Positions 1 through 51,966 of a DNA stretch of 51,966 bases are shown piece after piece. Made by a program: the position numbers and the translations under genes. The DNA is taken from the NCBI GenBank assembly GCA_025463165.1, contig JAOBAU010000367.1:1-51966 (forward strand). Direction: 5' to 3'. The notes below the pieces were generated by a model that was not told where the DNA came from, did no database searches, and worked only from the letters and a program-made list of their open reading frames with translations. Source of the DNA: Acidobacteriota bacterium. GTDB taxonomy: Bacteria; Acidobacteriota; Thermoanaerobaculia; Gp7-AA8. Position 1 is the first letter of the stretch. Each line of letters begins with the position of its first letter.

Positions 1-1084
1 GCGAGGCGGTGACGCCCTGGCGGATCGAGTCGCGGCCGAGCGACGGGCCGACGGTGCGCTCTTCGAGCGTCGTCAGCGACGCCGGAAGCGAACCGCTGCG
101 AAGGACGAGCGAGAGATCGGCCGCTTCTTCATTCGAGAAGCGTCCTTCGATCACGCCCTGATCGTCGATGCGGGAGTTGATGCGCGGCGCGGAGACGACT
201 TTGTTGTCGAGGACGATCGCCAGCGGCTTGTTGATGTTGTTGCCGGTGAGGTCGCCGAACTTGTGCGCGCCTTCGGGAGTCATCGAGAAGCCGATGACCG
301 GCTCGCCCATGCGGCCTTTCTGCACGCGCGCGTTCTTGAGGTCGCGGCCGGTGACCGGAACCGTCTTGTGAACGGCGTAGAACTGCGTACCGGTGGTCTG
401 ACCGAATTCGTTCGAGCGCGTGCCCGGAAGAATGTCGATGTCGGACTGCATCGCGGCCGGGATCGACGCGCGAACGCTCGCTTCGTCGGAGCCGGGATTG
501 CCTTCGACGATGCGGAACTGCAGCAGCGCCGTCGTCTTGATGATGTCTTTGACGCGGGCCGGATCGTCGACGCCGGGAAGCTGGATGACGATGCGGTTGC
601 CGCTTTCCGGCGCGATGAACGGCTCGGTGACGCCGAGCGCGTTGACGCGGTTGTCGATCGTCTCGACGGCGTGCGTGACGGTGTCGCGCTCGATGTTCGT
701 GACGGCGAGCGGCTTCATCCTGAACTGCAGACCGTCGGCCGTCTTCGACATGTCGAACTGGCCGAGATAGTCCTTGGCGATCTTTTCGTAGTCGCCGGTG
801 GAACCGGCGATGGCGGCGACGAACGTCGCGTCATCGATGCGGCGGGTAGCCGGCATCGCGAAGCCCTGCTTCTTCGCCTGATTCTTGAGCGTCTCCATCG
901 ACTGATCGGTCTCGAGACGGACCGCATCGCCGACGTTCACACGCATGACGAGGTGAGTGCCGCCCTTAAGGTCGAGACCGCGCCGGATCGGCTCGGGATT
1001 GCTTTTGGTCGGGATGATCGCGACGGTGAATGCGATCAGCACGCCGAGGATCAGCACGACTTTCCAAACGAGACTTCTGTTCAC
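1..1084 (-). CDS. secD: Protein translocase subunit SecD (3' end outside window)
   Basis: SecD is an inner-membrane subunit of the SecDF complex, which uses the proton gradient to help pull preproteins through SecYEG. The visible part starts with a short N-terminus and one membrane segment (KVVLILGVLIAFTVAII), followed by RRGLDLKGGTHLVMRV, the conserved opening of the SecD periplasmic domain. Further on, EERTVGPSLGRDSIRQG is the SecD signature before the second membrane segment. The start is GTG, 4 bases after a strong GGAGGA at 1088-1093. The last membrane domain lies beyond the window edge. It follows yajC by 28 bases in the same direction, the usual tgt-yajC-secD order. Confidence 0.95.
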   Translation of the reverse strand, partial: MNRSLVWKVVLILGVLIAFTVAIIPTKSNPEPIRRGLDLKGGTHLVMRVNVGDAVRLETDQSMETLKNQAKKQGFAMPATRRIDDATFVAAIAGSTGDYEKIAKDYLGQFDMSKTADGLQFRMKPLAVTNIERDTVTHAVETIDNRVNALGVTEPFIAPESGNRIVIQLPGVDDPARVKDIIKTTALLQFRIVEGNPGSDEASVRASIPAAMQSDIDILPGTRSNEFGQTTGTQFYAVHKTVPVTGRDLKNARVQKGRMGEPVIGFSMTPEGAHKFGDLTGNNINKPLAIVLDNKVVSAPRINSRIDDQGVIEGRFSNEEAADLSLVLRSGSLPASLTTLEERTVGPSLGRDSIRQGVTAS

Positions 1085-1112
1085 AAATCCTCCAGGAGCG
1101 GGCGAGGCCGAA

Positions 1113-1418
1113 CTACTCCGCCGCCTCGCCGGTAATCACAGCGGTGACGGCAGAACGCGAGACCTTCACCTTTACATTCTCGGCAATCTTGAGATGGACG
1201 AGTTCCGGCTCAACACCCTGAATCGTCCCGTAAATCCCGCCGGAGGTGATGACACGATCACCCTTTTTCAGCGAGTTCAGCATTTCCTGCGTCTTCTTCC
1301 GCTGCTTACCGGCCGGCTGAATGACGAGGAAGTAAAAAACGAGGAACACGCCGCCGAAGGCGACGATGTTGAAGATGGCCGTCGAACCGGCACTTTGAAG
1401 CAGAGCAATCGCAGTCAT
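1113..1418 (-). CDS. yajC: Preprotein translocase accessory subunit YajC
   Basis: YajC is a small bitopic inner-membrane protein that binds SecDF and the holotranslocon. The 101-aa product has the usual layout: one N-terminal membrane helix (around residues 14-33, FNIVAFGGVFLVFYFLVIQP), the basic PAGKQRKKTQEML segment, and the conserved GDRVITSGGIYGTI core of the cytoplasmic beta domain. Length is normal for the family. It sits between tgt and secD, all on the minus strand and probably one transcript. Confidence 0.95.
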   Translation of the reverse strand: MTAIALLQSAGSTAIFNIVAFGGVFLVFYFLVIQPAGKQRKKTQEMLNSLKKGDRVITSGGIYGTIQGVEPELVHLKIAENVKVKVSRSAVTAVITGEAAE

Positions 1419-1454
1419 TTGCCTCTCGCTGGTTCTTCGGGGCCGCGGACGCCG

Positions 1455-2696
1455 CTACTTGTCCGCTTCGCCGCCTCGCATCCGCGACAGGAAGGTTTCG
1501 CGGAAAGCCCCGAATGAATTGGACGCAATAGAGTGCCGAATGGACCGCATCAAGTCAAGGTAGAACGCGACGTTGTGGATCGTGTTGTAAACGGACGCGG
1601 CGATTTCACCGGTCTGAAACAGGTGGCGCAGGTACGCGCGCGAAACGGTCGCGCAGGTGACGCAGGAGCAGTTCGGATCGAGCGGACGCTCGTCGGCGGC
1701 GTACTTCGCATTCTTGATGGCGACCTTGCCGATGCTGGTGAAGATCGAGCCGTTGCGCGCGTTCCGCGTCGGCATCACGCAATCGAACATGTCGATACCG
1801 GCCTCAACGCCGTCGAGCAGATCTTCGGGCGTACCGACTCCCATCAGATAGCGCGGACGATCGGCCGGCAGCAGCGGCGCGGTGTGGCGCATCACCTTCA
1901 GCATCTCTTCTTTCGGCTCGCCGACGGAGACGCCGCCGATGGCGACGCCGTCGAAGTCGAGCGACGAGATCGCTTCGACGCTGCGCGTGCGCAGATCTTC
2001 GAACGTGCCGCCCTGAACGATACCGAAGAGCGCCGAAGCGCCGGTGCGCGCGTCGAGCGAGCGTCTCGCCCAGCGATGCGTCAACTCCATCGACTTCTCG
2101 GTATCGGCGTGCGAGAGGCCGTGCGGCGGGCATTCATCGAATGCCATGGCGATGTCGACGCCCATCCGCGTTTGAATACCGACCGAGACTTCAGGCGAAA
2201 GGAAGTGTGCGGAGCCGTCGAGGTGGCTGCGGAACTCGACTCCTTCCTCGCGAATCTTGCGAATCGCGCCGAGGGAGAAAACCTGGAAGCCGCCGGAGTC
2301 GGAGAGGACGGCGCGATCCCAGCCCATGAATTTGTGGACGCCGCCGAGGCGCTCGAGGAGCTCGATGCCGGGGCGGAGCATTAGGTGGTAGGTGTTGTTC
2401 AGGATGATCTCGGGACTGAGGACTGAGGACTGAGGACTGAGTGAATCGTCTTCGGTGCTGAGTGCTTCAGAAGCAGTGCTGAGTGCTGAGTGCTGAGTGC
2501 TGAGTCGGAGATTCTTGAGCTGGTGGGTGGTGAGGCTCTTGACGCTGGCGAGCGTGCCGACCGGCATGAATACCGGCGTCTGGATCGTGCCGTGACTCGT
2601 GACGAGCTCCCCGCGGCGCGCGCGGCCGTCAGTGTTCAGCACGCGAAAGCGAATACGTTCGCCCCGACTCAGCACTCTGCACTCAGCACTCAGCAC
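1455..2696 (-). CDS. tgt: tRNA-guanine transglycosylase with repeat-derived insertion
   Basis: Tgt exchanges the wobble guanine of GUN-anticodon tRNAs for preQ1 in queuosine synthesis. The family core is clear: RRGELVTSHGTIQTPVFMPV at the N-terminus, the catalytic Asp in LSDSGGFQVFSLG, FGIVQGG, and the zinc site CSCVTCATVSRAYLRHL near the C-terminus. Two things are odd. About 32 residues (RLSTQHSALST...) are inserted between LKNL and EIILNNTYHL, where relatives have one or two residues. The apparent N-terminus (start GTG) also lies in the same repeat, so there is no non-repeat ATG start; the native start was probably overwritten or extended. The frame stays open throughout, so the enzyme may still work. 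It precedes yajC-secD. Confidence 0.92.
   Translation of the reverse strand: MLSAECRVLSRGERIRFRVLNTDGRARRGELVTSHGTIQTPVFMPVGTLASVKSLTTHQLKNLRLSTQHSALSTASEALSTEDDSLSPQSSVLSPEIILNNTYHLMLRPGIELLERLGGVHKFMGWDRAVLSDSGGFQVFSLGAIRKIREEGVEFRSHLDGSAHFLSPEVSVGIQTRMGVDIAMAFDECPPHGLSHADTEKSMELTHRWARRSLDARTGASALFGIVQGGTFEDLRTRSVEAISSLDFDGVAIGGVSVGEPKEEMLKVMRHTAPLLPADRPRYLMGVGTPEDLLDGVEAGIDMFDCVMPTRNARNGSIFTSIGKVAIKNAKYAADERPLDPNCSCVTCATVSRAYLRHLFQTGEIAASVYNTIHNVAFYLDLMRSIRHSIASNSFGAFRETFLSRMRGGEADK
2412..2507. repeat. Heptamer repeat block inside tgt
   Basis: On the plus strand this block holds four AGGACTG-type heptamers followed by a spacer and several AGTGCTG-type heptamers. It is 96 bases long, a multiple of three, and adds 32 Ser/Leu/Thr-rich residues to Tgt without breaking the frame. 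Three 7-bp units make 21 bp, so trains of three keep the frame. Confidence 0.85.
2667..2696. repeat. Second heptamer repeat block supplying the tgt N-terminus
   Basis: A run of ACTCAGC/ACTCTGC heptamers spans the apparent start codon of tgt. On the coding strand each AGTGCTG unit contains a potential GTG start. It is the same repeat family as the block inside the gene 160 bases away. Confidence 0.8.
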
Positions 2697-2706
2697 CGCC
2701 TTTTGA

Positions 2707-3381
2707 CTATTGAATCTTCATCTGCTCAACCCGCGTATTCGCGGGGAGGTTGAGCGTGAAGCGGCTCTGGTCGATCGACTCGTTCACCTTGATGTTCGTG
2801 AACTCGTACCGCGTTACATCGCCATCGCCTTCCGTGTACTCGACTTTGTTCGTCAGGTACGTCTTCTTGTCGATCCAGATGCGAATGTGCTTCACGCGCT
2901 TCGCGATCGTGGCGCTCTTCGGCTGCAGGTCGAGAATGTATCCCGGCTCGTTCGCGCGATCGGTGAAGGTGAAGTTGAAGTAGCGGCCGAGCTCATCGAT
3001 CGCGCCGCTCGCACCCATGTACTTGAAGATCTGATCTTCGAAACGCTTGACCTCGATCTTCTCCGCTTTGTTCAGGTCGGGGTAGTACGTCGTCAGCACG
3101 CCGCCGGTGATCAGCATCTGCACGCGCTTCGGCGCCGCGTAGTTCCAGAGCACGTTGTTCGGCTTCGCGTAGATGAACGTGCCGGTCGAGACTTCCGGCT
3201 TCGAGAGAAGCGCGAGCTCCTTCTCCTGTTTGAACGTTGCCTGCAGCGTCGTGGTCTTCTTCTGCTGCTGCTGGACCTTTTTGATGACCTGCTCGAGCGA
3301 CTCGCCTTTGGGCGCGGCGTGAGCGGGGACGGTGACGATGGCCGCACAGGCCGCGGCGACGAAGAGGGTGCGTATCGACAT
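2707..3381 (-). CDS. lolA: LolA-like outer-membrane lipoprotein carrier protein
   Basis: LolA-family proteins carry lipoproteins across the periplasm from LolCDE to the outer membrane. The start chosen is the ATG at 3381, which puts a signal peptide first (MSIRTLFVAAACAAIVTVPAHA). The mature part has the family features: an early helix (IKKVQQQQKKTTTLQATFKQEK), then GTFIYAKPNNVLWNY and ITGGVLTTYYPDLNKAEKIE, matching the half-barrel strands of LolA. Total length is 224 aa. An upstream extension of 10 residues is open but has no signal-peptide logic. It ends 10 bases before tgt and may be read through into it. The symbol is by family; a LolA-like paralogue cannot be excluded. Confidence 0.8.
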   Translation of the reverse strand: MSIRTLFVAAACAAIVTVPAHAAPKGESLEQVIKKVQQQQKKTTTLQATFKQEKELALLSKPEVSTGTFIYAKPNNVLWNYAAPKRVQMLITGGVLTTYYPDLNKAEKIEVKRFEDQIFKYMGASGAIDELGRYFNFTFTDRANEPGYILDLQPKSATIAKRVKHIRIWIDKKTYLTNKVEYTEGDGDVTRYEFTNIKVNESIDQSRFTLNLPANTRVEQMKIQ

Positions 3382-3458
3382 GCGGTGCCCAACCGGCCGC
3401 CGCCCGCGCAAAATTTCAGGACTCTGCCGTGTATACTCTCGAAATACGGAGGTTATTT

Positions 3459-4322
3459 ATGAACAGGAATCTGCTGGCGCTGACTCTTGCGATCGTTGCA
3501 GTTCCCGTGGCCGAACAGGCGGCGAACGCGGCCATTCGGTACGACTTCCGCCAGACGATGCACTCCCAGATCGAGTCGATGCCTTCCACCGACTTCGGCG
3601 GTGAGGCGATCATCGACGGCGACCGTTCCCGCGTCGAGTTCACGTCCGGCAGCGCCTATCCGCCCGGCTCGTATCTCATTACCACCAACGGCTCGCGCAA
3701 CATGACGTACGTCGATCCGACGAAGAAGTCGTACGTCGAAGTGAACGCCGGCAACGTCGCCACGGCCATCGGCGCGACAAACATCAAAGTCGAGAACTTC
3801 AAGTCCGACAGTCAGATGCTGGCCGATCATCCGGTCATCGCCGAGCACGCCACCGATCACTACCGGATGCAGATCGCGTACGACATCACGCTGACGATCG
3901 GGTCCATGCCCATTCGTCAGGCGGTCACGACCACCATCGACAAGTGGGTGACGAAAGACTTCGACGACGTCACCGCCGACTATCTCGCCACCGGCGGGAT
4001 TCGCACCGGCAATCCCGATCTCGATCAGCTCATCGACGTCGAGACGACGAAGGTGCCGGGCTTCGCGCTCCGGCAGAAAGTTCAGGTCACCACCACCGCC
4101 AGCGTCGATCCGAAGAAGGTCGATGCCGGCTCGAAGCTGCAGCTCCAGCGGACGCAGATCACATCGAAGGAGATGGTGATCTCGTCGATCCGCAAGACGA
4201 TCATCGGACCGGGCACGTTCCGCGTGCCGCCCGGTTATCAGAAAGCGAATCCGCTGCGCGATGACTCACGGACTCCGGTTCACGAGCTCGATTTCAAACC
4301 TGCCGGAACCTCCGGCGAATAG
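3459..4322 (+). CDS. Exported protein of unknown function
   Basis: The 287-aa product starts with a signal peptide (MNRNLLALTLAIVAVPVAEQAANA). The ATG at 3459 has a good ribosome site (CGGAGG, 3447-3452), so this start is preferred over the earlier in-frame one. The mature protein is beta-rich with DFGGEAIIDGDRSRVEF and YVDPTKKSYVEV, a pattern resembling DUF4412-like or LolA-like periplasmic beta proteins, but I cannot place it in a family. It is divergent from the LolA-like gene, with a 77-base shared control region. It ends 36 bases before the M23 peptidase gene. Confidence 0.75.
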   Translation: MNRNLLALTLAIVAVPVAEQAANAAIRYDFRQTMHSQIESMPSTDFGGEAIIDGDRSRVEFTSGSAYPPGSYLITTNGSRNMTYVDPTKKSYVEVNAGNVATAIGATNIKVENFKSDSQMLADHPVIAEHATDHYRMQIAYDITLTIGSMPIRQAVTTTIDKWVTKDFDDVTADYLATGGIRTGNPDLDQLIDVETTKVPGFALRQKVQVTTTASVDPKKVDAGSKLQLQRTQITSKEMVISSIRKTIIGPGTFRVPPGYQKANPLRDDSRTPVHELDFKPAGTSGE

Positions 4323-4358
4323 TCCGCGCGCGTCGCGCGGATTCGGCGGTCTGCTACC

Positions 4359-5783
4359 ATGCGGCCGCACCGTCCCCGGTCGCAAACGAAGTCGAATCGC
4401 ATGAAGAAAATGCTCGCCAGAGGCGAAGGTATGGGTGGGGGAGTACGCCGGCCGCGAAGGCTCGGACTGCGCTCGAAGTCGGAGCGTCCGCGAACACCGC
4501 GCGCATATCTCGCCGTCGTCACGACCATCGCCATCCCGTTCCTCCTCGCATCCGTGAACGCGACCGTCGGGCTGCCGCCGGCCGCGTCTCCATCGACGCT
4601 CGCGTCCGCGCTCGCACCGCCGCTTCGTTATGACGAGCTGTCGACGATCTCTCCGGCAGCGCTTCCCGAACATTCCGTGATCCTGACTGTCGAGAACGGC
4701 GACACGCTCGACGCCGTCCTGACCGCCGGCGGCATGTCACGCGGCGCCGCCGCAACGCTCAACGCGCAGTTCGGCAAAGTGCTCGACCTGCGCCGCCTTC
4801 GTCCCGGCAACCTGCTCCGCTTTCACTACGACGCCGCACACGAAGTCGACAGCGTCGAGATGAAGATCACCGGATGGGGAGAAGTGGACGCGGTGCGCGG
4901 CGCAAACGGTTTCGAAGTGACGACGCGCGAAGCGATGCAGCGCGAGATTGAAACGACGGTCGCGGCAAACATCGACTCGTCACTCTACGAAGCGCTCCGC
5001 ACCGCCGGCGAGAATCCGCAACTCGTGCAGCAACTCGTCGACGTCTTTCAGTGGGACATCGATTTCTTCGCGCTCCGCAAAGGCGATGCATTCAGCCTCG
5101 TGGTGAAGAAGAAGTACTCGGGCGACGACGCGGTCGGCTACGGTCCGATCGTCGCGGCGACGTTCACGCATGAAGGACAGACGTTCGAAGCGTTCCGCGA
5201 TGAATCGACCGCCGGACGCGGCGGCTATTACTCACGAATGGGAACGCCGCTGCGCAAACAGTTCCTGCGCGCGCCGCTGCAGTTCTCGCGCATCACCTCG
5301 ACGTTCTCGAATCACCGCTTCCATCCGCTGCTCCACTACTTCCGTCCGCATCATGGCGTCGATTACGGCGCGCCGGTCGGCACGCCGGTCATGACCACGG
5401 CCGATGGCGTCGTCATCGATGCGCGCTACAACGCCGGCGAAGGGAACTTCGTCCGCATCCGCCACAGCTCGCGCATCGAGACTTCGTATCTCCATCTGTC
5501 GCGCTTCGCGAAAAACATTCGCCGCGGCACGAAAGTGACGCAGGGCGACGTCATCGGCTACGTCGGCATGACCGGTCTCGCGACCGGTCCGCATCTCGAC
5601 TATCGCGTTTCCGATGGCGGCACGTGGCTCGATCCGCTGAAGCTCAAATCGATCACTCCCGATCCGCTGCGCGGAGACTCTCTCCACCAATTCCGCGCGC
5701 GCGTCGTACAACTGGTGCCGAAACTCGCCGCGCCCGCCCCGCAAGTTGCTCGAGTGGCCGCGAAACGCCGGGCACTCTTCTAG
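4359..5783 (+). CDS. M23 family murein endopeptidase (MepM-like)
   Basis: A zinc peptidase of the LytM/M23 type that cleaves peptidoglycan cross-links in the periplasm. A basic N-terminus leads into one membrane anchor (about residues 48-68, RAYLAVVTTIAIPFLLAS). A LysM/OapA-like segment follows (VENGDTLDAVLTAGGMSRG), then the M23 domain. Zinc and catalytic positions are visible: HHGVDYG (HxxxD), SYLHLSR, and GPHLDYRV. The last replaces the usual HxH by HxD, so the third zinc ligand would be Asp. The start is uncertain: ATGs at 4401 and 4431 are also possible and none has a strong ribosome site. The GHMP kinase gene begins 17 bases downstream. Confidence 0.85.
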   Translation: MRPHRPRSQTKSNRMKKMLARGEGMGGGVRRPRRLGLRSKSERPRTPRAYLAVVTTIAIPFLLASVNATVGLPPAASPSTLASALAPPLRYDELSTISPAALPEHSVILTVENGDTLDAVLTAGGMSRGAAATLNAQFGKVLDLRRLRPGNLLRFHYDAAHEVDSVEMKITGWGEVDAVRGANGFEVTTREAMQREIETTVAANIDSSLYEALRTAGENPQLVQQLVDVFQWDIDFFALRKGDAFSLVVKKKYSGDDAVGYGPIVAATFTHEGQTFEAFRDESTAGRGGYYSRMGTPLRKQFLRAPLQFSRITSTFSNHRFHPLLHYFRPHHGVDYGAPVGTPVMTTADGVVIDARYNAGEGNFVRIRHSSRIETSYLHLSRFAKNIRRGTKVTQGDVIGYVGMTGLATGPHLDYRVSDGGTWLDPLKLKSITPDPLRGDSLHQFRARVVQLVPKLAAPAPQVARVAAKRRALF

Positions 5784-5800
5784 CAAAACGGGGTCCCCAC

Positions 5801-7666
5801 ATGAAGAAAGTTACTGTCCGCGCGCCGGTGCGCGCCGATCTGGCCGGGGGCACCCTCGACCTCTGGCCGCTCTACCTGTTCCATCCCGGCTCGCGCACGG
5901 TGAACGTCGCCGTCTCGTATCACGCGGAATCGGAAGTTGTGGAGACCGGCAACGGCTCGATCGAGATTCATCTCACCGATCAGCAGTACAAGAAGCGCTA
6001 CGAGTCGCTCGCGCAGCTCGCCGCCGATCCGAAAGCGGCGCTCATTCATCGCGCGCTCGAACATTTCCATCTCACCGGCATCCAGATCACCACCCGTACC
6101 GACGCACCCCGCGGCTCCGGCCTCGGCGGCTCTTCCGCGCTGTCAATTACGCTCGTCCGCGCGTTGTCCGAGATCGCCCGCTCGCCGGTCGAAGGCGACT
6201 CGCTCATCACGCTCGTACGTGATCTCGAGACGCGGCTGCTCGGCGTTCCTGCCGGCATTCAGGATTACTACCCGCCGGTCTACGGCGGACTGTCGGCGCT
6301 GCATCTCAATCCGGGCGTCGTATCGCGGCATCCGATCTCGCTGCCGATCGAGCAGCTCTCCGAACATTTCCTGCTGCACTACAGCGGCGTCGCGCATTTC
6401 TCCGGCACGAACAACTGGGAGATGTACAAGCGCCAGATCGATCGCGACGGCCGCGTGCACGAAGGGCTCGAGAAGATCGCGCAGACGGCGATCGCGATGG
6501 AGAAAGCGCTCGAATCGGGCGACATGCAGAGCGCCGGTGAAGCGCTCGCCGCCGAGTGGGAAAACCGCAAGGCGCTGATCGACGGAATCTCGACGCCGGA
6601 ACTCGACGCGGCGATCGGTGCCGCGCGCGGCGCCGGCGCGTGGGGCGGCAAGGTCTGCGGCGCGGGCGGCGGCGGATGCATCGTCTTCCTCATGCCGGCC
6701 GATCGCAGAGAAGATGTTCGTCGCGCACTGGCAACCGTGCCGGGACGAATCGTCGAAGCGCTGCCGGTCGCGCACGGCCTCACCATCGACATCACCGACG
6801 ACACGCAATCAACATTCAGCTTCGCGCGCGGTCGCCTGATGGCGCGTCCGCATGAATCGCTCGAGCAGCTTTATGTCTACGGCGGCCAGGGCGATTACAA
6901 ACCGTATCTGCTCGCAGAGGGCGTGATTACGCACAGCGAATCACGGAGCGGGATTCATCAGACGACGGTGCGGTCGTACATTGCGCCGATCAGCGGAACG
7001 GATGGCTCGGTGGACTGGTCGCAGGCGCGTCCGGTGACGCCGGAGTCGTTCGACATTCGCGCCGTTCCTGAATCGCGGCAGATGGAAACGGTCGCGACCG
7101 CAGAAGCGCTGATGCAGGGCGCGACACAGTCGGAAGATGCATTCCGCCAATTCGTGGAGCAGACGGAGAAGCTGCACATCTTTCACAATCCCGCGTTCGG
7201 CTTCTGGTCGCAGGCGAACGAGATGCGCGATGCGTTTCTCGAGCGCTGCCTGGAAGAAGCGAATCGCCTGCTGGAGGAGCAGTCGGAGCGGCTGGAGAGC
7301 ACGTTCCGCCGCCGCATCGATCAGCTGCGCGAACGCTCCGAGCGCGAGCAGCGCGAGCTCGATGACAAGAACGAGAACATCAACGAAGAAGGGATCATGG
7401 ATGTGAACGTGGCGTGGGGACAGGCGCTCTACAACATTACGAGCGGGCGTCCCGCGTCGGTCGCCGACGCGCCGCATTCGGTGCGCGAAGTCGACTACCT
7501 GGAGAACATTGCGCAGATCCAGCGCGCCTGGGATCGCGAGCTCGAATCAAGGCGAGAAGAAGTGACGTCGAAAGCGCGTTCCATCGAAGAGATGATCATC
7601 ACCCCGGCCGCCAGGAACATCGAGATCACGAAGTACCTGATCCTCTGGTCCGCGCAGCCGCTGTAA
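5801..7666 (+). CDS. GHMP-family sugar kinase fused to a C-terminal coiled-coil domain
   Basis: Residues 1 to about 335 form a GHMP kinase, close to the heptose-7-phosphate/fucose kinase branch: RAPVRADLAGGTLDLWP at the N-terminus, the ATP loop PRGSGLGGSSALSI, and the C-terminal GKVCGAGGGGCIVF. These enzymes phosphorylate sugars such as heptose or fucose; the substrate here is not readable. About 285 further residues follow, a globular part (YVYGGQGDYKPYLLAEGV) and then a long charged coiled coil (EEANRLLEEQSERLESTFRR...), ending in a short hydrophobic tail. I know of no standard GHMP kinase with this tail. ATG 5801 is chosen because the kinase domain starts there; the open frame runs further upstream into the M23 gene. 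Confidence 0.85.
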   Translation: MKKVTVRAPVRADLAGGTLDLWPLYLFHPGSRTVNVAVSYHAESEVVETGNGSIEIHLTDQQYKKRYESLAQLAADPKAALIHRALEHFHLTGIQITTRTDAPRGSGLGGSSALSITLVRALSEIARSPVEGDSLITLVRDLETRLLGVPAGIQDYYPPVYGGLSALHLNPGVVSRHPISLPIEQLSEHFLLHYSGVAHFSGTNNWEMYKRQIDRDGRVHEGLEKIAQTAIAMEKALESGDMQSAGEALAAEWENRKALIDGISTPELDAAIGAARGAGAWGGKVCGAGGGGCIVFLMPADRREDVRRALATVPGRIVEALPVAHGLTIDITDDTQSTFSFARGRLMARPHESLEQLYVYGGQGDYKPYLLAEGVITHSESRSGIHQTTVRSYIAPISGTDGSVDWSQARPVTPESFDIRAVPESRQMETVATAEALMQGATQSEDAFRQFVEQTEKLHIFHNPAFGFWSQANEMRDAFLERCLEEANRLLEEQSERLESTFRRRIDQLRERSEREQRELDDKNENINEEGIMDVNVAWGQALYNITSGRPASVADAPHSVREVDYLENIAQIQRAWDRELESRREEVTSKARSIEEMIITPAARNIEITKYLILWSAQPL

Positions 7667-7694
7667 ACGTTCGTGGTAGCATTCGCAGCTTCGT

Positions 7695-7771
7695 CGGGCA
7701 GTAGCGCAGCCTGGTAGCGTACCTGAATGGGGTTCAGGTGGTCGGGGGTTCAAATCCCCCCTGCCCGACCA
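7695..7771 (+). tRNA. tRNA-Pro (anticodon GGG)
   Basis: All four arms fold. The acceptor stem is CGGGCAG/CTGCCCG, the D arm GCGC...GCGT, the anticodon stem CCTGA/TCAGG around loop ATGGGGT (anticodon GGG), and the T arm GGGGG-TTCAAAT-CCCCC. Discriminator A and an encoded CCA end the gene. The last 22 bases are copied imperfectly at 9043-9064. Confidence 0.97.
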
Positions 7772-7824
7772 ACATAAACCCCAATCCCACGAATAGTTAG
7801 CGGCAACCGCCGCCGGTTGCTCAC

Positions 7825-7881
7825 CCGGGCGCTTCGGTGACTCTCTGAGTGCGAACAAAGAGAGAGCCGAAGGACGCCCGG
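7825..7881 (-). terminator. Long imperfect hairpin after the Cys-rich gene
   Basis: CCGGGCG at 7825-7831 pairs with CGCCCGG at 7875-7881; inner segments TTCGG/CCGAA and CTCTCT/GAGAGAG extend the stem around a 13-base loop. It lies 30 bases past the stop of the minus-strand gene at 7911. There is no clear T-run, so termination is inferred. A second short hairpin (GCAACC/GGTTGC, 7803-7820) follows. Confidence 0.5.
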
Positions 7882-7910
7882 ATGGACATTCACAGGAATG
7901 CTCGACTCGG

Positions 7911-8825
7911 TCAGTAGCAGGACGTCCCGCCGCAGTAGTCGCTGTGGCTGATGTCGCCTGGGGCGGTGTAGATACAGCAGCCGGTCGCGTTGGGTTGGGA
8001 CGTGCCGTAGAAGAAGGTCACAGTGTCGGACTCGCAGACGTAGCGGTTGGCGTAGCAACCACCGTCGTTTGACTGCTCCACCAGCCAGTACGACGTCACC
8101 TTGCAGTAGTACAGGCCGAAGATGTTGAGATACCCCGTGTAGGCACCCCCGGTCTTGGTGCGGCCGACCTCGGTCCAGCCATAGCAGCACGACGATGTGC
8201 AGCTCGAGTAATTGTCCCAACACGTCGCGCACTCGTTGCTGCGCTGGTCGCACCATGCGATGCACTCGGAATACGTTGCATCGCAGTCGTCGGTACACTG
8301 GGAATTGCTCTTGATCGTCAATGGCCGGGGCGCTGGACGAAGGGCAGACGTTGCGGCCTCGAATGCGCCCAGGCTGGTCTGAACGAAGATGCTCTCGTTT
8401 CGGGTGATCCGCACCGTCACGCTGCCCGGAGTGGCCGCTTCTTCTTTCCGCAGGCGATCGAGCAGATTGCCGGCATGGGCGAAGAAGATGACCGTGGAGG
8501 CCTTGTCGACTTGCGACGGCACGATCAGCAGTTCGCTGAGGATGACCTTGTCCTGCTGGCGGATCTCGGCCGTCAGCTGGCCGTTCAGCATCGCTGGCGA
8601 TGCCTTCAGGTACAAGCCGCGGCTGGCGGTTCCGGTCAGATCGACGAAGGGTCCGCGTGCGGAACGGCGGACGAAGGAATCATCCTCCGGCGCCGGCGCT
8701 GCCACAGTGGGCTGACGATCCGCGGTCGCTCGCACGGCGAGAGCATCACCGGCACGAGCCTCCGAATGACCGAACCCGATAGCGAACGCGAACACGAGGG
8801 AAAAAGCGATCATGGAGCGTTGCAC
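7911..8825 (-). CDS. Secreted cysteine-rich protein, unknown family
   Basis: Start GTG at 8825 is chosen because AAGGAGG lies 4 bases upstream; it gives a 304-aa protein with a clean signal peptide (QRSMIAFSLVFAFAIGFGHSEARA). The first half of the mature protein looks like an ordinary beta/alpha domain. From about residue 175 it becomes very Cys-rich, with CxxxC-type spacings such as CTDDCDATYSECIAWCDQRS and CATCWDNYSSCTSSCCYGW, suggesting a disulfide-bonded knot outside the cytoplasm. It is the only gene between tRNA-Pro and a partial copy of the tRNA 3' end, so it may be a transferred cassette. No function is assigned. Confidence 0.75.
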   Translation of the reverse strand: MQRSMIAFSLVFAFAIGFGHSEARAGDALAVRATADRQPTVAAPAPEDDSFVRRSARGPFVDLTGTASRGLYLKASPAMLNGQLTAEIRQQDKVILSELLIVPSQVDKASTVIFFAHAGNLLDRLRKEEAATPGSVTVRITRNESIFVQTSLGAFEAATSALRPAPRPLTIKSNSQCTDDCDATYSECIAWCDQRSNECATCWDNYSSCTSSCCYGWTEVGRTKTGGAYTGYLNIFGLYYCKVTSYWLVEQSNDGGCYANRYVCESDTVTFFYGTSQPNATGCCIYTAPGDISHSDYCGGTSCY

Positions 8826-9042
8826 AATGCCTCCTTGCATGTCCTGCTGGCGAAGAGTCAGAGATAGGCCGGGTCTGTCTGGCGGGTGCGCGGGCACCTC
8901 CTTTCGAATGTGGTGAGCCGCTCCTCGAGCGGCTTATTTGAGTGATACGTCGTGGCGATACAGGTGTCAGGATGGCAAGCAATATAGCGGCCAATCCCTC
9001 ATCGCTCCAGGAAGTAATTCGGGTGGGCCGGCCCGGGAAGCG

Positions 9043-9064
9043 ACAAATCCCACCTCCCCGACCA
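9043..9064 (+). repeat. Imperfect copy of the tRNA-Pro 3' end
   Basis: These 22 bases match the tRNA 3' end (7750-7771) at 19 positions, same orientation, including CAAATCCC and CCCGACCA. The rest of a tRNA is absent. Downstream bases are also alike (both A/C-rich with ACCCCA). It looks like the far end of an insertion at the tRNA 3' end. Confidence 0.6.
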
Positions 9065-9110
9065 AAACCAACAACCCCACCTACAGCGACTTAACGTTCC
9101 CCACCGTCTC

Positions 9111-9824
9111 TCACGAAACGGACGAACGAGCTCGGCGCCTGGTGGTCGCCTCGAAGGACGCTTGTTGTGGCCGATCCGGTGTCGGTGAGGTCAGCGGAAC
9201 GGTGATCGAGGCGGCGGCGGCGCCGAACTCGATCAACGAGTTCCGATTCACGGTCACCGGCATCGGGCCGAGCAGCTGGCCATCAATGAACGTACCGTTC
9301 TTGCTCGCGAGATCTTTGATCGAGATCATTCCGTCGAGGACCATGATCACGGCGTGGCGGCGGGAGACGGTGTGGTCCGTCAGAGTGACGCGGCCGTCGA
9401 GCGATCTGCCCACGATATTCTCTCCCTCGTAAAGCGGATTCTCCCGCTCCTCGCAATGCAGCACGGCGGCCACCGACGGGGTCCCGCCGGCTTTGCCACA
9501 GAAGGCGTAGCCGTAGCCGTGGACTGTACGGATGTAGCTCGATCCTCGCGCCTCATCGCCCAACGCGCGCCGCAATTCATTGACGATCCCGGCCATGTTC
9601 GTTTCGCAGACGAACGTCGACGGCCACAACGCGTCATAGATCTCTTTCCGTGACAGTGCGCGTGGCCGCTCCTGAAGCAACAACCCGAGCAGCAGCAGCG
9701 CCTGAGGGGAAAGGCGCCGTTCGATCCCGTTGCGCGTCAGCAGACGTGACCGGCGGTCGAACGTGAACTCGTCGAACTGAACGACCGCAGCCGGCTCACC
9801 GGCCGGCCCTGAATTGGTACTCAT
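9111..9824 (-). CDS. Winged-helix (OmpR/PhoB-type) DNA-binding protein with FHA domain
   Basis: A putative transcription regulator of 237 aa. Residues about 15-110 are an OmpR/CadC-type winged helix (FDEFTFDRRSRLLTRNG, LSPQALLLLGLLLQ, GIVNELRRALGD, YIRTVHGYGYAF). Residues about 135-215 are a forkhead-associated domain (VGRSLDGRVTLTDHTVSRRH, DLASKNGTFIDG), which binds phosphothreonine peptides. This pairing implies control by a Ser/Thr kinase rather than a classic receiver domain. The architecture is known from Acidobacteriota and Myxococcota. It is divergent from the exported-protein gene at 9951. Confidence 0.88.
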   Translation of the reverse strand: MSTNSGPAGEPAAVVQFDEFTFDRRSRLLTRNGIERRLSPQALLLLGLLLQERPRALSRKEIYDALWPSTFVCETNMAGIVNELRRALGDEARGSSYIRTVHGYGYAFCGKAGGTPSVAAVLHCEERENPLYEGENIVGRSLDGRVTLTDHTVSRRHAVIMVLDGMISIKDLASKNGTFIDGQLLGPMPVTVNRNSLIEFGAAAASITVPLTSPTPDRPQQASFEATTRRRARSSVS

Positions 9825-9950
9825 GAAACTCTCCGTGGTTGGTTTGGGGCTTGTATGGTACCCCGTCCCTGCGGCCTTCCATCAATTCCCAACAAAAAAC
9901 CAACATATGGACCGCTCGACGGCCCAACCTTGATACGGATAGGAGGGCTC

Positions 9951-10685
9951 ATGTATCGCAAATCTGTTTCATTTGCTGTTTTCCTGCTCACGATGCTCTG
10001 GGCGGTCACCGCATCCGCCGGAAGCACTGACATTTACGCGTTCAAAATGGTCGCCGGGCAAACGACCTCTCAGCCTGCCGCCTACTTTTCGGTCAAGCTC
10101 TGTCGCGCCGGCACGCAGACGTGTACCTACGGCGGCACGACCGACAGTTATGGCCACGGCAACGTCTACATCAGTCCCTCGTTCCCCGGCCAGTACGATC
10201 TCTATCTCTACAAGGACTACGGCGCGCAGTACGGCGGTGAATGGGGAAGCCAGACGCAGCCGATCGCGGGAGGCTCGTTCTACATCCCGACAGGATTCAC
10301 AAGCATCACCGTCTGGGTGCCGCCGCGTCCCCTCGCGCCGGGACTCGTATCGCCGTGCGCCTACTGCGGCGTTCCGTCGGGCAATTTCTATCTGTCGTGG
10401 ACGAGCGGCCTGGACTCGCAGCGCACCGCCGCGAACTGGCCGGTGACTTACGAGATCTGGACGTCGTCGACGCCGGTGGGCTGGCCGCAGGGACAGGAGT
10501 GGCTGGCGGTTCCGGACGCGCCGTGTAATCCCGATGCGCAGGGCCGGTGCCGCTGGTACGTCGACTACATCGCCGACGAGCCGGGTGCTCAATACACCTG
10601 GCGGATCGTCGTCAAGCTGAACGTCGGCGGCGGACTCGTTTACAAGACGAGCGGTCAGACGTGGCACATCCATCAGAACTACTGA
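9951..10685 (+). CDS. Exported protein of unknown function
   Basis: The ATG at 9951 follows AGGAGGG and starts a clear signal peptide (MYRKSVSFAVFLLTMLWAVTASA); mature length is about 221 aa. The mature part is rich in Tyr, Trp and Gly (DLYLYKDYGAQYGGEWGS, YTWRIVVKLNVGGG), with four or five Cys, and looks like one or two beta-sandwich domains (carbohydrate-binding or adhesin type). No family is recognised. It is divergent from the wHTH-FHA regulator with a 126-base shared upstream region, so that protein may control it. Confidence 0.7.
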   Translation: MYRKSVSFAVFLLTMLWAVTASAGSTDIYAFKMVAGQTTSQPAAYFSVKLCRAGTQTCTYGGTTDSYGHGNVYISPSFPGQYDLYLYKDYGAQYGGEWGSQTQPIAGGSFYIPTGFTSITVWVPPRPLAPGLVSPCAYCGVPSGNFYLSWTSGLDSQRTAANWPVTYEIWTSSTPVGWPQGQEWLAVPDAPCNPDAQGRCRWYVDYIADEPGAQYTWRIVVKLNVGGGLVYKTSGQTWHIHQNY

Positions 10686-10706
10686 CGACTAGAAGGTTTG
10701 TTGCTG

Positions 10707-10732
10707 AGGCGGAGGCTTTCGAGCCTCCGCCT
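10707..10732. terminator. Bidirectional hairpin with TTCG loop
   Basis: AGGCGGAGGCT and AGCCTCCGCCT form a perfect 11-bp stem around a TTCG tetraloop, between two convergent genes. No T-run follows on either strand. Confidence 0.65.
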
Positions 10733-10747
10733 TCCGCGCGGTCGGCG

Positions 10748-11614
10748 TCACGCGACCGGCAGCGTCACCCGCAAGGTCGTGCCCTCATCCGTCGAATGAA
10801 TCGTCAGCTCGCCGCCGAGCTCGCGGACACGCTCGTTGATGCCGGCGATTCCGACGCCTGAGGCCAGCAAGGCGTCGCGGTTGTCGCGTACGACTGCCGG
10901 TAATCCGGAGCCGCGATCCGCAATTTCAACGCACAAACGGTCGCCGAATCGCGACAGCGAGACGCTCGCGGTGGCACTGCCGGCGTGGCGCTGAATGTTG
11001 GTGAGGCTCTCCTGAACAACGCGGAAGACGGACGTTTCCACGTTGCGCGACAATCGACCGAGATCATCCGGAACATTCAGCGCCGCCGTGATTCCGCTTC
11101 GTCGTTCGAACCCGTCGACGTACCAGCGAAGCGCCTTGAGCAGCCCTGCTTCGTCGATCATCGGCGGGTGCAGCAAATATGAAAGCGTCCGAATCTCAGT
11201 GATCGCGTTGTCCGCGGCCGTAATGCTGTCGTCGAGCACTTCCGCCGCGCGGCCATCCGACGCCGTGAACCGTTTCATGACGCCGAGGTTCATGCGCAAG
11301 CCGGCGAGGCTCTGCGCGACCGTGTCGTGCAGCTCGCGCGCGAGGCGCCTGAGCGCATCGTCCTGCACGCGCAGCAGCCGAGCCGAAAGATTCCGGATCG
11401 CTTCTTCCGTTTTTTTTCGCTCTGTAATGTCCGCAAAGAGATGTGCGAACTGTCCGTAGCGGGGCGAGAAGGCTCTCGTCTCGTACCAGCGTTCGAGCGC
11501 GGGGTTAAACGACTCGTATTCGATCGAGACGCCTTTCAGCGCAACGTCATAGTTGCTGGTGCGCTCTGCAGCGGTCCATTGAAGATACGGCGAGTCGGAC
11601 GAACGTTTGCCCAC
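10748..11614 (-). CDS. Sensor histidine kinase, C-terminal half of a broken gene
   Basis: This 288-aa frame carries the catalytic part of a NarL/LiaS-type kinase: the HisKA_3 helix with phospho-acceptor His96 in LARELHDTVAQSLAGL, and an HATPase domain with QESLTNIQRHAG, ADRGSGLPA and GVGIAGINERVRELGG. Residues 1-65 are the end of a PAS domain (YGQFAHLFADITERKK). The reading frame actually opens a little upstream with RSAAEQLFG, the middle of a PAS domain, but without a start codon. The sensor half lies in another frame directly upstream (11547-12602), so the pair is best read as one gene broken by a frameshift around 11650-11680. Confidence 0.8.
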   Translation of the reverse strand: MGKRSSDSPYLQWTAAERTSNYDVALKGVSIEYESFNPALERWYETRAFSPRYGQFAHLFADITERKKTEEAIRNLSARLLRVQDDALRRLARELHDTVAQSLAGLRMNLGVMKRFTASDGRAAEVLDDSITAADNAITEIRTLSYLLHPPMIDEAGLLKALRWYVDGFERRSGITAALNVPDDLGRLSRNVETSVFRVVQESLTNIQRHAGSATASVSLSRFGDRLCVEIADRGSGLPAVVRDNRDALLASGVGIAGINERVRELGGELTIHSTDEGTTLRVTLPVA

Positions 11615-12602
11615 CTCGTTGCCGGCGACGACACCGAAGAGTTGCTCCGCCGCGGAACGCCATCAATGCCGTGATGAGTGACACGACCGCCAGCAATCGG
11701 CCGAGTCGCGACGTTTCCGCGACGGCGCCGGCCAGCACTTCCTCTTCGTCGATCTTCGCCACGACGAGCCATGGCGTTCGCGGGATCACCTTTACGACAC
11801 CGATGACCACCACGCCATCACGGTCGACATAGCGGACCGACCGTTCGCCACTGGCCAGTGCGCGTGCGGCGTAGTCATTTGGAATCCGTTTGCGGACGGT
11901 CATCGGCGGCGGAGCGCCTTCCGCGTATGGGTTCAATGCGATTCCCCATTCGTTATGGAGACCGATCAGATTTGTCTCGACTGTCCTGGAAGCGACGGAC
12001 GCGGTACTGAACAGCGGATAGACGTAATCCGCAGGGTTCGACACGAACAGCACGGCGGCAGAACCCGGGCCGCGCGGAAGCGTGAGCTTACATGCCGTGA
12101 AGACCTTCGGCGCTTTGCCAACGCGCCGAAAATCGATCTTCACGCTCGGTGCCTTCATCGCCTCCAGTGCGAATTGCACGGCGGAAGCGTCGTCCGTTTC
12201 AGCGGAGCCGCGGCGGATCAGGACCTTTCCCGAATCGGCCACGACAAACGCCGATTCGTATCCGTACACGCCAATGAAGCGATCGAGGAGTTTCGACACG
12301 CTCCTGTCATCAGGCGCCGCGGCAATCAGAGAGGCGCTCAGCTCGGCATCGGCGGTCCGCTCGCCAACCCACCCCGAGAGTGCGTTCTGTCGGTCTCGCG
12401 CAAGGAGCGCGAGTTGCGCGGGCGCTTTTGCCAGCGCCTCGCGACGGCGCGACGGCAGATAGCCGTTGATGAGCAGAAGCGCCGCGATGATATCCACGCC
12501 GACAAGAATCAGCGCGACGACGAGCAGATCGCGTCCTGCCGGCGTGACGCCGCCTCGGCGGCGAGCGGATGGTCTCAATGGCGGCGCTGCAATCGGCGCC
12601 AT
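11547..12602 (-). CDS. Sensor half (Cache-like) of the broken histidine kinase
   Basis: The product begins with a membrane helix (RDLLVVALILVGVDIIAALLLI). An extracytoplasmic domain of about 240 aa follows, with a Cache-like pattern (SAFVVADSGKVLIRRGS, SERSVRYVDRDGVVVIGVVKV, PRTPWLVVAKIDEEEVLAG). A second membrane helix (RLLAVVSLITALMAF) comes next. After that the frame runs into about 38 residues of Arg-rich nonsense, while the neighbouring frame continues with PAS sequence. The real gene product was therefore sensor-TM-PAS-HisKA_3-HATPase. Fewer than ten residues separate the helix from the PAS core, so a small deletion may accompany the frameshift. Confidence 0.75.
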   Translation of the reverse strand: MAPIAAPPLRPSARRRGGVTPAGRDLLVVALILVGVDIIAALLLINGYLPSRRREALAKAPAQLALLARDRQNALSGWVGERTADAELSASLIAAAPDDRSVSKLLDRFIGVYGYESAFVVADSGKVLIRRGSAETDDASAVQFALEAMKAPSVKIDFRRVGKAPKVFTACKLTLPRGPGSAAVLFVSNPADYVYPLFSTASVASRTVETNLIGLHNEWGIALNPYAEGAPPPMTVRKRIPNDYAARALASGERSVRYVDRDGVVVIGVVKVIPRTPWLVVAKIDEEEVLAGAVAETSRLGRLLAVVSLITALMAFRGGATLRCRRRQRGGQTFVRLAVSSMDRCRAHQQL

Positions 12603-12740
12603 ACGTCACACGGTAGTGTAAATCATCCGGATTTGCAGAAAATACGGGCGTCCGTGCATGGAGATCGTTGATTACGTCGTCTCCAACGGCCTGCGTTCAG
12701 GAGTTCCTTCCGACGAAGCGTGAGACACTATCGCTTCAGG

Positions 12741-13898
12741 ATGAAATGGAACTGCCTCTTCGCGCTGACGGCTTATCTCTTCCTCTTCGCGGGTGAAGCG
12801 GTGGCGGTCGAGCGTGTGCTCGTCTTCGATGACGTCAAGAAGACCGATCTGCAGGCGAACTTTCAGTCCGATTGTGTGGCGACGCAGCCGCCGTCGAATT
12901 TTCAGAAGCTGCAGCGCGTCCCGACGAAGTCGAATGCGTTCTTTCTCTACTTCGATCCGAGCCTGATCGAGCCGGCGCGATTCGGGAAATTCTTCGATTA
13001 CACGTTCTATGTCGCCGTGGCCGGCAGCAATCCGCCCGTCTGGTACAGCTGCGGGACGCAGGTCTACACGCAGGGAGCGTTTCTCGATCGCTCCGAGACG
13101 GCGCACTTCACCATTAAGGTCGGCGGTGCAATCGACGACGGCGCACTGGACATCCCGCTGCACAGCATCGCCAGCAGGGATTTCATCGAGATCACATCGG
13201 TGACGAAACCGGCGAAAGTCGATTTGTCGCAGTCGACCGGCATCGAATTGTCGTTGCACAATCTCCTGCCCGATCAGGATCTGCTCGTCGAGCCTTCCAT
13301 TCAGGCGACCGCATCGCATCCCGGATACTGGGTCTCGACGAACAACGTGAAGCTCGAGGATGCGGTGTCGAAAGAGATCATCCGCATTCCTCCCGGCGAA
13401 AGTTCGCTGGTGCGGCTGCGGCTCGAGCCGAACAAGATCCCGACGCTTCTTGCGACTCTCGGCTCCGTGAAACCCGACGCGGCGCACGAAAACATCACAG
13501 CCGTGGTCAGCTACAGAAGTGACCTCGGCGGCGTGTCGCGGACAAAGCCGGTGAACATCGTCGTTCGCTTCACTCCGTCGCTCGTCAGCCTGATCGTGGC
13601 GCTGCTTGCCGGATCGCTTCTGGGAACGCTTGCGGCGCAATTTCTTCCCGGCACGTGGAAGGGCTTCTATGCGATGGGGCAGAGAGCGGCGCGCGGGATC
13701 GTTTTCTCGTTCGTCGCCGAGCTGTTCGCGATGCTCCTCGTAGCCCTCGGCAGCAAATTCGTCTTTCTCCAATTCGATCTTGATCCGTGGCAGTTCCTGC
13801 CGGTGTTGTTCATCGGCTTCGCCATCAGCGGCGGCAAAGAGGTCCTCAGTTACATGGGTCTTATGAAACAGCAGAACGCCACCGCGGAGAATGCATGA
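12741..13898 (+). CDS. Exported/membrane protein with C-terminal membrane helices
   Basis: A 385-aa protein of unknown function. A signal peptide (MKWNCLFALTAYLFLFAGEAVA) is followed by about 260 residues of beta-rich extracytoplasmic sequence. Three hydrophobic segments close it: SLIVALLAGSLLGTLAAQF, GIVFSFVAELFAMLLVAL and FLPVLFIGFAISGG. A GTG at 12720 is an alternative start; neither has a good ribosome site. Its stop overlaps the ATG of the next gene (ATGA), so the two are translationally coupled. The island protein at 31127 has a similar layout, with a beta ectodomain before membrane helices, but no clear sequence match by eye. Confidence 0.75.
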   Translation: MKWNCLFALTAYLFLFAGEAVAVERVLVFDDVKKTDLQANFQSDCVATQPPSNFQKLQRVPTKSNAFFLYFDPSLIEPARFGKFFDYTFYVAVAGSNPPVWYSCGTQVYTQGAFLDRSETAHFTIKVGGAIDDGALDIPLHSIASRDFIEITSVTKPAKVDLSQSTGIELSLHNLLPDQDLLVEPSIQATASHPGYWVSTNNVKLEDAVSKEIIRIPPGESSLVRLRLEPNKIPTLLATLGSVKPDAAHENITAVVSYRSDLGGVSRTKPVNIVVRFTPSLVSLIVALLAGSLLGTLAAQFLPGTWKGFYAMGQRAARGIVFSFVAELFAMLLVALGSKFVFLQFDLDPWQFLPVLFIGFAISGGKEVLSYMGLMKQQNATAENA

Positions 13899-14734
13899 AG
13901 CGAATCGTGCGAGGCGTTGTGATTGCGCTCGCTGCTTTGTCCCTCGCGGCCGGCGCCACCAATGGACCGATCGGACTGGACTGGCATCAGGGCGGTTATC
14001 TTTACCTGCTTCTTAAGAATGGAAGCGTGTCGATTCTCGAGGAAACGACGAAACAACGGCTGGCGACGATTCCGACGACGTTCGGCCTTGAACCGGCTGA
14101 GATCTTTTCGGCGCGATTGAAAGAGCGCGACTATGTGTTCGTCTCTGGTTTTGTAGGACGCAATGGCGCGGTCTATCAATACACGGCCGAAGGGAAGCCG
14201 TATGCGAAATTCGCAACGCCCGAGCAAGCGGCGAGCTTCGACGTCGATCCCGAACGGCGTCTCCTGTACGTTGCCAGCCCGGTCACGAACGTCGTCTATG
14301 CAATCAACCTCGATCAGAAGGGATCTGCAGCGAAGCGGGTCGCCTACATTCGCGAAGCGGAGGCAGTCGGTCCGATTATTTTCGATCGAGTCCGCAATCG
14401 CGTAATGGTCGGTGACGCGGCACGCGGCGTCTTATACGAAGTCGATGTGACGACCGGCTCCTATCGGCCGATCGCAACCGATCTCGGCAGTCCGATATCG
14501 CTTGGGATCGGCCCTCAATTCAAGACGCTGTATATCGCCGATCGCCTCGCCGGCCGCATTCACATTTTCCGTCTGGAAAATGGCGCGTACAAACGGATCG
14601 ACACGATCGAGACCGGTCTGCGAAGCCTCTCCGCCGTGGCGACGGGACCGAGCGAAACCGTATTTGTCGCCGACGGCTCCAATGCGTATCAATTGTCATT
14701 GAAGACGAGGAAGCTCACTCGCTTCGCGTATTAA
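13895..14734 (+). CDS. Exported beta-propeller protein
   Basis: The product is 279 aa with a signal peptide (VVIALAALSLAAGA). Repeated blade-like strands follow: GGYLYLLLKNGSVSILEE, RRLLYVASPVTNVVYAIN, RNRVMVGDAARGVLYEVD, FKTLYIADRLAGRIHIF and SETVFVADGSNAYQLS. The spacing (about 40-45 residues) and the repeated VYVAD/LYIAD strands fit an NHL/SMP-30-like six-bladed propeller. The start overlaps the stop of the upstream gene by 4 bases, and the two products probably act together in the periplasm. It converges on the operon ending at 14742. Confidence 0.75.
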   Translation: MKRIVRGVVIALAALSLAAGATNGPIGLDWHQGGYLYLLLKNGSVSILEETTKQRLATIPTTFGLEPAEIFSARLKERDYVFVSGFVGRNGAVYQYTAEGKPYAKFATPEQAASFDVDPERRLLYVASPVTNVVYAINLDQKGSAAKRVAYIREAEAVGPIIFDRVRNRVMVGDAARGVLYEVDVTTGSYRPIATDLGSPISLGIGPQFKTLYIADRLAGRIHIFRLENGAYKRIDTIETGLRSLSAVATGPSETVFVADGSNAYQLSLKTRKLTRFAY

Positions 14735-14741
14735 TACCGCG

Positions 14742-15293
14742 TTACGTGAGATTGGCGCGCCCGCGCCAGGCACGAATGACTTCGTCCCGCTCTTCGAACG
14801 TCATCCCTCGAAATTCGTCTTCGTCATATTGCGCCGGTTGTTCCGCATAACGCAGCAGCAGGAACGCTTCATCGCAGACGCGATAGCTGTACTCAATCTC
14901 CACCGGTGTATCGGTGATCGGACTCGCAATCGGTCTCTTGTCTTCAAGGAGCGGCTGGAGCGCGGCTCTCAGAGTCGCGAATTGCGGCGCGCGCTGCGGC
15001 GATTCTGACGTCGACGTAATCGTCCACGCGATCGCCACCAGATCACTGCGCCATTCTGCCGTCCCCTCGGCGAGACCGGCGGCAATGGCCGGATATGCGG
15101 CCGGACCAAAGAGCGACAGCATCGCGGCCGCGCGCTCCTGCACGGACGCCGCCCCATTGCCGAGTGCGCGAACGAGCAAGCCGGCCGCTTCTTCATTGTC
15201 GAGGACGACCGTACGAAACAACGGCACATCTTCATAGTCCTCGACGTCCGACGCGAGCAGGCGGGTAATGGCGGTTTCGGCGATTGAGGTCAT
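14742..15293 (-). CDS. Small helical protein, HEAT-repeat-like
   Basis: A 183-aa protein. The ATG at 15293 overlaps the stop of the upstream caspase-like gene (ATGA), so coupling is likely. The middle reads as paired helices (EEAAGLLVRALGNGAASVQERAAAM and AYPAIAAGLAEGTAEWRSDLVAIAWTI), consistent with HEAT-like repeats used for protein binding. The C-terminus is acidic (YDEDEFRGMTFEERDEVIRAW). It is the last gene of a tight minus-strand operon. No enzymatic motif is seen. Confidence 0.65.
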   Translation of the reverse strand: MTSIAETAITRLLASDVEDYEDVPLFRTVVLDNEEAAGLLVRALGNGAASVQERAAAMLSLFGPAAYPAIAAGLAEGTAEWRSDLVAIAWTITSTSESPQRAPQFATLRAALQPLLEDKRPIASPITDTPVEIEYSYRVCDEAFLLLRYAEQPAQYDEDEFRGMTFEERDEVIRAWRGRANLT

Positions 15294-16261
15294 GAGAAGA
15301 AGTCGATATGTCCCGCGAGGACGCGCGATCCGCGAGTGTTGCCGTTCATACGGCGATTGAGCGAAGCCGCGCCGCGACGAGACGTCGGATCGAGGCGCAG
15401 CAGCGCGTTCTGCAGGAAAGTCAGCGTGGCCCGTGAAGCAGCCGGATAGGCCTCGCGCCACGTCAGATAGAACACGCATCCGGAGCGGACGGCGCGCTTC
15501 TTTCTCCGCAACGGCTCCAGAAAATGCGGCGCTGATGAGCACGAATTGAGAAACAACACACTGCAGGCGAGCGTACTTGCGTCGAGGTCGGCAGCGCCGA
15601 CGGTGACCAGCGTGTCGAAGTCGAATTGCGGCGTCGGCCAGCCGACCGGAGCCGGCGGTCTGACATATGCGTGCTGACTATAGTAGTGGCGCGTGAGCAA
15701 TGACTGCTCGCCGCGTTCATTACGTGTTGCCGCGACCGCGGGAACGCAGGAATTGAGGGAGCGCCGCGCGTGGGACACGGCGCAGCCGGGTCGCGCGGCG
15801 GCCGCTCTCGCGATCATTCGGCGAACTGATCTTTCGAGAAATGCGCCGCGCGGTGGCACCTCCGGGTACTCCGCGGGATTTGTACAATGACCGAAAATCT
15901 CTTCGCCGCATGGAACCGAAACAGCGTCGAATCCCATTCGCACATGATCGCCGAACGGATTCACCGGCATTGCAGCCGGCGGAGAACAAGGCCGTACATT
16001 TGCGGTGGTGGTAAATGCCGGACCTTGTCCATAACGCGCATGTCCGTCGTAAATCACAAACGCATCCCGCACGTTCAGCGCTGCAATGAAGTCGGCCTTC
16101 GCGAACGTGATCCGAATCTCGAAGCTTCGTCTCCCTCGCGCATACCTCCAGCGATCGGCTCCCGCGACCGTGGCGTTTGTATTCAGCCAGTCACGAACGC
16201 CGGTCACATGAGAGCGGTCCCGAAACTCGACGCCGAACGCGATGATGATCGGGATCGGCAT
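15290..16261 (-). CDS. Caspase-fold-like (clan CD) protein, putative cysteine peptidase
   Basis: The 323-aa product has the two signature segments of a caspase-like fold in the right order. A hydrophobic strand ends in His (DAFVIYDGHARYGQGPAF, His about residue 74). A second strand about 165 residues later ends in Cys (SVLFLNSCSSAPHF). After it comes GCVFYLTWREAYPAASRATLTFL, resembling the strand-helix after the catalytic Cys in these proteins. Such peptidases cleave after specific residues and often act in cell-death or defence circuits; that role here is inference. The gene starts directly after the stop of the 799-aa gene (TGA-ATG) and overlaps the next one. The family call is tentative because it rests on motifs only. 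Confidence 0.5.
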   Translation of the reverse strand: MPIPIIIAFGVEFRDRSHVTGVRDWLNTNATVAGADRWRYARGRRSFEIRITFAKADFIAALNVRDAFVIYDGHARYGQGPAFTTTANVRPCSPPAAMPVNPFGDHVRMGFDAVSVPCGEEIFGHCTNPAEYPEVPPRGAFLERSVRRMIARAAAARPGCAVSHARRSLNSCVPAVAATRNERGEQSLLTRHYYSQHAYVRPPAPVGWPTPQFDFDTLVTVGAADLDASTLACSVLFLNSCSSAPHFLEPLRRKKRAVRSGCVFYLTWREAYPAASRATLTFLQNALLRLDPTSRRGAASLNRRMNGNTRGSRVLAGHIDFFS

Positions 16262-18661
16262 TCAGCTCGTCTCGACCACCAGCTCGTCGTAAACGAAACC
16301 ATCCGTCGGCACCGTCACCTCGAATTCATCGATGATCGGATAGACCGCTTCCGGTCGCAGCGGATCGGCAGGCGCGCCGGGCGTGCTGTCGACCGTGACC
16401 CATTCCGGCCCGTTGAAACCGAGCCGTTCCTGTGACTCGACGATCTCCTCGACACGGCTGAGGATCCCGCGCAGCGGATCGGCATTCGGGTCGTAACCGA
16501 TCGTTCCCTCGACATGCTCGGCGAGCCACGCCAGCGCGGCGCGCTCGCGAGTTCGCCGGATCGGCATACAGACACGAATCCACGGACTGTTGAGGAACTC
16601 GTTCCGGCGATCGTCGCCATCGAGCTGCATCAGCCAGCCGAGGGAACTGCCGAGCGGAGCAGGTTCCGATTCGGCAGTGATCTCGTACGCCTCGCGTCCG
16701 AGTCCCGTCGATACGCTCGTGTATCGCGGCTTCCACCACGACGGATGCAGATAGACGAACATCGCCTCGATGTCGAAATACCGATGGAACGATTCGATCT
16801 CGAGCGGCGTCGGTTGCGAAGGATCATCGCCGCGCGCGAAGAGTTGCGAGACGAGACGATTCATCACCTCGTAGCGTTCTTCCATCCGCAGATCGTTCGC
16901 CGGACGCCACTGGATTTTGCTGCGCGCCGTCACCAGCGCTTTCTGCTCTTCGAACTGCCGCGTCAGCGCCTCTTCGTTGAGCGCGATCACCGCGGCGCGC
17001 CGCTTCGCTTCCCACTCATCGAGCGCGGCGGGGCTCGGCTCCCACACGTACGTGTAATTCACCGTCACCGCCGAACTGTCGCCGGGTGCGATGGCGATCT
17101 TCACCGAAAACGTGTGCGTGGCCGCGTTCCAGAGCTGATCCCAGCTGAGGTGATTTCCCGCCGACGGCGCCTGATCGTCTTTGCCTCCGCCTTCGAGATC
17201 GGTAATCGAATCGATGCTCAGCGCCGCGACGACGCGATCGGCGCCCGTCTGCACGGTGACCGCCACGAAGAACATGTCGCGGCCGCCGTCGTACTCGAGC
17301 GTCGCGCTCGTCGAACCGGTATCGGTTCCTCCCTGCGGACGCGGCGGAACGCCCGGCGGCACGTCCGGAACTGCAATCGCTTCCGACTCGCGAAAATGCA
17401 CGAAGCGGCTGCGCGCGAGGCCGGTGCCGGGATCGCGCAGATACAACTGCCAGACGAGGCGCGGACCGAGATCCTGCACCTTCACGCGGATGCGGCGCAG
17501 CACGCGCCGAAGCCCGTAGCTCACCGGATGGCTCGACTCGTTTTTGATCACGCGGCGCGTGACGTTGGTCGTCGTCAACTCCTGCACGTCGCGCGTGCGA
17601 AGCGTGGCGGTCTTCGTGATCCGTTCCGATGCGCGCCGAGTGATTTCCTTGAGCCGTCGCGACGTGTCTTCGCGCGACCGCTGCGATGACGACGCGAGAT
17701 TCGCGCTCGCCGTCGCGCCGGCCTGCCAGACGCCGACCGAGCCGGAGACGTTCGCCGACATCGCCGCCGACGCGTCGCGCTGCATCATCGACGACACTTT
17801 GTCCGACACTTCGTCGACGTTCTTCTCTTCCGTCGCGCTCTCGCTGATGATCTCCGATCCCTGCTCCAGCACTTCCTCGTGGATCTGTTTGCGCACCGTC
17901 TCGTAGACGACTTCGAGCGTCTCCAGCGGCGCAACGGTGAAGGCCTGCTCGATCGGTCCGACTCCTTCGTCGACATTGAAGTAGAGCTGCCGGTAGTAGT
18001 GGCAGATACCGATCGGCGACAACGCTTCCTGAATCAGGAACGGAGGAAGGAAGTGATAGACGCCGCCGGCCACCTGGCTCAGGACGTCGCGCAGGTTCTT
18101 CTCGATGTCGTCGCGATTGAGTCGGACGGCGGACAGCATCGCGTTCAGCACTTCGCTGCGCGTCTCGTGAAAATCGAAGTCGACGGCGCCGCCGAGTTGT
18201 TGCTTGTTGACGGTCGTCGGGATCGGCGCGAATCCAGGACGCGCGGCCTTCCCCTCCTTCTGAATGTCGAGCGTGGAGGTCTGCGCGCGAATGCCGTACG
18301 GATAGAGGACTTCGTCGACCGTCACCGCGTCCTGAAACGATTTCGCCGACGACGACGCGAAGCGCTTCGCATCCAGCGGGCGGCCGGACGAATCGACGAA
18401 CGTCAGCGGCTGTTTGCCGAGCGTCTTGCGACCGCGAAGCGCCGTCAGCGGCTCGGCCCGCTGTCGCCGGGCGCTGAGCGCGTGCAGCGTGGAGATCGCT
18501 TTCGTCGTGTCGACGCCCTTTCCTCGCGCGAGCCGAGTGGCCATCGTGTCGGCGACGGTCGCCAGAGCGACGAACGATACCCAGCGGAAAATGATCGGTT
18601 CGTAACGCGCCACGGTCATCGTGGCGTATGCCTCGCGCACCAGAGAAAGTGTCGTCGGCAT
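16262..18661 (-). CDS. Large protein of unknown function (799 aa), first gene of operon
   Basis: The ATG at 18661 has GGAGG 7 bases upstream and a recurrent 31-bp motif at 18697-18727. Three parts can be seen. An N-terminal 250 residues include hydrophobic FRWVSFVALATVADTMATRL. A central region, Ser/Ala/Thr-rich and helical (about 290-370), contains ASANLASSSQRSREDTSRRL and RRASERITKTATLRTRDVQE. It leads into a beta domain (YGLRRVLRRIRVKVQDLG, RLVWQLYLRDPG), and the C-terminal third ends in VPTDGFVYDELVVE. There is no signal peptide and no recognised catalytic motif. A structural or scaffold role is possible. Two genes follow without gaps. Confidence 0.7.
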   Translation of the reverse strand: MPTTLSLVREAYATMTVARYEPIIFRWVSFVALATVADTMATRLARGKGVDTTKAISTLHALSARRQRAEPLTALRGRKTLGKQPLTFVDSSGRPLDAKRFASSSAKSFQDAVTVDEVLYPYGIRAQTSTLDIQKEGKAARPGFAPIPTTVNKQQLGGAVDFDFHETRSEVLNAMLSAVRLNRDDIEKNLRDVLSQVAGGVYHFLPPFLIQEALSPIGICHYYRQLYFNVDEGVGPIEQAFTVAPLETLEVVYETVRKQIHEEVLEQGSEIISESATEEKNVDEVSDKVSSMMQRDASAAMSANVSGSVGVWQAGATASANLASSSQRSREDTSRRLKEITRRASERITKTATLRTRDVQELTTTNVTRRVIKNESSHPVSYGLRRVLRRIRVKVQDLGPRLVWQLYLRDPGTGLARSRFVHFRESEAIAVPDVPPGVPPRPQGGTDTGSTSATLEYDGGRDMFFVAVTVQTGADRVVAALSIDSITDLEGGGKDDQAPSAGNHLSWDQLWNAATHTFSVKIAIAPGDSSAVTVNYTYVWEPSPAALDEWEAKRRAAVIALNEEALTRQFEEQKALVTARSKIQWRPANDLRMEERYEVMNRLVSQLFARGDDPSQPTPLEIESFHRYFDIEAMFVYLHPSWWKPRYTSVSTGLGREAYEITAESEPAPLGSSLGWLMQLDGDDRRNEFLNSPWIRVCMPIRRTRERAALAWLAEHVEGTIGYDPNADPLRGILSRVEEIVESQERLGFNGPEWVTVDSTPGAPADPLRPEAVYPIIDEFEVTVPTDGFVYDELVVETS

Positions 18662-18696
18662 TCGAAGCCTCCTCGCGCATTGATCTGCTGCAAACA

Positions 18697-18727
18697 AGGA
18701 GTGCCGGGAAAGATATAGATCCCTACC
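18697..18727 (-). promoter_or_regulatory. 31-bp recurrent motif upstream of the 799-aa gene (copy F)
   Basis: Reading on the minus strand: GGTAGGGA, 15 variable bases, then GGCACTCCT. The 3' edge is 35 bases before the ATG at 18661. Five other copies with 30-31 bp length lie at 31057, 32886, 34450, 38482 (minus) and 42303. The spacing fits -35 and -10 elements of an alternative sigma factor, but an RNA leader is also possible. Confidence 0.55.
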
Positions 18728-18735
18728 CGCTTCTT

Positions 18736-19452
18736 TTACGCCTTCCGCCGACGCGCTCCGCGACTCTTTCCGCCTTTGTTCTTTATCTCGCGCCGCCGCT
18801 TGCCGGCCTCATCCGAATCGAGCGTTTCCTGCTGCTGTGTGGCCGGGTTGTAGTAGCCGACGTAGCTTTTCGGCGCGATGCCGAACGCCCTGAGCGCAGT
18901 GCCGAGGAAGTTCGTGCGCGCGCCGGGAACAGGCGGCTCGAAGTACGCGGGCAGCAGAAAGTTCTGCAGCGCGACGCCGTTGATGTCGTACGTCTGCGAT
19001 GAAACGGCGTCACACATCTCGAACCAGAAGAAGACTTTCTTTCGCAGGTCGTCAGGCTTCGGTCCCTGCACGTAGTTGTTCGCCTGCGGATCGGCGATCA
19101 GTTCGAGGACCTCGTGAGACAGCGTGACCGACCACGGATCGCCCATCTTCTCGCTGATCTCGGAGTAGACGACGCCGTACGGAATGCCGCGATAGTTGCG
19201 GTCGTGGAATCCTTCCGGATTGCTCTTCGTCCGCGACGACGAAAGATAGACGACCGAATCGCCGCGCATCACCGCGGCCGCGGCATTCGCGCGCGGCTGT
19301 TCGAGCAGCGTTCCTTCCAGCCGCACCATCGCAGGCATCGACCAGTACGGCGCGAAGTCGAACTCGATCTGCTGATTGATGGCGCGAATGACCGTGAGAA
19401 GTTCCGCATCGGAGATCTCGCCGCGAGTCTGGTTGATGATGGAGATAAGCAT
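18736..19452 (-). CDS. Putative metallopeptidase-like protein (HEVLE motif)
   Basis: A 238-aa protein. The centre has WSVTLSHEVLELIADPQANN, an HExxE motif followed by Asp, with a later E-x-x-D stretch (FWFEMCDAVSSQTYDI). This resembles uncharacterised zinc-protease-like proteins in which HE and downstream acidic residues would hold a metal. The C-terminus (last 25 aa) is Lys/Arg-rich, KNKGGKSRGARRRKA, perhaps nucleic-acid or membrane binding. It has no signal peptide. It lies upstream of the 799-aa gene, same strand, 74 bases apart, but motif F in the gap suggests the downstream genes have their own promoter. Confidence 0.65.
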   Translation of the reverse strand: MLISIINQTRGEISDAELLTVIRAINQQIEFDFAPYWSMPAMVRLEGTLLEQPRANAAAAVMRGDSVVYLSSSRTKSNPEGFHDRNYRGIPYGVVYSEISEKMGDPWSVTLSHEVLELIADPQANNYVQGPKPDDLRKKVFFWFEMCDAVSSQTYDINGVALQNFLLPAYFEPPVPGARTNFLGTALRAFGIAPKSYVGYYNPATQQQETLDSDEAGKRRREIKNKGGKSRGARRRKA

Positions 19453-19518
19453 TCGCTTACTTTAACGTGGAACGAACGCCGCGGAATACGCGATGCGCCG
19501 CTGCTGTAAGGAGGCGCG

Positions 19519-19815
19519 ATGAGCGACCAGACACCAGCGACGATCCGCATCATCCTCGACGACGATGTCGCGCAGGGTGAGTACATCAACTTCGCGAACA
19601 TCATCCATTCGCCTTCCGAGTTCGTCATCGACCTCGGCCGCATGGTTCCCGGACGCACCGACGTGAAGGTCTACAGCCGCGTGATCATGTCGCCGCTGCA
19701 CGCGAAACAACTCCTTGAAGTGCTCGGACAAAACATCGGCATGTATGAGAGCAAGTTCGGTGAGATTCGCATCGACCCGACGGCCGCGTTCACGACCAAC
19801 GAGCCTTCGAACTAA
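19519..19815 (+). CDS. DUF3467 family protein
   Basis: A 98-aa protein matching the DUF3467 pattern: an early YINFANIIHSPSEFVIDLG strand pair, SRVIMSPLHAKQLLEVLGQNI, and the closing YESKFGEI. The family is widespread and uncharacterised. The ATG follows AAGGAGG. It ends 3 bases before trmFO, so the two are probably co-transcribed. Confidence 0.9.
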   Translation: MSDQTPATIRIILDDDVAQGEYINFANIIHSPSEFVIDLGRMVPGRTDVKVYSRVIMSPLHAKQLLEVLGQNIGMYESKFGEIRIDPTAAFTTNEPSN

Positions 19816-19818
19816 CGG

Positions 19819-21132
19819 ATGGCGCGCGTCAAGGTGATCGGCGCCGGCCTCGCCGGCTCTGAATGCGCGTTCGGACTGGCGCGCCGCGGACACACCGTCC
19901 AGCTCTTCGAGATGCGGCCCGCGAAATCGACCGCCGCGCACCAGACCTCGAACCTCGCGGAGCTCGTCTGCTCCAACTCGTTCCGCTCCTCGGCGCCGAC
20001 GAATGCAGTCGGACTGCTGAAGCGCGAGCTGTCGATGATGGATTCACTCGTGATGCGCTGCGGCGAGCTCGCACGCGTGCCGGCCGGCGATGCGTTCGCC
20101 GTCGATCGCGAGCGCTTTGCCGCAGAGGTGACGCGTGCGATTGCGAGCGAGCCGCGGATTACGCTGCATCGCGACGAAGTGCTGACACTCGAGCGCGACG
20201 ACTTCGATTTTCTCGTCGTCGCCACCGGCCCTCTCACCTCGCACCCTTTGTTCGAAGCGATCGATGAGTTCCTCGGCCGCGACGGTCTCTATTTCTACGA
20301 CGCCATCGCGCCGATCCTCGCCGCCGATTCGCTCGACCTGTCGAAGCTCTACTGGAAATCGCGCTACGGCAAAGGCTCCGGCACCGATTACCTGAACGCC
20401 GCGATGACGAAGGAACAGTACGAGACGTGGATCGCCGCGCTGCTCGCGGCGGAGCTCTACCCGCTGCACGATTTCGAGAACGCGGTGCACTTCGAAGGAT
20501 GTCTGCCGATCGAAGAGATCGCCAGTCGCGGCATCGACACGCTTCGCTACGGTCCGATGAAACCGGTCGGCCTCGAGCATCCGGTTACCGGCGAGCGGCC
20601 GCACGCCGTCGTCCAGCTGCGCAAAGAAGATCTGTCGGACGATTACTTCAACCTCGTCGGCTTCCAGACGAAGATGAAAGCGGGCGAGCAGAAACGAATC
20701 CTGCAGATGATTCCCGGCCTCGAGAACTGCGTCATCGCGCGCCACGGCTCGATGCATCGCAACACGTTCATCAACGGACCGAAACATCTGCGCGCGACGT
20801 TTCAGACAAAGAAGGATGAGCGCGTCTTCTTCGCCGGACAGATCACCGGCGTCGAAGGCTATGTCGAATCGTCCGCGGTCGGCCTGCTGACGGCGCGTTA
20901 CATCGACGAGCTCGCGCGCGACGGCGCGGCATCGCCGCTGCCGTTTCACACCGCGCTCGGCGCGCTGGGACGTCACGTCAGCGAATCGCATCCCGATCGC
21001 TACCAGCCGTCGAACGTGACGTGGGCAGTGATCGAAGACACGATCGGCCGCTGCAAAAAGATCGAGAAGCGCGAGCGCCAGGTTGCGAAGGCGCTGGCGA
21101 CGATCGAATCGCTGGCCGGCGCGATCGCGTAA
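19819..21132 (+). CDS. trmFO: Methylenetetrahydrofolate-tRNA-(uracil-5-)-methyltransferase
   Basis: TrmFO makes 5-methyluridine at position 54 of the tRNA T loop using methylene-THF and FAD. The 437-aa product is of normal length. It starts with the FAD dinucleotide motif VKVIGAGLAGSECAFGLARRG and continues with LFEMRP, AELVCSNSFRSS, the catalytic-region segment MKPVGLEHPVTGERPHAVVQLRK (in pieces) and FFAGQITGVEGYVESSAVGL. All are typical of the family. It follows DUF3467 with a 3-base gap. Confidence 0.97.
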   Translation: MARVKVIGAGLAGSECAFGLARRGHTVQLFEMRPAKSTAAHQTSNLAELVCSNSFRSSAPTNAVGLLKRELSMMDSLVMRCGELARVPAGDAFAVDRERFAAEVTRAIASEPRITLHRDEVLTLERDDFDFLVVATGPLTSHPLFEAIDEFLGRDGLYFYDAIAPILAADSLDLSKLYWKSRYGKGSGTDYLNAAMTKEQYETWIAALLAAELYPLHDFENAVHFEGCLPIEEIASRGIDTLRYGPMKPVGLEHPVTGERPHAVVQLRKEDLSDDYFNLVGFQTKMKAGEQKRILQMIPGLENCVIARHGSMHRNTFINGPKHLRATFQTKKDERVFFAGQITGVEGYVESSAVGLLTARYIDELARDGAASPLPFHTALGALGRHVSESHPDRYQPSNVTWAVIEDTIGRCKKIEKRERQVAKALATIESLAGAIA

Positions 21133-21200
21133 CGCGGCTGCGCCGCCGTACTTCCCCCTCTTTTCCTCACACGGCGAAAAAATAGCTTGCATCGTGATTA

Positions 21201-21224
21201 GGTGTTGTAGTTAACTACATCACC
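21201..21224. promoter_or_regulatory. 24-bp palindromic operator upstream of the GntR-ABC operon
   Basis: The core TGTAGTTAACTACA (21206-21219) is a perfect 14-bp palindrome. After one unpaired base on each side, GGTG and CACC extend it to 24 bp. It lies 28 bases before the gntR start and beside a TTGCAT (21187-21192) that could be a -35 box. A YtrA-type GntR repressor binding its own promoter is the natural reading. Confidence 0.75.
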
Positions 21225-21251
21225 AGATTCGAGACGAGCCCGGAACAACGA

Positions 21252-21629
21252 ATGGACCGTGAATGGAACGACAGCCAACCGATCTACCGCCAGCTTCGCG
21301 AACGTGTCGTCGCGCTGATCCTCGACGGTGTGCTCAACGAAGGCGATCCGTTGCCGTCCGTGCGCAACGTCGCGGCGGAGTATCGGCTGAACCCGATCAC
21401 GGTGCTGAAGGCGTATCAGCAGCTCGTGACCGAGCAACTCGTCGAGACGAAGCGCGGCCGAGGAATGTTCATCAATGCCGGCGCGCGGGAAGTGTTGCTG
21501 CAGGCGGAGCGAGAGAAGTTTCTCGCGGAACAGTGGCCGCGCGTTCACGCCACCATTCGCCGGCTCGGCCTGACTCCCGAAGAACTGCTGAAAGCGGCGT
21601 CACCAGGCAACACGGAAGAGGAGAGCTGA
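21252..21629 (+). CDS. GntR family transcriptional regulator (YtrA type)
   Basis: The 125-aa length and single winged helix fit the YtrA subfamily, which represses adjacent ABC transporter genes. QPIYRQLRERVVALILDG, GDPLPSVRNVAAEYRLNPITVLKAYQQL and TKRGRGMFI are the classic GntR N-terminal motifs. The short C-terminal helix lacks the larger effector domain of FadR/HutC types. It heads the operon with the ABC ATPase and permease and probably binds the palindrome at 21201-21224. Confidence 0.92.
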   Translation: MDREWNDSQPIYRQLRERVVALILDGVLNEGDPLPSVRNVAAEYRLNPITVLKAYQQLVTEQLVETKRGRGMFINAGAREVLLQAEREKFLAEQWPRVHATIRRLGLTPEELLKAASPGNTEEES

Positions 21630-21633
21630 AGCC

Positions 21634-22509
21634 ATGGCCTGTATAGAAGCACGCGGCCTCCGTAAGAGTTTCGGCGCCACCGTCGCGCTCGACGGCGTCG
21701 ATTTGCGCGTCGAAGAAGGCCGCATCGTCGGTCTGATCGGCCCGAACGGCGCCGGCAAAAGCACGGCGCTCAACGCCATCCTCGGGCTCACGCCCTATCA
21801 GGGAGAACTGAAAGTCCTCGGGCGCGACCCGTGGACGGAGCGCGATCAACTCCTGCGCGACGTCTCGTTCATCGCCGACGTCGCGGTATTGCCGCGCTGG
21901 ATCCGCGTTTCACAGCTGCTTGATTACGTCGCCGGAGTGCATCCGCGCTTCGATCGCGCAAAGGCGGAAGCGTTTCTCGCGAAGACCGCCATCAAGCGCC
22001 ACAGCAAAGTCAGGGAATTGTCGAAGGGGATGGTGACGCAGCTGCACCTCGCTCTTGTCATGGCCATTGACGCGAAGCTGCTGGTGCTCGATGAGCCGAC
22101 GCTCGGGCTCGACATTCTCTATCGCAAGCAATTTTACGACTCGCTGCTCAATGATTACTTCGATCGCAATCACACGATCATTGTGACGACGCATCAGGTC
22201 GAGGAGATTCAGGACGTCCTCACCGACTTCATGTTCATCAATCGCGGCCGCATCGTCCTCGACTGCAGCATGGAGGAATTCGAGTCGCGGTATGTCGAGG
22301 TGATGGTGCATCCCGACAATGTCGCGGCCGCGCGCGCATTACGACCGATTCACGAGCGTCAGGTATTCGGCCGCGGCATCATGCTGTTCGATGGCGTCGA
22401 CCGGCAACAGGTCGCGGCGCTCGGCGACGTACGCACGCCTGGGATCGCCGATCTCTTTGTCGCGGTGATGGGAAATGACGGCACGCGCGCGGAAGGAGCG
22501 GCGGCATGA
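21634..22509 (+). CDS. ABC transporter ATP-binding protein
   Basis: A 291-aa ABC ATPase. Walker A is GPNGAGKST, the signature is LSKGM (in place of LSGGQ), Walker B is LLVLDEPTLGLD, and the switch His lies in IIVTTHQVEE. The LSKGM variant is common in ATPases of GntR/YtrA-linked exporters. The C-terminal 70 residues form an extra domain. It is 4 bases from gntR and its stop overlaps the permease start (ATGA). The substrate is unknown; antimicrobial or lipid efflux is usual for the type. Confidence 0.93.
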   Translation: MACIEARGLRKSFGATVALDGVDLRVEEGRIVGLIGPNGAGKSTALNAILGLTPYQGELKVLGRDPWTERDQLLRDVSFIADVAVLPRWIRVSQLLDYVAGVHPRFDRAKAEAFLAKTAIKRHSKVRELSKGMVTQLHLALVMAIDAKLLVLDEPTLGLDILYRKQFYDSLLNDYFDRNHTIIVTTHQVEEIQDVLTDFMFINRGRIVLDCSMEEFESRYVEVMVHPDNVAAARALRPIHERQVFGRGIMLFDGVDRQQVAALGDVRTPGIADLFVAVMGNDGTRAEGAAA

Positions 22510-23408
22510 GCGACATGACCGAGTCGCCGCTCACTGCGCCGATGGAATCCGCGACGCGGCCGATGTACTGGTCGGTGCGGCGTGAATTGTGGGAGAACCG
22601 CTCGATTTATCTCGCGCCGCTGGCCGTCGCCGCCATTTTCATGTTCGGCTTCATGATCAGTACCATTTCGCTGCCGCACAGGATGCGCACCATCTCGAAA
22701 CTCGAGCCGGCGAAGCAGTGCGAAATGGTCGCGAAACCGTATGACGTCGCGGCGACGATGCTCATTCTGACCGCGTCGCTCGTCGGCTTTTTCTATTGCC
22801 TCGACGCGTTGCACGGTGAGCGTCGCGACCGCAGCATCCTCTTCTGGAAATCGCTGCCGGTTTCCGACCGCACGACCGTGCTCTCGAAAGCGAGCATTCC
22901 GCTCGTGATTTTGCCGCTGCTCACGCTCGCAATCGTCATCACGATGCAGATCATCATGCTGATGATGAGCACGACCGTGCTCATGAGCCAGCGTTCCGGC
23001 GTCGCCACTCTCTGGACAAATGTGAATTTGTTCTCCTCGATGCCGACGCTCATTTATGGGCTGATCGTCATTGCGGTCTGGCATGCACCGATTTACGCGT
23101 GGCTGCTGCTCATCTCGGCGTGGGCGAAACGCTCCGCAATTCTATGGGCGGTGCTGCCGATCTTCGGAATCGCGATGGTCGAGAAAATGGCCTTCAATAG
23201 CATGTATTTCATTCAGCTGGTGGCCTATCGCCTGTTCGGCGGATTCGCACAGGCCTTCGTCTTTCAGCCGAAGGGACACTTTCCGAGCGATCCCGAAATG
23301 ACGCCGTGGCGTTTCTTATGTACGCCGGGCCTCTGGCTCGGATTAATTGTCGCCGCCGCTTTGCTCGCCGCCACGATCCGGCTGCGCCGCAACCGCGAAC
23401 CGATTTAA
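22506..23408 (+). CDS. ABC-2 type transporter permease
   Basis: A 300-aa membrane protein with about six hydrophobic segments, among them LAPLAVAAIFMFGFMIS, AATMLILTASLVGFFYCLDAL, PLVILPLLTLAIVITMQIIM, LIYGLIVIAVWHAPIYAWLLL and GLIVAAALLAATI. LDALHGERRDRSILFWKSLPVSDRTTVLSK is the cytoplasmic coupling loop typical of ABC-2 permeases. It overlaps the ATPase gene and forms the transporter with it. Confidence 0.9.
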   Translation: MSDMTESPLTAPMESATRPMYWSVRRELWENRSIYLAPLAVAAIFMFGFMISTISLPHRMRTISKLEPAKQCEMVAKPYDVAATMLILTASLVGFFYCLDALHGERRDRSILFWKSLPVSDRTTVLSKASIPLVILPLLTLAIVITMQIIMLMMSTTVLMSQRSGVATLWTNVNLFSSMPTLIYGLIVIAVWHAPIYAWLLLISAWAKRSAILWAVLPIFGIAMVEKMAFNSMYFIQLVAYRLFGGFAQAFVFQPKGHFPSDPEMTPWRFLCTPGLWLGLIVAAALLAATIRLRRNREPI

Positions 23409-23436
23409 GTCGATTTAATTCATTGGAGAGATCGTC

Positions 23437-24174
23437 ATGAGCATAACCGCAGATCCATCGCCGCGATTCAAAGCAGGACTGGCCGGATTCTTCTGGCTGA
23501 TGACGATCATTACAGGCATATTCGCCTTCGTCGCTGCCAGCGGCCTGGTGGTATTCGGCGACGCTGCGACTACATCGGCAAATCTCCTGGCTCACGAGCC
23601 GCTCTTCCGTGGTGCGATTTCCGCCGATCTTATCGCGACCGTCTGCTATGTCGCAGCCACGATCTTCGTCTATGAATTACTCAAGGCGGTAAACGGTACC
23701 GTCTCCCTGCTCGCAGCGTTCTTCAGTCTCATCGGCTGCTCAATAGGTGCGTTCGGTGTCGTCTTGCGCATTGCGCCGCTTATCGTGCTGAGAAATTCGC
23801 AATACCTCGGTGTATTCACCGCGGAACAGCAGCATGCAATGGCGTACCTGTTTCTTCGGATTTACGGCCAGTCGTCGAGCGTCAGTTTCGTCTTCTTCGG
23901 ACTGCACTGTTTTCTAATCGGCTGTCTGATTCTCCGATCGACATTCCTGCCGCGATTTATTGGCGTGCTGATACTCATTGCCGGCGCGGGCTGGCTGACG
24001 CAGGGCTTTACGAATTTGTTGTCGCCCACGCTCGGTCGTTCGCTTTCTTCCCTGCTGATGCCTCTCGGAATTCTCGGTGAGGGATCTCTGACGTTATGGC
24101 TCCTGATCGCGGGCGTAAATATTCAACGCTGGCGCGATCAAAACTCTGACTTGACACACCTCTCGAGGGACTGA
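23437..24174 (+). CDS. DUF4386 family membrane protein
   Basis: A 245-aa integral membrane protein with about six helices (WLMTIITGIFAFVAASGLVV, LIATVCYVAATIFVYELLKAV, LIGVLILIAGAGWLTQGF and others). The N-terminal RFKAGLAGFFWLMTIITGIFA and the VFLRIY-like segment before the last helices fit DUF4386. No biochemical role is established. It lies 28 bases after the ABC permease and 2 bases before the next membrane gene, so it may be part of the same transcript. Confidence 0.85.
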   Translation: MSITADPSPRFKAGLAGFFWLMTIITGIFAFVAASGLVVFGDAATTSANLLAHEPLFRGAISADLIATVCYVAATIFVYELLKAVNGTVSLLAAFFSLIGCSIGAFGVVLRIAPLIVLRNSQYLGVFTAEQQHAMAYLFLRIYGQSSSVSFVFFGLHCFLIGCLILRSTFLPRFIGVLILIAGAGWLTQGFTNLLSPTLGRSLSSLLMPLGILGEGSLTLWLLIAGVNIQRWRDQNSDLTHLSRD

Positions 24175-24176
24175 CC

Positions 24177-24899
24177 ATGTCTGCATTCCACGCACTACTG
24201 ATTTTTCACATCTGCGGCGCAACGATCGGCGTGCTGTCCGGCGCATTTGCGATGGTTTTTCGCAAAGGCTCCGGCCGGCATGGCGCGGCCGGAACGGTAT
24301 TTGTCGTGGCGATGGTTTGCATGACGAGCAGCGCCATTTACATCGCTTCCTTCATCCACCCGATCGCGATCAACGTCGTCGCCGGTACGCTGACGTTGTA
24401 TCTCGTCGCGACCGGCTGGTGGGCGGCGAAACGTCCCGATGGCGGAACGAGCCTGTTCGATTTTGGCGCGCTGCTCGTCACACTGGGCAACGGGATGGGT
24501 GCGATCACGGTCGGCATCCGCGCCGCGCAACACAAGTTCGGCACAAGCGGCGTTCCGATCCCGATGTTTTTCGTATTCGGGACGGTCGCCCTGCTCTTCG
24601 CCGTCTCCGACTTCCGCATGCTGGTTCGCGGCGGCGTATTCGGCGCAAAACGAATCGCGCGACATCTGTGGCGGATGAGTTTCGCGCTGTTGATTACAAC
24701 GGCGTCGTTCTATCCCGGACAGGCGAAACTCTTCCCGAAATGGCTCCGCGCCACGAGCCTGCTGTACATCCCGCACGTACTCCTGATCGGAGCAATGATT
24801 TTCTGGCTGTATCGAGTGGGACGCCGCAAGCGCGTACAGAACAACAAGGTAATCGTGGTGAGGCAGGCCGATGCAGTGGCAGGTCGAATGGTCGCGTGA
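24177..24899 (+). CDS. DUF2306-like membrane protein
   Basis: A 240-aa protein with seven likely membrane helices. The opening HALLIFHICGATIGVLSGAFAMVFRKGSGRHGAAGTVFVVAMVCM, a conserved His/Gly-rich first pair of helices with RKG..HG, recalls the DUF2306/YvaZ-like families. LRATSLLYIPHVLLIGAMIFWL closes the membrane part. It begins 2 bases after the DUF4386 gene. No function is assigned. Confidence 0.75.
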   Translation: MSAFHALLIFHICGATIGVLSGAFAMVFRKGSGRHGAAGTVFVVAMVCMTSSAIYIASFIHPIAINVVAGTLTLYLVATGWWAAKRPDGGTSLFDFGALLVTLGNGMGAITVGIRAAQHKFGTSGVPIPMFFVFGTVALLFAVSDFRMLVRGGVFGAKRIARHLWRMSFALLITTASFYPGQAKLFPKWLRATSLLYIPHVLLIGAMIFWLYRVGRRKRVQNNKVIVVRQADAVAGRMVA

Positions 24900-24930
24900 G
24901 CGAGTGACGTTGGTGGAGACGCCGCGGGTC

Positions 24931-24968
24931 GAGAAAAAACGTCGGCGGCCGGGTCCCCGGCCGCCGAC
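24931..24968 (-). terminator. Rho-independent terminator for the 24985 gene
   Basis: A 13-bp perfect stem (GTCGGCGGCCGGG with CCCGGCCGCCGAC, 24941-24968). Read on the minus strand it is followed by GTTTTTTC. It sits 16 bases past the stop of the minus-strand gene and may also stop the plus-strand operon. Confidence 0.9.
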
Positions 24969-24984
24969 TCCGAATCAAAGATGA

Positions 24985-25611
24985 CTATTTGTTGACGACT
25001 GTGATGCGACCCTCGCCGATCGGGTCGAGGTCGAATGTCGCGACGGGAAAACTGCGGCAGTTCACCTGGCGAGTGCGCGAGATCCGGTAGCCCACATCGT
25101 CCTTCCGCTCCGCGTCCGTGGCCAACCACGAAAAGCCCCAACCGGCGTCGTCCTTCACCTCGGCGTCAGTCGGGAACCAGGTGATGTCCTTGTCCCGGTA
25201 AGAGCCGAAGGTAAAGCGATCCGTGGGATCCTTCGGGTCGAGGTCGTTGTCCTCGACGGTGAGCATCCCGACGCGCCCGATCATTGACCGGACGTTCGAA
25301 TCGCTGACGATACCGCTGATCGTCACGCGATTGCCGAGGGTGCTCATGCAGTCGACCGTGACCTTCATTGTGAAGTCCTTGACGAGAACGGTTTTGGAGT
25401 CTTCCTGATCAAGCTCACCGTCCGAGACGAGCGTCGGACCGGCCAGTGTGAAGGAGCCCTGCGCGGAACGTCCGTCGTCCAGGGCGTCAAACTCGATCGT
25501 CTGCAGGCCTTCCGCTCCTTTGAAATTGAAGCTGCCCTGCGTCGAGGATTGAGCGATGAGGGGGAAAGAAACCAAAAGCACGAGTACAGAGAGAGAGGCC
25601 GCACGGTTCAT
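24985..25611 (-). CDS. Exported protein with an internal duplication
   Basis: A 208-aa product with signal peptide MNRAASLSVLVLLVSFPLIAQ. The mature part is Asp-rich and beta-like. Two adjacent 17-residue units, FPTDAEVKDDAGWGFSW and LATDAERKDDVGYRISR, are clearly a tandem duplication. No family is recognised. It has its own terminator downstream. The 11-bp direct repeats CGTTGGTGGAG lie on both sides of the gene (24908 and 25722). Confidence 0.75.
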   Translation of the reverse strand: MNRAASLSVLVLLVSFPLIAQSSTQGSFNFKGAEGLQTIEFDALDDGRSAQGSFTLAGPTLVSDGELDQEDSKTVLVKDFTMKVTVDCMSTLGNRVTISGIVSDSNVRSMIGRVGMLTVEDNDLDPKDPTDRFTFGSYRDKDITWFPTDAEVKDDAGWGFSWLATDAERKDDVGYRISRTRQVNCRSFPVATFDLDPIGEGRITVVNK

Positions 25612-25661
25612 TCGAGGCTCCTATTGAAAGTATCGGAGGAACATAAGTTCCATCAGTCCCG

Positions 25662-25697
25662 ACTTCCGTGAGCCAAATCACTTCCGTGAGCCAAATC
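25662..25697. repeat. 18-bp tandem repeat, two copies
   Basis: ACTTCCGTGAGCCAAATC occurs twice without a gap. It lies between the exported-protein gene and the tmRNA-like fragment, at the presumed edge of the island. Confidence 0.85.
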
Positions 25698-25724
25698 GCG
25701 CGGCCGAAGGCCTGCGTATCGCGT

Positions 25725-25754
25725 TGGTGGAGGCGGCGGGAGTTGGACCCGTCT
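25725..25754 (-). other. Probable attachment site: 3' fragment of a tmRNA (ssrA) gene
   Basis: On the minus strand the sequence reads AGACGGGTCCAACTCCCG then CCGCCTCCACCA, matching the T arm, acceptor strand and CCA end of bacterial tmRNA, with TTC changed to TCC in the T loop. Nothing upstream of it resembles the rest of a 350-base tmRNA, so it is a fragment. Displaced ssrA 3' ends mark the far edge of islands that integrate into ssrA. A tyrosine recombinase gene lies 1 kb inside. The intact gene would then lie beyond the right edge of the window. Confidence 0.65.
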
Positions 25755-25861
25755 GGGGTGCTTTGGTTTCAGTAACTTACTGAAAACACTCAATCTCTAG
25801 AACCGCTAAAAGGGCTACAAATTCCGGGTCTACACACGTATCCCACACGCGAGGACGAGCA

Positions 25862-25886
25862 AGAAAAACCCGCCATGAGCGGCGGG
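25862..25886 (-). terminator. Rho-independent terminator for the lipoprotein gene
   Basis: CCCGCC/GGCGGG stem with a 6-base loop; read on the minus strand it is followed by TTTTTCTT. It lies 80 bases past the stop at 25968. Confidence 0.85.
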
Positions 25887-25967
25887 GAAATTCTCCGTGC
25901 ACAGCTCGTCCAACGATTCGACAGTCTCCCAGAGAAGGTTACGGGCCGAAAGCGTGCCGATTCGCTT

Positions 25968-26780
25968 CTAGTTAACTGCCCGCCAGCCGACATCCGAACG
26001 GCGAAACCATTGCTCTCGCTGCAGCACCTGTCCGGTCCGGCACTCCTCGCGTGCAAACGGCGTCGGTCGGACACGCTTCAACGTGTATTCGACGCGCGCT
26101 TCCGTATGATCACCGTTGTTCTCGATGGCTGTTATCTCACCTAAGTCGAGTTGGCATTCCAGCACGGCGGCGCCGTTCATACCGAAGTTCACCGTCTCGT
26201 TGTGGCCGAGAACGTACTTCTGGCCTTCGGGTGTAAACAGTATCCTGTAGACGAGGTCAGGTCCGGTCGGGCAGGTGGACGAGGGCTGTGCAGGCCACTT
26301 CTCAAGCGTCAACAGCCCCTGTGTCACGTAGTTATCGAACTTCCAGTTTCGCTCGAAGTCGCCGTTGTCGCATGTTGAGTGCGTCCCTTCGATCATGCCG
26401 TACGTCACCGGTCGCGGTAGCTTCTCTTCAATCCGAATGAGACGCTCCGCCTCGCTTCTCGAGAGACCGAGAGTCTCCACCGGAATGGCGGCTTGCTTCG
26501 GGACGTCGATTCGGCCGACGTCAACAGGCGCGGATGCCTGCGCCGGGCTCGTATTTGCGCGTTCAGGCGCACTGCGGGGAGCTGATCGGCCCTCGGCCTC
26601 CGGCCGCGCTGGCTCGCGGCTGCACCCAGCAGTTCCGAGGCAAAGCGCCGTAAGGACGACAACGATTACTCGCGGAGCGCCTTCACGGATTTTGCCGCGT
26701 GACCGGTTCAGAGTGAGTTCATGGAAATGAGGAAAAACGTGAAGATGGCCGCTCGCAAGGAGCAAACGGTCGAATTGCAT
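25968..26780 (-). CDS. Putative lipoprotein of unknown function
   Basis: The frame contains a lipoprotein signal: basic RSRGKIREGAPR, hydrophobic VIVVVLTALCLG, then lipobox TAGC, followed by a Pro/Ala/Arg-rich linker. The folded part (about residues 95-270) has paired Cys (HSTCDNGDFERNWKF, STCPTGPDLVY, LECQLDLGE) and no known motif. The start is uncertain. The ATG at 26780 would add about 38 residues before the signal and overlap the divergent integrase gene by 60 bases; a non-ATG start nearer 26710 is more likely for a lipoprotein. Confidence 0.6.
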   Translation of the reverse strand: MQFDRLLLASGHLHVFPHFHELTLNRSRGKIREGAPRVIVVVLTALCLGTAGCSREPARPEAEGRSAPRSAPERANTSPAQASAPVDVGRIDVPKQAAIPVETLGLSRSEAERLIRIEEKLPRPVTYGMIEGTHSTCDNGDFERNWKFDNYVTQGLLTLEKWPAQPSSTCPTGPDLVYRILFTPEGQKYVLGHNETVNFGMNGAAVLECQLDLGEITAIENNGDHTEARVEYTLKRVRPTPFAREECRTGQVLQREQWFRRSDVGWRAVN

Positions 26781-27377
26781 CTCCTCGAGACGCAGGAAGG
26801 GTCGCCGGTAAAGTTCCTCACTAAAGAGGAAGTCGAACGGTTCTTTGCAGCGATCCCAAAGCGTAACCTTCGGGACCGCCTGCTATTCGATCTCATCTAC
26901 CGCTACGGCCTACGCCGGTCAGAAGCGGGACTTATCGATCGCGCGCGACATCTCACCGGCGATCGCATCTGGATTACCCGTCTGAAGCGAGGACTTTCCG
27001 GCTTTTATCCGATCTCCGGGCGCACGCGAAGGCTCATCTGGCAGTACCTCTCGGAGCTGCAGCAGACCTCGAACACGCACCTTTTCCCCAGTCGCCAGAG
27101 CTCCTCGCAGGGCATCAGCGGCTCGGCGATCTACTACCTCTTCCGCCGCTATGCTCGCGCCGCCGGGCTGGCCGAGGACGCCTGCCACCCGCATACGTTG
27201 CGTCACTCGATAGCGGTTCATTTCCTCGACACCGACGGCCTTGAGCTGCTCGACGTTAAGGACTGGCTGGCGCACCGCCACATCTCCTCGACCATGGTTT
27301 ACGCGCATATCTCCGCCACGCGCCGCAACCGCTCCTACCGCCGTGTACTCAACTCACGGCAGATTGCGAGAACGTAA
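26721..27377 (+). CDS. Tyrosine recombinase (integrase), catalytic domain only
   Basis: These enzymes cut and rejoin DNA at att sites through a phosphotyrosine link. The catalytic set is complete: Arg65 in YGLRRSE, Lys89 in LKRG, His158 and Arg161 in HTLRHS, His185 in LAHRHIS, and Tyr194 in TMVYAH. The N-terminal SAM-like core-binding domain is missing (218 aa against about 300 for XerC/D), as in small integrases of some islands and integron-like elements. ATGs at 26727 and 26745 are alternative starts. It lies 1 kb from the tmRNA-like fragment, a normal position for the enzyme that placed the island. Confidence 0.88.
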   Translation: MEMRKNVKMAARKEQTVELHLLETQEGSPVKFLTKEEVERFFAAIPKRNLRDRLLFDLIYRYGLRRSEAGLIDRARHLTGDRIWITRLKRGLSGFYPISGRTRRLIWQYLSELQQTSNTHLFPSRQSSSQGISGSAIYYLFRRYARAAGLAEDACHPHTLRHSIAVHFLDTDGLELLDVKDWLAHRHISSTMVYAHISATRRNRSYRRVLNSRQIART

Positions 27378-27579
27378 TGGCTTTTGGGCGACTTCACGCT
27401 TTTCCTCAAAAACGTCAACTGAGCCCACGCTGATCTCGGAGATTTGCCGTTTCATAAGGCGTTTCAGGAGATTCGCGACCACTCGTTTGGAATGTAATGA
27501 TAACGGCGCTCGTTCGTCACAATAACCATCAACCCTTCCAACCTCCCAACCTAACCTCCAACGAACGGAGATATCTCCT

Positions 27580-28497
27580 ATGAGTACCCGTCAACGTGCA
27601 GGCGTCGTCGCGGGAGTACTTGTGCTTTTTCTCGGGCTCGCGGTTTCGCTCGACCTCCGCGGAGCCCCACTTGAAAGCACAAGCCTCACGCCTAATACAC
27701 AACAACCCAGTTCTCAGGAAGATCGAGCAGCGAGTGCCATTTCGCGTGACAGTGATGGCTTCACAGCGCGGCCGGGATACGTCGGACCCGCTTTCGTCGG
27801 CGACCTGTCCGGTCGCATTGTCGTTCTCGCCGATTCGATTCGTGCGACAACAAGCGGTAACTGGTCAGCGCAAGCGCTGATTCGAAACGAGCGCGAAGAA
27901 ACGATCAGCCAAGCGCACGTGACCGCACATCTTTTTGATGCGGGTCACCACGAGCTCGGATCCGCGAATGCAGCGGTTGAACTTAAGAGGGTTCGCTCTG
28001 GCGAACCCGCGCCGTTCGTCATGACGTCGGACATCCCTTCGAGCCTCGTTGCCTCGGTTGAATGGGCAGTCGGGTACACACCTCAACGGACAGTTCGATC
28101 CTTAGCAGCGGCACCGGCCGTAGCCGATGATGAACTCAATATTCAGTTCTCTGTGTTTTGGCAGCGCCCGTACGGACACACGAACCGCCTCTCCGGCTAC
28201 CCGCAGAATGACTCCGGGGACGGGCCCTATCCTTATGTGATAGTTGGTGAGATTCACAATTCCGGAACGCGTCCCATCGGGGCGGCGCGTGTGCTCGCAG
28301 CTTGGCTGGATGACGCCGGCAAGGTCATCCACGTCGACTGGCTCAGCCTCCGACCAGCCGCGCGTGATCTCGTCGCAGAGCGATCGGCACTACTTCCGTC
28401 CGACGGCTACGTCGATTTTTCGTACGCGAATAGCGATCCGGCTGTCGCTCCGCGACTTAGCGGCGCACGCTTGGTTTTGTGGGGAGACGCCCAGTGA
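27580..28497 (+). CDS. Exported protein of unknown function
   Basis: A 305-aa protein with an N-terminal membrane/signal segment (VVAGVLVLFLGLAVSLDLRG). The rest looks like two beta-sandwich units with the same theme: SGNWSAQALIRNEREETISQAHVTAHLFD and YVIVGEIHNSGTRPIGAARVLAAWLDDAGKVI. This recalls FxLYD-type domains (change in a neutral secreted protein used for surface binding). ATG 27580 follows ACGGAG. Its stop overlaps the GTG of the next gene (GTGA), so the pair is coupled. The 200 bases before it hold no gene that I can see. Confidence 0.75.
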   Translation: MSTRQRAGVVAGVLVLFLGLAVSLDLRGAPLESTSLTPNTQQPSSQEDRAASAISRDSDGFTARPGYVGPAFVGDLSGRIVVLADSIRATTSGNWSAQALIRNEREETISQAHVTAHLFDAGHHELGSANAAVELKRVRSGEPAPFVMTSDIPSSLVASVEWAVGYTPQRTVRSLAAAPAVADDELNIQFSVFWQRPYGHTNRLSGYPQNDSGDGPYPYVIVGEIHNSGTRPIGAARVLAAWLDDAGKVIHVDWLSLRPAARDLVAERSALLPSDGYVDFSYANSDPAVAPRLSGARLVLWGDAQ

Positions 28498-30461
28498 ACG
28501 CCACTCGTACCCTCACCAAGTATTCGCTCGCCGTACTCATCCTTTCCATCGCCGCCGTTTCAACGTTTGCCGGAACGCCAGCGGATGAATCTCCGTCGTC
28601 AAACGTCACTACGTTCGCCGTGCAGAAACCGCGTTTCGGCCAGACGCCCTACAGCGACGTCTTGAGCGCTGCGGCGCAAAGCAATCAGTGCACCGCTCTC
28701 CTGACGACAAACCAGCTAGCCGCCATGATGCTTGCGGTCACGTGGCCGGAAGACACGGGCAACGACACAACGCTAACGCCGTCACCAATGACATTGGGAC
28801 GTGCGGATACGAGCAGTCGACTCTATTACCAAAGCTCGACGAACGGCCCCAATCGGCGCGCGTTTTGGCACACAGGTGTTGGTGCGTGGCAGTTGGACGA
28901 CTCCGGCGTCGGGAGTTATTCGGCCGATGGCAAGTTCAATACGGCCGCTGCAAGCACCATCGTCGCGGAGGAAATCTCGCGACGCTACTGCGCGCGCAAA
29001 ACGAAAGACTACGCGTGGCTGCCGTGGAAAGCATGCACGAGAAAGCCGGGAATCTGCCAAGAGATTTACAACTCGCTCCTCACCCCGCCAGACACCTTGA
29101 ACGGAATCACGTCGGACTCCACTACGACGCGTCTCGGAGGCGCTGAACAACGGCAATGCATGCGGCCGGACGCGGCTGGACCTTTACCCTGTCTCTACAT
29201 AAACCCCGCTAGCGCGCAAGGCTACAAGAACATATGGATCATCGGTCCGAATGGTACGCCACCTCTGACTTGGCCTTTTTACGTCTATAGCGAAACCGCG
29301 GGAGGCACCACCTCCGAATGGCGACATTGGCTCTCGATCGACGGCAATAGCACCGCACCGACAAACATCGCGGCGCGACGTCCGTACGGAACGCATGCCG
29401 CCGACGGGCTACAGTGGTCCGCCACTCCGTTATGCGACGTCACGGCGCAGAGAGGTGCCTGTACGGCAGTCACTGTCCGTACGGCCGGATCCGCCTCCGG
29501 TACCGTGACTAGCAAACCGACCAGCTTGAACTGCGGTTCCACCTGCACGGCGACGTTTGCAACCGGAACCGCCGTGACACTAACGGCCAATCCGTCGTCC
29601 GGTTCGACGGTCACGTGGAGTGGCTGCGACAGTGCATCAGGTGCCACGTGTACGGTCAATGCGACGTCGAATCGTACCGTCACGGCGTCCTTTGGTGTCG
29701 CTGCTTCGCAGACCCTATCCGTATCGCGGGTCGGCACGGGCAGTGGCACCGTCACAAGCAATGTGGGAGGCTTGAACTGCGGCGCGATCTGCAGTGCGAG
29801 TTATTCGCGCGGAACATCGGTCACGCTCATGGCATATGCGGCATCCGGCTCGACCTTTAGCGGATGGACCGGCTGTGACTCCGCCTCTGGAACCACCTGC
29901 ACCCTAGCAATGAATTCAAACCGCAACGTCAGCGCGTCGTTTTCGGCTGCGCCGTCGGCACCTCCACGCGAGCGTCTGACCAATGGCAGCTTTACTTCAG
30001 GTTCATCGGCGTGGACTCTGAGCGGCGACTTCTGGAGCGGCACCAATCTAACGAACTACCGCTCGGCGAGCGGGTACGCCGCTGGCGGTGTCGACAGCAC
30101 GGGTATTCCGAAGAACAACGCGGTCGGATCCATGTATCAATCTTTTGCTGTTCCTGCGCATGCAACGACGGCGGCGCTATCGCTCTGGATTAACGTTACC
30201 TCTGAAGACACCTCTTCAAGTGCGTCGGACTTCATGAACGTGACGCTCCAAGATGCTTCGGGAGCATACGTAACCTCAGTCTGCTCGTTCAGCAACTTGA
30301 ACCGACGCACTGATCCACGTGATTACAACTCTCAGTGCCGGCTTAACCTCTTACCGTGGGCTGGCAGGACGCTTCGCGTTAATTTCCTAGCGACCAGCAA
30401 TTCAACCCTCAAAACGACATTTCGCATCGACGACGTCAGCGTCATTGCCGATGGCAACTGA
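28494..30461 (+). CDS. Secreted modular protein with InlB-like repeats
   Basis: A 655-aa exported protein. The GTG start at 28494 gives signal peptide KYSLAVLILSIAAVSTFAG. The N-terminal 280 residues contain HTGVGAWQLDDSGVGSY and AEEISRRYCARKTKDYAWL, loosely like a lysozyme or transglycosylase fold, which is speculative. Two divergent InlB B-type repeats of about 75 residues follow (GTVTSKPTSLNCGSTCTATF..., GTVTSNVGGLNCGAICSASY...), each with paired Cys. The C-terminal 160 residues resemble a carbohydrate-binding jelly-roll (LTNGSFTSGSSAWTLSGDFW). A surface or extracellular role is likely. It is coupled to the preceding gene. Confidence 0.75.
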   Translation: MNATRTLTKYSLAVLILSIAAVSTFAGTPADESPSSNVTTFAVQKPRFGQTPYSDVLSAAAQSNQCTALLTTNQLAAMMLAVTWPEDTGNDTTLTPSPMTLGRADTSSRLYYQSSTNGPNRRAFWHTGVGAWQLDDSGVGSYSADGKFNTAAASTIVAEEISRRYCARKTKDYAWLPWKACTRKPGICQEIYNSLLTPPDTLNGITSDSTTTRLGGAEQRQCMRPDAAGPLPCLYINPASAQGYKNIWIIGPNGTPPLTWPFYVYSETAGGTTSEWRHWLSIDGNSTAPTNIAARRPYGTHAADGLQWSATPLCDVTAQRGACTAVTVRTAGSASGTVTSKPTSLNCGSTCTATFATGTAVTLTANPSSGSTVTWSGCDSASGATCTVNATSNRTVTASFGVAASQTLSVSRVGTGSGTVTSNVGGLNCGAICSASYSRGTSVTLMAYAASGSTFSGWTGCDSASGTTCTLAMNSNRNVSASFSAAPSAPPRERLTNGSFTSGSSAWTLSGDFWSGTNLTNYRSASGYAAGGVDSTGIPKNNAVGSMYQSFAVPAHATTAALSLWINVTSEDTSSSASDFMNVTLQDASGAYVTSVCSFSNLNRRTDPRDYNSQCRLNLLPWAGRTLRVNFLATSNSTLKTTFRIDDVSVIADGN

Positions 30462-30488
30462 CTGACGGCGTTAACCGGCAATGAAGGT

Positions 30489-30520
30489 GCCCCAGCGTCC
30501 CGACGGTAGGACGCTGGGGC
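30489..30520. terminator. Hairpin after the modular protein gene
   Basis: GCCCCAGCGTCC and GGACGCTGGGGC form a perfect 12-bp stem with an 8-base loop, 27 bases after the stop at 30461. No T-run follows. Confidence 0.65.
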
Positions 30521-30565
30521 AAGTAGTCGGGCAGGGCATAAAGTCCGCGCTCCAAACTCAATTTG

Positions 30566-30856
30566 ATGAACACCGATACAGACATTCTTCTTCGCGTGAA
30601 GAATGACGACTTTCAGGCGTGGCGGCTCAAACCGGGCGACAGCATAGCTGTCGACCGCGAACGCGTGCCGAGGAAAGGGGCTACCGTACTGTGCGTCTTA
30701 CATGAGACCACCCTCATGGGACGCATTCGGCAGCTCACACCGCGCCTTTGCTTGGAACTCGACCCGGATGGCCAGACCATCTTTATCGTGCTACCGAGCA
30801 CGCCGCATGAGCTCTGGGGCGTCGTCACGGAAATGTACATATCAATGAGGCTGTAG
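30566..30856 (+). CDS. UmuD/LexA C-terminal-like protein lacking catalytic residues
   Basis: The 96-aa product lines up by eye with the S24 domain of UmuD. LRVKNDDFQAWRLKPGDSIA takes the place of the VxGDSMxxxIxxGD motif, VDRERVPRKGATVLCVL follows as in LexA/UmuD, and LWGVVTEMYISMRL matches the closing strand (FGVVIHVVKAMR in E. coli UmuD). The nucleophile Ser is replaced by Asp15, and the general-base Lys region reads MGRIRQL with no aligned Lys-Lys. It should therefore be unable to self-cleave. There is no DNA-binding domain. A regulator or binding partner of a mutagenesis or SOS protein is possible. ATG 30566 is chosen; a TTG precedes it. Confidence 0.55.
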   Translation: MNTDTDILLRVKNDDFQAWRLKPGDSIAVDRERVPRKGATVLCVLHETTLMGRIRQLTPRLCLELDPDGQTIFIVLPSTPHELWGVVTEMYISMRL

Positions 30857-31056
30857 TGCCGGAGCCGCTGCCGAACCAACCGTATCGGAAGACTGGAGCT
30901 GCCGCGGTCTGCGGCGTTCGTCATCGAGCGACAGCAAGGATGTACGCAAGTTCAGGACGGCTGCAAACGTAGCATCGACGTTTTTCGATCGATTGCCCGG
31001 CAGCCAGCTATCTACGCCCGCCCATCAGGCACGGGTGCGCCAGTCGCTCAATCGAA

Positions 31057-31087
31057 GGTAGGGAAAACTACCTCTCTCGGCACTCCT
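31057..31087 (+). promoter_or_regulatory. 31-bp recurrent motif (copy A)
   Basis: GGTAGGGA, 15 variable bases, then GGCACTCCT; total 31 bp. It lies 39 bases before the start at 31127. Same design as copies B and F. Confidence 0.55.
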
Positions 31088-31126
31088 CAGCAAGAAGGGC
31101 CGTCATCGGGCTAAGGTGAAGAACGC

Positions 31127-32845
31127 ATGCGTTTCGCGATGGCATTCATCGTAGCGATACCTATTGTGGCAGCAGCGCAAAATGTCACGGTTATCGACGT
31201 TGATCCAAACCCTGCGGTGTGGGGTCAGCGCGTCACCGTCACGGTCCGGGCAGACGAAGAGCTAATCCTGCCAACAGTCATCCTGCGTGCGCCGCCGCCG
31301 GCGGCCAACAAGGAAGGCAAGGAGGTGGCGCGTGTTCGGGCAATGCGCACCGCAAGCAGCGGCGACGCGCAGGCGTACGCTTTCATCGTGCCGAACTACC
31401 TGCCGTTCGGCTCGTACGACATCGGATTGCAGTTCACGACATCGGAAGGAAATATCGAAATTCCAGTCGGTGGCGCGGAGCGACTGCGCATAGGTCTGAA
31501 GCAGGCACCGACGATAAGCGCCGTCCATCCGGGCGTCTTGTATCCCGACGACGCGCAGAACACTCTCACGATCGTCGGCGACGGCTTCAGTCCTGATCCG
31601 GCGGCGCACACCCTCATCCTAAATGGTCAGGTCGTCGCACCTTGTACAAAGCAGAGGACGAAAAACTGCGTTACCGCCACGCTCACCGCGGACGGCCACG
31701 CACTGCAGTTCGCGGGAGTGCCGCTTGCAGCAGCGCTTCACGGCCCGCAGGAAGTGCAGCTTTTGGTAGACGGTCAATACGCGCCCGTCGAGAAACCGTT
31801 CATTCTCTCGTGGGCTCGCCGCGGAACGCCGCTCCGCATAGCGGTCTTGATCACGCTGGGCGTCCTACTGCTCGTTCTTCTTCCCGTCCTCCTTGCGCCG
31901 AGTCAGCAGACGTGGGTAGGCAGAGCTCATACGGCCCTTCGGAGTATCCTGCTCGACTCACAAACGAACACCTACAGTCTGAGCAAGTTTCAATTCTACG
32001 CGTGGACGATCGCCGGGGTTTTCGGCTACGTCTACCTCACCGCCTGCAAGAGCCTCGTGCAAGGCCAGTTCGCCTTCGCCGACATTCCGGCCAATCTTCC
32101 CGGCATCCTGCTCGTAAGCATTAGCACGAGCACGATCGCCGTCGGCGTGTCTGGTGCACGGCCGAAAGGTGCCGGCGGCCCCAATCCGAGCATCGCCGAT
32201 TTCCTCACTACGGGCGGGGTCGTCGTCCCGGAGCGAGTGCAGTTTTTCGTCTGGACGCTGCTTGGCGTCGCGGCATTTATCTTCCTCGTCTCGAGCAGCG
32301 ATCCGGGCACCATCACGCAGCTTCCCGCCATACCGGAAGGATTTCTCATCCTCATGGGGATCAGCAGCGCCGGTTACCTTGGCGGCAAACTCGCGCGCGA
32401 TGCGGGCCCGATTATTACGAGCGCGAGCATCAACCGCGCGAATTCGGTCGTGATCGGCATCTGCGGACGCAATCTCGCCGCCGACGCGACGATCTACTTG
32501 GGCGACACCGTTATTCCGCGGTCATGGATCCGCGACATGAAGCCGCGCATCATTGAAGCCGACGACAAGACCGGTTTCGCAAAGCAGCTCGAAGTGTTCC
32601 TGACTGATGCCTATCTACAAGTATCAAATGGTTCGATCGTTACTGCCGACTCAGTCGCGACAGGAACCGAGACAAGAACCGAGACAAGAACCGAGACCAA
32701 ATTGCGGGTATATTTGCCCGATCACTATATAGTGGAAGGCGCCCCCGTTCGCCTGCGCTTTGTAAATCCTGACGGGCAAAAAGCCGAATTCGATCTCACG
32801 CCGCCCGCTGATCGCGCCGACCGCGATGTGCGAACCCGGCCATGA
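31127..32845 (+). CDS. Membrane protein with IPT/TIG-like ectodomain
   Basis: A 572-aa protein. A signal peptide (MRFAMAFIVAIPIVAAA) leads to a beta-rich region with an IPT/TIG-like unit (ISAVHPGVLYPDDAQNTLTIVGDGF). About five membrane helices follow (RIAVLITLGVLLLVLLPVLLA, FYAWTIAGVFGYVYLTAC, ILLVSISTSTIAVGVSG, VQFFVWTLLGVAAFIFLVSS, GFLILMGISSAGYLGG). A second IPT-like soluble domain (ITSASINRANSVVIGICGRNL) comes last and contains a TETR repeat. Its domain plan, ectodomain then membrane bundle then ectodomain, is unusual and I cannot name a family. Copy A of the recurrent motif precedes it. Confidence 0.7.
   Translation: MRFAMAFIVAIPIVAAAQNVTVIDVDPNPAVWGQRVTVTVRADEELILPTVILRAPPPAANKEGKEVARVRAMRTASSGDAQAYAFIVPNYLPFGSYDIGLQFTTSEGNIEIPVGGAERLRIGLKQAPTISAVHPGVLYPDDAQNTLTIVGDGFSPDPAAHTLILNGQVVAPCTKQRTKNCVTATLTADGHALQFAGVPLAAALHGPQEVQLLVDGQYAPVEKPFILSWARRGTPLRIAVLITLGVLLLVLLPVLLAPSQQTWVGRAHTALRSILLDSQTNTYSLSKFQFYAWTIAGVFGYVYLTACKSLVQGQFAFADIPANLPGILLVSISTSTIAVGVSGARPKGAGGPNPSIADFLTTGGVVVPERVQFFVWTLLGVAAFIFLVSSSDPGTITQLPAIPEGFLILMGISSAGYLGGKLARDAGPIITSASINRANSVVIGICGRNLAADATIYLGDTVIPRSWIRDMKPRIIEADDKTGFAKQLEVFLTDAYLQVSNGSIVTADSVATGTETRTETRTETKLRVYLPDHYIVEGAPVRLRFVNPDGQKAEFDLTPPADRADRDVRTRP
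32665..32700 (+). repeat. 12-bp tandem repeat in coding sequence
   Basis: AACCGAGACAAG repeats twice exactly and a third time with the last three bases changed (ACCGAGACCAA). It encodes TETRTETRTETK near the C-terminus of the membrane protein. Unit length keeps the frame, so copy number may vary harmlessly. Confidence 0.85.
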
Positions 32846-32885
32846 ATCTAAATCGAAGGAGAAATTGCGGGCCTGCGTCGCGACG

Positions 32886-32916
32886 GGTAGGGAACGGGAC
32901 GGGTGGCGGCACTCCT
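32886..32916 (+). promoter_or_regulatory. 31-bp recurrent motif (copy B)
   Basis: GGTAGGGA to GGCACTCCT, 31 bp, ending 19 bases before the start at 32936. The terminal CTCCTTC can pair with GAAGGAG (the ribosome site) across a 3-base loop, so this copy could also hide the ribosome site. Confidence 0.6.
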
Positions 32917-32935
32917 TCGTAGAAGGAGATTCCTC

Positions 32936-33634
32936 ATGCGGACCCTCATCGCAGCGCTGTTCACCCTCCTCGCGCTTCCGCTGCTTGCGCAAACGCCCGT
33001 GCCGAACCCGGCAGACGTTGGCCACACGACGGGTGACTTCCATGGCTGTGCACCGACCGGCGACGCGAAACTTCAGACCGGTCACTCCGATCCCTTCCTG
33101 AACGCGCTCAAGAATCGGGACGAGGCACCGGATGAGAGCGAATACGTTACGAAGACGGTGACCGCCGTCATTGCCGAAAAACCAGCGGGAGCGACGGCGG
33201 CAGGAAAGAAGCGGCGAGACAAGTGGACGGCGACGCAGCGCACCTCCATCGCCGCGAAGGAAAAGACCGCGATTCAGGTCGTCGGTTTTCTCGTCAAGGT
33301 CAAGAAAGAAGACCTTGAGTCGTGCAACTGCCATACGGAAGGCCAAGTTGACTTTCACATGTGGCTTGTCGCGCACGAGGGCGAGACGCGTGAGAAATCG
33401 ATGGTCGTGGAGATCAGTCCTCGCCTACTTGAGGATCACCCGCGGTGGGTGGAACTTGCTAGAAAAGCGGCGGCGGAAGGAACCCTTGTCCGCGTCCGCG
33501 GCTGGCGAACATGGGACCATGAGCACCCCGAACAGCTGGGTCGTACGCGCGGGACGATGTGGGAGATACATCCCATCCATGAGATCGACGTCGAGGACGA
33601 GAACGGCGACTGGGTACCGATCGATCAGGAATAG
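32936..33634 (+). CDS. Exported protein, unknown function
   Basis: A 232-aa product. The ATG at 32936 follows AAGGAG and starts a signal peptide (MRTLIAALFTLLALPLLAQ). The mature region includes a His/Cys-containing stretch LESCNCHTEGQVDFHMWLVAH and later GTLVRVRGWRTWDHEHPEQLG and GTMWEIHPIHEIDV. The segment around GFLVKVKKEDLESCNCH to RVRGW and WEIHPIHEI looks like an OB-fold-type barrel, as seen in exported nucleic-acid- or sugar-binding proteins. That is inference. The GTP-like words in it are chance; no enzyme motif is evident. Confidence 0.7.
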   Translation: MRTLIAALFTLLALPLLAQTPVPNPADVGHTTGDFHGCAPTGDAKLQTGHSDPFLNALKNRDEAPDESEYVTKTVTAVIAEKPAGATAAGKKRRDKWTATQRTSIAAKEKTAIQVVGFLVKVKKEDLESCNCHTEGQVDFHMWLVAHEGETREKSMVVEISPRLLEDHPRWVELARKAAAEGTLVRVRGWRTWDHEHPEQLGRTRGTMWEIHPIHEIDVEDENGDWVPIDQE

Positions 33635-33661
33635 GAAGCGCGATCGGCAGCGGCTGGAGGC

Positions 33662-33987
33662 CTAGTCCCACCATCCACGCAGCTTGCGCCGAAACAGCCT
33701 AACGAGTGTTTGAAAATCGGCTTCGTTTTGGGCTTGCGCCAGTCGTCCGACGCCTGCATTGCGGAGTCGAACAGAGGACGGTTCGGCGCCGAACCTGTAC
33801 GAGGTGTCGTATCCGAAAGCCATGAGGTATGGGGGGCAATGAGTCGCCGGCAGAGAACTGCGGCCCACAGGAGCTCCCGCTCGGTGCGTCGCCAGTCGGC
33901 GACGAACTGATGCTCTCGGTGATGGCGCGCCGCGCGCCTGCACCGTGCCTCAATGAGGATGAGCAACCCGGCGTAGTCCCACTCCAC
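33662..33987 (-). pseudogene. Frameshifted small gene (about 109 aa)
   Basis: Two overlapping minus-strand frames make good protein sequence in succession: VEWDYAGLLILIEARCRRAA through ELLWAAVLCRRLIAP, then in the next frame PYLMAFGYDTSYRFGAEPSS to LVRLFRRKLRGWWD. The switch falls at a run of six identical bases (plus-strand G6, 33831-33836); one extra base would join them. It is either a true frameshift or an assembly error in a homopolymer. No family is recognised. A fragment on the other strand follows at 34050. Confidence 0.45.
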
Positions 33988-34049
33988 CGTTTGACCAGCG
34001 GTTCACTCGGATCATTGAAGCCGGCACCGGCAAAACCTTCGCCGTCGAA

Positions 34050-34214
34050 ATGAACCATCACTGGGACGAGGCAACACGACCGCTCCTCGAAGCATACTTC
34101 CACGCGCACTACTTCCTTGGCATGGCGATCAAGTACGGCAATGAACTCAGCGAGCTTCCGGCAACACTACCGAGCGGCTGGGCAGCACTTCTCTGCCTCT
34201 ACAACCTGAGATAA
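34050..34214 (+). CDS. Short ORF, possible gene remnant (54 aa)
   Basis: The frame from the ATG reads NHHWDEATRPLLEAYFHAHY then FLGMAIKYGNELSELPA, ending LLCLYNLR, which looks like real helical protein. The frame is open upstream to 33961 with no start codon, and ends at TAA 34212-34214. There is no ribosome site, so it may be the tail of a lost gene. From here to 34449 I see no gene. Confidence 0.3.
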   Translation: MNHHWDEATRPLLEAYFHAHYFLGMAIKYGNELSELPATLPSGWAALLCLYNLR

Positions 34215-34449
34215 ATGGGAAACGCCACGTGCGAGGCGGACAAGTCTGCCTGCGCGTCAAGCGGCGCTATAACCTCTCCACCTCCCACCGTTTTCGGGAG
34301 TCATTTGGAACGCCAACATTCCGTTCGGACGATGACACTTGCCTACCCCACAAAGCCGCAGGTGACTGACCGCTCTTGATTCGCCTGCGGGCCGACAACT
34401 TGGGGAGCGTCAAGTTGACCTTGCCGAACCTTCAGTTCCTGAGCTCGCG

Positions 34450-34479
34450 GGTAGGGAAAAAGTCGCGCGCGTCTCTCCT
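34450..34479 (+). promoter_or_regulatory. 30-bp recurrent motif (copy C)
   Basis: GGTAGGGAAAAAGTCG then CTCTCCT, 30 bp, 114 bases upstream of the AAA+ ATPase gene. It shares GGTAGG-AAAAAGTCG with copy E (minus strand, 38482-38511), making these two a closer pair. Confidence 0.5.
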
Positions 34480-34593
34480 ACTGGTACTGCGATCACGTTA
34501 GGGCAGGACATCGGAAGCTCAGGTCACGCGCGAGCATCGGGGATGTCTGCCTAAACATGCTCGTAACTTCGGCATGCGGACGCGACAATAACC

Positions 34594-37533
34594 ATGACGC
34601 AATCACTTGATGCCAGTCTGGAAAAGCTTAACGAACTAAATGAATGGCGAATCAAGGCCGCGACAATGCGCGACGAAGGGAAAAAGGCCCTTCGTCAGGA
34701 ACTCGCCGGTCAGCAGTTCACAGGGCAAACATCGAGAACCGACCCCAAAGAGTCCAACATATGGCACGAAGAGACGATGCAGTCTCGACATGCTCCGGAC
34801 GGCTCATTGGCACCACGAGGATCGCAGATTCTGGAGGATGCCACTGTCTTGCGTGCCCTGCTTTGCCACCGGCGTCCTGACGCCGGACAAGCGAGCCCAG
34901 CCACAGCTCAGCTTGTCGTCACGCTTGAAAAGAACGAACTCGAAACGCTTTCCGAAAAAGAGGATGACAACCTTCCGATTTTGCGTGCGGCCCGCGTTTT
35001 GATCGCGCTTGCGGCGGCACCCGACTCTGCCCTGTCAACCACTGCCATCTATTGTTATTACATCATAATGCGTGAGCTCTACTCCGGCGACGCGCCGGAC
35101 TGGGTCATCGGCGGTGCTCGCGCCGGCGAAGGACTCGGATCATGCGCATTTGTAACCAATGAGTGCATTCATGCATTGCTTGCATTCGAAAGAACGCTCA
35201 TACACACGGCCGAGCATATAGAGAGCATTCTCGAAATGCTCAAGCGTCGTCGCCCTCCAGAACCGCTAGCGCCGGAGTCACTAGAATTGTTTTCAGAAGT
35301 CAGCGAATGGCTGGAAATCGACGATCGCCGCGCAAGACTTGACCTTGAGATAACCTCTGAGCTACGTAAAGAAAATATTGCCCTCGGGTTGCCGTCGATA
35401 GGCAATGATGGCTTAGCGAACTTTCTCCAGAGCGTTACCGAGAAGGTCCAAGAACAGCTCACCGCCTGTCAGAACCATCTCGGACTCGCGATCAAGAATA
35501 TTGACGAGCACTTCAAGGCCGAAGACAAAAGCTTCACAACAAAGGATCGAGAGACTGAAGAACGCCGCGTGCGCGCAACCGCAGGGCACGGCTTATCCAT
35601 TTGCGTTTTGGAGGCCGCGTTTGACTCAATGAATCGTGCGGTGACACCACTTACTGAGCCAACTGAAGGCGCTAATTCCGATGAGATAGCCCTCAGAGCG
35701 GCATCGTGGTTTTTTCGCAAAATGGTCTTGGATGTTCGGCGTGCGCTTGAACCAGCTTCGGAATATGTATCGCGTGCACTTGATCGCGAACTCACTGCGG
35801 CAGCTTCGGAAACGGCGATCTGGGACGTTGGCGAATTGCTTTTTGCGGCGGTGTCGCATGGCTACTTGAGCGGGAGATGGGACGAGGAGCGCCTGAGAAG
35901 CGCCGCCGCCTACGCCTCTAAGGTTGTCAGCGAGCGGGGTCGATTCCCTATGGGGCAGCCGATTCACCTTTCGCCCCGGGGCTATAACCTCCACGTGCTA
36001 AACGTTGATATTATTCGCGCCCTCGCCGAATTGTTGCATCATACCGAAACTCCTGTTGACCCAAACCTCATGAAGCGACTGATGTACTTCATGGAAGACA
36101 CGCGAACGAACGGCGTGCCCGGCACATGGACACCGAGCGAAGAACTCCGCAGCGGTCTCCCGTGGCGCTCGACTACGGCTAGTACCGTATTAGCGTTAGA
36201 TGCAGTAAATAAAATGCTGGACTCCCGAATTAACGAAGAGATCCTTAGGCACTTCTCGGTTCGCCGCCCAGAGGAGTTAGACGTGCCGGATCTCGCCGAA
36301 TTATTTTACCCTGATTACGGCCTCGCCTCTTCGCAGTGTGACCCTGACCTTCGAAGGAGCGAATCAGTCGCCGTGACCCTCCAACGGATGCGTGCCCATG
36401 TCAGCGGCGTCTTGTTGCGCGCTGAGTATCCGGAGCGCCTTTTTTCTCTCATACTGCATGGCCCGCCGGGCACGGGAAAGACGACCCTCGTGGAGTCATT
36501 GGCCAAGACTTGCGGCGTTCGACTCGTCGAGATCACACCGAGCGATCTTGTTGCCGACGGGGTAGACTCAATCGAACGGACTGCACGTGCTGTGTTTCGA
36601 GCGCTCTCACTGTTGACGCGTGTCGTAATTATCTTCGACGAGTTCGATCCGGTACTTCTGCAGCGACACGACGATCAGAAAGAGGCAACGGCTTTCTCAT
36701 TTCTGACACCCGGCATGCTGCCAAAGCTCAAAACACTTCATTCGTCCGCGTCGCGGCGATCGGTCGCATACGTGCTGAATACAAATCTGATTGGAAAACT
36801 CGATGACGCGGCGATTCGCGGCGGTCGATTTGACGCGAAGGTCGGCATCTACCCGCCCGACCTCCTGTCTCGCGCCGGCCGGCTTGCGTGGGCGGTCGCG
36901 AAGTATGTTCGCGATGCCAAAAGTACCGTTGATCTCATGCCGCGGTTCAAAGAACGCTTCGAGCGGGCCGTTTTGAGCATTCGGCTAGGCCCCATGAACA
37001 CGCTCGCGAAACCGGGATGGTTCAGCGTTCCGCGAGAGATTCTGCCTGAGCAGCTCCGGAAACGTGAAGACGTTTTTAATTATTTGTTCAGCGCGTCGAA
37101 GATGAAGGAGCTCGATGTCGAAGCAGAGCCTCGAGTTTCTTCCGACAAGGCGATTGCGCTCCGAGAGCTGAAGGAACATCTGTACGTCGACTTGTGGGAT
37201 CGCGTCGCGTTCGAAGGCATCCCGCAGGAACTCGATGCGGGTCACACCCAGTACTCCGATCAGACCCTCGCCGAAGCAGTCAGCGGCGTTTCGCAGAGAT
37301 CTGCGAAGGGCGAACCCCTCCTCAGAACGCTCACGCAGGCCCTTGAGAAAAGACCGGAGCACCGGGCAGTAGATGCGAGCGCGTCCGCGTTAATGGCGGG
37401 TGGATCGCGGATAACGCCTGCGTCGTCTCCGAATGGTGGTTCGAGTTCTAGTCCGGTTGGCGAACAAGAGGCGATACCCTCGAAGCCGAATCGCAAATCA
37501 AAGCGAGCACCCGACGTCAACGTCAAAGACTAG
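34594..37533 (+). CDS. Large AAA+ ATPase (979 aa), putative defence or remodelling protein
   Basis: The C-terminal third holds an AAA+ module: Walker A HGPPGTGKTT at about residue 622, Walker B VVIIFDEFDP at about 680, then LNTNLIGKLDDAAIRGGRFDAKVG, with sensor-1 Asn and the arginine finger in the GGRFD segment as in FtsH/VPS4-type ATPases. The first 600 residues have no known catalytic motif. They look mostly alpha-helical, with a possible alpha-toroid (WIGGARAGEGLGSCAFVTNE, GVPGTWTPSEELRSG and STTASTVLALDAVNKMLD). A membrane segment is not apparent. The C-terminal tail is disordered. It lies alone between copy C of the motif and a terminator, next to the TA/Beta cassette, so defence is a reasonable inference. 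Confidence 0.75.
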   Translation: MTQSLDASLEKLNELNEWRIKAATMRDEGKKALRQELAGQQFTGQTSRTDPKESNIWHEETMQSRHAPDGSLAPRGSQILEDATVLRALLCHRRPDAGQASPATAQLVVTLEKNELETLSEKEDDNLPILRAARVLIALAAAPDSALSTTAIYCYYIIMRELYSGDAPDWVIGGARAGEGLGSCAFVTNECIHALLAFERTLIHTAEHIESILEMLKRRRPPEPLAPESLELFSEVSEWLEIDDRRARLDLEITSELRKENIALGLPSIGNDGLANFLQSVTEKVQEQLTACQNHLGLAIKNIDEHFKAEDKSFTTKDRETEERRVRATAGHGLSICVLEAAFDSMNRAVTPLTEPTEGANSDEIALRAASWFFRKMVLDVRRALEPASEYVSRALDRELTAAASETAIWDVGELLFAAVSHGYLSGRWDEERLRSAAAYASKVVSERGRFPMGQPIHLSPRGYNLHVLNVDIIRALAELLHHTETPVDPNLMKRLMYFMEDTRTNGVPGTWTPSEELRSGLPWRSTTASTVLALDAVNKMLDSRINEEILRHFSVRRPEELDVPDLAELFYPDYGLASSQCDPDLRRSESVAVTLQRMRAHVSGVLLRAEYPERLFSLILHGPPGTGKTTLVESLAKTCGVRLVEITPSDLVADGVDSIERTARAVFRALSLLTRVVIIFDEFDPVLLQRHDDQKEATAFSFLTPGMLPKLKTLHSSASRRSVAYVLNTNLIGKLDDAAIRGGRFDAKVGIYPPDLLSRAGRLAWAVAKYVRDAKSTVDLMPRFKERFERAVLSIRLGPMNTLAKPGWFSVPREILPEQLRKREDVFNYLFSASKMKELDVEAEPRVSSDKAIALRELKEHLYVDLWDRVAFEGIPQELDAGHTQYSDQTLAEAVSGVSQRSAKGEPLLRTLTQALEKRPEHRAVDASASALMAGGSRITPASSPNGGSSSSPVGEQEAIPSKPNRKSKRAPDVNVKD

Positions 37534-37547
37534 AGTCGGCTAAAACA

Positions 37548-37574
37548 CAACCCCACGCTTCGGGCGAGGGGTTG
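37548..37574. terminator. Hairpin after the AAA+ gene
   Basis: CAACCCC/GGGGTTG, an A-A mismatch, then CGC/GCG around loop TTCGG. It lies between convergent genes and likely serves both strands; no strong T-run. Confidence 0.7.
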
Positions 37575-37594
37575 CTATGTCTCTGAGGCGTCTG

Positions 37595-37894
37595 CTATCG
37601 AGGAGTTAGCGACTCTAGGATGCGCTTCTCTCGGTGAAATCGGGGATAGCAGCGCTCGCAAGCCGGAGAGGTAGACGATCCGAACACATGGGTATACGCG
37701 TCTTCAAGATCTGGAGGTGCTGCCGTGTGAGGAACCTGATCGCACTTCGCGTAGACATCGAGAATGTATAGCAGATCATCAGCTATGCCCGGATGTCGCA
37801 GCCAGAAGTTGCTCGCCTTATGAGTAACGAACTGGGTCTCATTCTCAACGACTGCCTGATTGGTTGCAGATGGGATCGCTTCGGCCACCGCCAT
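37595..37894 (-). CDS. Small protein with CxxC motif, unknown
   Basis: A 99-aa product. The ATG at 37894 is favoured by AGGAGG 8 bases upstream, over the longer 119-aa frame. The sequence is convincing as protein: HKASNFWLRHPGIADDLLYI, then TSPACERCYPRFHREKRILE with a Cys pair that could bind metal or form a disulfide. No family is recognised. It is convergent with the AAA+ gene. Confidence 0.55.
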   Translation of the reverse strand: MAVAEAIPSATNQAVVENETQFVTHKASNFWLRHPGIADDLLYILDVYAKCDQVPHTAAPPDLEDAYTHVFGSSTSPACERCYPRFHREKRILESLTPR

Positions 37895-38481
37895 TGTGCC
37901 TGCCTCCTGTGACAAGTCCTTTAATTTCAATTGCTTACGGCCTAGCGTCAGCATAAGTCAACCCTTTCCTCAGTGCAAGTCACAGGCCCGATCCACTGGT
38001 TACTCAACTTCATGACGACGACGGCGGGGAAGTGCTGTAGCTCACGGCACAACCTGCGCGAGAAGCTAATACGCGAACGAGATACGAACGTTGCGGCGCG
38101 CCCGTTTAATGTGCCATTGGCCGGTCGCGCGCGAGTTCGCCGGGAGTTCACAGCCGACGGCGTCGGGACGCCGGAGATTGCACCGTGAGGTGCACGCGGC
38201 AGTCTCATCGAGAGAACTGAGGACAGCTTCGCCGACCGGGCCGAAGAGCAAGCTCCCGCGAGGCCGAGTTCGGGGATCGCGCCGCCGAGACCGTGCACCG
38301 CTGCGATCGTATCAGATGATCGTGCCTTCTTCCATCGCCCCGTTCTACTTCGCCTTTGAAAGATCGCCGGCAGATGGGAGGCCGGGCAAGGCCCAAGGGA
38401 GTCGACACTCGATCTTCCGTTCGGACGTGTGAAACCGGGCGCTTGGCAAGAAACATTCGTGGTCATCTTTCACCGCTACGT
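37895..38481. other. Stretch with no supported gene
   Basis: Open frames here on both strands are low in protein-like content (Arg/Ser/Pro-rich), and the longest (minus, 37948-38466) shows no domain. Only the recurrent motif copy E directly to the right suggests that something on the minus strand was once transcribed. Confidence 0.5.
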
Positions 38482-38511
38482 AGGAGTGCCAGCAAACGAC
38501 TTTTTCCTACC
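38482..38511 (-). promoter_or_regulatory. 30-bp recurrent motif (copy E)
   Basis: On the minus strand GGTAGGAAAAAGTCG, six bases, then TGGCACTCCT; 30 bp. No convincing minus-strand gene follows, so it may be a relic or serve an RNA. It is closest to copy C. Confidence 0.5.
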
Positions 38512-38545
38512 CTCCCTCTCACTTACGTGAGGGCGCAGCACATAC

Positions 38546-38586
38546 TTGACAGCACCGCTACATCGTTTATACTTCCCACTGTGGGA
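38546..38586 (+). promoter_or_regulatory. Promoter and operator of the higB-led operon
   Basis: TTGACA (38546-38551) and TATACT (38568-38573) with a 16-base spacer are near the sigma-70 consensus, rare in this GC-rich DNA. Immediately after lies TCCCACTGTGGGA (38574-38586), a perfect 13-bp palindrome around a central T, placed to block RNA polymerase. Autorepression by the HigA-like domain is the obvious model. Confidence 0.75.
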
Positions 38587-38617
38587 GCAGATTTTACTGT
38601 AGGTATCAGAATACAAC

Positions 38618-38905
38618 ATGACACTCCTAGGAAAAGGACGCTTGTCCGCCTTCAAGAATGCGCACCCCGACGTTAAGCCGCAGGTCGCCGCATGGGAAGC
38701 CGAGGTTGAGAACGCCGACTGGAAAACGCCGATGGACGTCAAAGAGCGGTACCCGAAGGCAAGCTTCCCCGGCAAACAGCAGGTTATCTTCGATTTCGGA
38801 TGGAACAGGTACCGGTTATGGGTAAAGGTCGCCTATAACGCTGGCGTCGTGGTCGTCAAGGAGATTGGGACACACAAAGAATACGACCGATGGCCAATCG
38901 AATAG
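38618..38905 (+). CDS. higB: HigB-like toxin (RelE superfamily mRNA interferase)
   Basis: HigB toxins cut mRNA on the ribosome. The 95-aa product has the HigB pattern: an early SAFKNAHPDVKPQVAAWEAE helix, WKTPMDVKERYPKASFPGKQ, then VIFDFGWNRYRLWVKVAYNA and the closing KEIGTHKEYDRW. It precedes the antitoxin gene, the order typical of hig and the reverse of most TA pairs. Its stop is 8 bases before the chosen antitoxin start. Confidence 0.88.
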   Translation: MTLLGKGRLSAFKNAHPDVKPQVAAWEAEVENADWKTPMDVKERYPKASFPGKQQVIFDFGWNRYRLWVKVAYNAGVVVVKEIGTHKEYDRWPIE

Positions 38906-38913
38906 CCCTTCAA

Positions 38914-40122
38914 ATGACAAACATCAAACTCATCAAATCGAAAGCGGATTACGACGAAGCTCTCAAGCTCATCGAGGAGCTGGTCGATCGCGACCCAGCG
39001 GCGGGTTCTGCCGATGCGGACCGCCTCACGTTACTTACGGCTCTCGTTCGTGACTACGAGGCAAAAGCGTTTCCAGAACATCTTCCTGACCCGATCGAGG
39101 CGATCAAATTTCGCATGGAACAAGCCGGGCTAAAACCCGTGGATCTCGTGCCGTTTATCGGCCCTGCCGGGAGAGTTTCAGAAATCCTTTCAGGGAAACG
39201 ACAGCTCACGCTCGAAATGGTCCGTGCGCTTTCGAGTGGTCTTGGTATTCCAGCGAAGGTTCTTATCCAAAAACCGACGCACGGCACACAGTTTCAGAAC
39301 TGGGATACTGCACTCGTGAAGGTTATGGCGCAGCGCGGTTACTTCGGTGGAAAGACATTAAAGACCGCGACGAAAGCGGATCTGATAGACGGATTTATCG
39401 GTGCATTCGCCGGCCTGCAACCGGCGGCGCTTTATCGCAAAACGGCATTCCGTGTTGCACCGCGTACCGACAAGAACGCGCTTCTCGCGTGGAGGCTGCG
39501 CGTACTGCAGAAAGCTGCTGAGGTCAGCGTCGCTACTAAGTACAGAAAGACCGCGACGCCGGCTCTCCTACAGGAAGTTGTGCGACTCAGCATCGAACCT
39601 CAAGGGCCGCTGCATGCCGTAAGCTACCTCGCGGCGAAAGGAATCAAGCTCGTCATCGAGCCGCACCTACCGAAGACACATCTCGACGGCGCGACCATTC
39701 TCACGGATAAGGAGCATCCAATCATCGGCCTTACGCTGCGTCATGACCGGCCGGACAACTTCTGGTTCACCCTGATCCACGAGCTCGCACACGTTGCACT
39801 TCACTACGAGAGCGGCGTAGAAGCCTTCTACGACGAGGAGCTTCACGCGAGCAACGTGATCGAAATCGATACTGCGGAGCAAGAAGCTGACACGCTCGCG
39901 GAAGAAGCCATCCTCCCGAATAGCAAATGGGAGATCAGCGCCGCGAAATATACACCATCGCCGATGGCCGCGGAAAGCCTCGCGCGGGAACTCGTTATCC
40001 ACCCCTCTGTTATCGCGGGCATGATTCGCTTCAAACACCAGAATTACTACTACTTAAACAAGCTTGTGAACGACGAAAGTCTTCGCGTCCGCAAGTTTTT
40101 CCCTGACCTTTTTGAGAGCTAA
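38914..40122 (+). CDS. HigA-like antitoxin fused to ImmA/IrrE metallopeptidase
   Basis: Residues 1 to about 125 match HigA antitoxins closely (TNIKLIKSKADYDEALKLIE, DPIEAIKFRMEQAGLKP, an HTH with RVSEILSGKRQLTLEMVRAL). The rest is an ImmA/IrrE-type domain with zinc motif HELAH (His289, Glu290, His293) in FWFTLIHELAHVALHYES and the downstream acidic ligand in EQEADTLAEEAILP. ImmA proteases cut phage-type repressors, so the fusion may cleave its own or a partner's repressor under stress. The ATG at 38914 is where HigA homologues begin; an ATG at 38890 is also in frame and overlaps higB. The Beta-family gene starts 1 base after the stop. Confidence 0.88.
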   Translation: MTNIKLIKSKADYDEALKLIEELVDRDPAAGSADADRLTLLTALVRDYEAKAFPEHLPDPIEAIKFRMEQAGLKPVDLVPFIGPAGRVSEILSGKRQLTLEMVRALSSGLGIPAKVLIQKPTHGTQFQNWDTALVKVMAQRGYFGGKTLKTATKADLIDGFIGAFAGLQPAALYRKTAFRVAPRTDKNALLAWRLRVLQKAAEVSVATKYRKTATPALLQEVVRLSIEPQGPLHAVSYLAAKGIKLVIEPHLPKTHLDGATILTDKEHPIIGLTLRHDRPDNFWFTLIHELAHVALHYESGVEAFYDEELHASNVIEIDTAEQEADTLAEEAILPNSKWEISAAKYTPSPMAAESLARELVIHPSVIAGMIRFKHQNYYYLNKLVNDESLRVRKFFPDLFES

Positions 40123-40123
40123 C

Positions 40124-41242
40124 ATGCCGAAATCTATACATTCATACGTCCCCATTTTGCGTTGGCGATCAGCTGAACTGAAGGCTCTACAAATGCTCCA
40201 GCCAAATGAGCGTCAGCGTATTACACCTCTCGTCGAATTCATCATGCCGAGCCCGGCGCTGGACAAGAACCGTCAGATCAAGGAGAGCTCAAGAAACAAG
40301 TTCCTGCGAAAGTTGCCGGAGATGAGTAATGAACTGCTACAGTTCTGCGGCAACGATCCGATCTTTCTCGATGTCCACCTTCTCGACGGGGATATTCGAG
40401 CCAACGCTTTCGACACACTCCTCTCCGCGTCGCGAGCGCTCGACATTTTTTCGATTCCTGTCACTCATATCATTCCCGTGACGAGCACAATTGCCGACGA
40501 CACTACTCGCGGAGTCGCGGCACGCTTCGCCCGAGAAAGCGGTAACGGCCTCTGTATCCGAATCGATCGATCTCACTTCGCTGAACCGAGACTTGCTGAG
40601 CACATTACCGAATTCATCAATGTGAACGATCTCGACATTGCGAACACTGATCTCCTCGTTGACTTGAAGATTGTCGACCAGCACGTTGATCCGAGAGGCA
40701 TCGTGGCTCAGCTCGCGAGATTGCCCGACCTAACGAAGTGGCGATCGTTCATTGTTGCAGGAGGCGCGTTCCCAAAAGATCTAACCCATCTGGGCGTCTT
40801 TGAAACTCATGTCGTCGATCGAGCGGAGTGGCGATTGTGGCGCCTGATTTCTGGCGCCGCGGAGCTACCGCGGAAACCGCTCTTTTCCGACTACACAATA
40901 CAGCACCCCATTTTTTACGGGTACGTCCCCGGCGCAAAAGTCAGTGCTAGCGTCAGATATACAGACGATGATCGCTGGCAAGTGTTTCGCGGTCAGGCGC
41001 TTGGATACATCAACAAGAAAACGGGCGAAAAGGGACCGGGATCAAAGCAGTACGTGGGCCACGCGAAGACGATCGTGGAACAGCCGTTCTATAAGGGTGA
41101 GCGATTCAGCTTCGGCGATGCAGAAATCAAAAGAATCGCTGATGGGCGCGATGGCAAGACTGGCAACCCGGAGAAGTGGTTGTCGATTGGTATCAATCAC
41201 CACCTCACGCTAGTTGCGCATCAGGCCTCCAACTCTCTCTAG
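40124..41242 (+). CDS. Beta-family protein (PF14350-like; sce7725-type)
   Basis: A 372-aa cytoplasmic protein. The opening YVPILRWRSAELKALQMLQP then ITPLVEFI is the recognisable start of the phage-T4 Beta-protein family. SFIVAGGAFPKDL and WRLWRLISG are further conserved blocks, as is HPIFYGYVPG-like sequence near residue 265. The biochemistry is unknown; the fold may be a TIM-barrel-like alpha/beta protein. The ATG at 40124 is 1 base past the antitoxin stop. The gene overlaps the opposing sce7726-like gene by 38 bases at the 3' ends; such pairs recur in genomes. Confidence 0.8.
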   Translation: MPKSIHSYVPILRWRSAELKALQMLQPNERQRITPLVEFIMPSPALDKNRQIKESSRNKFLRKLPEMSNELLQFCGNDPIFLDVHLLDGDIRANAFDTLLSASRALDIFSIPVTHIIPVTSTIADDTTRGVAARFARESGNGLCIRIDRSHFAEPRLAEHITEFINVNDLDIANTDLLVDLKIVDQHVDPRGIVAQLARLPDLTKWRSFIVAGGAFPKDLTHLGVFETHVVDRAEWRLWRLISGAAELPRKPLFSDYTIQHPIFYGYVPGAKVSASVRYTDDDRWQVFRGQALGYINKKTGEKGPGSKQYVGHAKTIVEQPFYKGERFSFGDAEIKRIADGRDGKTGNPEKWLSIGINHHLTLVAHQASNSL

Positions 41243-41810
41243 AGTGTTGCAGCACATGCCACACGCGTTCTTTGAGAGCGTTCACCTCAAACGAATCGAT
41301 GAGTCTCTGGTATATGGCATCGCGAGGTTTTGAACGGACCCCGGCGGCGCTTCCTGCTTCCTCGAGGAGGTCCAGCGCTTCATTTCTCCACAAAAGACGG
41401 ACGATGGAGGTTAGATCTTGATGCGGATTGTCGTGCCCCTCACGGATCTTATTGAAAATCACAATGCCGTCAGCGGCAACTCCGACTGTCTCGATACCCC
41501 ACCATTCGGGGATGGCTTGAAACGCTTGGACAAGGTGTGTCCTACCGACGACAAGGGTTACTTTGTCGAAGACCGAGTTATACGCGCGCATTTGCGTGTC
41601 CAAACGGCCCAAAGTATCTCGGTCGCTCTTGATTTCGAAGCCATGCGCGATGCCGTTCACCACCGCGACATCAATGCGAACCGTCCCGTGCCAGAGCCCG
41701 AGCTCCGGAACAATTCGATACTTCGTGATGGGATATTCACACGCTAAACGATCGAGCAGGGCTCTCCTAACAAGCGCATCGGTCGTTTGAAAGGGAGAAG
41801 TGATCGACAT
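41205..41810 (-). CDS. sce7726 family protein, putative PD-(D/E)xK nuclease
   Basis: A 201-aa protein fitting the sce7726 family: an N-terminal DALVRRALLDRLACEYP helix, VPELGLWHGTVRIDVAVVNG, GFEIKSDRDTLGRLDTQMRA and the WWGIETVG segment. Glu36, Asp47 and Glu59-x-Lys61 line up as a PD-(D/E)xK nuclease core. It faces the Beta-family gene tail to tail. In genomes with such pairs both are usually encoded in one operon; here they are convergent. Confidence 0.85.
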   Translation of the reverse strand: MSITSPFQTTDALVRRALLDRLACEYPITKYRIVPELGLWHGTVRIDVAVVNGIAHGFEIKSDRDTLGRLDTQMRAYNSVFDKVTLVVGRTHLVQAFQAIPEWWGIETVGVAADGIVIFNKIREGHDNPHQDLTSIVRLLWRNEALDLLEEAGSAAGVRSKPRDAIYQRLIDSFEVNALKERVWHVLQHSRESWRPDAQLA

Positions 41811-41832
41811 GGACTAGGTGGTTTGGGACCGA

Positions 41833-42250
41833 TTAATCATACCGCATCGGCCAGCATTGAGCGATCACTTGCGTTCCTCCTGCCGGAGTACACTCGACTC
41901 CGCGTGTGTATTCTTCCCAAGGCTCATGAACGTCTTTGCAAGAGAGAATAGTGAAGCTTGAGGAAGTCCGGCCGACCGATGACCCTGCCTCCCGCACCCA
42001 GACAGTTGGGCAAGTCATCGTCTGGCATCGGTAGTAGACCCGGCCCTTCGCCTCAGATCCCACGAGGCACTTTCCGCACGTCACGCACCGCAGCATCCGG
42101 CCGTACGTGAAGCGGTGATGCAGCCTCCTCGGTGCAATCCTCACCCGCAACCGGCTCCTGCACCCGGAAGAAGAGTTCCTTCGTGACAAGCGGCTGGTGC
42201 AGCCTTGATGGCGTCCTCAGCAATTACTCCCACCGTTTGCGGAGCACCTC
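41833..42250 (-). pseudogene. Remnant of a large serine recombinase (C-terminal zinc-ribbon part)
   Basis: The frame at 41833-42189 includes FTYGRMLRCVTCGKCLVG then YYRCQTMTCPTVWVRE, closely matching the zinc ribbon of the intact enzyme at 43387. Upstream in another frame lies HQPLVTKELFFRVQE, matching HEPIIRMKTFRRVQE there, and a TGA stop cuts the frame before it. At least one frameshift and one nonsense change are thus present. It may be the tail of the truncated resolvase at 42896. Confidence 0.7.
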
Positions 42251-42302
42251 GGCAGTCGGCGATCGCAAACTGCGGCCTCGCAGGCCGCTGTTCACTGCGG
42301 GA

Positions 42303-42333
42303 GGTAGGGATCTGGAGAACGCGGCACACTCCT
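42303..42333 (+). promoter_or_regulatory. 31-bp recurrent motif (copy D)
   Basis: GGTAGGGA, then GGCACACTCCT at the end; 31 bp, 58 bases before the ATG at 42392. The closing CTCCT could pair with AGGAG of the downstream ribosome site. Confidence 0.55.
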
Positions 42334-42391
42334 AAGACGTGCGACCCTTCGTCGCGACATCTGCAGTCCGTGCTTACGAAAAGGAGAAATC

Positions 42392-42844
42392 ATGAGGAGT
42401 ATCCTTGTTGCTCTCGTTTGTCTGGGCGCCTTTCCTGCGCTTGCGGCCGACTGATCGGGTCTTACGAGCCTATCGGTCAATGTGCACTCGTCCCCGGAAC
42501 CGACCGAGGTTGATGTGCTGAGCTTCGCAAACGTGACGGCCGACGGACGCTTCACGGGGTCGCTAACCTCCGGTGGCCGTACCTTTGCGGTGATCGATGG
42601 GGAGTTGAAAAGTACCGGCACGGACACGTGTTCCATAGCGTTCACTGTAAGAACCGACGTGCTGCCGGGCCTGCGATATGTCGGCGCAGCACGAGTCAGG
42701 GGGAGGCAGTATCTCGTCGCAGGAACGTATTTTCTGCCGCCACTGCGTCCGCTAGCACCGTCGGTCCGCGGCCGAACGGAAGTAGCACCGCGCGTATTTC
42801 CGTTCTACTTCTACACAACAAGCGTGGTTGATTTGCCGAAATAA
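42392..42844 (+). pseudogene. Secreted protein gene with in-frame TGA after the signal peptide
   Basis: The ATG at 42392 follows AAGGAG and encodes a full signal peptide (MRSILVALVCLGAFPALAAD). A TGA at 42452-42454 is followed, in the same frame, by SGLTSLSVNVHSSPEPTEVD and about 110 further residues of beta-rich protein. A GTG at 42482 could restart translation but would lack the signal. One point mutation from an intact gene, 150 aa in all. No selenocysteine context is visible. It may have landed between the two halves of a serine recombinase. Confidence 0.7.
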
Positions 42845-42895
42845 GAAGCATTAGCTGCGCTTCTTTCGGTCGGCGGTTCGGCGCGACAGGTCGCC

Positions 42896-43327
42896 TTACG
42901 TCACTAACCGCTTTGGCGTCGCTTCTGTTGACGTTGCGTCCGCTGCAAGTCTTCCGCTCCGGGAGGTCATATCGATCCCTTCGCCAGCGAAGTGGACCGG
43001 AATGCCAGAGTCGAGTAGCTCGCCAAGCTCCGCCCAGTCCTTCAGGTTCCGGGCGGAGCGGTCTATCTTGTGGACGATGAGACCATCTGCCTTGTGGCCA
43101 CAGAGGAGCCGGAGCACATGGCCGAAGACGGCCCGGCCGCGTTTCGCGGCGGTTTCTTTCTCTTCGAACCACTCGCTCACGCGGAGCCGGTGGGCAGCAG
43201 CATAGCGGGCGATGCCTTCCCGCTGGGTTAAGAGGGAGACGCCTTCGCCTTGCTTTGGGGTCGAGACGCGGACGTATGCGAGGTACCGACCTTTGGGTTG
43301 ATGTTGAGGTGAAGGGATGTTGGTCAT
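42896..43327 (-). pseudogene. Truncated serine recombinase (resolvase domain)
   Basis: The 143-aa product is the N-terminal catalytic domain of a large serine recombinase: catalytic Ser in LAYVRVSTPKQGEGVSL, then FEEKETAAKRGRAVFGHVLR and GLIVHKIDRSARNLKDWAEL, ending at GRLAADATSTEATPKRLV. It parallels the intact enzyme up to GRLSAD, after which homology stops. The recombinase body and zinc ribbon are missing here; a decayed zinc ribbon lies 700 bases downstream. A small active resolvase cannot be excluded because the catalytic residues are intact. Confidence 0.75.
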
Positions 43328-43386
43328 CTCTTCACTATGCAGAACCGGACGTTGGGGACATTAGGGACGTTGCGGGGGAAGTGCTG

Positions 43387-44967
43387 TCAGGCGGCGAGGT
43401 CTTTGTTCTCCTCGGCGAGCAGGCGTTCAATGCGGATCATCTCACCGGGATGCTGCTCTGCCCACTTGAGGAGTGCGGGGACACATGATGGTTCGAGGTT
43501 CTGGAAAGTTCGAGTTTGCCCGGTTTGAAGTGCACCTAGGTCAGATTTCTGCACGCTCGACAGGAAGCGAAACGGTTCAGCCACCGCAATCTCTACATTC
43601 TTGCCGCTCACGGTGCGGTTGGAGGTGAGTATTTCCACGAGCCGTCGTCTGTCTGAAGGACTCCCCGATTCATAAAGCGTTTCCGGGCTCTTCGCAAGTT
43701 GGAGGCATCTCAGCGCGAAGTCCAATGTTCGGGCCTGATCGCCGTCAAGATGTGCAAGTGAGTCGCCGACCGCATTCCGTTCCATCACAAGCGCGTTGCG
43801 TCGCTCGTCATAGGCATCCTTGTCGATACGGGCGTCGACGTAGACGTCGGTGAGACGCCCAAGTCGGGATGTAAGGGAGCCTAACTGAGTTTGGAGCTGG
43901 ACCCTGCTCGCCTCTCTTGTTTCAACGGCGTTCGACGAGACTTTCTCGATCTCGGCACGCAGCCTAGCGAAATGCTTTTCCGGAAGGGTAATACGCAGCA
44001 ATGTCTTGCTGACGGCATCGTCGAGCAGATCCTCGCGCACGCACGTGGTTGGACACGCCGTCATCTGGCAGCGGTAGTAGACGTGGCCTTTAGCGAGCGA
44101 GCCGATGAGCGACCGGCCGCAACTCACGCATGAGAAGAGTCGCCGATAGCGGAAATCGTGTTGCTGCGTGCGGCGCGGCTTCTTGCCGTCGAGCACTTCC
44201 TGCACGCGACGGAAGGTTTTCATGCGAATGATCGGCTCATGGATCGCCGGGAAAAGCTCGCCTGTTTTCCGTAGGCGGATCACGCCAGCGTAGAACGGAT
44301 TTCGGAGCATGGTCACGAGGCCGGTGAGGCTGAGGGGCTTGCCTTTCCGGTTTCGCAAGCCTTTCGTTGTCACTTCATCAAGAAGAGGGAGAAGACTTGC
44401 GGTTCCGCTCGCGTACCGTTCGAAGGCGTGACGTACCAGCGGGCCGTTCCGAGGATCGATGGTCTTCACCTTCCCGCCCCGACCGTGGTCGAGGTATCCG
44501 ACCGGCGCGCCCAACGGATAAATACCCTCCTTCAGGCGGCCATCAAATCCTTTGCGAGCTTCCTGACGGTTGTTGCGGATGAAGTCTGCGGCGACGACAG
44601 CGAGAATGTCCGCGGAAAGCCTGCCGCCGCGGGAGCGCAGATCGAGCGGCTCATGCGCGAAATGAATATCGAATCCGGCGTCAATGAGTTCGCCGAGATC
44701 AGCCCAGTCGCCAAGGTTCCTCGCGCTGCGGTCGATCTTGTGAATGACGATTCCGTCGGCTTTGCCCTGACGGAGTGCTTTGAGCATGGCGGCAAAGAGA
44801 GGTCGGCCGCGTTTTGCCGCGGTGACGTGCTCTTCGTACCAACCGACGATCTTGAAGCCTTGCTTTGCCGCGTATGTCTTAATTGCGGACCGCTGCTCCT
44901 TAAGTGAGACGCCCTTTTCCGCCTGTTTGGTGGTGGATACACGAATGTACCCAAATACACGTTTCAT
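43387..44967 (-). CDS. Large serine recombinase (site-specific integrase)
   Basis: A 526-aa large serine recombinase. The resolvase domain has catalytic Ser11 in FGYIRVSTTKQ and the arginine cluster KIDRSARNLGDW. The recombinase domain spans about 145-275 (KGLRNRKGKPLSLTGLVTML, RNPFYAGVIRLRKTGELFPA). A zinc ribbon follows with CVSCGRSLIG and YYRCQMTACPTTC, then a long coiled coil (about 330-410, SSNAVETREASRVQLQTQL). Such enzymes insert and excise mobile elements. The start codon overlaps the stop of a small gene (ATGA), so the two are coupled. It sits at the left edge of the replication/mobilisation module. Confidence 0.93.
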   Translation of the reverse strand: MKRVFGYIRVSTTKQAEKGVSLKEQRSAIKTYAAKQGFKIVGWYEEHVTAAKRGRPLFAAMLKALRQGKADGIVIHKIDRSARNLGDWADLGELIDAGFDIHFAHEPLDLRSRGGRLSADILAVVAADFIRNNRQEARKGFDGRLKEGIYPLGAPVGYLDHGRGGKVKTIDPRNGPLVRHAFERYASGTASLLPLLDEVTTKGLRNRKGKPLSLTGLVTMLRNPFYAGVIRLRKTGELFPAIHEPIIRMKTFRRVQEVLDGKKPRRTQQHDFRYRRLFSCVSCGRSLIGSLAKGHVYYRCQMTACPTTCVREDLLDDAVSKTLLRITLPEKHFARLRAEIEKVSSNAVETREASRVQLQTQLGSLTSRLGRLTDVYVDARIDKDAYDERRNALVMERNAVGDSLAHLDGDQARTLDFALRCLQLAKSPETLYESGSPSDRRRLVEILTSNRTVSGKNVEIAVAEPFRFLSSVQKSDLGALQTGQTRTFQNLEPSCVPALLKWAEQHPGEMIRIERLLAEENKDLAA

Positions 44968-45146
44968 TGTTGCTGTTGTGTTGGTAGTTGCTTTGAGGGC
45001 TCGACCTCCGGCCCCGCCATTACGTTAGCTCCGCTATCGGAGGGTGTCAAAACGGCCTCCGCCGGTTGCCTGCCGACAATTTCAAGAATCACTTCGGCGT
45101 ATTGCCTCAGGCGTTCTTCAGGCGAAAAATCAGGTTTCTCGGTCAT
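44964..45146 (-). CDS. Small protein translationally coupled to the serine recombinase
   Basis: A 60-aa product, ATG at 45146: MTEKPDFSPEERLRQYAEVI then LEIVGRQPAEAVLT and a Gln-rich end. SPEERLRQYAEVILEIV forms one amphipathic helix. The TGA overlaps the recombinase ATG. Similar short ORFs with an EERLRRYAE-type helix often precede related recombinases. A directionality or assembly partner is a natural guess but unproven. Confidence 0.6.
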   Translation of the reverse strand: MTEKPDFSPEERLRQYAEVILEIVGRQPAEAVLTPSDSGANVMAGPEVEPSKQLPTQQQQ

Positions 45147-45256
45147 TGCAACTGACCGTACGCGCAGGCGCGTCCCAATCCTAGGCGACCACAGTTTCCG
45201 CAACGGCAACTCTCGATGCCTATGAACTATCCCCGCGGCTTTCTAAGCTCTGTCGC

Positions 45257-46225
45257 ATGATTCATCCAAACCTGCGACGAGAGGTCGCCGAGCGGTACCA
45301 CCGCTCCCTGCCGGCGGACATCCGGCGTTATCTAAACGGTCGAGGCATTGCAAACGAAACCATCGACCGCTATCTCCTTGGCTGGACCGGGCGGCGCATC
45401 GCGATTCCCATCTTCGGCCGCGGCGGCGAAGTCATCTCCTTCCGGTACGGCCGGAGTCCGCACGACCAATCCGACAGTCCGAAGATGCTCTCGGAGATCG
45501 GCGCGTGTCCGGAGCTCTATGGCGTAGAGGCGCTTGAACGAGCGCCAAAAACCGTCGTCATCTGCGAGGGCGAATACGATCGGCTTGTTCTTGAGTCCCA
45601 CGGCATACCGGCCGTCACATCGACCGCCGGTGCGGGCGTCTTCCTCGCGGAGTGGGTGCCGCACTTCGATCGCGTGAAGCAAATCTTCATCTGCTTTGAC
45701 CGCGACGAGGCGGGCGATCTCGGCGCGCGGCGCGTGAAGGCGCTTCTGCCGCACGCCGTGATCGTGCAATTGCCAGAGGACGTCGGCCGCCATGGCGACG
45801 TGACCGACTTTTTCGCGACGCTTGCAAAGACGCGCGTCGATTTTGAACTACTGCTGGCTGCAGCGGCTGCCAAACCGGAAGAGGAAAACCGCCCGCCGAA
45901 GGTCTCGCCCGCGAGAGGCTGGAGCAAAGCGATGCGGCGCCGTCGCGAGAACCTGCGCCGGGAGGTGCCCATCGCGCGCGTCCTCGCGAACTATCTCGAT
46001 CTGCGGGCCTCCGGCGGGCAGCTTGTCGCACGATGTCCCTTCCACGAGGACACGACGCCCTCCTTCACCGTCTATCCGGCAACGAATACCTACTACTGCT
46101 TCGGCTGTCACAAAGACGGCGATGCAGTCTCCTTCCTCATAGAAAAAGAGTCGATGAATCTCCCGGAGGCGCTCAAAGCCGTTGAGCGCTTCCGCGACAC
46201 CAATGAACTCTTCGGCGTCGCCTGA
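45257..46225 (+). CDS. Primase-like protein with reversed TOPRIM and CHC2 domains
   Basis: DNA primases make RNA primers. Here the order is unusual. The N-terminal half is a TOPRIM-type catalytic core, with Glu104 in VVICEGEYDRLVLES and Asp148-Arg-Asp150 in IFICFDRDEAGDLGAR. The C-terminal 80 residues are a CHC2 zinc finger, C260-x2-H263-x17-C281-x2-C284 (VARCPFHEDTTPSF then YYCFGCHKDGDAVSF), with the same spacing as in DnaG. In DnaG and phage primases the zinc finger is first. The gene is 322 aa and divergent from the recombinase pair, with 110 bases between. The D5-like gene starts before its stop. Confidence 0.88.
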   Translation: MIHPNLRREVAERYHRSLPADIRRYLNGRGIANETIDRYLLGWTGRRIAIPIFGRGGEVISFRYGRSPHDQSDSPKMLSEIGACPELYGVEALERAPKTVVICEGEYDRLVLESHGIPAVTSTAGAGVFLAEWVPHFDRVKQIFICFDRDEAGDLGARRVKALLPHAVIVQLPEDVGRHGDVTDFFATLAKTRVDFELLLAAAAAKPEEENRPPKVSPARGWSKAMRRRRENLRREVPIARVLANYLDLRASGGQLVARCPFHEDTTPSFTVYPATNTYYCFGCHKDGDAVSFLIEKESMNLPEALKAVERFRDTNELFGVA

Positions 46226-47552
46226 GCCGGTAGCAGCGCGCAAACCCGTCGACACGCCGACCGCGGCGGCTCTCCTCCCGGACGGCGAGCTCGTGGAGAT
46301 GGTCTATGACGCTGCTGCACGGCGGACGCGGTTCGTCGTGGGCAATGGAGCGGCATGGGACTTCGCAGACAGTGTGCTTCTTCCCCCTAACGAGCGCCTC
46401 GTCCCGTTTTCCGCAACGAACAATCTCGTGAAGCACCACGTCGTGTTGTTTCCGTCGGAACCGGTGGAGTACGGAGAGGAGGCGGATCTCCTCGGCCGCA
46501 TCCGGGAGTATCTGCGGCGCTACGTCGATCTCTCGCCCGGCTTCGAGGAAATCGCCACGTATTACGTCCTCTTCACGTGGCTCTACGACGCTTTCCACGA
46601 AGTCCCCTACGTCCGGGTTCGGGGCGGATACGGGAGCGGCAAAACACGGTTCTTACTAACCGTGGGTTCGCTTTGCCGCCTCCCGATATTCGCCTCGGCG
46701 GCATCGACGGTTTCGCCGCTCTTCCGGCTCTTGGATTCATTTCGGGGCACGCTCATACTCGATGAAGGAGATCTGAAGCATTCGGATATGCAGAATGAGT
46801 TGATCAAAATACTCAACAATGGCAACGCTCAGGGTTTTCCGGTTCTCCGCACGGAAGTCTCGCGCCAGAAAGAATTCGACCCGCGCGCCTACCACGTGTT
46901 CGGCCCGAAGCTCATCGCGACGCGCGGTTTCTTCCAAGACCGGGCGCTCGAAAGCCGGTGCCTCACCGAAGACCTGCGTAGCGGCGCATTGCGCGCGGAG
47001 ATCCCGCTGAATCTCGACGAACGACATCGTGCGGATGCGCTTGCGCTCCGCAACCAATTGCTCCTCTTTCGTCTTAGGAACTTTCACCGCGCCCCTGCAC
47101 TCCTCCAGTCCGCCGCAGGCAACTTGGAGCCCCGACTCGAGCAGATTTTCGGGCCGCTCCTCGCCGTGATCGAAGACGACGAGGCGCGCAAACGGCTCAT
47201 CGGCACGCTCGGCCAGTACAACGAAGACTTGGTCGACGAACGGGCGGAGAGCGTGGAGGCCGAGGTCTTGACGGTCATCCGGGATCTCGTCGCCAAAGGG
47301 CCGGAAGCGCGCCTTGCGATGCAGGACGTCGCCGACGAATTCACCGCGCGCTACGGCAGCCAATACGCGAAGCGCGTCACGCCGCGCTGGATCGGCTCCA
47401 TCGTGCGCAGGCGGCTGGGGCTTCGTCCTTCCCGCTCCACGGGCATCTTCACGCTTGGCCCGGAAGACGTGGCTCGCCTCGCAGCGCTCTACAAACGCTA
47501 CGGCGTAGACCCGGTGGAAAAGGTCGAAGAGGAAGAACGCAGAGCCGCGTGA
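46203..47552 (+). CDS. D5/DUF3631-like ATPase, putative replicative helicase
   Basis: A 449-aa P-loop ATPase. Walker A is in VRGGYGSGKTRFL and Walker B in FRGTLILDEGDL; the following HSDMQNELIKILNNG and FGPKLIATRGFFQDRALESR read like the sensor and arginine-finger parts of a DnaB-independent SF3/D5-type helicase. The C-terminus looks like a winged helix (DVADEFTARYGSQYAKRVTP, RWIGSIVRRRLGL). The ATG at 46203 overlaps the primase stop by 23 bases; 46182 is an alternative. Pairing with a primase fits an element-encoded replication start. Confidence 0.8.
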   Translation: MNSSASPEPVAARKPVDTPTAAALLPDGELVEMVYDAAARRTRFVVGNGAAWDFADSVLLPPNERLVPFSATNNLVKHHVVLFPSEPVEYGEEADLLGRIREYLRRYVDLSPGFEEIATYYVLFTWLYDAFHEVPYVRVRGGYGSGKTRFLLTVGSLCRLPIFASAASTVSPLFRLLDSFRGTLILDEGDLKHSDMQNELIKILNNGNAQGFPVLRTEVSRQKEFDPRAYHVFGPKLIATRGFFQDRALESRCLTEDLRSGALRAEIPLNLDERHRADALALRNQLLLFRLRNFHRAPALLQSAAGNLEPRLEQIFGPLLAVIEDDEARKRLIGTLGQYNEDLVDERAESVEAEVLTVIRDLVAKGPEARLAMQDVADEFTARYGSQYAKRVTPRWIGSIVRRRLGLRPSRSTGIFTLGPEDVARLAALYKRYGVDPVEKVEEEERRAA

Positions 47553-47553
47553 C

Positions 47554-48738
47554 ATGCGCCCCTTGACGTACCTCGGCCGCACCGATTGGCGCGGCCGCGC
47601 GCGGCCGTTCGGCATTCGCGCGGAAGACCGCGGCGCGCATCTCTACATCGTCGGCAAGACCGGCGTCGGCAAGTCCTCGCTTCTTGAGCTCATGATCCGG
47701 CAGGATCTTCTCTCCGACGCCGGGCTCGCGCTGTTCGATCCGCACGGCGATCTCGCCGAGCGCGTCGTCGCGTGGCTGCCGTCGTGGCGCAGGTCCGACC
47801 TCATCTATCTCGACGTGCCGAATCCCGCGCAGCCCTTCGGATTCAATCCGCTGCAGCACGTGCCGCTCCTTCGGCGCTCCGTCACGGCAAACGGCATTGT
47901 GGAGGCCTTCAAAAAGATTTTCAGCGAGTCTTGGGGGCCTCGATTGGAATGGATATTTCGAAGCGCGCTGCTCCTCCTCCTCGACCAACCCTCCGCCACG
48001 ATCGCGGACGTGCTGCGGCTCTTCCATGAGCCGGAGTTCCGGATCGAAGCGGCGGCGAAGGCCACGAACGAGCATGTGCAGCGCTTCTGGACGACAGACT
48101 TCGAGCGATACGGCCGCTTGAAAGTGGAGGCCATCGGCCCGATCGAGAACAAGTTGGGTGCCTTCCTCATCGATCCCTTCGTCTCGCGCATCCTCACGGC
48201 GCGCGAAAGCTCATTCGAACCGCGCGAAGTCATGGATCGCGGCGGCGTGCTCGTCGTGAATCTCGCGAAGGGAAAGATCGGCGAAGCGCCGGCGATGCTC
48301 TTCGGCAGCCTCCTCGTTTCCGCGCTTGCGATGGCGGGACTCGCGCGCGCGGACACGAACGCCGCATTCCGGCGCGACTTCGTGATCTACATGGACGAGT
48401 TCCAGACTTTCACGACGCTCGCGCTCGCGACGATGATGGCGGAGCTGCGCAAATACAAATTGCCGTTGGTGCTCGCGAACCAACACCTCGAACAGCTCTC
48501 GCCGGAGGTTCGGAGCGCAATCCTCGGCAATGTGGGCACCCTCGTCGTCTTCCGCATCGGCGCGGCGGACGCGATGCGCATCGCGAAGGAGCTTGGCCCA
48601 AACGTGGAGCCCGACGACCTCACGTTTCTTGAGAACCGCAACTTCTGGATTCGCCCGCTCGTGGGCGGCAAAGTATGGCCGCCGTTTACCGGCAAAACGA
48701 TCCACGTCGATGAGAAGAAGAATGCGGAAGCGCGATAA
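47554..48738 (+). CDS. VirD4/TraD-like or HerA-like ATPase (DNA transfer)
   Basis: A 394-aa ATPase of the FtsK-HerA type: Walker A in YIVGKTGVGKSSLLE at about residue 32-46, GLALFDPHGDLAERVV, Walker B in FVIYMDEFQTFTTL, and LVLANQHLEQLSPEVRSAIL with the sensor Gln/Asn. Its short length and lack of N-terminal membrane helices are unlike a full coupling protein; it resembles the cytoplasmic ATPases listed as type IV DNA-transfer proteins. Such proteins bring DNA to a transfer pore or pump it. It starts 2 bases after the ATPase gene. No relaxase or T4SS gene is in the window. Confidence 0.82.
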   Translation: MRPLTYLGRTDWRGRARPFGIRAEDRGAHLYIVGKTGVGKSSLLELMIRQDLLSDAGLALFDPHGDLAERVVAWLPSWRRSDLIYLDVPNPAQPFGFNPLQHVPLLRRSVTANGIVEAFKKIFSESWGPRLEWIFRSALLLLLDQPSATIADVLRLFHEPEFRIEAAAKATNEHVQRFWTTDFERYGRLKVEAIGPIENKLGAFLIDPFVSRILTARESSFEPREVMDRGGVLVVNLAKGKIGEAPAMLFGSLLVSALAMAGLARADTNAAFRRDFVIYMDEFQTFTTLALATMMAELRKYKLPLVLANQHLEQLSPEVRSAILGNVGTLVVFRIGAADAMRIAKELGPNVEPDDLTFLENRNFWIRPLVGGKVWPPFTGKTIHVDEKKNAEAR

Positions 48739-48853
48739 AGAACGGTTTATCTCCTCTTGAACTTTTCTTGATTAGCGGTTCGCTAGACTGGCGGCTTTTT
48801 GCGGCATTGACGGCCCGCGCCTTCTGTGGCGACGCACGCTGCGGGAAGGCGTG

Positions 48854-48878
48854 AGAAGTTGCCGCTGCGGCAACTTCT
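48854..48878. promoter_or_regulatory. Perfect 10-bp inverted repeat upstream of XRE gene
   Basis: AGAAGTTGCC and GGCAACTTCT flank GCTGC. It lies 50 bases before the XRE gene at 48928, in a 190-base non-coding stretch. It could be the operator of that regulator, an iteron, or an RNA hairpin. Confidence 0.5.
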
Positions 48879-48927
48879 GATGCCTAGAGAGCACTGCCAA
48901 AGCCGACTAGCCTGTATCCCGAACCTC

Positions 48928-49254
48928 ATGACCAAGCATCACTCAATTCATTTGCGCAGTGAGCGCCGCCGCCGGCAGTTCAGCCAGAGCGACGTTGCGG
49001 CGCTCATTGGCGCGGAAAGCAAGGCGACGATCTCACGGTACGAGCGCGGGCGAATGCCGGATCTCGCGACGGCCCTCGCCTACGAAGTCGTCTTCGGGGT
49101 GCCGGTCGCGGCGCTCTTCCGCCGGCATCTTGAGGACATTCGCGGAAGTGTACGACTGCGCGCAAAGCGCCTCGCCGCATCGTTCGCAAAGTCCCGTAGC
49201 AACGCAGCCATCCCGCACCGCACAAGGTCGATCGACAAACTCCTGAAGCGATGA
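48928..49254 (+). CDS. XRE-family DNA-binding protein
   Basis: A 108-aa protein. The HTH reads LRSERRRRQFSQSDVAALIG followed by SKATISRYERGRMPDLATAL, the Cro/CI pattern. The C-terminus is basic (RLRAKRLAASFAKSRSN). The ATG at 48928 is the start that leaves a standard N-terminus; earlier codons give low-complexity sequence. Its stop overlaps the next gene (ATGA). It may repress the module through the inverted repeat at 48854. Confidence 0.85.
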   Translation: MTKHHSIHLRSERRRRQFSQSDVAALIGAESKATISRYERGRMPDLATALAYEVVFGVPVAALFRRHLEDIRGSVRLRAKRLAASFAKSRSNAAIPHRTRSIDKLLKR

Positions 49255-49745
49255 GGCGGCGCAAGGCGCGAACGATCCTCGCGATTGATCCGACAACCTA
49301 CGGCTTCGCGTTCGTTGCCTTCGAGCGCGGAGAGCTCTTGGACTGGGGCCATCGCTACGCGAGACGCGGAGACGGAAGCACTCTCGATTTCCTCGACCAG
49401 CTGACCGAGAGCCTCGCGGCAGATACGCTGGTGCTCGAAGACGCCGATGATCCGGAGTGCGCGCGGAGCGACCGCGTGCGGAAACTCCTGCGGCGGATCG
49501 CGACGCATGCGGCAAGGCGCGGCATACGGGTCGTAACGGTTTCGCGAGCGGACGTGCGCAGGGACTGGCGAGACCGCGGTCTGCGCACGAAAGAGGCGGT
49601 GGCCGAGGCGATCGCGCGCGATTTCGACGAGCTCGCGCCCTATGTCCCGCCCCGGCGAAAGATCAGCCAAACCGAGGACCGGCGCGTGAACCTCTTCGAT
49701 GCCGCGTCGCTCGCGCTCCACGGCTTCCGCAAGGACACCCCCTGA
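49251..49745 (+). CDS. RuvC-like RNase H-fold protein (putative Holliday junction resolvase)
   Basis: A 164-aa protein with the RuvC-type acidic set: Asp13 in ILAIDPTTYGFAFVAF, Glu63 in DTLVLEDADDPE, and a C-terminal Asp in VNLFDAASLAL. The middle has RKLLRRIATHAARRGIRVVTVSRADVRRD. RuvC-fold resolvases cut four-way junctions; here it could process element replication or transfer intermediates. The ATG at 49251 overlaps the XRE gene stop, so the two are coupled. Confidence 0.8.
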   Translation: MRRRKARTILAIDPTTYGFAFVAFERGELLDWGHRYARRGDGSTLDFLDQLTESLAADTLVLEDADDPECARSDRVRKLLRRIATHAARRGIRVVTVSRADVRRDWRDRGLRTKEAVAEAIARDFDELAPYVPPRRKISQTEDRRVNLFDAASLALHGFRKDTP

Positions 49746-49822
49746 CGTCCTGCGCCTCTCGGCGCAGCGGTCAGCGGGAATGGTCTCGCTGAGCAACTTG
49801 AAAACAAGAAAAAGGAGACCGT

Positions 49823-49966
49823 ATGTCCAGCGCAATCACTGAAGCGCATTTCAAATCCGGCAAGGATCTCGACGCACCCGCCGCGCTTCTCATCAAGCTG
49901 CATCCCGCGAAGTCTTTTCGATCGCGCGATCCGAGCGGCGTCTGGCAGAGGAGGAACGGACGGTGA
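49823..49966 (+). CDS. Small ORF (47 aa), unknown
   Basis: The ATG follows AAAAGGAGA, a good ribosome site. The product begins MSSAITEAHFKSGKDLDAPA, continues ALLIKLHPAKSFRSRD, and ends basic. It is 3 bases before the next XRE gene, so probably co-translated with it. No family is recognised. Confidence 0.6.
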   Translation: MSSAITEAHFKSGKDLDAPAALLIKLHPAKSFRSRDPSGVWQRRNGR

Positions 49967-49969
49967 AGC

Positions 49970-50347
49970 ATGGATCTCGTCCTCAAACTCCGCGAGCTGC
50001 GTCGGCTGCGCGGCCTTTCCCAGAAGCAAGCTGCGGAACACTCCGACATGGGACCACGGACGCTCAGTACGTTCGAGACCGGCCGGCGCATAGCAAGCAT
50101 CAAGGTAGAGCAACTCCTTGCGCTTCTTCGCGCCTATGACATGACTCCCGCTGAGTTCTTCGGCGGCGCGGTTGAGTACGAGGTCTTCAGCGAGTTCGAA
50201 CACCTCGACGAACGGGAACTCGCCGTCATCCGCGAACTGCGCCGGGTTCCAGAAGCGGCACGCGAACGTGTCTTCGACTACGTGCTCACGATGATCGAAG
50301 GCGCGGTGCTCCGCGCCGAAAGCGGCGCGCTGCGCGTCGTTCGGTAA
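49970..50347 (+). CDS. XRE-family DNA-binding protein
   Basis: A 125-aa regulator. The Cro/CI-type HTH is LRELRRLRGLSQKQAAEHSD then GPRTLSTFETGRRIASIKVE, continuing QLLALLRAYDMTPAEFFGG. The C-terminus (HLDERELAVIRELRRVPEAA) is a short helical effector or dimer part. GAGGAGG lies 14-20 bases upstream, slightly far. It is the second XRE protein of the module. Confidence 0.88.
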   Translation: MDLVLKLRELRRLRGLSQKQAAEHSDMGPRTLSTFETGRRIASIKVEQLLALLRAYDMTPAEFFGGAVEYEVFSEFEHLDERELAVIRELRRVPEAARERVFDYVLTMIEGAVLRAESGALRVVR

Positions 50348-50414
50348 CGCCCTTCGTTCCTTCGCAGAGCCCGACCTCTCCCTCCCAAACACAGCTCATC
50401 AGAAAGGAGAAGTT

Positions 50415-51176
50415 ATGGCTGAAGTGATTCTGCTGCATGCGAAGAGCCGTCTCGTCGGACGACAGGATCTTCGCGACCTTCCAACACCCGATCCGACCGA
50501 AACACATTTCCCCATTCCACACTGGCGCATCGTCCAGACGCTCGCGGAAACCCTTGCCTTTCGGCACCTCACGATCGTCTCCGAGGAGTACGCCGTGTCC
50601 GCCGATGGCATGCGGTTCTTCGCTGCGCTCACCCTGAACGTAGAGGAGACCGGCGTCCGCGTGGCGATCGGTCTCCGCAACTCGCACGACAAATCCTTTT
50701 CGATGGGGATGACGGTCGGACACCGCGTGCTCGTTTGCGACAACCTCGCGCTCTTCGGCGATTACCCGCCGGTCATGCGTAAGCACACGAAGAACGTCGA
50801 GATCGAGGAGATCATGTCGTCAGCCGTCGACAAGGTGCAGCGAAACTTCGAACCGATGAAGCGGCAGATCGCCTTCTTCCGCGGCTGCGATCTTTCGGAC
50901 GACCGCGCGAAGCTCGCGATCTACGAGGCGTTCTTCGGCGGGGCCGCCGATCTCCCGAAGCATCTCGGTCAGGTCGTCCACACGAACTACTTCAAACCGA
51001 AGCACCCGGACTTCGAACCGCGAACTCTCTGGTCGTTGGAGAACGCCTTTACGTCAGCGCTCCAAGTACTTGAGCCGGTGGCACGGCTTCGAACTGCTGG
51101 CCGGCTCGCTCCGTTTCTCGCGAAGCTGCAGGAGCTTGCGACCCGCGCACCTCTCGTCGCCCTCTCGCCAGCATGA
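50415..51176 (+). CDS. DUF932-family protein (phage/plasmid-like)
   Basis: A 253-aa protein matching DUF932 (also called DUF945, phage/plasmid-like TIGR03299): PHWRIVQTLAETLAFRHLT, IVSEEYAVSADGMRFFAALT, VAIGLRNSHDKSFSM and VGHRVLVCDNLALFGD. The family is common on plasmids, phages and integrated elements and its function is unknown; recombination or anti-restriction has been suggested. The ATG follows AAAGGAGA. It is downstream of the second XRE gene. Confidence 0.88.
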   Translation: MAEVILLHAKSRLVGRQDLRDLPTPDPTETHFPIPHWRIVQTLAETLAFRHLTIVSEEYAVSADGMRFFAALTLNVEETGVRVAIGLRNSHDKSFSMGMTVGHRVLVCDNLALFGDYPPVMRKHTKNVEIEEIMSSAVDKVQRNFEPMKRQIAFFRGCDLSDDRAKLAIYEAFFGGAADLPKHLGQVVHTNYFKPKHPDFEPRTLWSLENAFTSALQVLEPVARLRTAGRLAPFLAKLQELATRAPLVALSPA

Positions 51177-51250
51177 GCAGCGTGTCGCTCGTTACGGTAC
51201 GACGCAGCTCATGGTCTCAAAGCGCTTCACGCGTGATCAAAGGAGTACGT

Positions 51251-51415
51251 ATGCCATTGCGATTCGAACGGTATCGGCGCTTCTGGGCGGTCTACGACGA
51301 CCAGCAGCTGCTCTGTCTTACCGTTTACAAAAAAGGGGCGGCCTCCGTGATCGCCACCGTCGAGGGTTTGCGGCGATCGCTCGGCAGGCGTCGTCGCCGA
51401 GCTGCTCCATCCTGA
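51251..51415 (+). CDS. Small protein downstream of DUF932
   Basis: A 54-aa product, ATG at 51251 after AAAGGAG: MPLRFERYRRFWAVYDDQQL then LCLTVYKKGAASVIATVEGL and a basic tail. Short ORFs like this often follow DUF932 genes. Function unknown. Confidence 0.65.
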   Translation: MPLRFERYRRFWAVYDDQQLLCLTVYKKGAASVIATVEGLRRSLGRRRRRAAPS

Positions 51416-51429
51416 AATCTGCAGCATCC

Positions 51430-51461
51430 AGCCCGTCGCGTTAAGCGGCGGGCTCTTTCTT
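51430..51461 (+). terminator. Rho-independent terminator
   Basis: AGCCCGTCGC and GCGGCGGGCT (one T-G pair) form a 10-bp stem with loop GTTAA, followed by CTTTCTT. It ends the DUF932 transcript. Confidence 0.8.
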
Positions 51462-51668
51462 ATCCACGGGGAATAGAGAAACAGTCGGAAACTGCACACG
51501 AACTTGAGCGCCTGCGACCTCAATCGCTACGAAGCGTGACACTCTGCCGAAGAACGCGAATGGCGGCCGTATTGTCTTCCCGCGGCCGGCTCACTGAGGA
51601 GTTTCCGAGCTTCGTTTCATGCACGTGCACCTCGGAACCCTCCGAGTCGGTCGCAATTGGAGGGAGCA

Positions 51669-51941
51669 ATGCGGCAATCCTTGCGTGATCTCTACGACGA
51701 CATAGAACCGGCGCTGCGCCTCTTCCGCCTTACTAGGGAGATTCAGTCGCGCATCATGAGCAATTACGCCGAGTGTTTCGATCCGCTTCGCATCGTGCTT
51801 CCGAGCGAGTTGCGCGCCGCGCTCGAAAAGGAGATCGCAGAAGAAGCCTACGATCTCTGCGCGTTCATTCAGGCGTGCCTTGAGGAGCACCCCGAGCTGT
51901 ATCGGGATAGTCAGCCGCCGGATGCTGACCTGCGGGTCTGA
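51669..51941 (+). CDS. Small acidic protein, unknown
   Basis: A 90-aa helical, acidic product: MRQSLRDLYDDIEPALRLFR, then LRAALEKEIAEEAYDLCAFI and a QACLEEHPELYR end. The ATG at 51669 has GGAGGG 5 bases upstream; an in-frame TTG 12 bases earlier is not needed. It may be the start of a new transcript running past the window. No family is recognised. Confidence 0.65.
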   Translation: MRQSLRDLYDDIEPALRLFRLTREIQSRIMSNYAECFDPLRIVLPSELRAALEKEIAEEAYDLCAFIQACLEEHPELYRDSQPPDADLRV

Positions 51942-51966
51942 GCGTCGAGCTCAGGCCCGCAGGTAG

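Follow-up and report, generated by a model that had tools for sequence, protein, structure and literature searches.

Gene content and regulatory region

A compact locus of four genes lies in the window, that is, the whole 51,966-nucleotide stretch of Acidobacteriota DNA that was analysed (Table 1). Genes A, B and C are read in one direction, and a single base separates B from C in what is a single operon. All four reading frames were recovered where the original prediction had placed them. An alternative start of B exists at 38890 (+); its homologues mostly begin at an ATG equivalent to 38914. The Beta and nuclease-like genes face each other with overlapping 3′ ends, as had been claimed.

Table 1. 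Features of the locus, with positions in the window
Feature	Position	Strand	Evidence
Sigma70-like promoter TTGACA-16-TATACT of the A-B-C operon	38546..38573	+	11/12 match
Operator TTCCCACTGTGGGAG, consensus TTCCC-N5-GGGAA, touching the −10 box	38573..38587	+	44/48 full-length AB loci
Gene A, HigB-type RelE-fold mRNA interferase (predicted), PD-Lambda-2_A	38618..38905	+	profile matches, intact motifs NRYRL and GTHKEYD
Gene B, HigA-like HTH and ImmA/IrrE (M78) zinc peptidase fusion, PD-Lambda-2_B	38914..40122	+	3.5e-129; HExxH and E330 invariant
Gene C, Beta protein, PD-Lambda-2_C / P4 beta relative, TIM-barrel-like predicted fold	40124..41242	+	profiles, model
Gene S, sce7726 family (P4 cII relative), PD-(D/E)xK signature D47, E59xK61	41205..41810	-	profile, alignments, model
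C/S 3′-end overlap, 38 bp	41205..41242	.	coordinates of convergent frames

The predicted family assignments (HigB, HigA-M78 fusion, Beta and sce7726) agree with Pfam and NCBIfam profiles. Gene A matches PF09907 HigB (2e-22), gene B PF06114 M78 (1.2e-6), gene C PF14350 Beta (1.2e-59), and gene S NF033832 sce7726 (4.1e-42, 144 bits, above the curated cut-off of 70 bits). The first three genes also match all three PADLOC models of PD-lambda-2, namely PD-Lambda-2_A (PDLC03981, 2e-34), PD-Lambda-2_B (PDLC03982, 3.5e-129), and PD-Lambda-2_C/Beta (PDLC03983, 2.4e-45). Gene S matches the PADLOC model “cll”, which represents the cII family of P4; P4 cII itself reaches 376 bits on this model and, against a cut-off of 70, 151 bits on that of sce7726.

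One consensus-like promoter had been proposed to drive the operon. It is the sole promoter-like site within 38400–41950, but shuffled sequences contain 1.8 on average, so that the count alone is not significant. The palindrome of 13 bp that was noticed with it, TCCCACTGTGGGA (38574–38586, + strand sequence), proved not to be a chance feature, and its consensus was widened to 15 bp. Allowing up to two mismatches, 44 of the 48 full-length AB loci have TTCCC-N5-GGGAA 5′ of A, compared with 10.5% of random 210-base stretches from the same loci. A related motif, GTCCC-N5-GGGAC, is often present in shorter HigBA loci. The conservation of the operator supports autorepression, presumably by the HigA part of B.

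The N-terminal part of B is of the HigA type, with matches between the B profile and solved HigA chains at 3e-12. The peptidase motif HELAH (H297–H301), singled out earlier, is invariant in the B alignment together with E330. Relatives of HigA are common on plasmids. Proteins B and C are 39% and 27% identical, respectively, to those of a canonical-type locus, a term used here for loci that score 610–617 bits on PDLC03982 and not for the tested E. coli locus itself. Gene C shares about 24% identity with P4 beta.

Structure predictions were run on alignments without plasmid sequences. The Beta model (pLDDT 94, pTM 0.93) alternates strands and helices, and its fold matches are mostly of the TIM-barrel type with low TM-scores, which is only a hint of a TIM-barrel-like fold. 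A sequence search of Beta against solved structures gave no credible match. Neither of the two alignments shows variation at residues D180 and D256. Because of these residues and the TIM-barrel-type matches, we infer that Beta may have an enzymatic role. The sce7725 family was considered as a distant Beta and rejected, since profile comparison aligned 36 N-terminal residues only and was not significant.

In sce7726, residues E36, R45, D47, E59, K61, and S62 do not vary among 25 sequences, P4 cII included, or within a second, overlapping set of 28. The Asp47/Lys61 pair named in the original prediction is thus part of an invariant D47 and E59xK61 signature. The best solved match of the AlphaFold2 model (pLDDT 91) is 3dnx (E 3e-4, probability 1.00, weak TM-score of 0.38), followed by non-significant matches to tRNA splicing endonucleases. 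These results agree with, and are not proof of, a PD-(D/E)xK-type nuclease.

Distribution and co-inheritance

Beta and sce7726 form a near-obligate convergent pair. Among 396 sampled genomes of the phylum, Beta occurs in 7 and sce7726 in 11, and the two are adjacent and convergent in 6; with the genome of the window excluded, the overlap remains significant (P = 2e-8). In the seventh Beta genome, A-B-C is present (locus L129) and sce7726 has no match. Within IMG/VR, a convergent Beta gene accompanies 77 of 80 sce7726 loci, and two of the exceptions stop at a contig edge; such pair counts are not frequencies in nature because viral loci were chosen by sce7726 similarity and prophages were unevenly sampled. 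Of 71 non-redundant pairs, 70 have overlapping 3′ ends (median 47 bp, compared with 38 bp here), the exception being P4 with a 27-bp gap (−27 bp). Across these 71 pairs, the pairwise distances of Beta are correlated with those of sce7726 (r 0.82, 0/2000 permutations).

Phage P4 also has the convergent pair, with gop at 247–648 (+), beta at 651–1718 (+), and cII at 1746–2540 (−). The pair has this order and orientation in an E. coli Rac prophage and on plasmids of Rhodococcus, Agrobacterium, and Sinorhizobium as well. A relative of B lies directly 5′ of Beta in 20 non-redundant pairs, nine of which have a full-length B and are of the A-B-C-S type. The remaining pairs mostly have neither a coupled upstream gene nor AB.

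The four-gene layout is also not confined to the source genome. When GTDB genomes were scanned with B, 37 relatives matched over nearly the whole protein, and the order A>B>C><S recurs in 8 other loci, comprising the seven closest to the window (53–66% identity) and L011. Together these loci span Patescibacteria, Omnitrophota, and other phyla. In L003, which begins at a contig edge, only B, C, and S are visible. Full-length AB loci are mostly without Beta.

The B tree places the window among sequences from Parcubacteria, Levybacteria, and Magasanikbacteria (support 100/99). Its set consists of nine A-B-C-S loci together with L010 (where C was found as a short stretch only), L129 (no S), and L019 (no C). 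The A-B-C-S clade, with the window inside, is supported at 100/100 for its 8 rows. The canonical-type loci L027, L236, and L237 form a separate clade (100/97), and B of the window falls outside the clade of loci scoring highest on the PADLOC PD-lambda-2 models. Both the canonical-type L237 and L129 carry ABC and lack sce7726, so S is dispensable in some relatives.

A possible alternative is that two independent systems are neighbours here by chance, a stand-alone Beta><sce7726 defence pair with a HigB/HigA-ImmA module upstream. Such independence would fit the 49 non-redundant Beta loci listed without an adjacent B relative, all of which have sce7726, as well as the frequency of AB without Beta and the Beta tree, in which the two AB-linked groups fall in separate supported clades, although the starred branches do not force two origins. 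Full-length B and Beta do not overlap significantly in the 396-genome sample with the window genome excluded (P 0.06). Since most pairs lack AB and most full-length AB loci lack Beta, AB and the Beta/S module can work apart. Chance neighbourhood is nevertheless unlikely in our judgement: the four genes stay linked in the A-B-C-S clade across several phyla, pairwise distances of B and C correlate (r 0.90), the spacing of B and C is that of one operon, and C is needed for defence in PD-lambda-2 (PMC9519451).

The locus looks like the cargo of a mobile element. The region from 26.7 to 48.7 kb encodes a tyrosine integrase, a DnaG-like primase, a T4SS coupling-protein-like gene, and an intact large serine recombinase with remnants of a second one. 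The GC content is 0.53–0.57 between 34 and 42 kb and about 0.58–0.64 elsewhere. Horizontal transfer is suggested by a search of the 17 other genomes from the family, none of which yielded a full-length relative; the proviso is that the source genome is fragmented (471 contigs, 4.2% contamination) and mis-binning of the contig is possible. An AAA ATPase gene at 34594–37533 was considered as a system component and set aside; its AAA domain alone matches IetA-type models. The nearby integrase, primase, coupling-protein-like, and recombinase genes, like the plasmid occurrence of HigA relatives, would also suit a plain addiction module that stabilises the element and carries Beta and S as passengers. 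We regard this as highly improbable, given the tight conservation of Beta with S and the demonstrated defence of relatives (PMC9519451, PMC9122126).

Relation to known systems and toxin polarity

PD-lambda-2 was selected from E. coli and is an abortive-infection system (Vassallo et al. 2022, PMC9519451). Its C protein is needed for defence against lambda-vir and is unnecessary for neutralisation (PMC9519451). The locus shares with it a HigB-like A, a HigA-ImmA B, and a P4-beta-like C in the same order, and differs in the additional convergent sce7726 gene, in the separate clade of its B, and in an intact HigB signature. The P4 system, gop-beta-cII, gives protection against lambda and P1; when beta is absent, its gop is toxic (Rousset et al. 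2022, PMC9122126). The locus resembles it in having Beta with a convergent sce7726/cII gene and, upstream and in the direction of Beta, a toxin-type gene; unlike P4, whose 3′ ends do not overlap, the window has HigB and HigA-ImmA instead of gop. Neither A nor B matches a gop model, and the gene directly 5′ of Beta is B.

The pair had been described as having no proven function. This statement is outdated, since the experiments on PD-lambda-2 and gop-beta-cII give Beta and cII a tested place in defence. The literature searched states no biochemical activity for Beta or sce7726, and the pair as such receives incidental mentions only.

Two further relationships concern the AB part. Like the higBA type II toxin-antitoxin system (E. 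coli ygjNM, 5ifg), it has the toxin gene first, the HigB signature, the HigA HTH, and a promoter palindrome, whereas its antitoxin has a C-terminal zinc peptidase and two more genes follow downstream. Fusions of COG2856 (ImmA/IrrE) with Xre beside RelE toxins share the Xre-peptidase architecture and the operon with a RelE-family toxin; the passages on these fusions in Makarova et al. 2009 do not mention Beta or sce7726 (PMC2701414).

The proposed roles, HigB as toxin and HigA as antitoxin, are uncertain. The HigB of E. coli acts as an mRNA interferase that depends on translation (PMC2814082). Among A-B-C-S loci, 8/8 A proteins retain the HigB motifs N-x-[YF]-R-[LI] and T-H-x-x-Y; among AB-only loci, 32/35 retain T-H-x-x-Y, a motif that is also present in a solved HigB that aligns with the gene A protein. 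Tested PD-lambda-2 shows the reverse polarity: B alone is toxic and A rescues, a result called unexpected (PMC9519451). Both motifs are missing in 3/3 canonical-type loci (L027, L236, and L237). Loss of the signature in this group may explain the published inversion, as judged by motif conservation in three loci. A search of E. coli genomes for the canonical locus with the DNA of L083 and L237 gave no match.

The retained signature also bears on whether AB is instead a LexA/ImmR-like switch, in which the HTH-peptidase protein would repress its own operon until a signal inactivates it and induces Beta, which with the nuclease would attack incoming DNA directly, without toxin-driven death. There is precedent for such a switch in ICEBs1, where the repressor ImmR is inactivated by proteolysis in an ImmA-dependent manner, and the LexA analogy was proposed earlier for Xre-peptidase fusions (both in Makarova et al. 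2009, PMC2701414). The operator over the −10 region is in keeping with it. We nonetheless consider a pure switch decidedly unlikely, as the HigB signature is conserved in 8/8 loci, S is encoded on the opposite strand, outside the control of the A-B-C promoter, and PD-lambda-2 works by abortive infection (PMC9519451).

A proposed circuit and a possible common core

The original prediction of a defence system is the best reading of the locus. It would have been refuted had the families not co-occurred beyond this genome, but the layout recurs in 8 other loci. An anti-phage role is well supported, with PD-lambda-2 and gop-beta-cII as tested relatives. More specifically, the locus is probably, though by no means certainly, a mobile abortive-infection module, a PD-lambda-2 variant joined to a complete Beta><sce7726 (P4 beta-cII) pair. 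The type of system is already known; what is new is the four-gene variant, the near-obligate pairing of Beta with sce7726 that P4 also shows, the operator, and the contrast in the HigB signature.

This explanation takes gene identities, catalytic signatures, the operator, gene order, and Beta-S co-inheritance from the sequence, and we infer the rest of the circuit. B, alone or with A, would bind TTCCC-N5-GGGAA over the −10 region and repress the operon. In an uninfected cell, the HigA part of B would keep A, a HigB mRNA interferase, in check. Infection, or a consequence of it, might be perceived via Beta, which would need or be controlled by the nuclease-like S. Upon activation, the M78 peptidase of B would cut B or a partner, which would free the toxin and relieve repression. 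The freed toxin would then stop translation ahead of phage release, and S may additionally cut nucleic acid. Beta and sce7726 would thus serve as a sensing and nuclease core, to which HigB/HigA-ImmA is a plug-in toxin module.

A broader reading, which we put forward tentatively and at somewhat less than even chances, is that Beta><sce7726 is an ancient, self-standing defence core onto which toxin modules were plugged several times, the canonical line being derived and the window representing an older state. Under this reading, Beta would be a TIM-barrel-like sensor or enzyme and sce7726 a nuclease. The modules plugged on would be gop in P4, HigB/HigA-ImmA here and, separately, in canonical PD-lambda-2, and shorter HTH-peptidase modules in phages and rhizobial plasmids. 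The HigB of canonical PD-lambda-2 would have lost its active site and become an antidote, with sce7726 lost as well, while the HigB of the window would still be active.

If this broader reading is true, the inverted toxicity of PD-lambda-2 would be accounted for. The locus itself ties PD-lambda-2 and P4 gop-beta-cII, which were named separately, to one conserved core. The comparison suggests that a fourth component may, in some lineages, have been lost from PD-lambda-2 as described, and it offers a testable reason for the antidote behaviour of its HigB-like protein.

Genomic setting of the defence locus

The defence locus seems to be cargo on an integrated mobile element, since genes for a tyrosine integrase, a DnaG-like primase/Toprim protein and a protein resembling a type IV secretion coupling protein lie in the same window, and GC content is lowered at 34-42 kb. 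Large serine recombinase genes, one intact and one surviving as remnants, are also present (table). Immediately 5' of the locus is a gene for a 979-aa protein, whose long N-terminal part has no family match and in which the match to IetA-type models is confined to the AAA domain.

Genes neighbouring the defence locus in the window
Gene	Position	Strand	Remark
Tyrosine integrase	26721-27374		
979-aa protein	34594-37533	+	C-terminal AAA ATPase domain
Second large serine recombinase, remnant	41833-42189	-	59% identical to part of the intact gene
Second large serine recombinase, remnant	42896-43327	-	55% identical to part of the intact gene
Large serine recombinase, intact	43387-44967	-	
DnaG-like primase/Toprim	45257-46225		
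T4SS coupling-protein-like	47554-48738		

Operator-like sites and other gene partners

The operator-like pattern TTCCC-N5-GGGAR has nine further candidate sites elsewhere in the source genome (contigs C21, C24, C70, C73, C92, C101, C178, C310 and C432), with the reversed pattern giving 1-2 matches per strand.

The sce7726 gene also occurs with other partners. It stands in tandem with sce7725 (NF033831) at L135 (3633-5518) and L136 (6138-7974); sce7725 bears a faint likeness to Beta, confined to the N-terminal part. In the viral locus L174 (5004-6810), sce7726 is followed, as judged by eye, by protein kinase-like and phosphatase-like genes in place of Beta.

HigB/HigA-ImmA modules without Beta

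Loci L016, L018, L022 and L023, and also L310, carry a full-length HigB/HigA-ImmA module without Beta near restriction genes or genes that resemble them. Downstream of such modules are gene starts that, by eye, resemble type I restriction subunits, and on plasmid NZ_CP098525 the module comes after annotated restriction genes. With such neighbours, HigB/HigA-ImmA may act as a guard or regulator of further defence systems.
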